In this document: in pieces, positions 1-48,264 of the stretch
Position numbering within the stretch: position 1 is the stretch's first letter
Layout: each line of letters opens with the position of its first letter
Source: Mycobacterium sp. UM_CSW
GTDB taxonomy: Bacteria; Actinomycetota; Actinomycetes; Mycobacteriales; Mycobacteriaceae
Direction: 5' to 3'
DNA length: 48,264 bases
Assembly: GCF_000455205.1 (NCBI RefSeq)
Contig: NZ_AUWQ01000124.1
Coordinates: 1-48,264 of the forward strand
Made by a program: the position numbers and the translations under genes
The notes under the pieces: model-generated
What the model was told of the DNA's origin: nothing
Seen by the model: the letters and a program-made list of their open reading frames with translations, nothing else
Databases searched by the model: none

Positions 1-787
1 CGTCCGGATGCGCCGCGGCCACCTCGCTGCACGCGTCCTTGACGCGCACGCCGCCGGCAACCATCGCCTCCACCTCGGCCACCAGTGACGGCAGGTCGGC
101 GCGCGGCGTCGCGCCGGCGAGCACGACGGTGATCTCGCCCAGCACCCCGTCGTTCGCCCACGTGGCCAGCTCCTCCAGCGAACCGCGCACCACTTCCTCG
201 TGCACCTTCGTCAGCTCGCGGCAGACCACCGCCCGGCGGGCGCCGCCGAGTTCGTCCACGGCGTCGCGCAGGCAGGCCGCCAGCCGCCGCGGCGATTCGA
301 AGAACACGCAGGTGCGGCGCTCGTCGGACAGCGAGGCCAACCAGGTCCGGCGCGCCGACTTCTTGCGCGGGGCGAACCCCTCGAAGCAGAACCGCTCCGA
401 CGGCAGCCCGGACACGGCCAGCGCGGTCGTCACCGCGGACGGCCCGGGCAGACAGGTCAGCGGAACCCCGGCCTCGACGCACGCCGCGACCAGCCGGTAG
501 CCGGGGTCGCTGATCAACGGCATGCCGGCGTCGCTGACCATCAGCACCGTCGCCCCGGCCTTCATCGCGTCGACGAGGGCGGGCACCCGAACGGCCTCCA
601 CCCGGTCGTACAGGCTGACCACCCGACCCTTGATCTCGGCTTCCAGCGCCTTGGCCAGGATCCGCACCCGCCGGGTGTCCTCGGCGGCCACCACGTCGGC
701 GTGGGCCAGCGCGTCGACCAGGCGCGGCGAGGCATCCGACGGTTGTCCCAGGGGCGTCGCGCCCAGCAATAGGCGACCGGAGGTCAT
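1..787 (-). CDS. rsmI: 16S rRNA (cytidine(1402)-2'-O)-methyltransferase RsmI, 3' part cut by window edge
   Basis: SAM-dependent tetrapyrrole-methylase-fold enzyme that 2'-O-methylates C1402 of 16S rRNA. Visible family signatures are the N-terminal LLGATPLGQPSDASPRL, then DVVAAEDTRR, the loop VLMVSDAGMPLISDPGYRL, LPGPSAVTTALAVSGL and CFEGFAPRKK. About 262 codons are present and the C-terminus runs off the left edge. The ATG at 787 is chosen because a TAGGCT -10 box lies 7 nt upstream (800-795), as in a leaderless mRNA. It is divergent from pmt with only 24 bp between the two starts, the arrangement of Rv1003/Rv1002c in M. tuberculosis. The identification is firm; the missing C-terminus is only due to the window edge. 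Confidence 0.95.
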   Translation of the reverse strand, partial: MTSGRLLLGATPLGQPSDASPRLVDALAHADVVAAEDTRRVRILAKALEAEIKGRVVSLYDRVEAVRVPALVDAMKAGATVLMVSDAGMPLISDPGYRLVAACVEAGVPLTCLPGPSAVTTALAVSGLPSERFCFEGFAPRKKSARRTWLASLSDERRTCVFFESPRRLAACLRDAVDELGGARRAVVCRELTKVHEEVVRGSLEELATWANDGVLGEITVVLAGATPRADLPSLVAEVEAMVAGGVRVKDACSEVAAAHPD

Positions 788-794
788 GACGGAC

Positions 795-804
795 AGCCTA
801 CGAT
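795..804. promoter_or_regulatory. Overlapping divergent leaderless -10 boxes of rsmI and pmt
   Basis: TACGAT at 799-804 (+) ends 7 nt before the pmt ATG at 812. TAGGCT at 800-795 (-) ends 7 nt before the rsmI ATG at 787. The two hexamers share bases 799-800. Mycobacterial SigA-type promoters need little beyond TAnnnT, and starting about 7 nt downstream gives leaderless mRNAs. The hexamers and spacing are seen; the promoter function is inferred. Confidence 0.6.
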
Positions 805-811
805 CGACGTG

Positions 812-2368
812 ATGACCGCCCCGCCCCGCGAAAGCGCCGTCGCCGAGCGCGAGCGTGTCGTACCCGTCGACAGCCCGGGCCCGCTGGTTCCGGTGGCGGA
901 CTTCGGGCCGACCGACACCATTCGCGGCTGGGTCGCGACCGGGGTGATCACGGTGCTGGCGACGGTGACCCGGTTCCTCAACCTGGGCTCGCCGACGGAT
1001 GCCGGCACGCCCGTCTTCGACGAGAAGCACTACGCGCCCCAGGCCTGGCAGGTGCTGCACAACCATGGGGTGGAGGACAACCCCGGGTTCGGCCTGGTCG
1101 TGCACCCGCCGGTCGGCAAGCAGTTGATCGCTCTCGGCGAGGCGGTCTTCGGCTACAACGGGGTGGGCTGGCGGTTCACCGGCGCCCTGCTCGGCGTCGT
1201 CATGGCGGTGCTGGTGATGCGGACCGTCCGGCGGATCAGCCGCTCGACGCTGGTCGGCGCGATCGCCGGGGTGCTGGTGATCTGCGACGGCGTCAGCTTC
1301 GTCACCGCGCGGACCGCCCTGCTCGACGGCCTGTTGACCTTCTTCGTGGTCGCCGCGTTCGGCGCGCTGATCGTCGACCGCGATCAGGTGCGCTGGCGAC
1401 TGCACATCGCGCTCGTGGAGGGCCGCAGCGCCCAAACCCTATGGGGCCCAAGGCTTGGCGTGCGTTGGTGGCGCTTCCTCGCCGGGGTGATGCTCGGATT
1501 GGCTTGCGGCACAAAGTGGTCCGGTCTCTACTTCGTGCTGTTCTTCGGTGTGCTGTCATTGGCGTTCGACGTCGCGGCGCGGCGCCAATACCAGGTGACC
1601 CGGCCGTGGCTCGGGGTCTTGCGGCGCGACCTGATTCCCACCGGGTACGCGCTGGCGCTCATCCCGTTCGCGGTATACCTCGCCAGCTACGCGCCCTGGT
1701 TCGCGTCGGAGACCGCGATCGACCGCCACGAGGTCGGCCAGTCGATCGGCCCGCACTCCGTCGTTCCCCTGCCCGACGCCATTCGCTCGCTGTGGCACTA
1801 CACCGCCAAGGCGTTTCAGTTCCACGCGGGCCTGACGAACTCCGCCGGCAACTATCACCCGTGGGAATCCAAACCGTGGAGCTGGCCGATGTCGTTGCGG
1901 CCGGTCCTCTACGCCATCGACCAGCAGAACGTCCCTGGCTGCGGCGCGCAGTCGTGCGTCAAGGCGGAGATGTTGGTGGGCACCCCGGCGATGTGGTGGC
2001 TGGCGGTGCCGGTGTTGCTCTACGCCTGTTGGCGAATGCTGGTCCGCCGGGACTGGCGCTATGCGGCCGTTTTGACTGGCTACTGCGCGGGGTGGCTGCC
2101 GTGGTTCGCCGACATCGACCGGCAGATGTACTTCTTCTACGCCGCGACGATGGCGCCGTTCCTGGCCATGGGCATCGCGCTGATCTGCGGCGACATCCTC
2201 TACGCCCGCAACCAGAACTCCGAACGGCGCACGCTCGGACTGATCGCGGTCAGCTGTTATGTCGCATTAGTGGTGACCAATTTCGCGTGGCTGTTCCCCG
2301 TGCTCACCGGCCTGCCGATTTCCCAGCAGACCTGGAACATGGAGATCTGGCTGCCCAGCTGGCGCTAG
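812..2368 (+). CDS. pmt: Polyprenol-phosphate-mannose-protein O-mannosyltransferase (GT39)
   Basis: Membrane GT-C enzyme that transfers mannose from polyprenyl-P-mannose to Ser/Thr of Sec-exported proteins (Rv1002c in M. tuberculosis). The 518-aa product has many hydrophobic segments and the GT39 first-loop acidic pair in PVFDEKHYAPQAW. Also visible are VHPPVGKQLIALGE, FRFL-type loops (DGVSFVTARTALLDGLL), LACGTKWSGLYF and the HPWESKPWSWP segment of the MIR-less bacterial PMTs. A GTG at 809 is possible, but the TACGAT box 7 nt upstream of ATG 812 favours the ATG. The gene is followed at once by the palindrome 2378-2445, which probably ends transcription. Confidence 0.95.
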   Translation: MTAPPRESAVAERERVVPVDSPGPLVPVADFGPTDTIRGWVATGVITVLATVTRFLNLGSPTDAGTPVFDEKHYAPQAWQVLHNHGVEDNPGFGLVVHPPVGKQLIALGEAVFGYNGVGWRFTGALLGVVMAVLVMRTVRRISRSTLVGAIAGVLVICDGVSFVTARTALLDGLLTFFVVAAFGALIVDRDQVRWRLHIALVEGRSAQTLWGPRLGVRWWRFLAGVMLGLACGTKWSGLYFVLFFGVLSLAFDVAARRQYQVTRPWLGVLRRDLIPTGYALALIPFAVYLASYAPWFASETAIDRHEVGQSIGPHSVVPLPDAIRSLWHYTAKAFQFHAGLTNSAGNYHPWESKPWSWPMSLRPVLYAIDQQNVPGCGAQSCVKAEMLVGTPAMWWLAVPVLLYACWRMLVRRDWRYAAVLTGYCAGWLPWFADIDRQMYFFYAATMAPFLAMGIALICGDILYARNQNSERRTLGLIAVSCYVALVVTNFAWLFPVLTGLPISQQTWNMEIWLPSWR

Positions 2369-2377
2369 TTCTCGCAT

Positions 2378-2445
2378 CTGTCGGCGAGATTGCCGTGGTG
2401 GCTGCGATTCGCGCGCCAGCACAACCATGACGGCAATCTCGACAG
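2378..2445. repeat. Imperfect palindrome, copy 1 (left flank of DUF559 gene)
   Basis: The core at 2385-2441 begins CGAGATTGCC and ends GGCAATCTCG, a perfect 10-bp inverted repeat. The flanking CTGT and ACAG extend the arms with a bulge. The interior GTGGTGG and CCATGAC can partly pair, giving a long hairpin. The 57-bp core is repeated in the same orientation at 3311-3367 with about four differences. It lies between the pmt stop and the DUF559-gene start, so it could be a terminator, an operator or an element end. Confidence 0.85.
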
Positions 2446-2475
2446 GCTGTCGGTCGTCGTGCGCATCATAAGCGC

Positions 2476-3324
2476 GTGGTGGGGGTCTTTCTCGGCAGTG
2501 AGGCAGTAGCGCGCGGCGCCCTCACGCGCGGCCAATTGCGCTGGAACTACCGGAAGATTCATCGCGACGTATACCTACCCAAGAACGCAGCACGGTCGCT
2601 GAGGGATGACATCTACGCCGCCTGGCTGTGGTCCGGCCGTCGAGGAATCATCGCGGGCCGAGCGGCAGCAGCCCTCCACGGAGCCAAATGGGTCGAGGAC
2701 TTCACCCCGATAGAAATCGTCGGGCCGTTCAACCATCCACCGCCCGGCATCATCGTCCGCCGCGAACGCATCGCCGCACAGGATCTCGTTGAACGGGGTC
2801 AGCTGCTGCTGACTGACCGGTCGCGTACCGCGTTCGATCTGGCGCGTCACCTGGCACGCGATCTTGCGGTCGCCAATCTTGACGCGTTATCAGCCGCTAC
2901 CGGGATCACCGCCGCTGATGTGATGCCGTTGATCGACCGCCATCCGGGCGCAAGGGGCGTGCGTCGCTGTCGAACGGCGCTCTCACTAATGGACGGTGGC
3001 GCGCAGTCGCCCAAGGAAACCTGGTTGCGGCTCGCGCTCATCGATGCCGGCTTGCCGCGACCTACCACACAGATTCACGTCACCGATGGCAACCTCGTCG
3101 CGTACCTCGACATGGGCTGGGACGGGCCAATGGTGGCGCTCGAATACGACGGTGACCAACATCGCACCGATCGGCGCCAATACGTGCGCGACATCCGCCG
3201 AGCCGAGATGATTCATCGCCTTGGCTGGGAGGTGATCAAGGTGATCAACGAAGACCGGCCGAACGTCGTCATTCAACGGGCACGCGACGCCTTGGCCCGC
3301 CGATCTGCAGCGAGATTGCCCTGA
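2476..3324 (+). CDS. AbiEi-like N-terminal / DUF559 (Vsr-like) endonuclease-fold protein
   Basis: The 282-aa product has an N-terminal AbiEi-type winged-helix region (about residues 10-110; ALTRGQLRW, HRDVYLPK, AGRAAAALHGA). The C-terminus (about 175-275) reads like DUF559, a PD-(D/E)xK fold related to Vsr. Candidate catalytic acidic residues are E181 (SPKETWLRLAL), D212 (VAYLDMGW) and E223 (LEYDGDQHR), followed by a GWEVIKV strand. It could nick or cut DNA, or be a solo regulator; no partner toxin is adjacent. The start is GTG 2476. The stop lies inside the second palindrome. M. tuberculosis, as I recall it, has pmt and arcA adjacent, so this gene looks inserted. The domain calls are moderate and the activity is unknown. 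Confidence 0.75.
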   Translation: MVGVFLGSEAVARGALTRGQLRWNYRKIHRDVYLPKNAARSLRDDIYAAWLWSGRRGIIAGRAAAALHGAKWVEDFTPIEIVGPFNHPPPGIIVRRERIAAQDLVERGQLLLTDRSRTAFDLARHLARDLAVANLDALSAATGITAADVMPLIDRHPGARGVRRCRTALSLMDGGAQSPKETWLRLALIDAGLPRPTTQIHVTDGNLVAYLDMGWDGPMVALEYDGDQHRTDRRQYVRDIRRAEMIHRLGWEVIKVINEDRPNVVIQRARDALARRSAARLP

Positions 3325-3373
3325 TGGCTGCGATTCGCGCACCAGCACAACCATGCCGGCAATCTCGGTGCAG
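3305..3373. repeat. Imperfect palindrome, copy 2 (right flank of DUF559 gene)
   Basis: The 16-bp arms CTGCAGCGAGATTGCC (3305-3320) and GGCAATCTCGGTGCAG (3358-3373) match at 15 of 16 positions. The 57-bp core 3311-3367 equals 2385-2441 except for about four bases. It overlaps the last codons of the DUF559 gene, including its stop, and ends 5 bp before the arcA stop. It may also serve as a bidirectional terminator for these convergent genes. Confidence 0.85.
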
Positions 3374-3378
3374 AAGGC

Positions 3379-4590
3379 CTACACCGGATCGCGCGCGGCG
3401 GGGCACGACATGCACCGGGGGCCGCCGCGGCCGGTGCTCAATTCGGACCCGGCGATGGTGAGCACCTCGATGCCCGCGTCCTGCAGGCGGGCGTTGGTCT
3501 GCGCGTTGCGCTCGTAGGCGACGACGACGCCGGGTGCCAGCGCCAACGTGTTGTTGCCGTCGTCCCACTGCTCCCGCTCGGCCACGAGGGGATCCAAACC
3601 GGTGTCGATCACCCGCAGCTTGTCGATCCCCATCGCCTTGGCGGCTGCTTCCAGGAACGGCGTCTCGTCGCCGATGGTGACACCGCCGGGGGTGCGCTGG
3701 ATCGTGTACGCCGACAGCGTGTCGACGATGTTCGCGTACATCACCACGGTGTCGGTGTCGACCATCGTGCACACCGTGTCCAGGTGCATTTGCGCGCGCC
3801 GCTGGGCGATCGGCACCGCGAGCACGGTGTCGGCGAGATCGTCGTCAAAAAGGCTGCGCGCCAACGCTTCCGCACCGGCGGGGGTGGTCCGTTCACCAAC
3901 CCCGACCGCGATCACGCCGGGGGCGAGCAGCAGCACGTCGCCGCCCTCGACGGGGGCGGTGCGGGACTCGTAGGCGCGCCGCACCCCGGTGAACCGCGGG
4001 TGATGGGCATAGATCAGGTCGGTCAACGACGCCTCGCGAACGCGCGCGCGCAGCGCCAGGGTCGGGATCACCACCCGCGGCCCGATCCAGATCGACGAGT
4101 CACGGGTGAACACCAGGTTCGGCAGTGGATCGATGACGAAATCCGCCCCGTGGTGCATGCGAAGCACCAGGGAGACCTCGGTGCGGGTGTCCGGCGGCAG
4201 CTCGTTGAAGGTCATGCCGCCCATCAGCAGGTTGGCCAGCGTCACCGGGTCCAGCCCCCGCAGGTAGGCCGAAAGCTCTTGCGCCAGTGGCGTCCCGAGC
4301 CGGCGAGCGTCCACCGCCGCGGCGACACCCTGCATCCGGGCGGCACCGCTGTGGTTGAGGGCCTCGGTCAGCAGATCCGACAGCAGCAGCACCTCGACGC
4401 CGCGGGAACGCAACAGCTCGGCGAACTCGTCGTGCTCCTCCTGCGCCCGCGCGACCCAGGGCAGCCCGTCGAAGAGCAGCTGGTCGTTGTTGCGCGGATT
4501 GAGCCGGCGCAGCTCCGCGCCGGGGCGGTGCAGGATGGCGACCCGAAGCGCGCCCACCTCTGAATTGGTGCCCAGCTCGACAACACCCAC
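3379..4590 (-). CDS. arcA: Arginine deiminase
   Basis: Cytosolic enzyme that hydrolyses L-arginine to citrulline and ammonia. The product is 403 aa, close to the 402 I recall for Rv1001. Visible features are the N-terminal guanidine-binding region ([17 protein letters not shown]), [12 protein letters not shown] with the catalytic-site Asp, the [11 protein letters not shown] histidine/aspartate segment, [17 protein letters not shown], and the C-terminal nucleophile loop [13 protein letters not shown]. An open frame continues upstream, but GTG 4590 is preferred. It aligns with the family N-terminus and a TACCGT box (4603-4598) sits 7 nt upstream, giving a leaderless mRNA. No arcB or arcC is adjacent, so it is not in a classic ADI operon. 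Confidence 0.93.
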
Positions 4591-4647
4591 CCTGAAAACG
4601 GTAGCCGGTCGCGAGGCCGGCCCCCTTCTCATCGAACGGGTGTGCGA

Positions 4648-4653
4648 TAAAAT
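4648..4653 (+). promoter_or_regulatory. Leaderless -10 box (TAAAAT) of the AlkB-like gene
   Basis: TAAAAT at 4648-4653 lies 7 nt before GTG 4661. It overlaps the alternative in-frame ATG at 4652, so a transcript from this box could not use that ATG. This decides the start in favour of 4661. The function is inferred from spacing alone. Confidence 0.5.
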
Positions 4654-4660
4654 GGGCGCC

Positions 4661-5257
4661 GTGAGCATCGCGGTACAGGGCTCGCTGTTCGAGCACACCG
4701 AGCGCAGACAGCTCGGTGACGGCGCCTTCATCGAGATCCGCGCCGCCTGGCTGGCCGAGGCCGACGACCTGTTCGCCGACCTCCTATCGACCGTCCCATG
4801 GCGGGCCGAGCGCCGCCACATGTACGACCGGGTGGTCGACGTGCCGCGGCTGGTCAGCTTCCACGACCTGACCGTCGAGGATCCCCCACACCCGCTGCTG
4901 GGCAAGCTGCGGCGGCGGCTCAACGACATCTACGCCGGCGAGCTCGGCGAGCCCTTCACCAGCGTCGGATTGTGCTGTTACCGCGACGGCTCGGACAGCG
5001 TGGCCTGGCACGGCGACACCATCGGGCGCAGCAGCTCGCAGGACACCATGGTGGCGATCGTCAGCCTGGGCGCGACGCGCACTTTCGCGATGCGGCGGCG
5101 CGGTGGCGGCCCGTCGCTGCGGCTGCCGCAGGCCCACGGCGATCTGCTGGTGATGGGCGGATCGTGCCAGCGCACCTGGGAGCACTCGGTGCCCAAGACC
5201 TCGGCGCCGATCGGCCCGCGCGTGAGCATCCAGTTCCGTCCCCGCGACGTGCGCTAG
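4661..5257 (+). CDS. AlkB-like Fe(II)/2-oxoglutarate dioxygenase
   Basis: Predicted alpha-ketoglutarate-dependent dioxygenase of the AlkB family (Rv1000c-like), perhaps oxidatively dealkylating nucleic acid. The double-stranded beta-helix metal site is visible as HGD in [10 protein letters not shown] and the distal His in [18 protein letters not shown] supplies the 2-oxoglutarate-binding arginines. [15 protein letters not shown] and [14 protein letters not shown] are typical AlkB strands. The length is 198 aa from GTG 4661; an ATG at 4652 would add three residues. It is divergent from arcA and convergent with the DUF5642 gene, with a terminator hairpin just after the stop. The fold is confident; the substrate is unknown. 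Confidence 0.88.
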
Positions 5258-5261
5258 CGGC

Positions 5262-5281
5262 GCTGCCGCAGACGCGGCAGC
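5262..5281 (+). terminator. Intrinsic-type hairpin after the AlkB-like gene
   Basis: A perfect 8-bp stem GCTGCCGC/GCGGCAGC with tetraloop AGAC begins 5 bp after the stop codon. There is no U-tract, as is usual in mycobacteria. It can act for the convergent gene too. Confidence 0.55.
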
Positions 5282-5286
5282 AATGT

Positions 5287-5382
5287 CCCAGCCGGGCGCC
5301 GTGGGTCGCCGCCATCGGCCTAGCGGCGATCACAAGCACGGCCCAGCCGGGCGCGGTGGGTCGCCGCCATCGGCCTAGCGGC
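5287..5382. repeat. 41-bp direct repeat, two copies
   Basis: Copies at 5287-5327 and 5342-5382 differ at one position (c/g) and are separated by 14 bp. They fill the spacer between the convergent AlkB-like and DUF5642 genes. The second copy abuts the stop codon of the DUF5642 gene. The repeat looks like a recent local duplication, possibly variable in copy number between strains. Confidence 0.85.
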
Positions 5383-6039
5383 CTACGAACGGACCGCGGC
5401 GACCGCCTTGACGAGGAGGTCGCGCGCGCGTTGGGTGTCGATCTTGGCCACCGGCTGGTCCGGAATGACCAGCGGGTTGGCGATGACGATCACCTGGTAA
5501 TCACCAAATTGGGCCGAATAGTCGTACAGCTCGCCGGTGCGCGCTCCCCCGCCGACCACGGCCTGCAGGACGCGGTGCACGCCCGCGGTGCGGGCCCCGT
5601 CGATGTGCGGCGCGTCGATCGCCTCGATGCCGCCCCGTACCCCGGTCCCGGCGAATGCGACCTTGGCGCAGTCCTTCCCGGGGTCGTTGAACGGCAGGGC
5701 TTTTGACGTCTCCAAGGCGATGACTACGAACCGGTTGCCGTTGCCCTCGGCGGAGACGGCGGCCATGTTGCCCTGCAAGTCGGGTGGCATGTCCGGGCCG
5801 ACCGCCGCTTTCGCGCAGTTCGCCGGGTCGAAAGTCAGGCCGTCGGGCAGTTTCCGGGCCGAGAGCAGCTTGGGGTCGACGCCTCGGACGGGGATGTCGG
5901 TGACCTTGTAGTCGGGCCCGAAGCTCGACTTGACGTCGACGACCTTGCCGATGTCGGCCTTGACGGGGGCGGGATCGTTGCCCGACGAGCATCCGGCGAG
6001 CACGCACACGGAGGCGGTCGCGAGCAACACCTTCAACAT
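5383..6039 (-). CDS. DUF5642 family lipoprotein, copy A
   Basis: A 218-aa exported lipoprotein with signal MLKVLLATASVCVLAGC; the lipobox LAGC anchors the mature protein at Cys17. The mature part shares the phrase IDAPHIDGA with the gene directly upstream (6067-6741), and the pair are clearly paralogues. Rv0999 occupies this place in M. tuberculosis; its function is not known to me. ATG 6039 is chosen because TAGATT (6052-6047) lies 7 nt upstream, giving a leaderless start; the open frame has a TTG further up at 6057. No catalytic motif is visible. Confidence 0.82.
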   Translation of the reverse strand: MLKVLLATASVCVLAGCSSGNDPAPVKADIGKVVDVKSSFGPDYKVTDIPVRGVDPKLLSARKLPDGLTFDPANCAKAAVGPDMPPDLQGNMAAVSAEGNGNRFVVIALETSKALPFNDPGKDCAKVAFAGTGVRGGIEAIDAPHIDGARTAGVHRVLQAVVGGGARTGELYDYSAQFGDYQVIVIANPLVIPDQPVAKIDTQRARDLLVKAVAAVRS

Positions 6040-6066
6040 CGTGGCCAATCTACCCAACGGGGACGC

Positions 6067-6741
6067 TCAGCCGCGCAATGTGGACACCGTTTTGACGAGC
6101 AGGTCGGCGGCGAACTGCGGCGGTAGCGCGGGCAGCGTCGAACCGGGGTCCGTGGTCAGCGTGGTGAACGCGTAGTACTGGCCCAGGTAGGCGGTGAAAG
6201 TGTATGCGCGCGAATCGATTTCGGTGCCCGATTCGACGGACGACTTGGTGTCGGCCACCATGCCGAGCGTCGCCGCGCCGTCGATGTGAGGGGCGTCGAT
6301 GAGTCGAACGCTGGCGGTGGTGTGGCCGTCGCTCATGGTCCACCGCCCGCACGCCGCGACGACGCCCTGGTCGAGGTCCACCGGCCCTGGCAAAGCCACC
6401 ACCACCGCGTCGACGATGCCGCCGGTCCCCGACCCGGAAAAGCCCTGCGCGGACTGGTCACGTCCGTTGCCCGGGTCGGCGAGCGTCGCGCACGGCAGCG
6501 GCTTGGCGCTCGCGGCGGCCTCGAGGCTCCAGATGACCCTCGGCGACGCCCCGCTCGGAATGTTGGTGGTCACCTCGTAGTGGGGAGGCAGCTCGCCAAC
6601 CACCCGCTTGATGTTGGCGGGGTTGACGGTTGCGTTGGGGGCGGCGGCCGATTTGGTGGGCGCGACCGACGGCGCGGGCGCGTGGGTGTGCGCACACGCC
6701 GTCATCAGGACAACCGGAATCCCAATCCACAACGGCCGCAT
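6067..6741 (-). CDS. DUF5642 family lipoprotein, copy B
   Basis: A 224-aa product with a short signal MRPLWIGIPVVLMTAC and lipobox MTAC (Cys16). A Pro/Ala-rich linker follows, then a globular domain of about 175 residues similar to copy A (LPPHYEVTTNIPSGASP, IDAPHIDGAATLG). Two closely spaced lipoprotein paralogues suggest a tandem duplication followed by strong divergence. It starts 6 bp after the acetyltransferase stop, so it probably shares that transcript. No enzymatic residues are recognised; it is probably a ligand-binding or scaffold protein on the outer face of the membrane. Confidence 0.82.
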   Translation of the reverse strand: MRPLWIGIPVVLMTACAHTHAPAPSVAPTKSAAAPNATVNPANIKRVVGELPPHYEVTTNIPSGASPRVIWSLEAAASAKPLPCATLADPGNGRDQSAQGFSGSGTGGIVDAVVVALPGPVDLDQGVVAACGRWTMSDGHTTASVRLIDAPHIDGAATLGMVADTKSSVESGTEIDSRAYTFTAYLGQYYAFTTLTTDPGSTLPALPPQFAADLLVKTVSTLRG

Positions 6742-6747
6742 GCCCGT

Positions 6748-7803
<1,056 letters not shown>

Positions 7804-8427
7804 TTACTTGCCGCAGCCTTCCGCACCGTCGGGTGGGGAGCCGGCACGGTCGAGCCGGAACACCGCTTGGTTGAAGCGGTCCGAACTCGTCGCCTTCTTT
7901 CCGTCGGCCTGAATGTACTGAAGCTGAACCGTTGCCATGAAATCTCCGACGGCCCGCAGGGTCGGGCTGTTGAACGCCACTCGATAACAATGGTCGCGCA
8001 TCAGATCCCAGGCGACCGTCGCGTCGGAAGGCAACTCCTGCCACACCCGCCGTAACACCTCGAACCGGTCGACCGTATGCATATTCAAGGAGTAGCCGTG
8101 GATTCTGTCGGTGCCCTGGTCGGATACGTCGCTGTAGACGGCGCCGCCATGCGCGAGGTACTCCGGCAAGCTGGGATCTCGACCGTAGGCGTTGGGAGCC
8201 GCGGCGTTTGGCGTGTGCGAGTCGTCCCAAGCGGCCCGGGTGGCTCCAATACCGGGAACCGACTCGCCTTGGACCGCTGACGCGGCCGGCACCAACGCGA
8301 CGGCGGACGGGCTTGCCGGTGCGGCCGGTGTGCTTGTCGGCGATCGCGAACACCCCGCCGTGGCACTGACCAGGACGCAGCCCACCGCGATCGCGACTCG
8401 CACCGAGGGTGTTGGTGAGAACGACAT
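7804..8427 (-). CDS. Putative lipoprotein of unknown function
   Basis: A 207-aa product with a signal of about 26 residues ending in the lipobox ATAGC, then a Ser/Pro/Ala-rich linker. The C-terminal domain has two Cys (DHCYRVAF and the terminal EGCGK) that could form a disulphide. The domain, with GYSLNMHTVDRFEVL and AVGDFMATVQLQYIQADGKK, is not one I recognise. A GAGGAG Shine-Dalgarno lies 8 nt before ATG 8427. It is divergent from the EccE-like gene across an AT-rich 86-bp spacer with an inverted repeat, so the two may share regulation. Confidence 0.72.
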   Translation of the reverse strand: MSFSPTPSVRVAIAVGCVLVSATAGCSRSPTSTPAAPASPSAVALVPAASAVQGESVPGIGATRAAWDDSHTPNAAAPNAYGRDPSLPEYLAHGGAVYSDVSDQGTDRIHGYSLNMHTVDRFEVLRRVWQELPSDATVAWDLMRDHCYRVAFNSPTLRAVGDFMATVQLQYIQADGKKATSSDRFNQAVFRLDRAGSPPDGAEGCGK

Positions 8428-8472
8428 ACGCCGCTCCTCAGCTAGGGAGGCCAGCTACAAACGGACTATTTA

Positions 8473-8489
8473 GTAATAGACCATATTAC
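8473..8489. promoter_or_regulatory. Operator-like inverted repeat GTAATA-N5-TATTAC
   Basis: A perfect 6-bp inverted repeat with a GACCA spacer, inside an unusually AT-rich stretch (8462-8505) between the divergent lipoprotein and EccE-like genes. The size and symmetry suit a dimeric regulator. It could equally be part of an AT-rich promoter bound by Lsr2. Function inferred only. Confidence 0.4.
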
Positions 8490-8513
8490 AATACTTTCTG
8501 TATCATCAGGTAG

Positions 8514-9770
8514 GTGAAAACAGACCTTAAGTCTCTCGGCGATGCGGCGGCCTCCGCGGCCCCGATGAAGGCCCAGCCCCGCCTCGGGCTGGCGCTGTCG
8601 TGGCCGAAGACCACGTCGGCGTTCCTGATCGACGTCGCAGTGCTCGTCGTGGTCAGAAAGCTCGCCGGCGGGCCGCAAACCGCGATGTGGTGGGGCGGCG
8701 TCGCGGTCGCCGTGGTGGCGACGGCGGCCTTGCTGCTCACCTACCGCGGGATCACGGTCATCTCGGCCCTGGCCCGGTGGTTGTGGGACTGGTCGGCCCC
8801 CGACATCTGGGACTCGTCCCCTGAGTCGGCGGCGGCACTGAGCACGCCGGAGTCCTCCCCGCCCCGGGGCGAGATACTGAATCCCGGCTGCACCGCGGCG
8901 ATCGATCATCGGCGCCGCTTCGGCCGCCGCGTGGTCGGAGTGCGCGGATACCGGGGCCAGCTGGTCGCCGTGGTGGCCCTCGACGGGCCGGCGGACGCAC
9001 CGCACCATCACCAGACGGCCGCGTCGGCTACCTTGCCGGTGCTGGCGGTGGCAACGGGACTGCACCACTTCGATGTGCGCCTGGACGCCATCGACATCGT
9101 CTCGGTACGAAGGCGGTACGCCGCCGACGGTCGCCCTGCGGGTTTCGAGCACCGTACGTGGCTGGTGTTGCGGATGGATCCCCAGCGCAACGTCGGCGCG
9201 GTCGCGGCCCGCGATTCGCTGGCCTCGACTTTGGCGGCGGTCGTCGAGCGCCTCGTCGACGATCTGAACGGTCGGCGCTGCGCGGCCCGGCCCTTGACTG
9301 CCGACGAGTTCGCCGAAGTGGACGCCGCCGTGGCGGCGGGACTGCAACCGGCTTCGACTCGGTCGGGATTGCGCCACCTCAAGTGTTTCGACGGGTACGC
9401 GACCAGCTTCTGGGTGTCACCACAGGACATCACGTCGGAGACGCTGGACCGGTTGTGGCTGGACGACACCGATGTCACCGTGCTGACGATTCGGCTGAGC
9501 GCCGCAGCCGGCCGGGTCCACGCATCGGCTTGGGTCCGCTACCACAGCGCGGAACCCCTGGGCAACGATGTCTGCGTCGGGTTGAATCGGCTCGTCGCCC
9601 GCCAGCTGGCCGCGGTGCATGCGAGCCTGCCGGCCCCGGCGAAGCGCCCGCCGCTGGTGGTGCCGGGGCGCCCGCTGCGCGACGACGAACGACTCGAAAT
9701 AGGTTTGGGCTCAACAGAACTGGACGCTGCATCGGAGGAACACCCGATGAGCGAGGCCGCGGCGGTCTGA
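8514..9770 (+). CDS. EccE-like type VII secretion protein, solo
   Basis: A 418-aa protein with two adjacent N-terminal transmembrane segments (about residues 35-50 and 58-78), then a large soluble domain. EccE is the peripheral membrane component of ESX secretion machines. The match rests on the two-TM start followed by a basic/Trp-rich stretch (LARWLWDWS), a RTWLVLRMDPQRN segment that parallels EccE1, and the overall length. No EccB, EccC, EccD, PE/PPE or WXG100 gene is visible in the window, so it is an orphan. GTG 8514 is the only reasonable start. It is convergent with the epimerase gene. The family call is moderate; whether it joins an ESX complex is unknown. Confidence 0.7.
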   Translation: MKTDLKSLGDAAASAAPMKAQPRLGLALSWPKTTSAFLIDVAVLVVVRKLAGGPQTAMWWGGVAVAVVATAALLLTYRGITVISALARWLWDWSAPDIWDSSPESAAALSTPESSPPRGEILNPGCTAAIDHRRRFGRRVVGVRGYRGQLVAVVALDGPADAPHHHQTAASATLPVLAVATGLHHFDVRLDAIDIVSVRRRYAADGRPAGFEHRTWLVLRMDPQRNVGAVAARDSLASTLAAVVERLVDDLNGRRCAARPLTADEFAEVDAAVAAGLQPASTRSGLRHLKCFDGYATSFWVSPQDITSETLDRLWLDDTDVTVLTIRLSAAAGRVHASAWVRYHSAEPLGNDVCVGLNRLVARQLAAVHASLPAPAKRPPLVVPGRPLRDDERLEIGLGSTELDAASEEHPMSEAAAV

Positions 9771-9790
9771 GTATCGCCGCGGTCAGACCG
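9763..9790. terminator. Bidirectional terminator hairpin containing both stop codons
   Basis: A perfect 8-bp inverted repeat CGGTCTGA/TCAGACCG with a 12-nt loop. The left arm ends in the TGA of the EccE-like gene. The right arm begins with the complement of the TGA of the epimerase gene. One hairpin can therefore end both converging transcripts. Confidence 0.6.
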
Positions 9791-10694
9791 GGAGTTCGAC
9801 GGCCGGCTTGTCGCGACCGGGCGGCCGCACCGGCTCCCGCTGGCGGGCGGATCCGACACTTCGAAACTCGACGCCGTGCCGCACGAGACAGTCCTGGCCG
9901 GGCAATACGTCGGCGGCCTCGATCAGCCCGAGCAGCGAGTCCGAACGAAATGGGAACGGGACGCCGGCGAGCTCGAGCAGCCGTAAAGCGGCCATCACGG
10001 GGCGGGCGGGCACGGGCACGCTGGGGCGGCGTTCACGTTTGACCGAAAGGCCCGCGAAGATCGATGGCAGGTCGACCGGCTGCGGATTCGCCAGCCCGAT
10101 GACCTCGCCCGACAGCTCGTCGAAGTGTTCAATCACCGTGGCGATCGCGTGCGCCACATCGTCCTCGTGTGCCAGGAAGAGCTTGGCCGATTTGAAACGC
10201 GGCCAAAGCGGCAGACCAGAAATTTTCCGGAGCGTGCCCGCCATGCCCCCGGGCGATTCTCCGTAGACCAGACCGGGACGGACGACGACGCAACCCATGT
10301 CGAGGGCGGTGCGTTCTACCGCCAGCTTCATCAAGCCGTAGGCCTGCCGTGTCCCGAAATAGGCGGACATCGACGACACGAACACGACTTTGCCGACGCC
10401 GGCGGTCACGGCGGCTTCGATCAGCCGGCGCGAACCGATCACGTTCTCGCGCCAAAGTTGGCTCGTGTCTTTCCCGCTCAGTACCCAAGCAGCGTGGACG
10501 AGCGTGTTCACGTCTTGGAAAATTGCCGCGTCCAGGGGTCGACCGAGTTCGAAGTGGCGCCACTCGGTGACTTGGCGTTCGGGTCGCCGACGCGTCAACG
10601 CGACCACCTGGTCGCCCCGATTGGAGAAATGCTCCGACAGAACCGATCCGAGGTAACCGGTCGCACCCGTGATCGCCACCCGGTCTGAAGTCAT
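9783..10694 (-). CDS. NAD(P)-dependent epimerase/dehydratase (extended SDR)
   Basis: A 303-aa extended short-chain dehydrogenase. The Rossmann motif GATGYLG is at residues 9-15, and the FVSSMSAYFGTRQAYGLMKLAVE stretch holds the active-site Ser and a YGLMK that replaces the usual YxxxK. Such enzymes epimerise, dehydrate or reduce nucleotide sugars or related alcohols. The ATG at 10694 overlaps the end of the GMC gene by 4 bp (ATGA), so the two are translationally coupled. That pairing suggests consecutive redox steps on one substrate, perhaps oxidation by the flavoenzyme and reduction here. The exact substrate is unknown. Confidence 0.85.
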   Translation of the reverse strand: MTSDRVAITGATGYLGSVLSEHFSNRGDQVVALTRRRPERQVTEWRHFELGRPLDAAIFQDVNTLVHAAWVLSGKDTSQLWRENVIGSRRLIEAAVTAGVGKVVFVSSMSAYFGTRQAYGLMKLAVERTALDMGCVVVRPGLVYGESPGGMAGTLRKISGLPLWPRFKSAKLFLAHEDDVAHAIATVIEHFDELSGEVIGLANPQPVDLPSIFAGLSVKRERRPSVPVPARPVMAALRLLELAGVPFPFRSDSLLGLIEAADVLPGQDCLVRHGVEFRSVGSARQREPVRPPGRDKPAVELPV

Positions 10695-12286
10695 CGCGAT
10701 CCCCCTAGGGCTTCGGTGGTGATTCGGTGCGCATTCGCCATGATCGTCAACGTGAACGTGGTCGCCGCCACCGTGGGAAACACCGAGGCATCCACGAGAT
10801 GGACGTTGCGCCAAGGCTTTACCCGACCGAGGGAGTCGCTGGCGAACGGGCCGAAAGGCTTCGCCTGCATGGGAAACGATCCCCCGTAGTGGTAACTCTT
10901 CGCCGGTCCGGAGAGTTTCGTTTGGCCCGGTATCGGGTGCAGGTCGAGCGCTCGGCCGCAACGGCGGAGTTGTCGGAGCACCCGCTCGAGCATCGGCTGC
11001 GTCGCCTCATTGTGGCCCGACGTCACCCGGACCGGCGGTAGCGAACGGTCGGCCTCGACCCGGCCGATGCGAAGTTCGACGGGAGGCGAGGCCCACGAGG
11101 GCAGGTAGCCGAGGCCGACGGTCAGGCGCCGCAGGCCCGTTCGGGCGAGCGAGCGCAGCGAGCCAGAGGTCAAGACCCCGGGCAGCGCCCCCAACATGAT
11201 GTCGTTGTACGGGTAGCAATGCACGAGTGCGGCTTCTTTGCCGTCGCTGTCGAAGGTGACGAAGATATTGAACTGGTTGAGCGTGAACTGGCCGTCCTGT
11301 GTCAGCTCGGCGACCGGCCGCGTCGACAGGAACGGCGTCATGAACTGAACGGATTCCGCCAATCTGATGGAGCGATCCGTGAGTCCGAGGGAGCCGGCGA
11401 CGATCCTCGTCGTGCCGATCGCTCCCGCCCCGACCAAGACGCGATCCGCACCGAAAACTCGCCGCCGCCCCGTGTCGACTTCCGTGGCGTGAACCGACAC
11501 ACGACCCGCCGCGTCCTCCTCGATGCGGTCCACCCGCACGCCGGACCGGTAATCCACCCGGCGCTGTGCCCGGAGCCGATCGAAAGTCTGCGACGCGGAA
11601 TAGATGAGCTGGTACGGGCAGCCGGTCATGCACAGGCCGACCCGACGGCATGCCGATCCCTTCAGCGCCAAACGCGCATGACCAACCGTCACCCCGTGCC
11701 GCCGGACGGCGATCCGATTCCGTTCGTAGCGCCGCAGCACCGACGACGTGCGGTCGGTGACCGTGGGCAGGTGCTCGGGAGCACCCATCAGCGGAAAGGT
11801 CTCCTCGAGGTCGTCGGCCTCGCCCGAATACGGGATCTGGCTGAGGATTTCGCGGTAGTGCGGTTCCAGGTCGGGGCGCGAGATCGGCCACGTTTTGAAC
11901 GTCCCCGTCGAATAGGGCATCACCTGTGCCCCCCACGTGTTCGAGAACCCGCCGTAGGCCCCCGACACCACCAGCGGGTTGGCTTCAGCGTCCGCGTCGA
12001 TGTCGTCGAGTTGGCCCGCGTTCGCGAACACGAAGTTCGACCCGTATATCTGCTTGACCGGAAGCTGGCCCGCGACCGTGGCCTTCGGAAGCGCGGAGAC
12101 CAGGTCCCGGTCGTCCGCACTCCAGCGGTCTGGCGACGTGCTTGCCATCGCCGCCCGGGCGGCTTGTCGCCCGTCCTCGAGCTGAGTGCCCAGATCCAAA
12201 ACGGTGACCGTCGCCTCGCGAACACCTTCAAGCGCCAGGGCGGCCGCGGCAGCCGACGGGCCAGATCCCACGATCACAATTTCCAT
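10691..12286 (-). CDS. GMC-family FAD-dependent oxidoreductase
   Basis: A 531-aa flavoprotein. It opens with the FAD-binding GSGPSAAAAALALEG at residues 7-21. It contains GAYGGFSNTWGAQVMPY, a cysteine-rich stretch (CRRVGLCMTGCPYQL, about 215-230), VLVGAGAIGTTRIV, and the C-terminal GMC signature VHLVDASVFPTVAATTFTLTIMANAHR. GMC enzymes oxidise alcohols, often sugars or sterols. The conserved C-terminal His/Asn pair appears only as TFTLTIMANAHR, so the catalytic base is not certain. A perfect AGGAGG ribosome-binding site precedes ATG 12286. It is first in an operon with the SDR gene and divergent from the FkbM gene. Confidence 0.88.
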   Translation of the reverse strand: MEIVIVGSGPSAAAAALALEGVREATVTVLDLGTQLEDGRQAARAAMASTSPDRWSADDRDLVSALPKATVAGQLPVKQIYGSNFVFANAGQLDDIDADAEANPLVVSGAYGGFSNTWGAQVMPYSTGTFKTWPISRPDLEPHYREILSQIPYSGEADDLEETFPLMGAPEHLPTVTDRTSSVLRRYERNRIAVRRHGVTVGHARLALKGSACRRVGLCMTGCPYQLIYSASQTFDRLRAQRRVDYRSGVRVDRIEEDAAGRVSVHATEVDTGRRRVFGADRVLVGAGAIGTTRIVAGSLGLTDRSIRLAESVQFMTPFLSTRPVAELTQDGQFTLNQFNIFVTFDSDGKEAALVHCYPYNDIMLGALPGVLTSGSLRSLARTGLRRLTVGLGYLPSWASPPVELRIGRVEADRSLPPVRVTSGHNEATQPMLERVLRQLRRCGRALDLHPIPGQTKLSGPAKSYHYGGSFPMQAKPFGPFASDSLGRVKPWRNVHLVDASVFPTVAATTFTLTIMANAHRITTEALGGSR

Positions 12287-12514
12287 CGGACCTCCTGGAC
12301 CCGCAGCGCGATCCGGTGTAGCGCAGTCGGTGAAGGGTACGCGCCATGCCCATTAGCGGGTCTATCGTATCTTTTGACGCATATTAAGCCTCTTACAGTC
12401 TTGCTGTCACGTGATACGCTGACTAAAAAGATGATTTAAGGCAATATCACCGACTACCAGTCATCACCCATCTCCGCCACGTTGGACCGCAACGAGACCC
12501 TTGGGAAGCACATA
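12287..12514. promoter_or_regulatory. AT-rich divergent promoter region between GMC and FkbM genes
   Basis: A 228-bp spacer. The central part (12358-12450) is strikingly AT-rich against the high-GC background and holds short symmetric pieces such as ACAG-N5-CTGT (12395-12407) and CACGTG. No gene is seen. It is likely a shared promoter/silencer region. Lsr2, the mycobacterial AT-rich DNA silencer, is a plausible binder. Confidence 0.45.
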
Positions 12515-13474
12515 ATGCCCGCTCTCAGCCCGACCAAGCGACGCGCGAGCCATGCCCTAGTCGGGTACATGCGCGCATGCGTCGCGAACGAACACCTTCC
12601 CATGCTCGCCAAGAAAGTCTTCGTGAACCGATGCAGCCAGTTGCTCACGGCGCTCGGCAGCGAACCAGACGAAACGCCGGTGGAATCCATTTACGGGACC
12701 AAGTTCATCGCCGGCCTGGACAGCTCAGCCATCACGTCCTGCCTCCGCTTCCGCGGCACCTACGAACCGGTGCTGTCCGAATTCATTCTGCGGCACGTCC
12801 AGGAAGGCGACGTCTGCGTCGACGCGGGCGCCAACATCGGCTACTTCACCCTTTTGTTCGCCAAGCGCGTCGGCCCGTCCGGGAAGGTCATCGCGATCGA
12901 AGCCGCGCCCGACACCGCGCGGCGGCTGCGCACCAACGTCGAGCTCAATGGGGCGGGCAGCATCGTCCACGTCGTCGAGGCGGCGTGCGCCCCGGAGAAA
13001 GGCGAGCTCACCTTCTACCTGCATCCCAGCGTTGACGCCTTCTCCCGGCTCAGCCCACCGGCCAAGGGCGATTTTGACCGCCGCTTCACGGGAAGCACCT
13101 GGATTCCCACCGCCGTGGCCGCAGACACGCTCGCGTCCCTCGTGGGTGCCGACGCTCCGCGGGTCTCGTTCATCAAGGTCGACGTCGAGGGCGCGGAAAC
13201 GGCGATCGCGCCCCAGATCGCCGCTGAATTCACCCATCCCAACCTGGTGGTGGCACTCGAGGTGAGGACCGAAATCGAGGCCACGTTGCGGCCGTTCCAA
13301 GAGCAGGGGTTCCACGTCTACGACATGCACAACGATTATCGGTGGGTGTACGAGGACAAGGTGCCGGCGATTACCGAGGCGGCATACCACGACTTCTCCC
13401 ACCGGGGGTGGCGCGAAGCTCGAGCGCATGCCGCCGACGTTCTCCTCAGCCGCCAACCGCTGGCCCTGTCCTGA
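12515..13474 (+). CDS. FkbM-family SAM-dependent methyltransferase
   Basis: A 319-aa O-methyltransferase of the FkbM family, which methylates hydroxyls of sugars or polyketides. SAM motif I is VCVDAGANIGYFTLLFA (about residues 97-113), motif II is VIAIEAAPDTARRL, and the family-specific strand FIKVDVEGAE is near residue 220. ATG 12515 is chosen because GGGAAG sits about 7 nt upstream; a TTG start at 12482 is in frame but weaker. It begins the plus-strand half of the glycan locus and is followed 29 bp later by the first SGNH lipoprotein. In mycobacteria such enzymes often methylate glycan hydroxyls, which would fit here. Confidence 0.87.
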   Translation: MPALSPTKRRASHALVGYMRACVANEHLPMLAKKVFVNRCSQLLTALGSEPDETPVESIYGTKFIAGLDSSAITSCLRFRGTYEPVLSEFILRHVQEGDVCVDAGANIGYFTLLFAKRVGPSGKVIAIEAAPDTARRLRTNVELNGAGSIVHVVEAACAPEKGELTFYLHPSVDAFSRLSPPAKGDFDRRFTGSTWIPTAVAADTLASLVGADAPRVSFIKVDVEGAETAIAPQIAAEFTHPNLVVALEVRTEIEATLRPFQEQGFHVYDMHNDYRWVYEDKVPAITEAAYHDFSHRGWREARAHAADVLLSRQPLALS

Positions 13475-13503
13475 AGATCTGCGCAGCAGCACCAGGCCCG
13501 GCG

Positions 13504-14550
13504 ATGACCCAAAACTATTGTGCGGCAAGGGCGTTCTCCACAAAGATCCTCAGGCCCGGGTTGAAAACATCCGCCGCGACGATCGCGGTCGCCGCCGTCG
13601 TTCTGAGTGGCTGCTCGACGTTGAACGCGCCAGCTGCGCCGCAGGGCGCCCCGCCGAACCCGGCCCGGGTCTTCGCCACGACGGCTCAGGTGCTTCAGGC
13701 CGTCCAAGCGGCCCAAACCATCAACGCCCTACCCGATGCGGTGGGCTACTTTCTGACCAAAGCCGACTGGCCGATGGCCACCGGGCACTTCGACTGCCAC
13801 CAGGTCGACCCGCACGAGGTCGGCCTGCCCGCAAATGTCCTCGACCCCTCCGTATCCGAGTTCGGGCAGTGTGCAGCCGGCGCCGAGCACGGCACCAAGC
13901 GCATGGTGACCTTCGGGGACTCCCGCGCCGGGATGTGGGGAGCGGCGCTCGAAAGCATCGCCGCTAAGGGCGGCTACCAGCTGCGGACCTTCCACATGGG
14001 CGACTGCGCGCCGCTGGATCTGCCCTTCTTTTCATATGAGAAACACGTCCCGGACGGGGACTGCGCCCAATTTCGCCGGAGCGCGATCGCCGCGATCCGA
14101 AATCTGCATCCAGACCTGGTGCTAGTGACCAGCTTCAGCACCCATATGCTCGCCGACGGCAGCCAGCCAACCGCCGCTCAATGGCAAAAGGGCTGGGAGA
14201 CAACGCTAACGGAACTCGCCCAACCGGGTACCCGGCTGGTGATGCTCGGCGACATCCCCGACTGGGAAAACGACGACGCCCACTGCCTGGCCGGCCATGT
14301 TATGGCAGTCCAGAAATGCAGTGTGCCGCGCGCCGAGGGCATGCCGTCGGGAAACCTCGAGGCCGAGCAGGCCGCCGCCGCCATCGCCCAGGCGCTCTAC
14401 ATCCCCACCCTGAACTGGGTATGCGCCGAGCGATGTGAACCCGTCATCTCCGATATCCGCGTGTACCAAGACCGGTTCCACTTCACCAACACCTATACCG
14501 TCTACCTCACCGGCGCACTCGGCGAGGCACTCCAACCTGCACTCACCTAG
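13504..14550 (+). CDS. Stand-alone SGNH-domain lipoprotein, copy 1
   Basis: A 348-aa exported protein. A hydrophobic signal ends in lipobox LSGC (Cys37). After a short linker, homology to the C-terminal domain of the acyltransferase at 22741-24909 begins (QVLQAVQAAQ). SGNH block I is TFGDSRAGMWG (Ser139) and block V is YQDRFHF (Asp323, His326), so a Ser-His-Asp site is plausible. Conserved cysteines (HFDCHQV, QCAAG, DCAQF, HCLAGH, VCAERCEP) are shared by all three copies and suggest disulphides. It may remove or transfer O-acetyl/acyl groups on an exported glycan. The next gene starts 9 bp downstream. The domain is confident; the substrate is inferred. Confidence 0.82.
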   Translation: MTQNYCAARAFSTKILRPGLKTSAATIAVAAVVLSGCSTLNAPAAPQGAPPNPARVFATTAQVLQAVQAAQTINALPDAVGYFLTKADWPMATGHFDCHQVDPHEVGLPANVLDPSVSEFGQCAAGAEHGTKRMVTFGDSRAGMWGAALESIAAKGGYQLRTFHMGDCAPLDLPFFSYEKHVPDGDCAQFRRSAIAAIRNLHPDLVLVTSFSTHMLADGSQPTAAQWQKGWETTLTELAQPGTRLVMLGDIPDWENDDAHCLAGHVMAVQKCSVPRAEGMPSGNLEAEQAAAAIAQALYIPTLNWVCAERCEPVISDIRVYQDRFHFTNTYTVYLTGALGEALQPALT

Positions 14551-14559
14551 GCGGCGTCA

Positions 14560-15615
14560 ATGCCATCCGTCAGCATCCTCACGGCGACGTATCAACACAG
14601 TGCGTTCATCGGGACCTGCATCGAAAGTGTTCTCCGGCAGACAAATCCCGACTGGGAGATGATCGTCGTCGACGACGGTTCGCAGGACGGCACCGCCGAG
14701 ATTGCCGAGTCCTTCGGAGATCCGCGAATTATCGTCATCCGCAGGCCCCACGAGGGAATCGGTGGACTGGCGCGTGGGTATCAATTGGCACTCGCCAGCG
14801 CGACAAGTCCGATTGTCGCGATCTTGGACGGCGACGACACCTGGCCCGATCAAAAGATCGAGCACCAGCTGCCGCTGTTCGCCGATCCTGGCGTCGTACT
14901 CAGCTACGGGACAGCGGGTCTCATGGACGAGAACGGGGTGACCTACGCGAAATACTGGCACAAGCCGCGCGGGGCCGTCGCCCGCAACGAACCGGTTGGC
15001 TCGATCCTGCCCGCCCTGGTGCGGCTCAACTTCATCAACGCGTCGACGGTGATGATTCGACGGACGGCCCTCGACGAGGTCGGCGGGTTTTGGCAACCGG
15101 AGAACACGAATTACGTTGATCTTCCCACCTGGCTCCGGCTCGCAATGACCGGTAAATTCGCCCCCTCGCCGAGGCTCCTCGGCAATTGGCGCCGACACTC
15201 GACGCAGGTGACGACACGCAGTTGGTTCAACACCACCAACGACAGGACTCGCTTTCTCGAGACGTTCCTGTCGGACGTCCGCGACCGCCTTCCACCGGGC
15301 ATCACCGCTGACCTGGAAGAGGCGGTGCGCGCGGACGGCGCCCGGCAGAACGAGGAAGCCGAAATCGCCAGGGGGCGCGTCGAATTAATCTCCGGAAACT
15401 GGGCAGCGGCCGTCGACGCATTCTCGACCGCATTTCGATCCGGAGGGTCCGGGATGCGCCCGGTCGCCGCCGTCGGCATGCTGTGCGCGTTGGCCCGGAC
15501 TGACATGGAAGTCTTCGTCAGAGCGAAGGGACGACACGCGTTGCCGTCGCGACGGCACCTCGCAAGACACGGACTTGCCGGTCGTCCTGGCAGCTTCGCG
15601 GTGGACAGCGCTTGA
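14560..15615 (+). CDS. Family 2 glycosyltransferase
   Basis: A 351-aa GT-A enzyme. The nucleotide-sugar site is VSILTATYQHSAFIGTCIESVLRQTNP, with IVVDDGSQDGT and the DxD-type AILDGDDTW near residue 90. The C-terminal 100 residues (after WFNTTNDRTRFLE) form a helical region with alternating RVELISGNWAAAVDAFSTAF, like a short TPR tail seen in some envelope GT2s. It starts 9 bp after the SGNH copy 1 stop with little ribosome-binding site, so translation is probably coupled. Its stop directly abuts the stop of the convergent gmhB-like gene. The sugar and acceptor are unknown. Confidence 0.88.
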   Translation: MPSVSILTATYQHSAFIGTCIESVLRQTNPDWEMIVVDDGSQDGTAEIAESFGDPRIIVIRRPHEGIGGLARGYQLALASATSPIVAILDGDDTWPDQKIEHQLPLFADPGVVLSYGTAGLMDENGVTYAKYWHKPRGAVARNEPVGSILPALVRLNFINASTVMIRRTALDEVGGFWQPENTNYVDLPTWLRLAMTGKFAPSPRLLGNWRRHSTQVTTRSWFNTTNDRTRFLETFLSDVRDRLPPGITADLEEAVRADGARQNEEAEIARGRVELISGNWAAAVDAFSTAFRSGGSGMRPVAAVGMLCALARTDMEVFVRAKGRHALPSRRHLARHGLAGRPGSFAVDSA

Positions 15616-16227
15616 TCAGCGAACGTTCGCCACGTGCCTCATGCGCCTGCGCCGGTCCACATAGTTCTCGTGCCGTCCAAGCTTTTCGCGGACACAGCCG
15701 GCCAATTCCCTTCCGGCGGTTGGCCCGACGAGCAGCGCTCGGTCCGGTGCGATCCCGGCGGCGTGGGCGGCGGCAATATCGGTGGGCTGATCGCCGATCA
15801 GCATTGAACGGGCCAGGTCCAGGTTGAGGTCGCGCGCTGCGGCAAGGATCAAGCCGGGCTTCGGTTTTCGACACTCGCAATATCTTTGCGCCGGGTCGGC
15901 GGACCGCGGATGGTGGGGGCACGTGTAGATCGCGTCGATGGCGATCCCGTGCGCGGCGAGCGCGGCGACAAGCAGGGCGTGGATGACCATGACGTGCGAT
16001 TCGGTTGCCTTGCGGGTGCCGATGCTTCCCTGGTTGGTGACGACGACCAGTGCGGCACCGGTCGTTTGGGCGGCGGCCGCCGCCTCGAGCGCGAGGTCTA
16101 TCGGCTCGAAGTCGCCGGGCTCGATGACGTACCCGTCGACGATATGCCGGTTCAGGACCCCGTCGCGGTCCAGGAACAGCGCGGGCCGAGGCGTCGTCGT
16201 GGCTTCAGTTCGCAGGTAGCGCAGCAT
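15616..16227 (-). CDS. gmhB: D-glycero-D-manno-heptose 1,7-bisphosphate 7-phosphatase-like HAD enzyme (GmhB)
   Basis: A 203-aa HAD phosphatase of histidinol-phosphatase/GmhB type. Motif I is FLDRDGVLN, motif II is VVVTNQGSIG, and motif III/IV is KPKPGLI followed by LIGDQPTDIAAA. The GmhB zinc loop is visible as CPHHPRSADPAQRYCEC. In the heptose pathway it removes the 7-phosphate from heptose 1,7-bisphosphate. It is the last gene of the hddA-gmhA-GT operon, 35 bp after the glycosyltransferase stop. The open frame continues further upstream, but ATG 16227 puts the HAD domain at the usual distance from the start. In M. tuberculosis the matching trio is Rv0113-Rv0115. Confidence 0.87.
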   Translation of the reverse strand: MLRYLRTEATTTPRPALFLDRDGVLNRHIVDGYVIEPGDFEPIDLALEAAAAAQTTGAALVVVTNQGSIGTRKATESHVMVIHALLVAALAAHGIAIDAIYTCPHHPRSADPAQRYCECRKPKPGLILAAARDLNLDLARSMLIGDQPTDIAAAHAAGIAPDRALLVGPTAGRELAGCVREKLGRHENYVDRRRRMRHVANVR

Positions 16228-16262
16228 GAATCGGGGTCGCTGTGAGGGCTTTCGATCGCACG

Positions 16263-17510
16263 TCACCGCTGGGCAAGTTCGCGAAAGAAATCGGCGTAGC
16301 AATCAACGTTGGCATCCCAGCTGTGCGGATTATCAAAGCGCGTACCGACTTTCGTCATGGATCGCAGCATGGCGTCGCGCAGCCCGACCGGATCTCCCAC
16401 GTCGGCGAAAACGACTCCGCCGTAATTTTCACAGGCCTCTTGAAGCGCGGTCACCTTCGTGGTGACCAGGGGCAGGCCCGCTTCCATCGCCAAGTTGACT
16501 GGTCCCGAGGCCGAGGCACGGCGATACGGGACGACTATGACGTCTGTTGTCTCGAACAAGTCTCTGACTTGGTCTTCCGGAAGAAAGCCCAGGATGATCT
16601 CATGATTCTCCGCACCCGTGTCTCGAATAGTCTGCAAGGCCTCCTCCGTGCCGCCCCATGGCTCGCCGGCCACCGTCAGATGGGCACGCACCCCGTCGCG
16701 CATCAGCATGGAAAAGGCCTCGGCGAGTTCATCGATGCCCTTGTACGGGCGGATGACCCCAAAGAAGAGAAACCGCACCGGATCTCCCTCGCTGCGCACC
16801 CTTTTCTTGGCGGCGGATTCACCATCGCCCACGTCCTCCAGCGGTCCGGGAAATACCACCGAAAAGGGCAGTCGCCGCAGGCAGGGATAAAACTGCTGCA
16901 TCACATCAATGTCGGACTTGGAATGAACAACCACCCCGGAGACCAACCGCGCCAAAAGGCGCATCACCACCCGGGCGTATGACGTGACGAAGGGAACCGC
17001 CGCCTCACCGACGTCCGTTGTTTCATGCATCTCCAACACCACCGGCGCGCCGATCAGCCGGGCCATCAACGCAACCATCAGGTAGCTGTGCGCGGTCAGC
17101 GCCGCCCACCACTGGAGCAGGACCACCTTCGGTCGCCGCCGGAGGAGGAACCGGATCGAACGAAAAATTGAGGCGCCCCAATACCAGTCGAGGCCCTCAC
17201 AGGTCGGAATGCCCTCGAGATGCAGGGCCTCGGGGCCATACGTTCCGACCCTGTCGCGTCCGGGGTAGAAGCGACGCGGGCACAGCTCCCTGATCAGCAG
17301 GGCGCTCACGGAATCGCCGCGACGCGCGAAGGCATTGGCTATCGCGGCGTTGTGGTATCCGACGGCCGAGAGGAAACGAGCGCCCGGGCCGACGAGCATG
17401 ACGGCGTCGGGTCCACCATCGATATCCGATGGCCGCATCCCGCTCGTTCGGCCGGCTGGGGTCGCCTCAACGCGCATGGGCTTTGCCGGAGAGATCTCGA
17501 CCACGCTCAC
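16263..17510 (-). CDS. Family 4-like glycosyltransferase of the heptose operon
   Basis: A 415-aa GT-B enzyme. The C-terminal donor-binding half has FLFFGVIRPYKGIDELAEAF, GFLPEDQVRDLFETTDVIVVPY and ASASGPVNLAMEAGLPLVTT, a variant of the EPFGxxxxE signature with Glu near residue 350. GTG 17510 overlaps the gmhA stop by 4 bp (GTGA), so the start is well supported, and coupled translation ties it to heptose synthesis. By context it may be the heptosyltransferase, but nothing in the protein proves the donor. The N-terminal 30 residues are polar and variable. Confidence 0.85.
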   Translation of the reverse strand: MSVVEISPAKPMRVEATPAGRTSGMRPSDIDGGPDAVMLVGPGARFLSAVGYHNAAIANAFARRGDSVSALLIRELCPRRFYPGRDRVGTYGPEALHLEGIPTCEGLDWYWGASIFRSIRFLLRRRPKVVLLQWWAALTAHSYLMVALMARLIGAPVVLEMHETTDVGEAAVPFVTSYARVVMRLLARLVSGVVVHSKSDIDVMQQFYPCLRRLPFSVVFPGPLEDVGDGESAAKKRVRSEGDPVRFLFFGVIRPYKGIDELAEAFSMLMRDGVRAHLTVAGEPWGGTEEALQTIRDTGAENHEIILGFLPEDQVRDLFETTDVIVVPYRRASASGPVNLAMEAGLPLVTTKVTALQEACENYGGVVFADVGDPVGLRDAMLRSMTKVGTRFDNPHSWDANVDCYADFFRELAQR

Positions 17511-18133
17511 ACGCCCGTGGTGTCGAAGAGAAACGCGTCTGCACTTCGCTCGATCGGGAAGAGCTCCCGCTCCACCAGAGCGAAAATCATGTGGCCGCAC
17601 ATGATGTGAAGCTCTTGTATCTTGGCCGTTTCGCTGGCAGGCACGTTCAATTGATATTCGGCGATGCCCATGTCTCTGGGCTGGTTGCCGGTGAAAGCCA
17701 CGGTGACGACACCCATCGCCTTCGCGGCCTCGAGCGCCCTGACGACATTCACCGAGCGACCCGAGGTCGAGATCCCGATGAGAACGTCCCCGGCACGCCC
17801 GAGCGCTTCGACCTGCCGGGCGAAAACGAATTCGTATCCGTAATCGTTTCCGATCGCGGTGAGGGCCGAAGTGTCAACGGTCAAGGCGATCCCGGCAGCA
17901 GGAGCGCGATCGTAGTTCTGGCGGCCGACCAACTCTGCGGCCAGATGCTGCGAATCTGCGGCCGATCCGCCATTTCCGCAGAACATTATCTTTCCGCCCG
18001 ACCGCAAGGATTCGATGATCGCGCACGAGATATCCGCCAAAATTGTTGCGTATCGCAGATCTTGCAAGGCGTCGAGGCTGGCACGGGTTTTCGCCATCTC
18101 TCCGTCGATGAATGCAAGCATCTCGGTGTTCAT
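17507..18133 (-). CDS. gmhA: Sedoheptulose 7-phosphate isomerase (GmhA)
   Basis: A 208-aa SIS-domain protein that converts sedoheptulose 7-phosphate to D-glycero-D-manno-heptose 7-phosphate, the first committed heptose step. GNGGSAADSQHLAAELVGR holds the phosphate-binding Ser and the first metal-site His/Glu. ISTSGRSVNVVRAL is the second sugar-phosphate loop. QELHIMCGHMIF carries the distal metal ligands. The length suits GmhA. ATG 18133 overlaps the hddA end by 4 bp and its stop overlaps the GT start by 4 bp, so it lies in the middle of a tightly coupled operon. Confidence 0.93.
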   Translation of the reverse strand: MNTEMLAFIDGEMAKTRASLDALQDLRYATILADISCAIIESLRSGGKIMFCGNGGSAADSQHLAAELVGRQNYDRAPAAGIALTVDTSALTAIGNDYGYEFVFARQVEALGRAGDVLIGISTSGRSVNVVRALEAAKAMGVVTVAFTGNQPRDMGIAEYQLNVPASETAKIQELHIMCGHMIFALVERELFPIERSADAFLFDTTGV

Positions 18134-19239
18134 CGCAGCGCCCACGCTACCGCTCCTTCCGATACAAAATGTGCCGGCTGTACCGCGCCGAAGTGCAAGT
18201 CGCCCAGAGCCCGCGTGACCGCCGGCCGCCGGACCGGGTCCGTGAGGAACAGGACGTATCCCCCGCCCCCTGCGCCTGACACCTTTCCCGCGAGGGCGCC
18301 GGCCGCAAGCGCGACATCGAAGCAGTGTTCGATGCGGGGAGTCGAAATGCCCTCGGCCAGCTTCTTTTTCATTCGCCATCCCCGCTCGAGAACTCCGGCG
18401 AGCTGGACCAGATCCCCCTTCAGCAAGGCCTCCTTCATCGCAATCGCCTCTTCCTTGAGTTCATGGGTGGCTGCGAGTTGCGACGCGGAGCCCGCTGAAA
18501 TGTAGGTGGTCTGACGCTCGATGATCTCGGCGGACTTACGCGAAACCCCGGTGTGGAACAGCACGATCGATGCCTCGAGCTCGCGCAGCGTTGCCTCCTT
18601 GATTCGCAACGGATTCACGATGACCCGTCCGCCGGGCCCGAACTCCATCACGTTGAAGCCACCGAACGTCGCTGCGTATTGATCCTGACTTCCCCCGGCT
18701 TGGCCGTAGTCGTTGCGCTCGATCTCGAACGCGAGCCGTGCCACGTCGTACTCACCGAGCGGCAAGGCGAAGAACTCGCGAAACGCCTCCACCACCGAGA
18801 CGACCAGGGCTGACGAAGAGCCCAAGCCGGACCCGGGAGGTGCGTCCGACACCGTCGTCAGACGAACGCCCGGCCGACCCAGATCGAAATCGCGAGTCAG
18901 GCGTTCATAGATGGTTTGGTGAAGGGTCAGCTGTCCCGACCCGGCCGGCTTCAGCCCGTCGGCGACGTGGTCGTTCACCTCGATATCGGGTGCGCAGAAC
19001 TCGATGGCGCCGTCCGTGGTCTCTTCCAGGGTGGCGTAGCAGTATCGGTCGATGGTGGCATTCAGCACGATGCCGCCATACGTGTCGCAATACGGCGACA
19101 CGTCTGTTCCGCCTCCGGCGAGGCCGATCCGCAAGGGCGCACGGGAACGGACCCGGTGGGCCGGTCGCCGCCTGTCACGCTCGCGGAGACCCGTGTTCGC
19201 CTGTAACCAATAGTTGGCCGTCACAGTGTGTGCGGGCAT
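18130..19239 (-). CDS. hddA: D-glycero-alpha-D-manno-heptose 7-phosphate kinase (HddA-like GHMP kinase)
   Basis: A 369-aa GHMP kinase that phosphorylates heptose 7-phosphate at C1, on the GDP-heptose branch. Motifs are APLRIGLAGGGTDVSPYCD, the ATP loop PPGSGLGSSSALVV, and motif 3 KVSGAGGGGYVLFL. ATG 19239 follows AAGGGA by about 7 nt and gives a normal N-terminal extension before the fold. It is the first gene of hddA-gmhA-GT-gmhB. HddC, the guanylyltransferase that would complete GDP-heptose, is not in the window; it could be supplied from elsewhere in the chromosome. An alpha-kinase rather than HldE suggests GDP-linked rather than ADP-linked heptose. Confidence 0.9.
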   Translation of the reverse strand: MPAHTVTANYWLQANTGLRERDRRRPAHRVRSRAPLRIGLAGGGTDVSPYCDTYGGIVLNATIDRYCYATLEETTDGAIEFCAPDIEVNDHVADGLKPAGSGQLTLHQTIYERLTRDFDLGRPGVRLTTVSDAPPGSGLGSSSALVVSVVEAFREFFALPLGEYDVARLAFEIERNDYGQAGGSQDQYAATFGGFNVMEFGPGGRVIVNPLRIKEATLRELEASIVLFHTGVSRKSAEIIERQTTYISAGSASQLAATHELKEEAIAMKEALLKGDLVQLAGVLERGWRMKKKLAEGISTPRIEHCFDVALAAGALAGKVSGAGGGGYVLFLTDPVRRPAVTRALGDLHFGAVQPAHFVSEGAVAWALR

Positions 19240-19369
19240 GTTTTGTCCCTTGGCTAATTGTTGCCGGCGGCGAGAGCAGGGTGCAGAGTCGCGAAACGGC
19301 ACGTCGTCCCCGGCGGCTGCGCTAGTCGAGGCGTCCGGAGGTCCGTACCGGCCATACACATAAACAGGG

Positions 19370-19392
19370 ATCATACATACTTTTCATATGAT
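19370..19392. promoter_or_regulatory. Operator-like inverted repeat ATCATA-N11-TATGAT
   Basis: A perfect 6-bp inverted repeat in an AT-rich patch (19355-19400) of the 240-bp spacer between divergent hddA and SGNH copy 2. It is placed to control either or both. Symmetry is seen; regulator and function are unknown. Confidence 0.4.
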
Positions 19393-19479
19393 GCGAAGCG
19401 CTACGCCCAACTTCAAGTATCATGCCTTTTGGACACACGCGCGCGGTCAGCCGCGGAGCTGAGAACTGGGTCGCAACCT

Positions 19480-20478
19480 ATGACAACTTTCGGGATTCAA
19501 AAGCGGCACGGACACCGAGCCGCACGGTTGGTCGCTGCCGCCGCCGTCGTGGTGAGTGCGTGCTCGACGTCGAACACGCCGGCGGGCCCTCAGGGCGCCT
19601 CGACGAACCCGGCGGCTGCCACCGGCGCGCAGGTGCTGGAAGCCGTCCACGCGGCCCAGACCACCGACGCCCTGCCCAAATCGGTGGGCTTCCTGACCAA
19701 CGAGGACTGGCCGATGACCAAAGGGCACTTCGACTGCCACCAGGTCGTCGATGTTCCCGCCAATATCGTCGATCCAAAGAGGACGGAGTTCGGAGAGTGT
19801 GCGGCCGGCGATGAGCGCGGCGCCAAACGCATGGTGATATTCGGAGATTCGCGTGCCCGGATGTGGGGGGCGGCGCTCGAAGGCATCGCCGCAAAGAACG
19901 GCTACCAGCTGCGAACCTTCCTGATGGCGGCCTGTTCGCCGCCCGATCTCCACTATTTCTCGTACGAGAAAGGCACGCCCGACGTCGATTGCGACGAATT
20001 CCGTCCGGCCGCGATCGCCGCGATCCGAAACCTGCATCCGGACCTCGTCCTCGTGACCAGCTTCAGCACCCATATGCTCGCCGACCGCAGCCAGCCAACC
20101 CCCGTCCAATGGCAAAAAGGCTGGGAGACAACCCTCAAGCAGCTGACCCAACCCGGAACCCGGCTGGTGATGCTCGGCGACATCCCCGCCTGGGAAACGG
20201 ACGACGCCCACTGCCTGGCCGGCCACGTCATGGCAGTCCAAAAATGCAGCGTCCCGGTCGCCGAGGGAATCCCATCCGGAAACCTCGGCGCCGAGCAAGC
20301 CGCGGCCACCACCGCCCAAGCGCTCTACATCCCCACCCTGCCCTGGGTATGCGCCGACCGATGCGAACCCGTCATCGCCGACACCCGCGTCTACCAAGAC
20401 CGGTTCCACTTCACCAACAGCTATACGGTCTACCTCACCGGCGCACTCGGCGAGGCACTCCAACCGGCACTCACCTAG
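19480..20478 (+). CDS. Stand-alone SGNH-domain lipoprotein, copy 2
   Basis: A 332-aa lipoprotein, lipobox VSAC (Cys28), closely similar along its length to copy 1 (13504-14550). Long nucleotide stretches are nearly unchanged, for example around 20050-20250, and similarity runs through the stop into ACCTAGGC. Block I IFGDSRARMWG holds Ser124, and block V YQDRFHF holds Asp307 and His310. ATG 19480 is chosen because the signal peptide starts there; the frame is open 222 bp further upstream, through the AT-rich promoter region. It probably acts outside the membrane on acylated glycan. Its neighbour downstream is an exported glycoside hydrolase. Confidence 0.82.
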   Translation: MTTFGIQKRHGHRAARLVAAAAVVVSACSTSNTPAGPQGASTNPAAATGAQVLEAVHAAQTTDALPKSVGFLTNEDWPMTKGHFDCHQVVDVPANIVDPKRTEFGECAAGDERGAKRMVIFGDSRARMWGAALEGIAAKNGYQLRTFLMAACSPPDLHYFSYEKGTPDVDCDEFRPAAIAAIRNLHPDLVLVTSFSTHMLADRSQPTPVQWQKGWETTLKQLTQPGTRLVMLGDIPAWETDDAHCLAGHVMAVQKCSVPVAEGIPSGNLGAEQAAATTAQALYIPTLPWVCADRCEPVIADTRVYQDRFHFTNSYTVYLTGALGEALQPALT

Positions 20479-20520
20479 GCGACGACCGATGACCGGCCGT
20501 CGGCTGCTAGCGACCCGTTG

Positions 20521-21546
20521 ATGACGCGCCAGGTTTCGCGCAGGGCATTTCTGCACGGGGCGAGTGGCTTCGCCGCCGTCGGTGCGCTGTCGGGATCCGT
20601 TGGGGCTGCGGCCATCCTGAACGCCCAGAGCCTGAGCGATCCCGGCATCCCGCCGGGCACCAAGTTCCGTGGGGTCAACCTCGTCAACAGTTTCACTCAG
20701 ACGACCGCCGCCGACGGCAACGACATCTGGGCGTCGCTGTGGGGTGTCTGGGATTGGCACGGCCTCATCGCGCCGCAATTGGAGGACATCGCGACGATCG
20801 CGAATGCGGTCCGCATCTTCGGCAACACGCTGGTCCTGGCGCTGGAAAGCATCACACTCACGCAGTACCTGGCCCGGTGGCAACAATTCCTCGACCACGC
20901 CCAGGCTCTTGGCCTCTTCGTCTACGCCTGCGGCGGCGACCTGGGGCATTGGGGCAGATACACCTGGGCGCAATCCACCGAGACCTATCGCCAGCTCGCG
21001 CAATTGCTGAAGAGCTACCCCAACGTCATCGGCGTCGACATCGTCAATGAGGCGTCCCAGCCGCTGGCGCCGGTCGGTTGGACATATAACCAGCCAGAAC
21101 CGGTCGCCGAAATGCTGACCGAGTTGGGCGGCATCGTTCGGTCTGCCGGGCTGCCGATCACCTATTCCCGAAGCGTCACGGCGCGCAGCGGATGGGCGCA
21201 GGACTACTACACCGACCACCTGGGCGATTTTCTCGATTTCCACGTCTACTACCTGCCCCACGCCACGGACTCCCTCCAGGCGTACGGTCACCCGGCCAAT
21301 GCCAACAAGAGGCTGATCATCGGCGAGTTCGGCATCACCAACACCTCGTCACCCGAGGAGCGAGCCGCCTACTACAGCGCGGTCCGCGCGATGATCGACA
21401 ACGATCCCCGCTGTATGGGCGCCCTGGCCTGGTCCGCCTACGACTTCGGCACGACGAAAGACATGCAGACGGGCCTGTTCGACCCACAGCGGCGGCTACG
21501 TCCGGACATCGCCCGACCGTTCTCCACGTTCCCGATACGGTGGTGA
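20521..21546 (+). CDS. Tat-exported family 5-like glycoside hydrolase
   Basis: A 341-aa protein with a twin-arginine signal SRRAFLHGASGFAAVG at residues 6-21. The rest reads as a GH5/cellulase-type TIM barrel. GTKFRGVNLVNSF is strand 1, VIGVDIVNEASQP carries the likely acid/base Glu177, and LIIGEFGITN the likely nucleophile Glu269, with DFHVYYLP between them. It could trim or remodel an exported polysaccharide made by this locus. ATG 20521 is preferred to the adjacent TTG at 20518. It is 42 bp after the SGNH copy 2 stop, so probably cotranscribed. The fold is confident; substrate specificity is not determinable. Confidence 0.82.
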   Translation: MTRQVSRRAFLHGASGFAAVGALSGSVGAAAILNAQSLSDPGIPPGTKFRGVNLVNSFTQTTAADGNDIWASLWGVWDWHGLIAPQLEDIATIANAVRIFGNTLVLALESITLTQYLARWQQFLDHAQALGLFVYACGGDLGHWGRYTWAQSTETYRQLAQLLKSYPNVIGVDIVNEASQPLAPVGWTYNQPEPVAEMLTELGGIVRSAGLPITYSRSVTARSGWAQDYYTDHLGDFLDFHVYYLPHATDSLQAYGHPANANKRLIIGEFGITNTSSPEERAAYYSAVRAMIDNDPRCMGALAWSAYDFGTTKDMQTGLFDPQRRLRPDIARPFSTFPIRW

Positions 21547-21714
21547 TTTTCCTGGTGGCGACCGCTGTGCCCGACCATTTGATCGCGAAAGTCCTGGTGC
21601 CTCAAGCGTTCTCATCGGAGGTGCTGCCCTACTCCGGGTCACGGGACTGACCGAGACGGCCGCGGCGGGCGCGCAGTCATCGAACCGCTTGCTCGTGGCT
21701 GGCAAACTGCATTC

Positions 21715-22425
21715 ATGACGTCTGCGCGCCGGGTGGTCTTGGTGGTGTCGCTGGTGGCAACCACCGGGCTGACACTCGTCCTGGGTGTCACCGACCCGTT
21801 CCCCCCCGCGAGCTATCCGACCCGCTTTTTCGTGTGGAACCTGGCGCTGGCATGGATTCCGGTGTTCTGTGCGGCCGGTTTCGGCGTGGTACGCCGCCGG
21901 ATCTGGTTGGTGCCGATCGGGCTGCTGTGGCTGGCGTTCCTGCCCAACGCCCCGTACCTGATGACCGACCTCGTGCACCTACGTCACGACGTCGAATTGT
22001 GGCGGCACGTCATGCAATATGGGGTCGCAGCGTGGACCGGCGTCATCCTCGGCGTGGTCTCGGTGCATCTGGTGTGTCGGCGGATCGAACGCGAGTTCGG
22101 CCCGGTGATCGGGTGGATCGCGGTAGTCGTGTCGGTCGGCTTGTGCGCTATCGGCGTGGTGATCGGGCGGTTTCAGCGGTGGAATTCTTGGGATTTGCTC
22201 ACCCAGCCGGGCGCGGTGGCGGCGACGACGTTCGACTGGGTGCGTTCGCCGCTTGCCTACGTCCAGCCGACCGGTTTGGCGCTGGCGGTCGGGGCCTTGT
22301 TCGGCTTGGCATACCTGACGCTGTGGTCCCTGTGGCCGGCGCGCGCCCTGATGCCGGCGGACGAGGGCGCGCCCGACGGCGTCGAGGCCGACCCCGCGGT
22401 AAGGGGGGCGGGCAAGCTGCCATGA
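21715..22425 (+). CDS. DUF1361 family membrane protein
   Basis: A 236-aa protein with six or seven hydrophobic segments. The DUF1361 signature LAFLPNAPYLMTDLVHLR is at about residues 76-93. FQRWNSWDLLTQP matches the family's second conserved stretch. No biochemical role is established for the family to my knowledge. It is preceded by a 168-bp spacer with no recognisable element and followed by a 315-bp gene-free region, so it may be its own transcription unit. Its last 25 residues are charged and probably cytosolic. Confidence 0.8.
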   Translation: MTSARRVVLVVSLVATTGLTLVLGVTDPFPPASYPTRFFVWNLALAWIPVFCAAGFGVVRRRIWLVPIGLLWLAFLPNAPYLMTDLVHLRHDVELWRHVMQYGVAAWTGVILGVVSVHLVCRRIEREFGPVIGWIAVVVSVGLCAIGVVIGRFQRWNSWDLLTQPGAVAATTFDWVRSPLAYVQPTGLALAVGALFGLAYLTLWSLWPARALMPADEGAPDGVEADPAVRGAGKLP

Positions 22426-22740
22426 CGCGTTGGCGATGAGCCGTCGGGTGCCGGGTTATCGCTTCGCTGGTCGCGGCGGACGCGTGGGGCGCAGCACCCG
22501 CTCCGGTTCGAGGAAACTATAGGTTTGCGAATCGGCCATATTTGAGACAAAATGGATGTACTGTGCCCGTATAAGCGCATCTTCGGTATACGCTCAACCG
22601 GTCGGACTCACGGGCCGAGGTGACCTACGGACCGCTTTGGTCCCCTGCTTACGCTGGGAGGAGCAGATGCCGTTCGTGATCACGCGGCTAAGGGATGGGG
22701 CGGCAAGCCCCTCCCGAGCGAAGTCCCGCCCGCGAGCCTC
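22426..22740. other. 315-bp gene-free region with AT-rich promoter patch
   Basis: No supported gene. A patch at about 22510-22595 is AT-rich against its surroundings and contains the inverted repeat CGTATA-N13-TATACG (22568-22592). The remainder is high-GC without recognisable features. It most likely carries the promoter and an operator for the acyltransferase gene. Confidence 0.45.
22568..22592. promoter_or_regulatory. Operator-like inverted repeat CGTATA-N13-TATACG
   Basis: Perfect 6-bp arms, 149 bp before the acyltransferase start, in an AT-rich patch. It may be a regulator site or chance. Evidence is symmetry and position only. Confidence 0.3.
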
Positions 22741-24909
22741 ATGACGCATCGGGCGACGGCACACCGCGGCACGACGGTCGCATCGCTGGATGCCGCCGTC
22801 GCCCGTCGATCGCGACTCGCCGATGCCGGCCCTTCGCCGGCGGGCAGGCGCGGCGATCGGTTTCGCCCAGACATCGAGGGCATGCGCGCCGTCGCAGTCG
22901 GACTCGTGCTCTTGTTTCACGGCTACGGGAAGCCCTTCACCGGCGGGTTCGTCGGTGTGGACGTCTTTTTCGTCATCTCCGGATTTCTGATCACCGGCCT
23001 GCTCCTGCACGAGCAGATCAACGACGGCCGGATTTCCCTGTGGCGCTTCTATGCCAGGCGAGTACGGCGCATCCTTCCGGCGGCGACCCTCACGGTGCTC
23101 GTCACGATCTTCGCGGCCTACCAGCTGCTCGGCTTCATCTCCGGGAACGAAGTCGCCAACGATGCGAAATGGACGGCCGTGTTCGCGGCGAACATCCACT
23201 TCGCCGAGCAAGGGACCGATTACCTCGGGTCGCGACTGCCGCCGTCACCTCTTCAGCACATGTGGTCGCTCGGGGTCGAGGAGCAGTTCTACCTAGCCTG
23301 GCCGACCCTCTTTCTGTTGGTAGCCATCGTCGTTCGCCTGTCGAAGCGCCGCAACGTGGTCGCCGTGCTCACCAGTTCGCTGCTGGTGGTCATCGGCACT
23401 TCGCTTGCGTGGTCGGTTGTTCAGACGTCGTCGAACGCGACTTGGGCATATTTCTCTCCGCTGACCCGCGCCTGGGAACTGGCTCTGGGAGCCTTGATCG
23501 CAGTGCTCGGGCCCGCGCTGTCACGAGCACCCCAATCGGTGCACCAGGTGAGCGCGCTGTTGGGCTTGGCCGGGATCGCAGCCAGCGCACTGATTCTGAC
23601 GTCATCGATGCCCTATCCCGGCTGGGCGGTGGCCATCCCAGTGGTCGGCAGCGCGATGCTGATTGCGGCCGGATGCGGCAACCCGCAGACGGTCGTCGGC
23701 CGCGTCCTCTCCGTTCGCCCGATGCAGTGGTTAGGGGCGCGGTCCTATTCGCTTTACTTGTGGCACTGGCCGATTCTCGTGATCGCCGCCCGATATGCCG
23801 GGCACCAGCTCAGCGCGTGGCAAAACTCCGGATTGCTGTTGGCGGCGGTCGCCGCCAGCGCAATCACGTTTCGATTGATCGAGAATCCCGTGCGCCAGTC
23901 CGCCTTCCTGAGGTCTCGGACGCAATTGACTCTGGCGATCGGTGTGGCCCTGACCTTGGTGACGGTCGCGGTGGCACAGCATCAGATCGCTTCGCACGAA
24001 CGAACCTGGAACCCACCTAAACTCCAGCCGTCATCCGTGGGGCAGGCGCAGGTGCTCGAAGCCGTCCAGGCCGCCCAAAGCCTCAACGTCCTGCCGAAGT
24101 CTGTGGCGGATTCGCTGACCAAACTGGACCTGGCCAAGGCCACGGGACGCTTCGACTGCTACCAGATCGCGCTTCCTCCCGAATTCGTCGACTTCTCCAA
24201 GTCGGAGTTGGGGCACGAGTTCGGGCAATGTGCGGCCGGCGCCGAGCACGGCACCAAGCTCATGGTTACCTTCGGAGATTCCCGCGCCTGGATGTGGGGG
24301 GCGGCGCTCGAGGGTGTGGCCGCGGCGAACGGCTATAAGTTGCGCACGTTCTACATGAACAGCTGCCCGGCTCTGAACCTCCATTTCCTGTCGTATCAGA
24401 CCCAGGCGCCGAATGACGAGTGCTATCAATTCCATCGGAGTGCGGTAGCCGCGATCCGGAAACTGCATCCGGATCTCGTGATCGCGACAGGCGCCGGCAC
24501 GCAGCTGCTCGCCGATGGCAGCCAGCCGACCGCCGCGCAGTGGCAGGAGGGCTGGGCCTCCACCTTCCGGGAACTGGCCCAACCCCAAACCCGGTTCGCC
24601 ATGCTCGGCGCCATCCCGACGTGGGAGAAAGACGACGCGCACTGCCTGGCGGCCCATGCCAGCGCGGTTCAACAGTGCAGCGTGCCGAGATCGGAGGGCA
24701 TGCCGTCGGGAAGTCCCGAAGCCGAGCAAGCCGCCGCATCGGCGGCCGGGGCGCTGTATGTCCCGACCGTCCCGTGGGTGTGCGCCAATCGATGCGAACC
24801 CGTCATCGCCGACATCCGCGTGTACTACGAGCGGTTCCACTTCAGCAGGTCGTATGCGACGTATCTGACCGGTGCGGTCGGTGAGGCACTGCGACCGGTG
24901 CTTACCTAG
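22741..24909 (+). CDS. Membrane acyltransferase 3 fused to SGNH domain (OafA/YrhL type)
   Basis: A 722-aa protein. Residues 40-410 form an acyltransferase-3 membrane domain: FRPDIEGMRAVAV, catalytic-site LLFHGYGK (His60), GVDVFFVISGFLITG, WRFYARRVRRILPA, MWSLGVEEQFYLAWP, and SYSLYLWHWP near 336-343. About ten or eleven transmembrane segments are expected. Residues 435-722 are an SGNH domain outside the membrane, with block I TFGDSRAWMWG (Ser514). AT3 moves acyl groups across the membrane, and the SGNH domain usually places them on sugar hydroxyls. Block V reads YYERFHF, so the catalytic Asp is Glu697 here, unlike the two free copies. Rv0111 next to the M. tuberculosis heptose genes is a comparable protein. 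Confidence 0.9.
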   Translation: MTHRATAHRGTTVASLDAAVARRSRLADAGPSPAGRRGDRFRPDIEGMRAVAVGLVLLFHGYGKPFTGGFVGVDVFFVISGFLITGLLLHEQINDGRISLWRFYARRVRRILPAATLTVLVTIFAAYQLLGFISGNEVANDAKWTAVFAANIHFAEQGTDYLGSRLPPSPLQHMWSLGVEEQFYLAWPTLFLLVAIVVRLSKRRNVVAVLTSSLLVVIGTSLAWSVVQTSSNATWAYFSPLTRAWELALGALIAVLGPALSRAPQSVHQVSALLGLAGIAASALILTSSMPYPGWAVAIPVVGSAMLIAAGCGNPQTVVGRVLSVRPMQWLGARSYSLYLWHWPILVIAARYAGHQLSAWQNSGLLLAAVAASAITFRLIENPVRQSAFLRSRTQLTLAIGVALTLVTVAVAQHQIASHERTWNPPKLQPSSVGQAQVLEAVQAAQSLNVLPKSVADSLTKLDLAKATGRFDCYQIALPPEFVDFSKSELGHEFGQCAAGAEHGTKLMVTFGDSRAWMWGAALEGVAAANGYKLRTFYMNSCPALNLHFLSYQTQAPNDECYQFHRSAVAAIRKLHPDLVIATGAGTQLLADGSQPTAAQWQEGWASTFRELAQPQTRFAMLGAIPTWEKDDAHCLAAHASAVQQCSVPRSEGMPSGSPEAEQAAASAAGALYVPTVPWVCANRCEPVIADIRVYYERFHFSRSYATYLTGAVGEALRPVLT

Positions 24910-24930
24910 GCCGGCGTCAGGAGACATGAG

Positions 24931-26205
24931 GTGAGGATCTTCGAGGCAACCGATTGCTACCCACCCCCGTTGGTGGGCGGCCGTGATCTCGCGGTCCAAC
25001 AGCTTTCGCGTGAGCTGGCGCGCCGGGGCCACGAGGTCGAGGTGTTGACTCTGGCCGGGGCGAAGGGACCGCGCACCGAGCACGACGGCGACGTACGAGT
25101 ACATCGGATGGCCGGGTGGGGGCGCCTTCTCAATTCGCTCTACGTTGACCCCGAAAAGCCCTTCCACCCAACGCTTCCCGACCCGGGCCTGGTCCGCGCG
25201 ATTGCGCGGCTCATCGAGGAGCGGCAGCCGGACATCGTCCATGTGCACTCGTGGCTGTTGTACTCGCTGCTGCCTCTGCTGCCGTCGGCGAGAACCCGAC
25301 TGGTGGTGTGGCTGCACGATTATGGCTTCGTCTGCCCCCGGGTCGGCTACGTTCATTGCGGCAGCGTCTGCACTGGCCCCGGGTACACGAAGTGCCTCTC
25401 GTGCTCGCGCGAGCAATACGGCGCGGCAAAGGGTTTCGCACTCACCACCGGACTGGCGGTGATGAAGCCGTGGCGCGGGCGTGTCGATCGCTACGTCGCG
25501 AACAGCCGATTCGTTGCCGACGCCTCGAGGCCACTGGTCGCCGGTACCGGCCAAAAGATAGACGTGATCCCGCCATTCGTCCCGGACGAGGCATTCCAGG
25601 CCGCACGGGCACCGCGTCCGGCCTTCGCGCCCCCCGAAGGCGACTACCTCATGTTCGCCGGCGCGCTCGGACCGCACAAGGGCATCGATGTCCTGCTGGA
25701 GGCCTGGTCGGGCCTGCAAAACCGGCCGCCGTTGGTCCTGGCCGGGATCCGGCGACACGACACCCCGACCTCGTTCCCGCCCGGCGTCATCGTCTCCGAC
25801 GACATCCTCCCCCGTGACGAGGTCCTGCGCGGATGGGGCAATTGCCTTGCGGCCGTGGCGCCTTCGGTGTGGCCGGAGCCCTTCGGCCTGGTCGCCGCGG
25901 AGGCGATGGCCGCCGGGAGGCCGGTGGTCGCGTCAGCGGTCGGTGGGTTGGCCGAACTGGTGCAAGACGGCGTCAACGGGATTCACGTGCCACCGGGTGA
26001 CGTACCGGCGTTACGCAATGCGCTCGAGCGCATCGTCGCCGACGCGCCCTTGCGCGCCCGACTGGGAGCGGCAGCTCGCGAGAGGGCGGTCGCGTACTCC
26101 TCGGACGTCGTCGTGGGGGCCTGGGAGCAGGTTTTCCACGACGTGCTCGAAACGCGAACCCACGGTTCGCAAATGCCAGCACACGAGCGGAGGCCGCGAG
26201 TGTGA
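24931..26205 (+). CDS. Family 4 glycosyltransferase
   Basis: A 424-aa GT-B enzyme. The N-terminal acceptor half includes GGRDLAVQQLSRELARRGHEVEVLT. The donor half includes LMFAGALGPHKGIDVLLEAW and the retaining-GT signature EPFGLVAAEAMAAGRPVVAS. A cysteine cluster (VHCGSVCTGPGYTKCLSCSRE, about residues 145-165) is unusual for GT4 and could bind zinc or form disulphides. GTG 24931 lies 21 bp after the acyltransferase stop, preceded by AGGAGA, so they are probably cotranscribed. It may add a sugar that the AT3-SGNH enzyme later acylates; the donor is unknown. Confidence 0.88.
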   Translation: MRIFEATDCYPPPLVGGRDLAVQQLSRELARRGHEVEVLTLAGAKGPRTEHDGDVRVHRMAGWGRLLNSLYVDPEKPFHPTLPDPGLVRAIARLIEERQPDIVHVHSWLLYSLLPLLPSARTRLVVWLHDYGFVCPRVGYVHCGSVCTGPGYTKCLSCSREQYGAAKGFALTTGLAVMKPWRGRVDRYVANSRFVADASRPLVAGTGQKIDVIPPFVPDEAFQAARAPRPAFAPPEGDYLMFAGALGPHKGIDVLLEAWSGLQNRPPLVLAGIRRHDTPTSFPPGVIVSDDILPRDEVLRGWGNCLAAVAPSVWPEPFGLVAAEAMAAGRPVVASAVGGLAELVQDGVNGIHVPPGDVPALRNALERIVADAPLRARLGAAARERAVAYSSDVVVGAWEQVFHDVLETRTHGSQMPAHERRPRV

Positions 26206-26274
26206 CCGACAAATGAATACGTTCCGCAGACACCAACGCCTATTTGCAGTTTCCCCCAAGGAAGGAATTAAACC

Positions 26275-27126
26275 GTGGACGTCCTAAGCGACAACCTTGC
26301 AACCAAACTCACACCGACGCCGTCGATCTACGCGCCACCGCGAACCGTCACGGACCCCGAATCGTGCTTTTTCTACCACACCATCGACATCCCGGGTCAC
26401 GGCACGTTCGACGGGGAATGGGATTTGAGACGAGGGGTCGACCGCTATCTCGGCGGGGTTGACCTCACGGGCAAGCGAGTGCTCGAGATGGGGACCGCAA
26501 ACGGGTTCCTCTGCTTCGAGATGGAGCGGCGCGGGGCCGACGTCGTCGGCGTCGACTTGTCCGAGGAGCAGTCCTGGGACATCGTTCCATTCGCCAGATC
26601 TGATGCGGCAGACGATGACTCGGCCCGCAAAGCGCACATGCGGAAGATCAACAACGCCTGGTGGTTGGCGCACGGAGCGTTCAACTCCCGAGCCAAAGTC
26701 GTATACACGTCCGCCTATGCGGTTCCCGAGGAGATCGGAGCGGTGGATGTCGCGACCTTCGGCTCGATCCTCCTGCACCTTCGGGACCCGTTCCAGGCGC
26801 TCTGGAACGCGTGCCGCCTCACCCGGGAAACGGTCATTGTCACCGACATCCTCTCTCCCAGAGACGTATTCCCGCTCAAGATGCTGGATATGTTCCAGCG
26901 CCCGGCCATGCGCTTCAAGCCGAATCCCAAGACGGGAAGCCCCGACGAAACGTGGTGGACGTTGAGCCCCAAGCTGGTCAAGCGGTTCCTCGGCGTGCTG
27001 GGGTTCGAATCGTCGACCCTGACCTATCACCGGCAGCTGTCTACCCGGCACCGGGTGACCTTGCCGGTACCGCTCTACACGGTCGTCGCACACCGGACCG
27101 CGGGGCGCGCGCTCGGCGAGGGATGA
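26275..27126 (+). CDS. Class I SAM-dependent methyltransferase
   Basis: A 283-aa methyltransferase. SAM motif I is KRVLEMGTANGFLCFEME (about residues 67-84) and motif II is ADVVGVDLSEE. The post-I region IGAVDVATFGSILLHLRDPFQALWN resembles the DUF1698/CmoB-like methyltransferases often seen in glycan clusters. GTG 26275 has AAGGAA about 9 nt upstream. The start lies 69 bp after the glycosyltransferase. It is the last plus-strand gene of the glycan block, convergent with the DUF1616-like gene through a strong hairpin. Likely an O-methylation of a sugar, but the substrate is inferred from context only. Confidence 0.85.
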   Translation: MDVLSDNLATKLTPTPSIYAPPRTVTDPESCFFYHTIDIPGHGTFDGEWDLRRGVDRYLGGVDLTGKRVLEMGTANGFLCFEMERRGADVVGVDLSEEQSWDIVPFARSDAADDDSARKAHMRKINNAWWLAHGAFNSRAKVVYTSAYAVPEEIGAVDVATFGSILLHLRDPFQALWNACRLTRETVIVTDILSPRDVFPLKMLDMFQRPAMRFKPNPKTGSPDETWWTLSPKLVKRFLGVLGFESSTLTYHRQLSTRHRVTLPVPLYTVVAHRTAGRALGEG

Positions 27127-27148
27127 TCGACGCGAAGCCCGAGACGAC

Positions 27149-27183
27149 GACGGTCAAGCGCGCGGGCCGGCGCGCTTGCCGTC
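27149..27183. terminator. Strong bidirectional hairpin between convergent genes
   Basis: GACGG, bulged T, CAAGCGCGC, a 6-nt loop GGGCCG, then GCGCGCTTG and CCGTC: 14 paired positions with one bulge. It starts 23 bp after the methyltransferase stop and contains the stop codon of the minus-strand DUF1616-like gene. No U-tract. Confidence 0.65.
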
Positions 27184-27759
27184 GAACGAGAAGTTGAGGA
27201 CCATCACGGATCGGCGACCATCGGTCTCCGAAGGCGGCTGCGGCCTCGCGGTCGTTGTGCGGTTGTTCAACCTCAGCGCGTCACGCTGCCCGGCGGCGAC
27301 GCGTTCTTCGACCAGTGAGAGCGCGTTCTTGATCCAGGCGCGGGGCTCCCAGACTATGGCGCCTGCTTTCAAGCGGTACAGCCCGCCAAGGGACAGCACG
27401 ACCGTGATGCCCCCCAGCAACTGTCCAAATGGCTGCCGCGAGAAGCCCATTGGCATGGCCGCGAGCAGCACCACCGCGCACGTCGCCACGGCGATGCTGA
27501 TACCCAGGCTGGCAAGGAGCCGCTCGACCCATGACTGCCAGTCGGGCAGCGCGGCGCACACGAAAGACAAACCGGGGACCACGAACACCATCAGCAGGCC
27601 CAGCACGAGCTGAATGACTTGCGGGACGCGGAGGGGCCCCGCGTAGCCGGTTGCCGCATTCATGCCGGCACACCCGGCGGCGAACGACGTGTAAAACCAC
27701 AGCCGGCGGGCGCGTGTGGTCATGCCGGTCTGGGAGGCTTGGGGCGAGGCAAGACTCAT
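27154..27759 (-). CDS. DUF1616-like membrane protein
   Basis: A 201-aa protein with about four transmembrane segments in residues 20-135, then a polar cytosolic tail. The pattern VPGLSFVCAALP, then WVERLLASLGISIAVATCAVVL and PMGF resembles the N-terminal part of DUF1616 proteins (PG, ER, GxS positions), which occur in glycan loci. ATG 27759 overlaps the end of the GT-C-like gene by 4 bp, so it is translated with it. It could be an accessory subunit of that transferase. The family call is tentative. Confidence 0.65.
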   Translation of the reverse strand: MSLASPQASQTGMTTRARRLWFYTSFAAGCAGMNAATGYAGPLRVPQVIQLVLGLLMVFVVPGLSFVCAALPDWQSWVERLLASLGISIAVATCAVVLLAAMPMGFSRQPFGQLLGGITVVLSLGGLYRLKAGAIVWEPRAWIKNALSLVEERVAAGQRDALRLNNRTTTARPQPPSETDGRRSVMVLNFSFDGKRAGPRA

Positions 27760-29915
27760 GAACAGGCACCGCTTTCGATCTGGGAGGCGTCATAGATCTG
27801 GATGGGTCCCGCGTCGTAGATCAGCTTGATGCAAGGGTCGGCTGAGAACTTCTCGAGAGCTGCGGGCGGGAACGGGTGGCTTTGGTGGCCAGCCTCGGGC
27901 TCCTGGGTGTGCACATAATGATCGGCCAGGTTCGGAATGCTAAGCGTCATACGCCAATTGACCAGTAGGTACCGCAGCCGCAGCTCTTTGATGTTCTGCA
28001 CGATCGCGCTGTTGATCGATTCGGAAAAGAAGATGGGCCAGAGCAGGCGCGAGTCGGCGAGGTCTTGATCTCCGTAGGTGGCGAGCGCCCACGAGTCCAT
28101 GTCGTTGGCACCGAACATGTTGTTCGGTCCCAGATGCTGCAGAGCCCATATCGAAGCGGCGATGACGTCCGGCTGCAACGACCTCTCATAGCCGCGCGGG
28201 TTCGACCCCTCCGGGAGCCGTTCGAAGAACCGGGTGCCCACGGTCACGTTACCGACGAACACGACGGTCACGAGGGCGGCGGCGATAGCGGTCGGGACCA
28301 GCGAGTCACGCCAGGCGTTTCCAATTGCGTTGGCCAGGCGGCCCGTTCGGATCTTGCTGCCGCGCCCGGCGCGCCCGCCGCGCCCGGACAGCCGCCACTC
28401 GTACCATCTCGTCGCCGCCGCGGCGAACAACAGGCCGAATACACAGCCCAGGCCCGTGTAAACGTACTCCGAGGACCGACCCGACACCGCGACGCCGTTC
28501 GGGGCGAAACGCGGCACCAGGCTGAGCGGGAAGGCTATCGCCAGCATGGTGGCAACGGCCACGGGTGCCCGGCGGCAAGACCACCGCGCGCGCAGGAGGG
28601 CGACGGGCAGGACCCCCAAGAGCACCAGAACGGCCGCATAACCCGCCATGGGCTCCCACGCCGGTGGGGCCATGGCGATGATGTGATACAGCTTGCGCGG
28701 GGCGGTGGTCCCGCGGATGACGTTGACCGTACTCTGCAGGGCCGGAAGGAGATTGCCCGTGATCAGGTACGCCGCGGCCGGACGCGCCACGACGAAGAAC
28801 CACGTGAACGTCACGCCGCAGGCCACCATCGCCAGGATTCCGACCTGGCGTCGCGCCGCTTTCGTCGCGTGGCAGCCGACACGCTCGGCGAGCCACCAGC
28901 CCACGAGCAGCCCCGCCAGGATGAACCCGACCACGTGGTGGGTGAGGGTCACCGCGATTATGCCCACCACCGCGATGACCATGGGCGCGATGCCAGCACG
29001 GTTGCGTGTGCGGCCGACCCACCAGACCACGAACGCCGCGAGGGGAACCGCAAGATTCCCGTAGGTGAACGTCGAGCACCAGAACAAGAACATGGGGTTG
29101 GCCATGTAGACCAGGCTGGCGAGCGCCGCGCCGCGGCCCGAACGCGTGACGCTCTCGAAGATGAGGTAGAAGAATGCGCACACCAGGACGCGGGCAATGC
29201 CCATGATCAACAGACCCGCGGCGAACATGCTCAGCCCGGTGAGTTCCACCACTCCGGCGGTGAGCGCGGCCAGTCCCGGGTAGTAAGCGGCCGTGTCCAG
29301 GAGCGGGTTCCAGGTGAACAGGTGACCCTTGCTGATGATCGCGTGGGTATTGCGCACATGGACGTACTCGTCGACGAAGGTGAAGTCGTAGGGCGAGCCC
29401 AACACCTTCACGAAATACAGAGCAAGCCCGAGGAAGACGATAAGGGTCAGCCGCTCCAGCGGATTGACGTCGCGTGCCAGGGTCCGCATGGCGACGGGAA
29501 CGAAGATCAACAGCACGCCGAGCCAGAACATCACATACGTTGGGAGGGAGGTATTTTCGTTTCGATTGGCTTGGTCGGCCACCCAGAGGACGCCGAGCCC
29601 GGCGGCGCTGCAGAGAACGATCAGCGCCACCCACCCGTAAGAGAATCGAGCCGACCGCGGCTCCTCCGGGGTGAACCGGATCGGAAGTGGTTCCGTTGCG
29701 CCAGATGTCGCCGCTCGACCGCCGCCGATCGGTTTGACGTCGGCCGCGTCGCCCGAACGGATCAGTCTGAGGCCGTACCGACGGGGGACGGCAGCGACGC
29801 CACTGAGAGTTGTCAGGAAGCCCTGGGCCTGGCGCCACGTCGCGGCTGGAACCAGCGTCCTCTCGTCCACGTCGTCGCCGTCGCCGGCCGAAACGAATTC
29901 GAGCCGGGGCCTCAC
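27756..29915 (-). CDS. Polytopic membrane GT-C-like glycosyltransferase
   Basis: A 719-aa protein. A soluble N-terminus of about 90 residues is followed by about 12 transmembrane segments and a C-terminal extracellular region of about 150 residues after TRFFERLPEG. The first extracytoplasmic loop carries an acidic pair in DFTFVDEYVHVRN, the usual position of the catalytic Asp/Glu in GT-C enzymes that use polyprenyl-phosphate sugars. GTG 29915 overlaps the flippase stop by 4 bp (GTGA); frames upstream of it belong to the flippase. It could polymerise or extend the lipid-linked glycan outside the membrane, a role for which the locus shows no other Wzy candidate. The family is inferred from topology and one motif. 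Confidence 0.68.
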   Translation of the reverse strand: MRPRLEFVSAGDGDDVDERTLVPAATWRQAQGFLTTLSGVAAVPRRYGLRLIRSGDAADVKPIGGGRAATSGATEPLPIRFTPEEPRSARFSYGWVALIVLCSAAGLGVLWVADQANRNENTSLPTYVMFWLGVLLIFVPVAMRTLARDVNPLERLTLIVFLGLALYFVKVLGSPYDFTFVDEYVHVRNTHAIISKGHLFTWNPLLDTAAYYPGLAALTAGVVELTGLSMFAAGLLIMGIARVLVCAFFYLIFESVTRSGRGAALASLVYMANPMFLFWCSTFTYGNLAVPLAAFVVWWVGRTRNRAGIAPMVIAVVGIIAVTLTHHVVGFILAGLLVGWWLAERVGCHATKAARRQVGILAMVACGVTFTWFFVVARPAAAYLITGNLLPALQSTVNVIRGTTAPRKLYHIIAMAPPAWEPMAGYAAVLVLLGVLPVALLRARWSCRRAPVAVATMLAIAFPLSLVPRFAPNGVAVSGRSSEYVYTGLGCVFGLLFAAAATRWYEWRLSGRGGRAGRGSKIRTGRLANAIGNAWRDSLVPTAIAAALVTVVFVGNVTVGTRFFERLPEGSNPRGYERSLQPDVIAASIWALQHLGPNNMFGANDMDSWALATYGDQDLADSRLLWPIFFSESINSAIVQNIKELRLRYLLVNWRMTLSIPNLADHYVHTQEPEAGHQSHPFPPAALEKFSADPCIKLIYDAGPIQIYDASQIESGACS

Positions 29916-31333
29916 CGGATCTCCTGGCCGCTGTGCACCCGAGCGCGCGAAGCCTGTCTGCGCCAATCCAGCACGACGTATGCGCATCCGCACAGCTGCA
30001 TCGCCAGGAATGCCCAGCCCACCGCGCTGATGCCGATCGACGGCAGCAGAAACCACGAAATCACCACGGTGCCAACTCCGATGCCGACCAGCAGCACGGC
30101 CGCGGCGACGAGCCGCGCCTCGGCGCGCAGCACACCGACGTAGACATGCACCACCGCGTCCGGAATCGAGGCCAGCACAACCAGCCTCAACAGCCCCACC
30201 GAGTGGCCGGTATAAGAATGACCGAAGGCGGACAACAACGTCCCACCCAAAACGAGGATGGCCACCAAGCCGGGCACCATGATGGCGCCCAAGGTCTTGA
30301 ATGCCGACCGAGCCAGCGCGCCGATCTCCTCGGGCCGGTGCATTCCCTCGGCGAACAGGTTATTGGAGAACGCGGGCGCGATGACGAGGAAGAGCGCCGC
30401 CAACATCCATGTCGTGTAGAAGTAGGCGTTGTCGCGCGCGGAGAGCCGCACCGTCACGATCACCGGGAGCAGATACGTCAACAGCCCCGCGCCGAGCCCG
30501 ATCAGTTGGTGAAGCGTGACGCGCGAGCGAAACCCCCGAGCGGTCCGCAGCAAGACCGAAAGTTCCGGCGGTCGCGCAACGCCGATACGACGGGCGAGCA
30601 GCACCGCACCGAAACCGAGGCCCACCACGGCCCCGGCTCCCCAGGCCCCGAGCAGGCGCACCGCGTCCGGCGCAAAGGCGAGTGCCATGAGCCCGAGCAT
30701 CAGCACCTTGACGGCGCCGACGGCGAAGTTGCGCCTGAACGCATAGTTCGCTTTGCGTTCGGCGAGAAAGACGCAGTCGAGCGTGACGCCCACCGTGAGG
30801 GCGACGGTGCCGACGGTGAACACGGCCGCGAAGCCCACGCCGCGCAGCGCCGCCAGTTCGGGGGAGATCAGCGGGAGCACCGCGACGCTGCCCGCACACA
30901 GGGCCGCGGCAAACAGCGTCACCGTCGCCACCCCCGCCCAGAACGTGGCCGACCACTCGGTTTCCTTCGGCTGCCGGGGAAGCGACTGGATGAGCATCCC
31001 GCCGACCCCGAGGCAGGACAACATCAGCACGATGCTGGTGGCCGATGTGGCCGCGGCCGTCAGTCCAACGGTCGAGGGGCTGTAAAGGTGCGCCGCCAAG
31101 AGCCAGAAGGCGTAGCCGAACGCGGAGTTCACCACCTGAGTCGCGGTGCTGAAGACGCCGTTTCTGATCAGTGAGTCGCTGCGGGCCCGATCGATGTAGC
31201 CGCGCGCCCAATCAATGCGTGCCCTCAAGTCCGGACGCCGGCTCAGCTCGGACGCCCGCGACGGCAGGGCATAGCTGACGTCGGGGGCGGGCGAGTCATG
31301 CGCCGGGTCAGATGACTCACGAGCCAGACTCAT
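29912..31333 (-). CDS. Wzx-like polysaccharide flippase (MOP superfamily)
   Basis: A 473-aa protein with a polar N-terminus of about 55 residues and then 12-14 transmembrane segments. The first transmembrane pair (IRNGVFSTATQVVNSAFGYAF, then YSPSTVGLTAAATSATSIVLML) is the pattern of Wzx/MATE-type exporters that flip lipid-linked oligosaccharides. A charged pair in LDCVFLAERKANYAFRRNF fits the usual cytoplasmic loop. ATG 31333 is preceded by GAGG. It heads an operon flippase/GT-C/DUF1616 joined by 4-bp overlaps and is divergent from the cytochrome/molybdenum gene. Its presence argues that the glycan is assembled inside on a lipid and flipped. Confidence 0.82.
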   Translation of the reverse strand: MSLARESSDPAHDSPAPDVSYALPSRASELSRRPDLRARIDWARGYIDRARSDSLIRNGVFSTATQVVNSAFGYAFWLLAAHLYSPSTVGLTAAATSATSIVLMLSCLGVGGMLIQSLPRQPKETEWSATFWAGVATVTLFAAALCAGSVAVLPLISPELAALRGVGFAAVFTVGTVALTVGVTLDCVFLAERKANYAFRRNFAVGAVKVLMLGLMALAFAPDAVRLLGAWGAGAVVGLGFGAVLLARRIGVARPPELSVLLRTARGFRSRVTLHQLIGLGAGLLTYLLPVIVTVRLSARDNAYFYTTWMLAALFLVIAPAFSNNLFAEGMHRPEEIGALARSAFKTLGAIMVPGLVAILVLGGTLLSAFGHSYTGHSVGLLRLVVLASIPDAVVHVYVGVLRAEARLVAAAVLLVGIGVGTVVISWFLLPSIGISAVGWAFLAMQLCGCAYVVLDWRRQASRARVHSGQEIR

Positions 31334-31439
31334 GAACCCTCAACCCCAACCCCGGTTGCCTTATCCCCGGTCATTACGTCGACGCCTGGCTGCCAGGTAC
31401 GCGTTATACCAACGATGCACCAGAAGCCATAGCTTACAT

Positions 31440-31468
31440 ACTATTGGACGAGAATAATACCAATTAGT
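31440..31468. promoter_or_regulatory. Operator-like inverted repeat in divergent AT-rich promoter region
   Basis: ACTATTGG (31440-31447) faces CCAATTAGT (31460-31468), matching after one extra T, in a strongly AT-rich patch (31425-31485) of the 189-bp spacer between the flippase and cytochrome genes. A second perfect palindrome CCTGGC-T-GCCAGG lies at 31385-31397. Both could be regulator sites. Function inferred. Confidence 0.4.
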
Positions 31469-31522
31469 CGACTTATAGTTTAGGCGGAGGCTGATGCGGC
31501 CGCCTGCCCGGAGGGCTGAGTT

Positions 31523-32746
31523 GTGAACGGATCGCGCGCCTGGCGCAGCCCCATCCGGGGACCCTGGCTCACGTCGGTTTTCGGTCTGGTCCTGCTCATC
31601 GGAATCCCGGTCGAATTCGTCACGGGGCTTATTTCGTACGCCGCCTACAACCCCCGGTTCGGCACCAACGACCCCAACCCGGCGCGCGGCCTGTTCGGGC
31701 TCTACCTGTTCGATTGGCTGACGTCGCCGAGTTGGGTCTACCGGCTCACCGAGGGCATCCACGTGATGTTGGGTCTCGCGCTCGTCCCGGTGGTGCTCGC
31801 GAAGCTGTGGTCGGTGATTCCCCGGCTTTTCACCTGGCCGCCGTGGCGCTCGGTGGCCCGGCGCTTAGAGCGGCTGAGCCTGATCCTGGTGGTGGGCGGC
31901 GTGCTGTTCGAGATGACGACGGGAATCCTCAACATCGACTACCTCACGACGATCGATTTCTACAGCGCCCACTTCTTCGGCGCCTGGGCTTTCATCGCCG
32001 GCTTCGTCGTCCACGTTTGCGTGAAATTCGGGGAAATGTTGCGCGCGCTGCGCTCGAGGAGTCTGCGTACCGAGCTGCGGACGGGGCTCGAAGGTACTCG
32101 CCCGGAGGACGTCGGCCACGGGCTCGTCCCGACGGAACCGGCCGCTCCGACGATCTCCCGCCGGGGCGCCCTCGCCCTTGTCGGCGGCACTTCGCTCGTC
32201 GTATGCGTGGTGACCGCCGGCGAAAACGTCGGTGGGTTCATGCGCCGATTCGCTCTGTTGGGGACCCACTACCGATCGAGTGGCCCCGCAGGAAACGACT
32301 TTCCGGTGAACCACACGGCGGCGGGGCGCCAGATCACCGCCGCGCAAACCGGCCCGGATTGGCGGCTGGTCCTGGTGGGGGCGCGCCGGCTTTCGGTCAG
32401 CAGGGCCCAGCTGACCAGCATGTCGTTGACGACCGCGAACCTGCCGATCGCCTGCACGGAAGGCTGGTCGACGACGCAGGCGTGGACCGGTGTCCCCCTT
32501 GCCGCCCTGGCGCGACTCGCCGGCATCGAACGACCCGGCCGCGCGCAAATAGAGTCCCTCGACTCTTTGACGGTGACGCTCTCGGGCGCACAGGTCTGCT
32601 CTGCCGGCTCGATGGTCGCTTTGCGCGTCAACGGAGCGGACCTCTCCCTCGACCACGGATTCCCGGCCCGGGTCATGGTTCCCGCGGCCCCCGGCACCCA
32701 CAACGTGAAGTGGATCGCCCGAATCGAGTTCTCGGAGGCGAGCTGA
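31523..32746 (+). CDS. Cytochrome b561-like / molybdopterin oxidoreductase fusion with internal Tat motif
   Basis: A 407-aa membrane protein. Residues 15-170 hold four transmembrane segments with haem-ligand candidates His80 (EGIHVML), His150 and His164 (FVVHVCVKF). A linker leads to an internal twin arginine SRRGALALVGG at 212-222 and a fifth hydrophobic segment. Residues 250-407 form a sulfite-oxidase/MsrP-type molybdopterin domain, with Cys311 in ACTEGWSTTQAWTG as the likely Mo ligand. Electrons would pass between quinone, haem and the Mo site to reduce or oxidise an outside substrate, for instance oxidised methionine as in MsrPQ. GTG 31523 is preceded by GGAGG. The next gene starts 1 bp after its stop. 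Confidence 0.85.
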   Translation: MNGSRAWRSPIRGPWLTSVFGLVLLIGIPVEFVTGLISYAAYNPRFGTNDPNPARGLFGLYLFDWLTSPSWVYRLTEGIHVMLGLALVPVVLAKLWSVIPRLFTWPPWRSVARRLERLSLILVVGGVLFEMTTGILNIDYLTTIDFYSAHFFGAWAFIAGFVVHVCVKFGEMLRALRSRSLRTELRTGLEGTRPEDVGHGLVPTEPAAPTISRRGALALVGGTSLVVCVVTAGENVGGFMRRFALLGTHYRSSGPAGNDFPVNHTAAGRQITAAQTGPDWRLVLVGARRLSVSRAQLTSMSLTTANLPIACTEGWSTTQAWTGVPLAALARLAGIERPGRAQIESLDSLTVTLSGAQVCSAGSMVALRVNGADLSLDHGFPARVMVPAAPGTHNVKWIARIEFSEAS

Positions 32747-32747
32747 G

Positions 32748-33263
32748 ATGGAGTGGTTCCGCCGCCACTACGGTGCCAGGCCGCTGAATCTGGTGGGGCT
32801 GCTCATCTGCTTCGCCGTCGCCGCCTACGCGGCTACCCGGATCCTGCACGAGGCAGGATGGACCGCAGTCTTCCTGTGGTTCGTCCTCTGCGTCGTGGCC
32901 CACGACCTGATCGGATGGCCGATCTACGCGTGGGCCGACCGCAAGATGCAGCGCGTACAAAGCGGGCAGGCTGCGCGCCGAAGCCTGGTCGTTCCGTGGA
33001 TCAACTACGTCCGGGCTCCAACCGTCGTCTCGGGTGTTCTCTTCGCGATCTCGTTCCCACTGGTCTTCCGGCTCTCCGACTCCTACTACCAGGCGACCAC
33101 CGGCTTCACCGAAGACGTTTACCTGTTCAACTGGGCCGGGGTCAGCGCGCTGGCCTTCGCGATCTCCGCGGTCCTCTACGCCTGCCGCCTCGTCCTGGCC
33201 CGTCGGCGCCGCGCCGCCCAGGCCCACCTCGATTCCAGACCGGATGACAGTTATTCTGGCTAA
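32748..33263 (+). CDS. Small membrane protein paired with the molybdenum oxidoreductase
   Basis: A 171-aa protein with four transmembrane segments (about residues 14-32, 40-60, 92-108, 125-148). VVAHDLIGWPIYAWADRKMQRVQ and WINYVRAPTVVSGVLF are its most distinctive stretches; His52 lies in a membrane helix. I do not recognise a named family. It begins 1 bp after the stop of the cytochrome/Mo gene, so both are translated from one mRNA and it is probably a subunit or assembly partner. The stop is followed by the leaderless promoter of the hydrolase gene. Confidence 0.75.
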   Translation: MEWFRRHYGARPLNLVGLLICFAVAAYAATRILHEAGWTAVFLWFVLCVVAHDLIGWPIYAWADRKMQRVQSGQAARRSLVVPWINYVRAPTVVSGVLFAISFPLVFRLSDSYYQATTGFTEDVYLFNWAGVSALAFAISAVLYACRLVLARRRRAAQAHLDSRPDDSYSG

Positions 33264-33278
33264 AATACAAACCTACAG

Positions 33279-33284
33279 TATAAT
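33279..33284 (+). promoter_or_regulatory. Leaderless -10 box TATAAT of the tandem hydrolase gene
   Basis: A perfect TATAAT ends 6 nt before ATG 33291, so transcription should begin at or next to the start codon. It lies in a short AT-rich spacer and overlaps a TACAGTA heptamer (33274-33280) also seen at 40296-40302 and, reversed, at 36334-36340. A strong promoter by sequence; activity is inferred. Confidence 0.65.
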
Positions 33285-33290
33285 TTCGCC

Positions 33291-35126
33291 ATGCCGGGTT
33301 CGACCGCCCACGAAACGCTAGCAACAGCTTCCGACGACATCCGCGCAACCGTGGACCCGGCGTCGAGTCGGCGCGACACACCTTCGACGACCGAAGTCCC
33401 GACGTTCTTCGGACCAGCTGATTCGCCACTGTTCGGCGTGCTCCATCTGCCGGCCGACAAGCAGATCAGGGGCGGTGTACTGATCTGTGGCTCGCTCGGC
33501 AAGGACGGGATGGACAGCGTCCGCCTGCACCGGATCCTCGGCGACGGCTTGGCGCACCGCGGCTTCGCCGTGCTGCATTTCGACTACCTGGGCTCGGGTA
33601 ATTCGTCCTACGCGCAGGGCCGTGACGACGCGGTGGCCAACTGGGTGGCCAGCGTGGGCCACGCGCTCGACTACCTCACGCTGATCGGCGCCGAATCCAC
33701 GACGGCTGTCGGCATTCGTGCCGGGTGCCTGCTCCTCGACGAATATCTTGCCGGCCAATCGCACCCGCCCAACCGCGTGGTCTACCTCGATCCCGCCGGA
33801 ACGGGCAGACGCTACCTCCGGGAACACGCGACGCTGTTCCGGCTGTCGGTGGGCGAGGACGCTGCCACGCCCGGTGAAGTGTCGATCGTCGGCGGGCGGT
33901 TGAGCGACCACGCCGCCGCAGAATTCGCCGCGTTGCAGATCCGTGCCGATCCGGTCGGCGCCCGTGGCGTCGACAACATGCTTCTGGTGGGGCGACCGGA
34001 CGAGACCGACCGGCGCATCACGGCCCTCGCGTCGGCGCCGGGAGTCGATTCGGTCATCACCGTCGGCCTGCGGGAATGCGCGGGGCCGAGCCCGCGGGAC
34101 TACATGTTGCCGATCCCCTTCACCGCGGTCGATGCGATCACGCAGTGGATCGACCAGAACAGTGCCACCCGCACCCATCGCGCCGCACCCCGATACCGGA
34201 CAACGGCGACGGTGCCGGCCGACGGGCCCGATGGGGTAGACGTCGTCGAGCGCATCGAACGAATCGAGCCGAACGGGCTATTCGCCGTCCGCACGCTGCC
34301 CCGGCACCCCGATCCGTCGCCCGCAGGCACCGTGTTGTTCTTCGTGACCGGCCACGACCTGCACGTGGGACCAGCCCGGGAGTGGGTCGAGCTGTCACGT
34401 CGCGTCGCGGCGACCGGGGCGCAGGCGGTGCGCTGGGACCCCGCGGGACAGGGCTTGTCGGGCGAAATCACCCGGGGCCCTTGGCGCGACATCTACTCCA
34501 AGGCCGACATCGCCGACTCGATAGCGGTGGCCAGGCATGCGCGCCAAGGCGCCGGCGAACTCAAGCTGGTCGGGATCTGCTCCGGCTCGTGGTATGCCGC
34601 CCATGCCGCCCGCAGCATCGGTGCGCAATCGGCGATCCTGGTCAACCTGGTGATGTGGAATTGGCGCGTCACCCCCGCCTTGTTCATGCAGTGGATCGGC
34701 CGCGAGAAAGCGCGCCGCGCCAACGCGGTCGTTGACACGGCCACCGGCCCGTCGGAAGCCAAGACGAAGCGCCTCAGAGGACTGCTCAACCCGGCCCGGG
34801 AGCCGGCGAAACGCCTTATGCACCAACACCTCCCGCGACACGTCTTGCGGTTTTTGAGCTGGATTGGACTGGTGTGGCTGCCGGAGCCGGTCCTAACGAC
34901 ACTTGCCCGCCGCGGAACCGACGTGACGCTGATCGCCTCGCCCGAGGACGCGGAGGCGTTCGCCGCCAAAGGCGGTCGGGCAGCCCTCGAGCGGCTGCGC
35001 CGAACGTCGCGACGGACCCGCCTGATCGCGGTACCCACCGGCGATCATGTCGCCCATCACCCGGCGATCTTGACCGCGATCCGCAGCGCGGTGTTGCCGG
35101 CAGAGGCCGCTTGCCCGACTCGCTGA
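33291..35126 (+). CDS. Tandem alpha/beta-hydrolase, like exosortase-A-associated hydrolases 2 and 1 fused
   Basis: A 611-aa protein with two alpha/beta-hydrolase domains. Domain 1 (about residues 40-290) has GFAVLHFDYLGSGNSS and, at the nucleophile elbow, GIRAGCLLL instead of GxSxG. That matches the GLRAGxLL of exosortase-A-associated hydrolase 2 and lacks a serine nucleophile. Domain 2 (about 310-600) has VRWDPAGQGLSG and the elbow GICSGSW, like the GLCxG of hydrolase 1, with Cys as possible nucleophile. A late His is present in TGDHVAHHP. In Gram-negative exosortase loci these hydrolases sit beside an ACP and an acyl ligase, and such genes follow here within 6 kb. No exosortase is seen. Activity is unknown. 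Confidence 0.75.
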   Translation: MPGSTAHETLATASDDIRATVDPASSRRDTPSTTEVPTFFGPADSPLFGVLHLPADKQIRGGVLICGSLGKDGMDSVRLHRILGDGLAHRGFAVLHFDYLGSGNSSYAQGRDDAVANWVASVGHALDYLTLIGAESTTAVGIRAGCLLLDEYLAGQSHPPNRVVYLDPAGTGRRYLREHATLFRLSVGEDAATPGEVSIVGGRLSDHAAAEFAALQIRADPVGARGVDNMLLVGRPDETDRRITALASAPGVDSVITVGLRECAGPSPRDYMLPIPFTAVDAITQWIDQNSATRTHRAAPRYRTTATVPADGPDGVDVVERIERIEPNGLFAVRTLPRHPDPSPAGTVLFFVTGHDLHVGPAREWVELSRRVAATGAQAVRWDPAGQGLSGEITRGPWRDIYSKADIADSIAVARHARQGAGELKLVGICSGSWYAAHAARSIGAQSAILVNLVMWNWRVTPALFMQWIGREKARRANAVVDTATGPSEAKTKRLRGLLNPAREPAKRLMHQHLPRHVLRFLSWIGLVWLPEPVLTTLARRGTDVTLIASPEDAEAFAAKGGRAALERLRRTSRRTRLIAVPTGDHVAHHPAILTAIRSAVLPAEAACPTR

Positions 35127-35151
35127 TCAACTCGAATGGGAGAATGAAACC

Positions 35152-35568
35152 ATGCCCACCGCACCGGTTCTCGCCGCAGCCGCTGTGTTCGGCGGCATCG
35201 CCCTCGGACCCGCTGCCCCCGCGTCGGCCGCTCCGGTGATGAACGGGCACTACGTCGTGACCGTCTCCAACACCATCACCGGCCAAACCACCACCGACGA
35301 TTGGTACTTCACTCCATGCGGTGACGGCTGCGCTTCGGTTCAACCGTGGGGGCGGGCCCAGTTGGCCAACGGACAATGGACGCTGGACACCACGAATAAT
35401 GCGTTGTGTCGCAACGACATTACGGTTTACCGGGCCGAAGACGCCCACTACGTGTGGGATCCGAGCACCCTCGCGGGCACGGTTCAACTTACCGGCAAGA
35501 GCACGGCCTGCGGCCGCCCGCTGGGGTACAGGTTGACCAGCAGCGTCAAATTCACGCAGGTCCCGTAA
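35152..35568 (+). CDS. Small exported protein of mycobacterial type
   Basis: A 138-aa protein with a short signal peptide (MPTAPVLAAAAVFGGIALG, cleavage near APASAAP). The mature domain of about 110 residues has four Cys (FTPCGDGCASV, ALCRNDI, TACGRPLGYR), which would form two disulphides. YVVTVSNTITGQTTTDDWYFTPCG and a WTLDTTNN strand suggest a small beta-rich domain. Similar small secreted proteins are common in mycobacteria with no known function. GGGAGA lies about 8 nt before ATG 35152. The gene ends with a terminator hairpin. Confidence 0.78.
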   Translation: MPTAPVLAAAAVFGGIALGPAAPASAAPVMNGHYVVTVSNTITGQTTTDDWYFTPCGDGCASVQPWGRAQLANGQWTLDTTNNALCRNDITVYRAEDAHYVWDPSTLAGTVQLTGKSTACGRPLGYRLTSSVKFTQVP

Positions 35569-35574
35569 CGCATT

Positions 35575-35589
35575 GCCCCCCACGGGGGC
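35575..35589. terminator. Hairpin between convergent exported-protein and acpS genes
   Basis: GCCCCC-CAC-GGGGGC, a perfect 6-bp GC stem with a 3-nt loop, lies 7 bp after the exported-protein stop and 20 bp before the acpS stop. It can end both transcripts. No U-tract. Confidence 0.5.
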
Positions 35590-35608
35590 CCGCGCATGCC
35601 CGAAGTCC

Positions 35609-36025
35609 CTAGCCGGCCTCGGCGGGGCCGCAGACCACGACGACGACGGCCATCGCGTGGCAATCGGCGTGCGAAAGGGACAACGACGAGCTGAGCCAGC
35701 CTTGCAGTTGCGCCCGCTCGGCGAGCGTTCCGCTCAGGCGCAGTAGCGGCAGCGGACCGTCGTGGGCCACCTCGATCTCGCGCAGCGGAAACGGCATGTC
35801 GGGTTCCCCGAACGCCTTGATCACCGCTTCCTTGGCCGCGAACCGGGCCGCCAGTCCGGGCACCCGATCGCGGCCCCGGCAGTCGTCGATCTCGTTCGCC
35901 GTAAAAACCTTGTGCAGGTACCGATCCCCGAACGCCGCCAGCGAGTCCCGGACATCCGCAATGGCCACGACGTCGCATCCGGTGCGCACGCGGCGCCCGT
36001 CAAGCTCGCCCGGCACATTGATCAT
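35609..36025 (-). CDS. AcpS-type 4'-phosphopantetheinyl transferase
   Basis: A 138-aa enzyme that transfers phosphopantetheine from CoA to a carrier-protein serine. Mg-binding motif 1 is TGCDVVAI (Asp18), motif 2 is RFAAKEAVIKAFG (Glu66, Lys70), and the C-terminal SLSLSHADCHAMAVVVV matches holo-ACP synthases. ATG 36025 lies 12 bp after the ACP stop, so the pair are cotranscribed and this enzyme is the obvious activator of that ACP. The housekeeping mycobacterial acpS sits elsewhere, with the fatty-acid synthase, so this looks like a pathway-specific copy. Confidence 0.88.
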   Translation of the reverse strand: MINVPGELDGRRVRTGCDVVAIADVRDSLAAFGDRYLHKVFTANEIDDCRGRDRVPGLAARFAAKEAVIKAFGEPDMPFPLREIEVAHDGPLPLLRLSGTLAERAQLQGWLSSSLSLSHADCHAMAVVVVVCGPAEAG

Positions 36026-36037
36026 GCAGTCAGCGCG

Positions 36038-36283
36038 TCAGGAAGACGAGTTGACCAGGCCGTCGACGACCCGCTCGATGCTGCTTATGGAGGCGAAGGT
36101 GGACTTCTTGAGCACTTCGTCGGGGAACTCGACGCCGAACGCATCCTCGAGCGCGAGCATGACATTGACCGACGCGTGCGACGTCAGGCCCAGCTCGTAC
36201 AGGTCGGCCTGGTCGTCCACCTCACGCGGATCGACCGCCATCCGACCATGGGCAGCTAAGACGTCACGGATTCGGTCCTGCAT
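36038..36283 (-). CDS. Free-standing acyl/aminoacyl carrier protein
   Basis: An 81-aa four-helix carrier protein. The phosphopantetheine site is ELGLTSHASVNVMLALEDAF, with Ser35 and Thr34 where Asp-Ser is usual. FPDEVLKKSTFASISSIERVV is the recognition helix III/IV region. The sequence type resembles carriers paired with stand-alone amino-acid:carrier ligases more than fatty-acid ACPs, but this is from memory. TTGGAGG about 10 nt before ATG 36283 is a good ribosome-binding site. Likely loaded by one of the adenylate-forming enzymes at 38713-41723. Confidence 0.88.
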   Translation of the reverse strand: MQDRIRDVLAAHGRMAVDPREVDDQADLYELGLTSHASVNVMLALEDAFGVEFPDEVLKKSTFASISSIERVVDGLVNSSS

Positions 36284-36362
36284 CGCGCTGGTCCTCCAAT
36301 TTCTGCCGTAATGCAACCTATTAGCCAGTGTCGTACTGTACCGCCGCAAACGTGACCGCGTT

Positions 36363-36386
36363 ATGCGGAAAGTTCTCATACCGCAT
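36363..36386. promoter_or_regulatory. Inverted repeat ATGCGG-N12-CCGCAT in divergent spacer
   Basis: Perfect 6-bp arms in the 221-bp spacer between acp (-) and the PaiB-like gene (+). A TACTGTA heptamer (36334-36340) lies nearby, on the acp side. No gene is seen in the spacer. The symmetry suggests an operator for a dimeric regulator; not demonstrated. Confidence 0.35.
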
Positions 36387-36504
36387 CAGAAATCCGGTCG
36401 GCCGCAGACGAACTGAATGTGAATGCGTCGGTCGCCTCGCTGCGGCATTTTCGCCCGCGCGGCGGCGGTAGTGGCCATCAATCGCGGCCGACATACTTGA
36501 CGAC

Positions 36505-37125
36505 ATGTACATCCCGGCCCATTTCGCTGCCGACGAGCAGGCCGTCGACGACCTGCTCACGCACCACGGAGCAGCGGACCTGATCACCGCAACACCGGAG
36601 GGCGTCGTCGCCACCATGCTGCCGTTCGTGTATGACCGGGGCGCGGGGACGCTTCGGGGGCATCTCGCCCGCAACAACGACCAGTGGCGGCGCCCGGCGG
36701 TCGGCGAGGCCCTGGTCATCGTGCGGGGACCCGATGCGTACATCTCCCCGGCCTGGTACGCGAGCAAGGCGGAGCACGGGCGGGTGGTGCCCACGTGGAA
36801 CTACGTCACCGCGCACGTCTACGGGCGACTCACCGTCCACGACGACCCCGCCTGGGTCGAACAAAATGTGCGTGAACTGACCGGGCGCCACGAGGTCGGG
36901 CGACCGCAACCATGGTCGGTCGACGACGCGCCGCGAGAGTTCGTCGAGGCTCAATTGCGCGCCATCGTGGGAGTGGAATTGTCGATCACCCGGATCGAGG
37001 CCAAATTCAAGCTCAGCCAAAATCGGTCGGCCGCCGACATCGACGGCGTGGTCTCGGGTCTAATCACCACCGGGCGCGAAGACGTTGCTCTGGCCGTAGA
37101 GCGCGCACGCTTGCCGAGCAATTAA
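36505..37125 (+). CDS. FMN-binding PaiB-type protein
   Basis: A 206-aa protein matching PaiB/FMN-binding negative transcriptional regulators. MYIPAHF opens the fold, HLARNNDQW and VIVRGPDAYISPAWY line the flavin pocket, VPTWNYVTAHVYG is the core signature, and FKLSQNRSAADIDGVVSGL ends it. Members bind FMN or haem in a split-barrel dimer; direct DNA binding is documented only for some. ATG 36505 has CATACT ending 7 nt upstream, a possible leaderless promoter. It is next to a GNAT gene; in Bacillus, paiA (an acetyltransferase) and paiB are likewise neighbours, so the pairing may be meaningful. Confidence 0.88.
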   Translation: MYIPAHFAADEQAVDDLLTHHGAADLITATPEGVVATMLPFVYDRGAGTLRGHLARNNDQWRRPAVGEALVIVRGPDAYISPAWYASKAEHGRVVPTWNYVTAHVYGRLTVHDDPAWVEQNVRELTGRHEVGRPQPWSVDDAPREFVEAQLRAIVGVELSITRIEAKFKLSQNRSAADIDGVVSGLITTGREDVALAVERARLPSN

Positions 37126-37152
37126 CGGCGTGTCCCGTTAGCATCGACGGCC

Positions 37153-37908
37153 ATGGCGCGGACTGCGATCGAATTGAGGCGGCACCTCGGCGCCGCCGCC
37201 CGCCTGTGGTCCGCGCCGGCCCATCACACCGTGGAAGAAGAATGGTGGACCGCCTTCAGCGGCGAGATCAGCGTTGACTACAACGTGGCCTGTTGCCAGT
37301 CCTCCGACAACGACGTGCTGGTCGAGCACTGCCTCCAGCCGCTGCTCGACCTCAAGAAGCCCGGGATCGTCATGCTGGCCGGACCCGGCCTGGCCACCGC
37401 CCAGAAGCTGGTCGACGCCGGCTGGGCCGTGGTGGAGGCCCTTCCCCTGATGCTGCTCGAGGGTGCCGACCCGCCCGACGTCGACGGGGCGGGTGTGCGT
37501 GCCCTGACCGAGGAGGAGCTACCCGAGGCCCGCGCCCTGCTGGCCGATACCTACAGCATGTCCGACGCCGCCACCGCGGTGGCCATCCCCGTCCAAGCCG
37601 CGCAAGACCCGGACCTCGGGGCGTGGGGCATTTTTGACGGCGACCGCATGGTGTCCATGTTCACCGGGGTCATCGAGGACGGGCTGCTGGTGGTTTGGTC
37701 GATGGCCACCCGGCCACGCGACCAGGGGAAGGGCTACGGACGGCGGCTGCTGGCCGCCGTGCTGCGGTCCCAGTTCGACGCGGGGATCAAGGGTTCACTG
37801 CTGCAGTCGTCGCCGCCGGGCGAGCGCCTGTACCGCGGGCTTGGCTACCAGGTCGTCGAGTACTGGCAGCTTTGGTCCCGGCCTCGCTGGATGATGGGCC
37901 GCGCCTGA
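37153..37908 (+). CDS. GNAT family N-acetyltransferase
   Basis: A 251-aa protein. The C-terminal GNAT core (about residues 110-245) has RDQGKGYGRRLLAAVL as the acetyl-CoA loop and SSPPGERLYRGLGYQVV as the late strand/helix. The N-terminal 100 residues (HHTVEEEWWTAFSGEISVDYN) form a second, degenerate GNAT-like half. TAGCAT at 37139-37144 ends 8 nt before ATG 37153, a probable leaderless promoter. It is convergent with the cutinase gene. A polyamine or small amine is a typical substrate, especially beside a PaiB-like gene, but specificity cannot be read. Confidence 0.85.
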   Translation: MARTAIELRRHLGAAARLWSAPAHHTVEEEWWTAFSGEISVDYNVACCQSSDNDVLVEHCLQPLLDLKKPGIVMLAGPGLATAQKLVDAGWAVVEALPLMLLEGADPPDVDGAGVRALTEEELPEARALLADTYSMSDAATAVAIPVQAAQDPDLGAWGIFDGDRMVSMFTGVIEDGLLVVWSMATRPRDQGKGYGRRLLAAVLRSQFDAGIKGSLLQSSPPGERLYRGLGYQVVEYWQLWSRPRWMMGRA

Positions 37909-37924
37909 ACGGCCCGCCGGTCGG

Positions 37925-38605
37925 CTAGATCCGCCCAGCGACGAAGTTCGCTGCCTGATTGACCATCCCGTTCTGCACATAGCCGACGTGCGCCGACGAA
38001 TCCGTGCCGTCGGAACAGATCGGATCTCCGGGGTTGCACAGGTCGATGGTCTTCGCCCCATACAGCGGGCTGATCGCGGTCAGCGACGCCCGCAGCGATT
38101 TATCCCACGGATTTCCGAAGACGGCGACCGCGGCAACGTGGCGAGCCACGTCCGGCGGCATCGGCGCGGGAACGAAGCCCGCGGGTGGCGCACCCGCCGC
38201 GGTGATGAGGTCTATCACGGCCGCGCCCAGGGAGTATCCACCGAGCACCATCCTGGTGTCCGAACAGTTCGCCGCCGTGGACTGGACGTAGGCGCTCGCA
38301 TCTTTGGCGCCCGCGGACGCGGAGCTGGCCAATTCGCTGCTCTTGCTGGTCGCAGGGTAGTCGACCGCGTACACCGCGACGGATTTCCCCACGAGCTGCG
38401 GACGCAGCGAATCGACGAACGTCTGCCCGATCACGCCGAGCCCGGGTGGGTCATCGCTGCCGCGAGCAAACACCACCTCGACGTCGGGACACGGCGCCGC
38501 AGCGGCGGTCGAAGGCATGCTGATCACGGCGTTTGGCACCGCGCAGGTGGTCAGTAGCGCGGCGCCGAGGAAACGAGCGATCGTGCGGACGCTCACGTCG
38601 TTCAT
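37925..38605 (-). CDS. Secreted cutinase-family serine esterase
   Basis: A 226-aa exported esterase with a signal peptide of about 37 residues ending near STAAAAP. The catalytic triad is visible: Ser125 in GGYSLGAAV, Asp194 in CNPGDPICSDG and His206 in SSAHVGYV. Cysteine pairs (PCPDVE/ANCSDT and DLCNPGDPIC) match cutinase disulphides. The oxyanion strand is EVVFARGSDDPPGLG. Mycobacterial homologues (Culp proteins) hydrolyse esters of lipids in the envelope or host. ATG 38605 is used; the frame extends a few codons further. Its role beside the carrier-protein genes is unclear and may be unrelated. Confidence 0.92.
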   Translation of the reverse strand: MNDVSVRTIARFLGAALLTTCAVPNAVISMPSTAAAAPCPDVEVVFARGSDDPPGLGVIGQTFVDSLRPQLVGKSVAVYAVDYPATSKSSELASSASAGAKDASAYVQSTAANCSDTRMVLGGYSLGAAVIDLITAAGAPPAGFVPAPMPPDVARHVAAVAVFGNPWDKSLRASLTAISPLYGAKTIDLCNPGDPICSDGTDSSAHVGYVQNGMVNQAANFVAGRI

Positions 38606-38712
38606 ATTGACACATTGCGGCAATCCGCGGCCGCGGAAGCCGAGCGCGGCTGGACGACAGGAGTTTTCGCGTCGTGCCTCGTGACCTGCGCGGGTGAGCG
38701 AGAATAGCGAGC

Positions 38713-40257
38713 GTGCAGCAGCCGCGAGAAGGCGTGACAGGACGCGACGTGCTCGGTGCGGTGCTGGGCCACGCCGAGCGGGCCCCGGATGTGCCCGCCG
38801 TCAAGGACTTGGACCGCGCGTTGACCCGGGGCGAATTGCGCGCCGCGGCCGGGGCGGTCGCGGCCGGCCTGCGTCGGAAAGGCGTCGCGCCCGGGGATCG
38901 GGTCGCCCTGTTGATCGGTAACTCGGCGGACTTCGTGGTGGCGGCGCTGGGCTGCCTGTGGGCCGGGGTCACGTTCGTGCCGCTGGCCATCACCGACCCG
39001 GACATCCGCCGCGAGCAGATCGTCACCGACTGCCGGCCCGCGCAGGTGATCACCGCGGGCCCTGACCAGACGGCGCCCCCGGGGGGACTTCCGGCCGGCA
39101 CGCCGTGGACCTCCCTTGCGGAGCTGAGCGCCGCGGACGGGCACCCGCCAGAACCGGTGATCGGCCCCGTCTCCTACATCATCTATACGTCGGGGACGAC
39201 CGGCATCCCCAAGGGAGTCCAGATCCCCCCAGGGGCCTTCTACACCGCGGTCCAGGCGTGCGCCGACGCCGTGGGACTCAGCGCGGACGACCGGTGCCTG
39301 TGCGTTTCGCCCGTGCACTTCGACGGGTCGTTCTCCGCCATGTTTCCCCCGCTCGTGCGGGGCCTCCCGCTCGTCATTCCCGACCGCGAGGCCCTGCTGT
39401 TCCCCCGCAGGTTCTTTTCGATCGTCGCCGACGAGGGCATCACGGCGACCAGCTTCTCCCCCAGCTACCTCCGCTTACTCCGGGCCAGCGGCCGGCTCGA
39501 TCGGCTGGCCGACACCGCGCTCAGGGTGATCGCCTTGGGCGGCGAGGCGCCGTCCAGCGCCGACATCAGGGCGGTATGGGCCGCCAGTCCGGGACTGCGG
39601 GTGGTGAACCGGTACGGCCCGACCGAGACGACGATCGCCGTCGCGCATCTCGAACTGACGCCCGAGTTGCTCGACGCGGGACCGGTACCGATCGGTCATC
39701 CGCACAGCGGGAGTTCGTTTCACCTTGTTGACGAGCGCGGCGGCCTGATCGATCGCACCGGAGCGGTCGGCGAGCTGTACATCGGCGGGCTGCAGCTCAT
39801 GGCCGGATACCTGAACGACCCGGTGCTGAGCGCGGCCGTGCTGCGGACGGACGTCGTCGAGGGATCCACCGTCTACCGCACCGGTGACCTCGCCTTCCGC
39901 GACGACCGGGGCAACTACATATATATGGGGCGTTCCGACCGCGTCATCAAGCGACATGGCGTGCGGTTGTCCCTGGTCGAGGTGACCGAGGCGCTCGGTG
40001 GCCTGAACGGGGTGGCATCGGCGGCGTGCACGACCTTCGACCTGCAGGGCGACCTGGGAGTCGTCGCGTTCGTGGTGCCGGACGGCGAACTCACCCCGAT
40101 CGCCGTCCGTTCGGCCGCCAGCGAACGGCTCCCCGAAACGATGCTGCCCGATCAATTCGTCCTGGTGGCCGACCTGCCCCTGACCTCGTCCAGCAAGGTG
40201 GACGAGCGACGGCTGCTGAAGGAGGCCGGCCTGTCTCCGCCGAACACCGGGGCCTGA
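38713..40257 (+). CDS. Stand-alone adenylation enzyme (NRPS A-domain/DltA type)
   Basis: A 514-aa ANL-superfamily enzyme. Core A3 is YTSGTTGIPKG (158-168) and A4 VHFDGSFSAMFPPL has Asp204, the residue that in amino-acid-activating domains holds the alpha-amino group. A5 is NRYGPTETT, A7 YRTGDLAF, A8 GRSDRVIKRHGVRLSLVEVTEAL, and A10 Lys is about 495 (SSSKVDERRL). No carrier domain is attached, so it must load CoA or a separate carrier, most simply the ACP at 36038-36283. GTG 38713 starts the frame. By its motifs it probably activates an amino acid; the identity is not predictable by eye. Confidence 0.86.
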   Translation: MQQPREGVTGRDVLGAVLGHAERAPDVPAVKDLDRALTRGELRAAAGAVAAGLRRKGVAPGDRVALLIGNSADFVVAALGCLWAGVTFVPLAITDPDIRREQIVTDCRPAQVITAGPDQTAPPGGLPAGTPWTSLAELSAADGHPPEPVIGPVSYIIYTSGTTGIPKGVQIPPGAFYTAVQACADAVGLSADDRCLCVSPVHFDGSFSAMFPPLVRGLPLVIPDREALLFPRRFFSIVADEGITATSFSPSYLRLLRASGRLDRLADTALRVIALGGEAPSSADIRAVWAASPGLRVVNRYGPTETTIAVAHLELTPELLDAGPVPIGHPHSGSSFHLVDERGGLIDRTGAVGELYIGGLQLMAGYLNDPVLSAAVLRTDVVEGSTVYRTGDLAFRDDRGNYIYMGRSDRVIKRHGVRLSLVEVTEALGGLNGVASAACTTFDLQGDLGVVAFVVPDGELTPIAVRSAASERLPETMLPDQFVLVADLPLTSSSKVDERRLLKEAGLSPPNTGA

Positions 40258-40322
40258 GCGGTCGTTGCAAGTCGTTTACACGGAAATGGCCTGACTACAG
40301 TATTTGAACCCGGTGCCTGGGC

Positions 40323-40328
40323 TACGAT
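40323..40328 (+). promoter_or_regulatory. Leaderless -10 box TACGAT of the PaaK-like gene
   Basis: TACGAT ends 6 nt before GTG 40335, the same geometry as at the tandem hydrolase gene. A TACAGTA heptamer lies 21 bp upstream of it (40296-40302). So this gene probably has its own leaderless transcript in addition to read-through from the adenylation gene. Confidence 0.5.
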
Positions 40329-40334
40329 CGCCGC

Positions 40335-41723
40335 GTGGAGGCGAGCGCAACTGGCACGGCCTCGGGGGAAACGTACGAACAGCTGGTCCGGCGCCAGCGT
40401 GCCCAATTGCAAGATACGTATCTGCAGGGGGTCCGCCGGCTGCGCTGGGACGCCGGGCGGCTCGCCGCGGAGCGCGAACGGCGGCTTCGGGAGCTACTCG
40501 TTTACGCCGCCGAACATTCGCCGTTCTGGCGGGAACGACTGGCGGGGCACGATCTGGCGAATTTCACCGAGGCCGACCTCCCCTCGCTGCCGATCCTGAC
40601 CAAGGCCGAAATGATGGAGGAGTTCGACCGGCTGGTCACCGTCCCCGGGTTGACGCGTGCCCGGGTCCAACAGCACCTCGACGAGTTGAGCGGGGACGGC
40701 TACCTCGACGGCCAGTACCGGGCGATCATCACGTCGGGGTATGTCCAAGCCCCGTCACTCCACGTCTACGGCTGGGACGCGTTCGTCACCTTCGTGATGC
40801 AAGGCTCGCGCTGGACCGGGCGACGCGGCGAGGACCCGGACGCGGTGCTGGCGCAGTGCTTCAGTTGCAGCCCCAAGCACGAATCCGGGATCTTCTACGC
40901 CTTCAGCACGTTTGAGAGCGGCGGACCCACCTCGCACTGCTGCGATGCCACGCTCCCCCTGGACAAGATCGTCGACCGCCTCAACAACGCCCGTCCCGCG
41001 GTGCAGGCGCTGCAAGGGTGGCCGAGCCTCATCCGCGAGCTGGCCCTGGAGGCGATGAACGGCCGGCTCACCATCGAACCGACCTGGGTGAGCGTCGCCG
41101 GGGAGCTCTGCACGCCGCCGGTGCGAGAGGCGGTTCGGGCCGCGTGGGGGATCGAGGCCTCGGAGTTCTGGGGCTGCTCGGAGGGGACCTACGCCTTTCC
41201 GTGCGGCGTCGGAGAGGGCATGCACGTCGCGGACGATCTGGTCATTCTCGAACCGGCGGATGCCGACGGCAACGTCGTGCCATTCGGGCAACCCGCGGAT
41301 CGGATGCTGCTGACCAACCTGTTCAACCTGGACCAACCGCTGATCCGCTACGACATGGTCGACGCCGTGACGATGTCCGACGAACCCTGTCCGTGCGGCT
41401 GCGCCCACCGCCGCATCCTCTCCGTCAACGGCCGGATCAACGGAGCCTTCGAATACGAGGGCGGTGCTCGGGTGCCGCGCGCCGCCGTCGAGCAGGCCGT
41501 CGTGGCCACCCCCGGTGTCGCCAACTTCTCCGTCGGCAAGGCGCAGCACGGTCTCGACGTGTCGGTGGTGACCGACGGTTCCTCCGACCTGCAGCGCCTA
41601 CAGACCGACCTGGTCGACCTGCTTCGCCGGCACGGCGGGCCGACCTCGGATGTCCGGGTGCGCGAGGTGGAATTCATCGAGCGGCTGTCGAGGGGGAAGT
41701 GCCGGCAGTTCGACCCCAGCTGA
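40335..41723 (+). CDS. PaaK-like adenylate-forming ligase with altered glycine-rich loop
   Basis: A 462-aa ANL enzyme resembling phenylacetate-CoA ligase. The N-terminal helix has ELLVYAAEHSPFWRERL and LPILTKAEMMEEF. The nucleotide region has WVSVAGELCTPPVREAVRAAWG and EFWGCSEGTYAFPCG. The C-terminal domain has ILSVNGRINGAFEYEGG. The expected SSGTTGxP loop is replaced by ITSGYVQAPSLHVYG (about residues 135-150). That loop normally holds the ATP phosphates, so adenylation may be altered or lost. PCPCGCAHRR resembles the zinc-type Cys pair of PaaK relatives. It could activate an aryl or acyl acid. Its stop lies 1 bp from that of the convergent MetY-type gene. Confidence 0.8.
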   Translation: MEASATGTASGETYEQLVRRQRAQLQDTYLQGVRRLRWDAGRLAAERERRLRELLVYAAEHSPFWRERLAGHDLANFTEADLPSLPILTKAEMMEEFDRLVTVPGLTRARVQQHLDELSGDGYLDGQYRAIITSGYVQAPSLHVYGWDAFVTFVMQGSRWTGRRGEDPDAVLAQCFSCSPKHESGIFYAFSTFESGGPTSHCCDATLPLDKIVDRLNNARPAVQALQGWPSLIRELALEAMNGRLTIEPTWVSVAGELCTPPVREAVRAAWGIEASEFWGCSEGTYAFPCGVGEGMHVADDLVILEPADADGNVVPFGQPADRMLLTNLFNLDQPLIRYDMVDAVTMSDEPCPCGCAHRRILSVNGRINGAFEYEGGARVPRAAVEQAVVATPGVANFSVGKAQHGLDVSVVTDGSSDLQRLQTDLVDLLRRHGGPTSDVRVREVEFIERLSRGKCRQFDPS

Positions 41724-41724
41724 T

Positions 41725-43002
41725 TCAGCCGGCCATAGCCTTGTCCAGCGCCTGATCGATGTCGGCGATGATGTCGTCGATGTGCTCGATCCCGATGGAC
41801 AGCCGGATCGTCTCCGGCCGGATGCCGGCCTTCGCCAGTTCCGCCTCGGACAACTGGCGGTGCGTGGTCGACGCCGGATGGATGGCCAGGGTCTTGGCGT
41901 CGCCCAGGTTGAGCAGCCGCTTGACGAGCTGGAGGGCATCGAAGAAGGCCAGTCCCGCCTCGTAGCCGCCCTCGGCCCCGAAGGTGACGATGGACGGCAC
42001 GCGCCCGTGCAGGTAGCGCCCGACGAGGTGGTGGTAGGGATGGTCGGGGAAGCCGGCGAAGCTCACCCAGGCCACGCGGTCGTCGGCGGCCAGGTAATCG
42101 GCCACCGCCCGCGCGTTTGCTTCGTGGCGCTCGAGCCGCACGGCCATCGTCTCGAGGCCCTGCAGAAGCATGAACGCGTTGAAGGGCGACAGGGTGGCGC
42201 CGCTGTTGCGCAGCTGGATGGAGCGGGCCCGCACGGCGAACGGCCGGTCGGGGAAGTCGCGGGCGAAGACGACGCCGTGAAAGGCGGGCTCGGGCCGGTT
42301 GAACAGGGGAAAGCGGTGGGGATGGTCGGCCCACGGGAACCGGCCGCCGTCCACGATGGCCCCGCCGAGGGTGGTGCCGTGGCCGCCCACGAACTTGGTC
42401 AGCGAGTGGACGACCACATCGGCCCCGTGCTCGAAGGGCTTGAGCATCAGCGGTGTGGCCACCGTGTTGTCCACGATGAACGGCACGCCCGCCGCGTGCG
42501 CCACGGCGGCGACGGCCTCGAGGTCGACGATGTTGCCCGCCGGGTTGCCGATGGTCTCGCAGAAGACGGCGCGGGTGTCGCCGTCGATGAGGCGGGCGAT
42601 CGACTCTGCCCGGTCGTCGGCGGCGAAGCGGGCCTTGATGCCCAGGGTGGGCAGCACGTGGGCGAAGTAGGTGAAGGTGGCCCCGTAGAGCTGGGGGGCG
42701 ACGACGATGTTCGAGCCGGCAGTGGCCACCGTCAGGATGGCGTAGCTGACGGCGGCCATGCCCGAAGCCACCACCAGGGCCGCCGTCCCCCCTTCCAGGG
42801 CGCAGATGCGCTGCTCGAGGACGTCGAGTGTCGGGTTGTTGAGCCGGTTGTAGTGGAAGCCCGGCGTCTCTAGGTCGAGCACGGCACCCGCGTGCTCGGC
42901 ACTGATGAAGTCGTGGGCCACCGTTTGGTAGATGGGGACGGCTACGGCCCGCGTCCCGTCGGCGGTGTAGCCACCGTGGATTGCGATGGTCTCGTCGTGC
43001 AT
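41725..43002 (-). CDS. MetY-type O-acylhomoserine sulfhydrylase / gamma-substituting PLP enzyme
   Basis: A 425-aa fold-type I PLP enzyme of the Cys/Met-metabolism family. It opens ETIAIHGGYTADGTRAVAVPIYQT. Tyr of YNRLNNPTLDVLEQRI and the SGMAAVSYAIL phosphate loop are present. Asp of FIVDNTVATP and the PLP lysine in HSLTKFVGGHGTTLGG follow, and HPASTTHRQL holds the conserved serine/threonine. MetY replaces the acyl group of O-acylhomoserine with sulfide to give homocysteine. Relatives use carbon, nitrogen or other nucleophiles in natural-product pathways. AGGAGGGCGGAGAGG upstream of ATG 43002 is a strong ribosome-binding site. It is the last gene of the five-gene operon, directly after the MetA-like gene. 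Confidence 0.9.
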   Translation of the reverse strand: MHDETIAIHGGYTADGTRAVAVPIYQTVAHDFISAEHAGAVLDLETPGFHYNRLNNPTLDVLEQRICALEGGTAALVVASGMAAVSYAILTVATAGSNIVVAPQLYGATFTYFAHVLPTLGIKARFAADDRAESIARLIDGDTRAVFCETIGNPAGNIVDLEAVAAVAHAAGVPFIVDNTVATPLMLKPFEHGADVVVHSLTKFVGGHGTTLGGAIVDGGRFPWADHPHRFPLFNRPEPAFHGVVFARDFPDRPFAVRARSIQLRNSGATLSPFNAFMLLQGLETMAVRLERHEANARAVADYLAADDRVAWVSFAGFPDHPYHHLVGRYLHGRVPSIVTFGAEGGYEAGLAFFDALQLVKRLLNLGDAKTLAIHPASTTHRQLSEAELAKAGIRPETIRLSIGIEHIDDIIADIDQALDKAMAG

Positions 43003-43021
43003 CCTCTCCGCCCTCCTCTTC

Positions 43022-43969
43022 TCAGATCGTCGCCAACAGGTTGGCGTACATACACAGGGCCGCGCCCCGCCACCGCCATGGGGCGCGGGCGCCAATCTCG
43101 TCGAAGGGGAAAGCAGCCACCAGGGCCGGGTCCCGTTCGCCACCTATCACCCGCTCATGCAGCCGGCGAAGACCGTCCCAGTCCGGGCCGGTCACGCAAT
43201 CCCTTGGGAGGCAGGGCAATTCGTCGTGCTCGCGGGCGGCGTAGCGCCGCACGTCCCGACCGTACTCGCGCACCAGGCTCGACGGGTCGTACTCGGGATG
43301 CGCCTGAAACAGCACCACCTGGGAAATCCCCACCGTCTTGCTGACCACGCTCCACCCCACCTCGGCCGACTGCAATGCCACCGCGTAGCCGGCGGCCGCC
43401 ACCGTCTCGGCGGGCACGGCGTTGAGCCGGGAGTGGGGCAGGACGAGGGGACCGTCCAAGCCCGCTGCCAGGGGATGGGACCGGTCGGCCTCCTGGGCGA
43501 AGACGCCCGTGCACTTGACCGGCAGGGTGGTCCGTTCGATGCCGTCGAAGACGGCCAGGGCGGCATGAGCCGACAGGCAGGACAGCACCATGGCGGGCAC
43601 GTTCTCGCTCCCCCACTTCAGCAGGCCGTGCAGATCGGACCAGTAGGGCTCGTCCTCGATACGGGACTCGATCGGGTTGGACCCGGTCACGATCAGCAGG
43701 CCGGGAGGGTTCGAAATGATGTCCTCGAGGGGTCGGTAATCGGCGGCGATGCGGGCGCGGATCCGCTCCCCCCGCGGCACCCCGACCATGGTGTGACGGG
43801 TGACGGCGACCGTGTCAGACCCGGACCCGGCGCCCAGCAGCCCCATGAATTGTCGCTCGGTGGCGCCGAAGGCGGCATCCGGCATGTTGTTGACCAGGGC
43901 GCACGTCCAGCGCGCCGGTCCCTCGATCCCGTCGGTCGGATCGAGGTCCCCTGCCAGTTGAACGCCCAT
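43022..43969 (-). CDS. MetA-family homoserine O-acyltransferase
   Basis: A 315-aa enzyme of the homoserine O-succinyl/acetyltransferase (MetA, HTS) family. ALVNNMPDAAFGATERQF is near the N-terminus, LLIVTGSNPIES matches the oxyanion region, the nucleophile is Cys in LSCLSAHAAL, and QAHPEYD supplies the catalytic His and Glu. It would acylate homoserine's hydroxyl, giving the substrate of the MetY-type enzyme next door. ATG 43969 lies 5 bp after the ATP-grasp stop. An in-frame opening upstream overlaps the ATP-grasp gene and reads as Arg/Pro noise. Mycobacteria normally use MetX, of a different fold, for methionine, so this is likely a pathway gene. Confidence 0.87.
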   Translation of the reverse strand: MGVQLAGDLDPTDGIEGPARWTCALVNNMPDAAFGATERQFMGLLGAGSGSDTVAVTRHTMVGVPRGERIRARIAADYRPLEDIISNPPGLLIVTGSNPIESRIEDEPYWSDLHGLLKWGSENVPAMVLSCLSAHAALAVFDGIERTTLPVKCTGVFAQEADRSHPLAAGLDGPLVLPHSRLNAVPAETVAAAGYAVALQSAEVGWSVVSKTVGISQVVLFQAHPEYDPSSLVREYGRDVRRYAAREHDELPCLPRDCVTGPDWDGLRRLHERVIGGERDPALVAAFPFDEIGARAPWRWRGAALCMYANLLATI

Positions 43970-43974
43970 CGCCG

Positions 43975-45249
43975 TCAATGCCTGACATCGGTGTAGGTGA
44001 CGGTGACCTCCTGGTGGAGGAGCCGGTAGGCCGCCTGCAACTGCTCCTCGTCGTCGGCCGAGCCGACCACCGCGACGATGTGGTTGCCGGAGCCGTCCCG
44101 CCAGTCGAGGGAGGCGCCCGGGCGCTGGTGGACGCTCACCGTGTCCACTCCGGCTTGGTCGCTGAAGTCGTTGATGCCCTCGATGGACGTCACGGTGGCC
44201 GAGACGGTCGGCGGCTGGAGGAAGAAGCGGTAGCCGATGCGGTCGGTGGCCACCGGTCCCTCGACGCAGACCGGCTCGCCCAGGGCCACCCGCAGGGTGA
44301 GGTCGAGCAGGCTGATGCCGGCGGCGCGCTTCAGCATCTCGGGCACACCGCCGCCCAGCCGCCCGTTGACCTCGATGATGCGGGGGCCGTCGGGGGTGAA
44401 CTTGACCTCGGTGTGCAGGCACCCGGTGCGTACCCCGAGGGCGTCGATGGCGCGGGTGGCGAGGTCCAGGACGGCCGAACGACTCTCCGCGTCGAGCGCG
44501 GCGGGGATGAAGAACCCCGTCTCGCGGAAGTTCTCGGCCGGCGGGAAGCGGCCGGTCAGGGCCAGGTGGCTGACGACGCCGTCGGCCACCACGCTCTCGA
44601 CCGAGACGTAGCCGGCGTAGGGGCCGCCGGCCCGGGCCGGATCGTCGGCCAGATAGCCCTCGAGCACCATGTCGCGGCGGCCCGGGCCGAGCGCATTCAG
44701 CAGCTTCTCGAGTTCGGCGCCGTCGCGGGCCAGGAAGGTGCAGCGGCTGCCCTGAGCCGAGCGGGGTTTGAGGACGGCGGGCCAGCCCACCTGGGCCTCG
44801 ACGGCCCGCAGCTCGCGCTCGGACTGGTCGGGGCGGATGAGGTGGCACGGGGGGATCTCGACGCCGGCGTCGGCCAGGGCCCGGCGCTGGCGGGCCTTGT
44901 CGGTGAGGGCGGCGGCGGTGGCCGGGCTGTGGAAGGGAAGGCCGAGCCCCTCTGCCACATGGGCCAGTTCGACCATGCCGGCGTCGAGGTAGGTGGTCAT
45001 GCCGTCGGGCTCCCAGTCGCCCAGAATCTTGACCGCCTGCTCCGCGCTCATGCCCTCCAGGTCGACGACGGGGCCGAATCGGTTGAGGAGATCGACCATC
45101 TCGCCCATCCCCGGCACTGCCGTGTCGATCAGCCACAGCAGGTCGCACAGGCCGGCGGCCGCTTCGGCCAGCTGCATCACGGGGACGCAACGCGGCCCGT
45201 AGCCGACCGCCACCAGCGGCCGCGGTCGTCCGGTCGGGGAATCCGTCAT
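43975..45249 (-). CDS. ATP-grasp carboxylate-amine ligase
   Basis: A 424-aa ATP-grasp enzyme. The N-terminal pre-ATP-grasp domain runs to about residue 110. LTDKARQRRALADAGVEIPP is the family's ATP-domain entry. AVLKPRSAQGSRCTF holds the ATP Lys. EGYLADDPARAGGPYAGYVSVES is the hinge. IIEVNGRLGGGVPEML carries the Mg-binding Glu/Asn. Such enzymes join a carboxylate, as acyl phosphate, to an amine, for example dipeptide ligases or BacD/CARNS relatives. It lies between the FAD protein (4 bp gap) and the MetA-like gene (5 bp gap). Probable substrates are amino acids made or altered by the neighbours; identity unknown. Confidence 0.88.
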   Translation of the reverse strand: MTDSPTGRPRPLVAVGYGPRCVPVMQLAEAAAGLCDLLWLIDTAVPGMGEMVDLLNRFGPVVDLEGMSAEQAVKILGDWEPDGMTTYLDAGMVELAHVAEGLGLPFHSPATAAALTDKARQRRALADAGVEIPPCHLIRPDQSERELRAVEAQVGWPAVLKPRSAQGSRCTFLARDGAELEKLLNALGPGRRDMVLEGYLADDPARAGGPYAGYVSVESVVADGVVSHLALTGRFPPAENFRETGFFIPAALDAESRSAVLDLATRAIDALGVRTGCLHTEVKFTPDGPRIIEVNGRLGGGVPEMLKRAAGISLLDLTLRVALGEPVCVEGPVATDRIGYRFFLQPPTVSATVTSIEGINDFSDQAGVDTVSVHQRPGASLDWRDGSGNHIVAVVGSADDEEQLQAAYRLLHQEVTVTYTDVRH

Positions 45250-45253
45250 GGGC

Positions 45254-47071
45254 TCAGCCGATCACGGCCTCGACGCAGTCCTGCGCGTCGTACACGGCCC
45301 GCAGTCGGCTGCGGGGTGAGGGCAGGTAGTGGGTGAAGTAGCGCACCCCCTCGGTGAGCACGCCCAGCAAGGAGAGGTTGGGCTGGAGCCGGCCCTCCGT
45401 GTCGTAGGGGTGGAAGTCCTCGTTGATGGCCACGCTGCCCACTGGTGTGTCACCGTAGGTGAGCTGGGTCAGCCTGCCCTTGGCGTACAGACGGTTCAGC
45501 AGGGGCGAGCCCGACCGGGCCAGCGAGGGCATGTCGAGGTAGCCCCGAACCACCCCGTCGGCCGTCAAGGCCGTCGGCTCGTCGAGGGCCGTGGAGCTCA
45601 GGCGGACGCCGTCGCCGCACGCGGCCAGCTCCGGGCTGGGCCCGAGCGGGATCCGCACCACTCCGGCGTCGAGCAGCGCCAGCAACTGCTGGGACCGCAT
45701 GGGTGGCACGCCCGCCTCCAGCCGGTTGATGCGGCCCCGGACGTTGGACTGAAATTCGACGTAGGAGTCGAGCGAGAGGCCGCCGAACTCGATGACCGAA
45801 CGCAGCTTGTCGCGGAGGATGCGCAGCACCTCCTGGGCCGCCTTGACGGGGCTGCCCCCGGGTAGCAGGGCCTCGGTGAGGTCGTCGTCGATCATGTCGT
45901 AGACCTGGCTCTGGTAGTCACCGGCCGAGGTGTAGTGGCGGTCCGACCCGGCGAAGAGGTGAGTGGCCGGATCGAAGCGGCCGTAGCGCGGCTCGAGACC
46001 GTCGACGACCTTTTCGTAGTGTCCGTCGAGCCAGCCTTGCCGAAGGACGGAGCGGACCTCGGTGGACTCGACGTCGCCCCCGGCCCGCGAGGCGGCCTGG
46101 ATGTAGTAGCGCGCCTGCATCTCGGCGAAGATCAGCGGGAGAAGCTCGGCCCGGAAGTCCACATGCCGCCGCACCGGCGATCCGCCCGGATTGGTCAGCG
46201 CCGCAAACTCCTCGGTGGTGCACACCACCGGCTGGTACTGGCCGTAGGGGTCGACGCCCGTGGCCGACTTGGCGCAGTACGGCGCGCCCGAGCGCGAGTA
46301 AAGCGTGATGGTCGGCTCGCTGCCCGAGGGCACATACCGCATTCGGTCACCCCGGTCGCACCGGTCCACGAAGGTCCCGCCTCGTCCGACCGTGAGGGCG
46401 GTCAGGACATCGAAGCAGACCAGGCCCATGCCCGCCACGGCCAGCGAGGATCCCGCCGGAGCGCTGCGATCGAGGCACTCGATCGGGTAGGGCTGCAGGT
46501 AGCGCACGCCCCCGTCGGCCCCGCGCTCGTGGTTCCAGGTGTGCCCCGACGTCAGCACCACGTGGTCGACGGTGAGGGTGGTGCCGTTGTCGAGCAGCAC
46601 CTCCTCCCGCCCGTGGAGGGCCGGCGAGATGTCGACGGCCGCCGCGTAGTGCCGGACGATCTCGAGGTTGGGCGGGGCGTAGGACACCAGCGTGTCGTAG
46701 AACCAGACCAGGTACTCGCCCATCAACCGCCGCGGCAGGTAGTCGGTGGGCAGGATGGGGTCACCCCCGGCGCCGATGCGGCATTCGTAACCCATCCAGC
46801 GGTAGCCGCGGACCACCGCCCACGGATGCAGTCCCACCGCGTAGGGCGGCAGCGGGTCCCCGTCGGGCGCGACGTAAAGGGAGAGCTGGCCGCAGGCGTT
46901 GTTGAGCACCAGGAAGTCGGGCTGCTCGGCGGAGTAGACGCCGCCTCCGAGTTGAGCGGGCTCAATCACGTGCACCCGCACCGGCGTGTTGACCCGCCGG
47001 GCCCGGCTCACCGTGCGCTCGAGGACGCAAAGGCCCCATGCGCCGAGCCCGACGATGGCCATCTCGATCAT
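45254..47071 (-). CDS. FAD/NAD(P)-binding protein (NAD_binding_9 type)
   Basis: A 605-aa protein with an N-terminal dinucleotide site AIVGLGAWGLCVLERTV (residues 4-20). VHVIEPAQLGGGVYSAEQPDFLVLNNACG continues the FAD domain, with TVDHVVLTSGHTW and SSLAVAGMGLVCFDVLTAL as a second Rossmann-type site. The middle and C-terminal regions are helical and not recognisable. Members of this family occur in biosynthetic clusters, and some are suspected monooxygenases or N-hydroxylases; none is assigned here. ATG 47071 overlaps the stop of the threonine-aldolase gene by 4 bp (ATGA), which decides the start over ATG 47089. The large size leaves room for an unassigned second function. Confidence 0.8.
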   Translation of the reverse strand: MIEMAIVGLGAWGLCVLERTVSRARRVNTPVRVHVIEPAQLGGGVYSAEQPDFLVLNNACGQLSLYVAPDGDPLPPYAVGLHPWAVVRGYRWMGYECRIGAGGDPILPTDYLPRRLMGEYLVWFYDTLVSYAPPNLEIVRHYAAAVDISPALHGREEVLLDNGTTLTVDHVVLTSGHTWNHERGADGGVRYLQPYPIECLDRSAPAGSSLAVAGMGLVCFDVLTALTVGRGGTFVDRCDRGDRMRYVPSGSEPTITLYSRSGAPYCAKSATGVDPYGQYQPVVCTTEEFAALTNPGGSPVRRHVDFRAELLPLIFAEMQARYYIQAASRAGGDVESTEVRSVLRQGWLDGHYEKVVDGLEPRYGRFDPATHLFAGSDRHYTSAGDYQSQVYDMIDDDLTEALLPGGSPVKAAQEVLRILRDKLRSVIEFGGLSLDSYVEFQSNVRGRINRLEAGVPPMRSQQLLALLDAGVVRIPLGPSPELAACGDGVRLSSTALDEPTALTADGVVRGYLDMPSLARSGSPLLNRLYAKGRLTQLTYGDTPVGSVAINEDFHPYDTEGRLQPNLSLLGVLTEGVRYFTHYLPSPRSRLRAVYDAQDCVEAVIG

Positions 47072-48210
47072 CGGACACTTCCCATACACGCCACCTCAGC
47101 TCGGCGGCCGTTGGCTGATCTCTGCGTTCGAGACCGGTTCGGCCGGTTTTCCTGGATTGCGGCCGCGGTGAGTCGGCGGACCGCGTCGACGAGTTCGTCG
47201 ACCACGTGGGTCGCGGTGGCGAAGGAGGTGACGAAACGGACGACACCCGGTTCCCACCGGCCGTGGTAGAAGTCGTAGCCCTGCTCGAGCAGTCCGTCGA
47301 TGACCTGCTGGGGCAGGCGGCAGAAGAGGATGTTCGCCTCCGGCGTGCCCGCAACGCGGGCGCCGGCAATGGAATTCAGACCCTCGTAGAGCCGCGCGGT
47401 CATGGCATTGGCGTGCAAGGCATTTCGCAGCCACAGGTCGTCGGCGAGGTAGGCGTCGAGTTGGGCTGCGGCGAAACGCATCTTGGCCGCGAGTTGTCCG
47501 GCGCGCTTGGCCCGGAAACTCAGTTCGGTGGTCAGGGAGCGGTCGAACACGACGATCGCATCGGCGGTGATGCTCCCGTTCTTGATGGCGCCGAAGGACA
47601 ACACGTCCACGCCGGCGCGCCAGGTCAGTTCGGCGGGGCTGCAGCCCAACGCCGCGACGGCGTTGGCCAGGCGGGCCCCATCCAGGTGGACGCGCAGGCC
47701 CGCACGCTTCGCGATGGAGGCCAGGCGTCCGATCTCGGCGGGGGTGTATACCGCGCCGGTCTCGGTTGACTGGGTGAGGCTCAGCACGGCGGGTTGCACG
47801 CTGTGCATGTCCCCGACCTTGCGGTGCACCGCGGCCTGCAGCTCGTCGGCGTCGATCTTGGCGTTATCCCCGCCCAGGGCAATGAGTTTGGCGCCCCCTG
47901 TGAAGAATTCCGGGGCGCCGCACTCGTCGTTGTTGATGTGGCTGTCGCGGTGGCACAGCACGGCGCCCCATGGTGGGGTCAGCGCGGCCAAGCTCAATGC
48001 GTTCGCCGCCGAGCCGGTGGAAACGGGGAGCAGATCGACGTCGCGGTCGAAGACCTCGCTGAAGCGGCGCCGGGCGCTGGACGTCCAACTGTCGGTGCCA
48101 TAGGGCGGTGCCTGCCCGGCTGCCGCCGCAGCAATGGCCGCGATGATCTCGGGTGCACCCCCCGCGGTGTTATCGCTGACGAGGGAGCGGCATGGCCTCA
48201 TGGCGATCAC
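47068..48210 (-). CDS. Threonine aldolase-like PLP enzyme (beta-eliminating lyase family)
   Basis: A 380-aa fold-type I PLP enzyme. SLVSDNTAGGAPEIIAAI is the typical start, followed by PVSTGSAANALSLAAL, AVLSLTQSTETGAVY, the PLP Asp in VHLDGARLANAVAALG, and Lys in SFGAIKNGSITADAI. It cleaves, or in reverse builds, beta-hydroxy-alpha-amino acids from glycine and an aldehyde. The start may be GTG 48210 or ATG 48201; neither has a clear ribosome-binding site. The last 25 residues are Arg-rich and probably disordered. It heads the operon of five minus-strand genes. It could be housekeeping by sequence, but its coupling to the flavoprotein suggests a pathway role. Confidence 0.85.
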   Translation of the reverse strand: MIAMRPCRSLVSDNTAGGAPEIIAAIAAAAAGQAPPYGTDSWTSSARRRFSEVFDRDVDLLPVSTGSAANALSLAALTPPWGAVLCHRDSHINNDECGAPEFFTGGAKLIALGGDNAKIDADELQAAVHRKVGDMHSVQPAVLSLTQSTETGAVYTPAEIGRLASIAKRAGLRVHLDGARLANAVAALGCSPAELTWRAGVDVLSFGAIKNGSITADAIVVFDRSLTTELSFRAKRAGQLAAKMRFAAAQLDAYLADDLWLRNALHANAMTARLYEGLNSIAGARVAGTPEANILFCRLPQQVIDGLLEQGYDFYHGRWEPGVVRFVTSFATATHVVDELVDAVRRLTAAAIQENRPNRSRTQRSANGRRAEVACMGSVR

Positions 48211-48264
48211 GGTCCCGTGTCGTCCGCGCGTAACCGGAGCTTCGGTATCAGGCCCAGCTGGACC

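Follow-up and report, generated by a model that had tools for sequence, protein, structure and literature searches.

Gene content of the locus

The window, i.e., the whole 48,264-nucleotide stretch analysed here, is one complete contig. Five ORFs were found on its minus strand from 48210 to 41725, with spacings of -4, +4, +5 and +19 in the sequence reading. These ORFs were predicted as an aldolase-like PLP enzyme, a flavoenzyme, an ATP-grasp enzyme, a MetA-like acyltransferase and a MetY-type enzyme (Table 1). An earlier note on this DNA had described five genes on one strand with these spacings, and all five were found again there. The start codons were picked by sequence reading, and the spacings depend on the chosen starts. 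The flavin gene was started at the ATG at 47071, with the GTG at 47089 as an alternative. The aldolase gene, the first of the five, starts 54 bases from the contig end, and further genes may lie upstream of it, past that end.

Table 1. Features of the cluster in the window. The last column gives tblastn matches near the flavin gene among 33 loci of its clade. The Pfam scores of the first five genes are all above their own cut-offs.
Predicted product	Coordinates	Strand	Evidence	Loci (of 33)
Threonine/phenylserine-aldolase-like PLP enzyme (peripheral)	47068..48210	-	PF01212, 171.1 bits; best solved relative 1V72	7
Flavoenzyme of aspartate-N-hydroxylase fold (core)	45254..47071	-	FAD/NAD(P) PF13454, 99.5 bits
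ATP-grasp enzyme, L-amino-acid-ligase-like (near-core)	43975..45249	-	PF13535 (ATP-grasp_4), 30.2 bits	22
MetA-like homoserine O-acyltransferase (core)	43022..43969	-	PF04204, 152.6 bits (cut-off 27); Cys and His-Pro-Glu in 27/27	28
MetY-type gamma-replacement PLP enzyme (core)	41725..43002	-	PF01053, 395.7 bits; TIGR01326, 568.7 bits (cut-off 495.1); clade-specific loop	32
PaaK-like adenylate-forming enzyme, convergent	40335..41723	+	weak NCBIfam matches	7, all mycobacterial
Stand-alone adenylation domain	38713..40257	+	PF00501, 232 bits; nearest solved relatives are NRPS A domains	17
Acyl carrier protein (ACP)	36038..36283	-	NF005480, 99.1 bits (cut-off 72)	16
AcpS-type phosphopantetheinyl transferase	35609..36025	-	PF01648	11
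Double alpha/beta-hydrolase-like protein	33291..35126	+	resembles TIGR03101 and TIGR03100, below cut-off	11, mostly 25-30% identity

The cluster extends beyond the five genes to which the note had confined it, as shown by the recurrence of the adenylation domain and the ACP in about half of the loci. The ACP start was set by similarity, and its ORF extends to 36379. An amino acid:[carrier protein] ligase was found in 5/33 loci, with the copy in L053 scoring 429 bits against NF005479 (cut-off 357), and either this ligase or the adenylation domain is present in 20/33. The window ACP passes NF005480 and in this resembles the known amino acid:[carrier protein] ligase systems (NF005479, NF005480), whereas the window yielded no match to such a ligase and carries an adenylation domain. 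The specificity of the adenylation domain was read by eye against the GrsA code; it matched no known amino acid and was not used.

Several other genes lie near the cluster. FMN_bind_2 (PaiB-like), GNAT and cutinase genes at 36505-38623 of the window accompany it in several mycobacteria. Beside the clusters of Acidimicrobiaceae, an SsuD-like monooxygenase, an amidohydrolase and an aldo/keto reductase (the last named by eye) recur in 11, 11 and 9 of the 33 loci, respectively (L055-L065, L067, L069, L070).

The ATP-grasp enzyme was aligned with solved L-amino acid ligases, i.e., 3VOT (E 7e-19) and BacD (E 5e-15), including the HTE and IE(V/S) motifs. Its LAL_C2 domain scored 27.0 bits, against a cut-off of 29.4. 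DcsG of the D-cycloserine pathway is an ATP-grasp enzyme. Two of the 22 ATP-grasp matches (L061, L067) are only 37-41% identical and are placed elsewhere in the locus, and tblastn found none in the four Solirubrobacterales loci.

Linkage across genomes and origin

The window's flavin clade comprised 33 non-duplicate loci: nine from Mycobacterium (window included), 14 from Acidimicrobiaceae, six from other Actinomycetes and four from Solirubrobacterales. The scan of the species-genome collection chose loci by two peptide patterns from alignment A2 of the flavin family, one of which sits near the position of residue 577 of the solved relative 8CP2. A flavin relative was encoded in 119 stretches, and the best 80 (79 loci) were retained, hence the counts are no census. 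Some gene calls came from a simple GC-position finder, and part of the starts and antisense ORFs are wrong.

MetY, MetA and ATP-grasp genes were the most frequent neighbours of the flavin gene. The flavin, ATP-grasp, MetA and MetY genes are codirectional in 8/9 mycobacterial loci. All four were also found in 10/14 Acidimicrobiaceae loci, where the flavin gene faces the other three. Outside Mycobacterium, the gene order and strands differ, and identities were 47-71% for the flavoenzyme, 64-85% for MetY and 37-61% for MetA. The persistence of this linkage through rearrangement argues for a shared function. The earlier note had allowed that relatives of the genes might be scattered and unlinked; across these loci, they stay together. 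Its proposal of a specialised small-molecule pathway is supported. The pathway is conserved between a few mycobacteria and some distantly related soil actinobacteria, and it is probably specialised.

Of five loci lacking MetA, four run out of sequence on the MetY side no more than 1.5 kb past the flavin gene. In the fifth, L060, tblastn detected no MetA, despite 10 kb on that side. L054 is the sole locus without MetY, and its sequence stops one base past the flavin match. L095, which encodes a 48% flavin relative split over two frames, was excluded from the 33 loci; neither MetY nor MetA was seen in its 13 kb (1.2 kb on the right), and counting it would give 32/34 for MetY.

In a sample of 396 genomes of the genus, the flavin gene was found in nine (E <= 1e-60), own genome included. 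PF04204 (MetA) matched in eight, all within these nine. The copy in the ninth carrier (G365) is broken and reaches a contig edge. The co-occurrence gave P = 6e-16, calculated with the genomes treated as independent, which they are not. In a phylum sample of 396 genomes, three carried the flavin gene at the same threshold, every one from the genus Mycobacterium. In L054 and L048 (= G365), the flavin gene is broken and lies at a contig end, beside an aldolase gene that looks intact.

The aldolase and flavin genes share four bases, and the aldolase gene was found in 7/9 mycobacterial loci. By tblastn, none of the 24 non-mycobacterial loci has it, nor do L046 and L053, and thus it cannot be required for the core product. 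The aldolase was therefore rejected as a core gene, and the five genes do not form the unit that the note had claimed. The aldolase may tailor the core product or supply glycine.

In midpoint-rooted trees, the mycobacterial flavoenzymes formed one clade (support 100) within a set of 20 shared with Acidimicrobiaceae (98). The mycobacterial MetYs also formed one clade (100/99), beside L055 at weaker support (91/81). The GC content was 0.69-0.72 over 42-48 kb and 0.66-0.70 over 30-42 kb, which says little on origin. Transfer of the cluster into Mycobacterium is the simplest reading.

Active sites of the flavoenzyme, MetY and MetA

The flavoenzyme has the fold of an amino-acid N-hydroxylase, i.e., a helical domain between two dinucleotide-binding domains, as in FzmM/CreE. 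The note had listed this gene as FAD/NAD(P)-binding and proposed an oxidation step; the flavin assignment holds, and the N-hydroxylase fold replaces the generic oxidase. According to PMC10404684, aspartate N-hydroxylase contacts aspartate through Arg13, Arg276, Asn413, Arg416 and Arg577. At these positions of 8CP2 (R13/R276/N413/R416/R577), the window has W18/Q284/D427/R430/S591, and so four of the five are changed. R276 was retained in 2/30 of the window's flavin clade. The comparison covered 95 flavin sequences, with rows shorter than 500 residues dropped, among them L054, L078, L079 and L095. D or E at 413 was also found in 19/27 relatives without any of three partner types (CreD, SbnA/SbnB, MetA/MetY), and being common in partnerless relatives, it is no proof of an amine substrate.

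Relatives of the flavoenzyme were observed in other gene settings. Other flavin paralogues in Mycobacterium (L027 = G050, L029 = G041, L030 = G004, L031 = G043) have a CreD-like lyase gene beside them and retain every one of the nine 8CP2 sites; these loci are likely nitrous-acid cassettes. In L080-L084, flavin relatives have an ATP-grasp gene upstream and an SbnA-like gene (31-36%) nearby. An operon on a Methylomagnum plasmid (L038:7627-16826) encodes two di-heme proteins, along with a flavin relative that carries W13, D413 and S577; MetA or MetY matches were absent from it. In two Streptomyces loci (L110:7873-13433, L125:7566-13436), SbnA, SbnB, flavin, canonical MetA with the MPDK motif and LysE-like genes (the last labelled by eye) lie in a row. 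A CGS-like gene adjoins 15/33 SbnA/SbnB-linked flavin copies (L118, L092 and 13 others), which are actinobacterial and mostly from Streptomyces. Homoserine gamma-chemistry thus became associated with the flavin family more than once.

The cluster MetY passes the cut-off of TIGR01326, a sulfhydrylase subfamily. The cluster MetYs, 31 sequences, formed one clade (100/100) against six outsiders, i.e., the genome's own MetY, two solved enzymes and three plasmid-borne relatives (59-61% identical) taken from the 107 plasmid records in which a MetY relative was found. The loop GFHYNR was found in 31/31 cluster MetYs, with F49, H50 and N52 in every row, whereas 6/6 outsiders have N, I and T at these positions in a GNIYTR-type (NIYTR) loop. 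A108 and Y112 (30/31) are also changed in the cluster clade. Y51 and R53, the YxR pair, which binds PLP, are present in 31/31 cluster rows, and in the MetY of the window the PLP lysine is Lys 203 (SLTKF motif).

The catalytic Cys and the His-Pro-Glu (His-x-Glu) motif are present in 27/27 cluster MetAs. The lysine of the MPDK motif, which has a role in MetA function, is replaced by A, G or S in all 27. Catalytic residues had been said to look intact in all four recognisable enzymes; this stands for the Cys, His and Glu of MetA, and fails for the MPDK lysine and for the aspartate contacts of the flavoenzyme. The window MetA is under the NCBIfam MetA equivalog cut-offs (266.4 against 358, 96.2 against 460.5 and 94.1 against 495 bits). 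It had no match in the plasmid collection at E 1e-20. A one-residue rule for acyl-CoA preference was rejected, because the aligned residue of the window fits neither case.

Candidate pathway and alternative explanations

The chances are about even, in our judgement, that the cluster encodes a specialised-metabolite pathway on homoserine, with MetA, a MetY using a non-sulfide nucleophile, an N-oxygenating flavoenzyme and ATP-grasp ligation. We infer every reaction, the order of the steps and the product. The basis of this reading is linkage, co-inheritance, enzyme families, fold and clade-specific active-site changes. MetA would O-acylate homoserine. The MetY-type enzyme would then eliminate the acyl group through a vinylglycine-type intermediate and add a non-sulfide nucleophile at C-gamma. 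The flavoenzyme would N-oxygenate an amino acid other than aspartate, either supplying the nucleophile of MetY or oxidising its product. The resulting amino acid would be linked to another amino acid by the ATP-grasp enzyme. The adenylation domain (in some loci, the amino acid:[carrier protein] ligase), ACP and AcpS could load a related amino acid for further steps. The product would probably be an N-O-containing gamma-substituted amino acid. Points that weigh against this reading are the placement of MetY in a sulfhydrylase subfamily by TIGR01326, the comparison of its loop with six outsiders, the D or E at 413 in relatives lacking these partners, and the lack of ATP-grasp in the Solirubrobacterales loci and of MetA in L060.

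An ordinary second route to methionine or homocysteine by MetA and MetY, with the other genes nearby by chance, is highly improbable. The PF04204 and TIGR01326 matches and the retained Cys, His and Glu of MetA fit such a route, and MetA-MetY methionine biosynthesis has PF04204 and PF01053, these catalytic residues and the YxR pair in common with the cluster. However, the genome has a separate MetY (C92:15511-16752, 50% identical) followed directly by MetX (C92:16896-17918), which makes housekeeping methionine synthesis by the cluster pair unlikely. This MetX scored 419 bits against a curated cut-off of 500, which 0/14 control genomes passed in the same search. The cluster further differs in the lost MPDK lysine, the change from GNIYTR to GFHYNR and the linkage to N-oxygenase and carrier-protein genes, and MetA was never found in the genus sample without the flavin gene. 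On the separate pair and the rarity of PF04204 (8/396), a housekeeping role was rejected, and the claim of the note that a second, MetA-type pair is not needed for it is borne out.

The MetY product could also be homocysteine or an S-substituted homocysteine, whose sulfur or nitrogen the flavoenzyme would oxygenate. Sulfide is used by MetY-type enzymes, and the SsuD-like gene, of the luciferase family, recurs in 11/33 loci; but the solved flavoenzyme relative is an N-hydroxylase, the mycobacterial loci have no SsuD-like gene and the MetY loop is altered, so this sulfur pathway is unlikely. A CreE/CreD-like cassette for donating nitrite or a nitro group, next to which MetA and MetY would serve separately, is very unlikely. 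FzmM/CreE of the aspartate-nitrosuccinate pathway (8CP2, 8CP5) share the overall fold, and Mycobacterium also has CreD-linked cassettes. However, R13, R276, N413 and R577 are replaced in the cluster flavoenzyme, its partners are MetA and MetY, and tblastn detected no CreD-like nitrosuccinate lyase in 30 clade loci, window included. The aspartate-nitrosuccinate cassette was rejected on these grounds. A scheme in which a beta-hydroxy amino acid is formed by the aldolase and processed through the other four genes is improbable. The overlap with the flavin gene and the presence in most mycobacterial loci speak for it, and the absence of the aldolase from all other loci speaks against it; the beta-hydroxy amino acid proposed in the note depends on this non-core gene.

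A narrower form of the homoserine pathway, a gamma-homologue of the cycloserine strategy, is quite unlikely. MetY would join an N-oxygenated amino acid, the product of the flavoenzyme, through its O or N to C-gamma of O-acylhomoserine, and the canaline-like aminooxy or N-hydroxyamino acid would be coupled or cyclised by the ATP-grasp enzyme. By enzyme class alone, the D-cycloserine pathway (DcsABCDEG) has the same order, i.e., N-oxygenation, O-acylation of an amino-acid alcohol, PLP replacement and ligase, whereas it uses serine, the beta-position and hydroxyurea from arginine in place of homoserine and the gamma-position (PMC10214352). The gamma-replacement enzymes CndF, Fub7, AnkD, Mur24 and LolC use PLP vinylglycine-ketimine chemistry with non-sulfide nucleophiles; they make other products in fungi or, for Mur24, actinobacteria, and the available part of the source tells of no link to the flavin family (PMC10367076). 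Reviews of N-N and N-hydroxylating enzymes gave the background on CreE/CreD and alanosine, and the word homoserine is absent from their main text (PMC11705231, PMC7347517).

The enzyme families are known; novelty appears to lie in how the genes are combined, in the flavin subclade and in the loop of MetY. By titles and abstract starts, no paper on this gene set was recognised in the open-access PubMed Central literature. If the homoserine pathway is right, the aspartate-N-hydroxylase fold would be linked to substrates of a new class, and a new nucleophile would be added to those of the MetY family. If its cycloserine-like form is right, mycobacteria and soil actinobacteria would have a previously unknown class of antimetabolite, and MetY enzymes a new nucleophile. 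The cluster is common to some mycobacteria and uncultured soil actinobacteria. The residues of the substrate chamber track the gene partners, i.e., CreD, SbnA/SbnB or MetA/MetY, which would give a key to reading many unannotated clusters of the flavin family.
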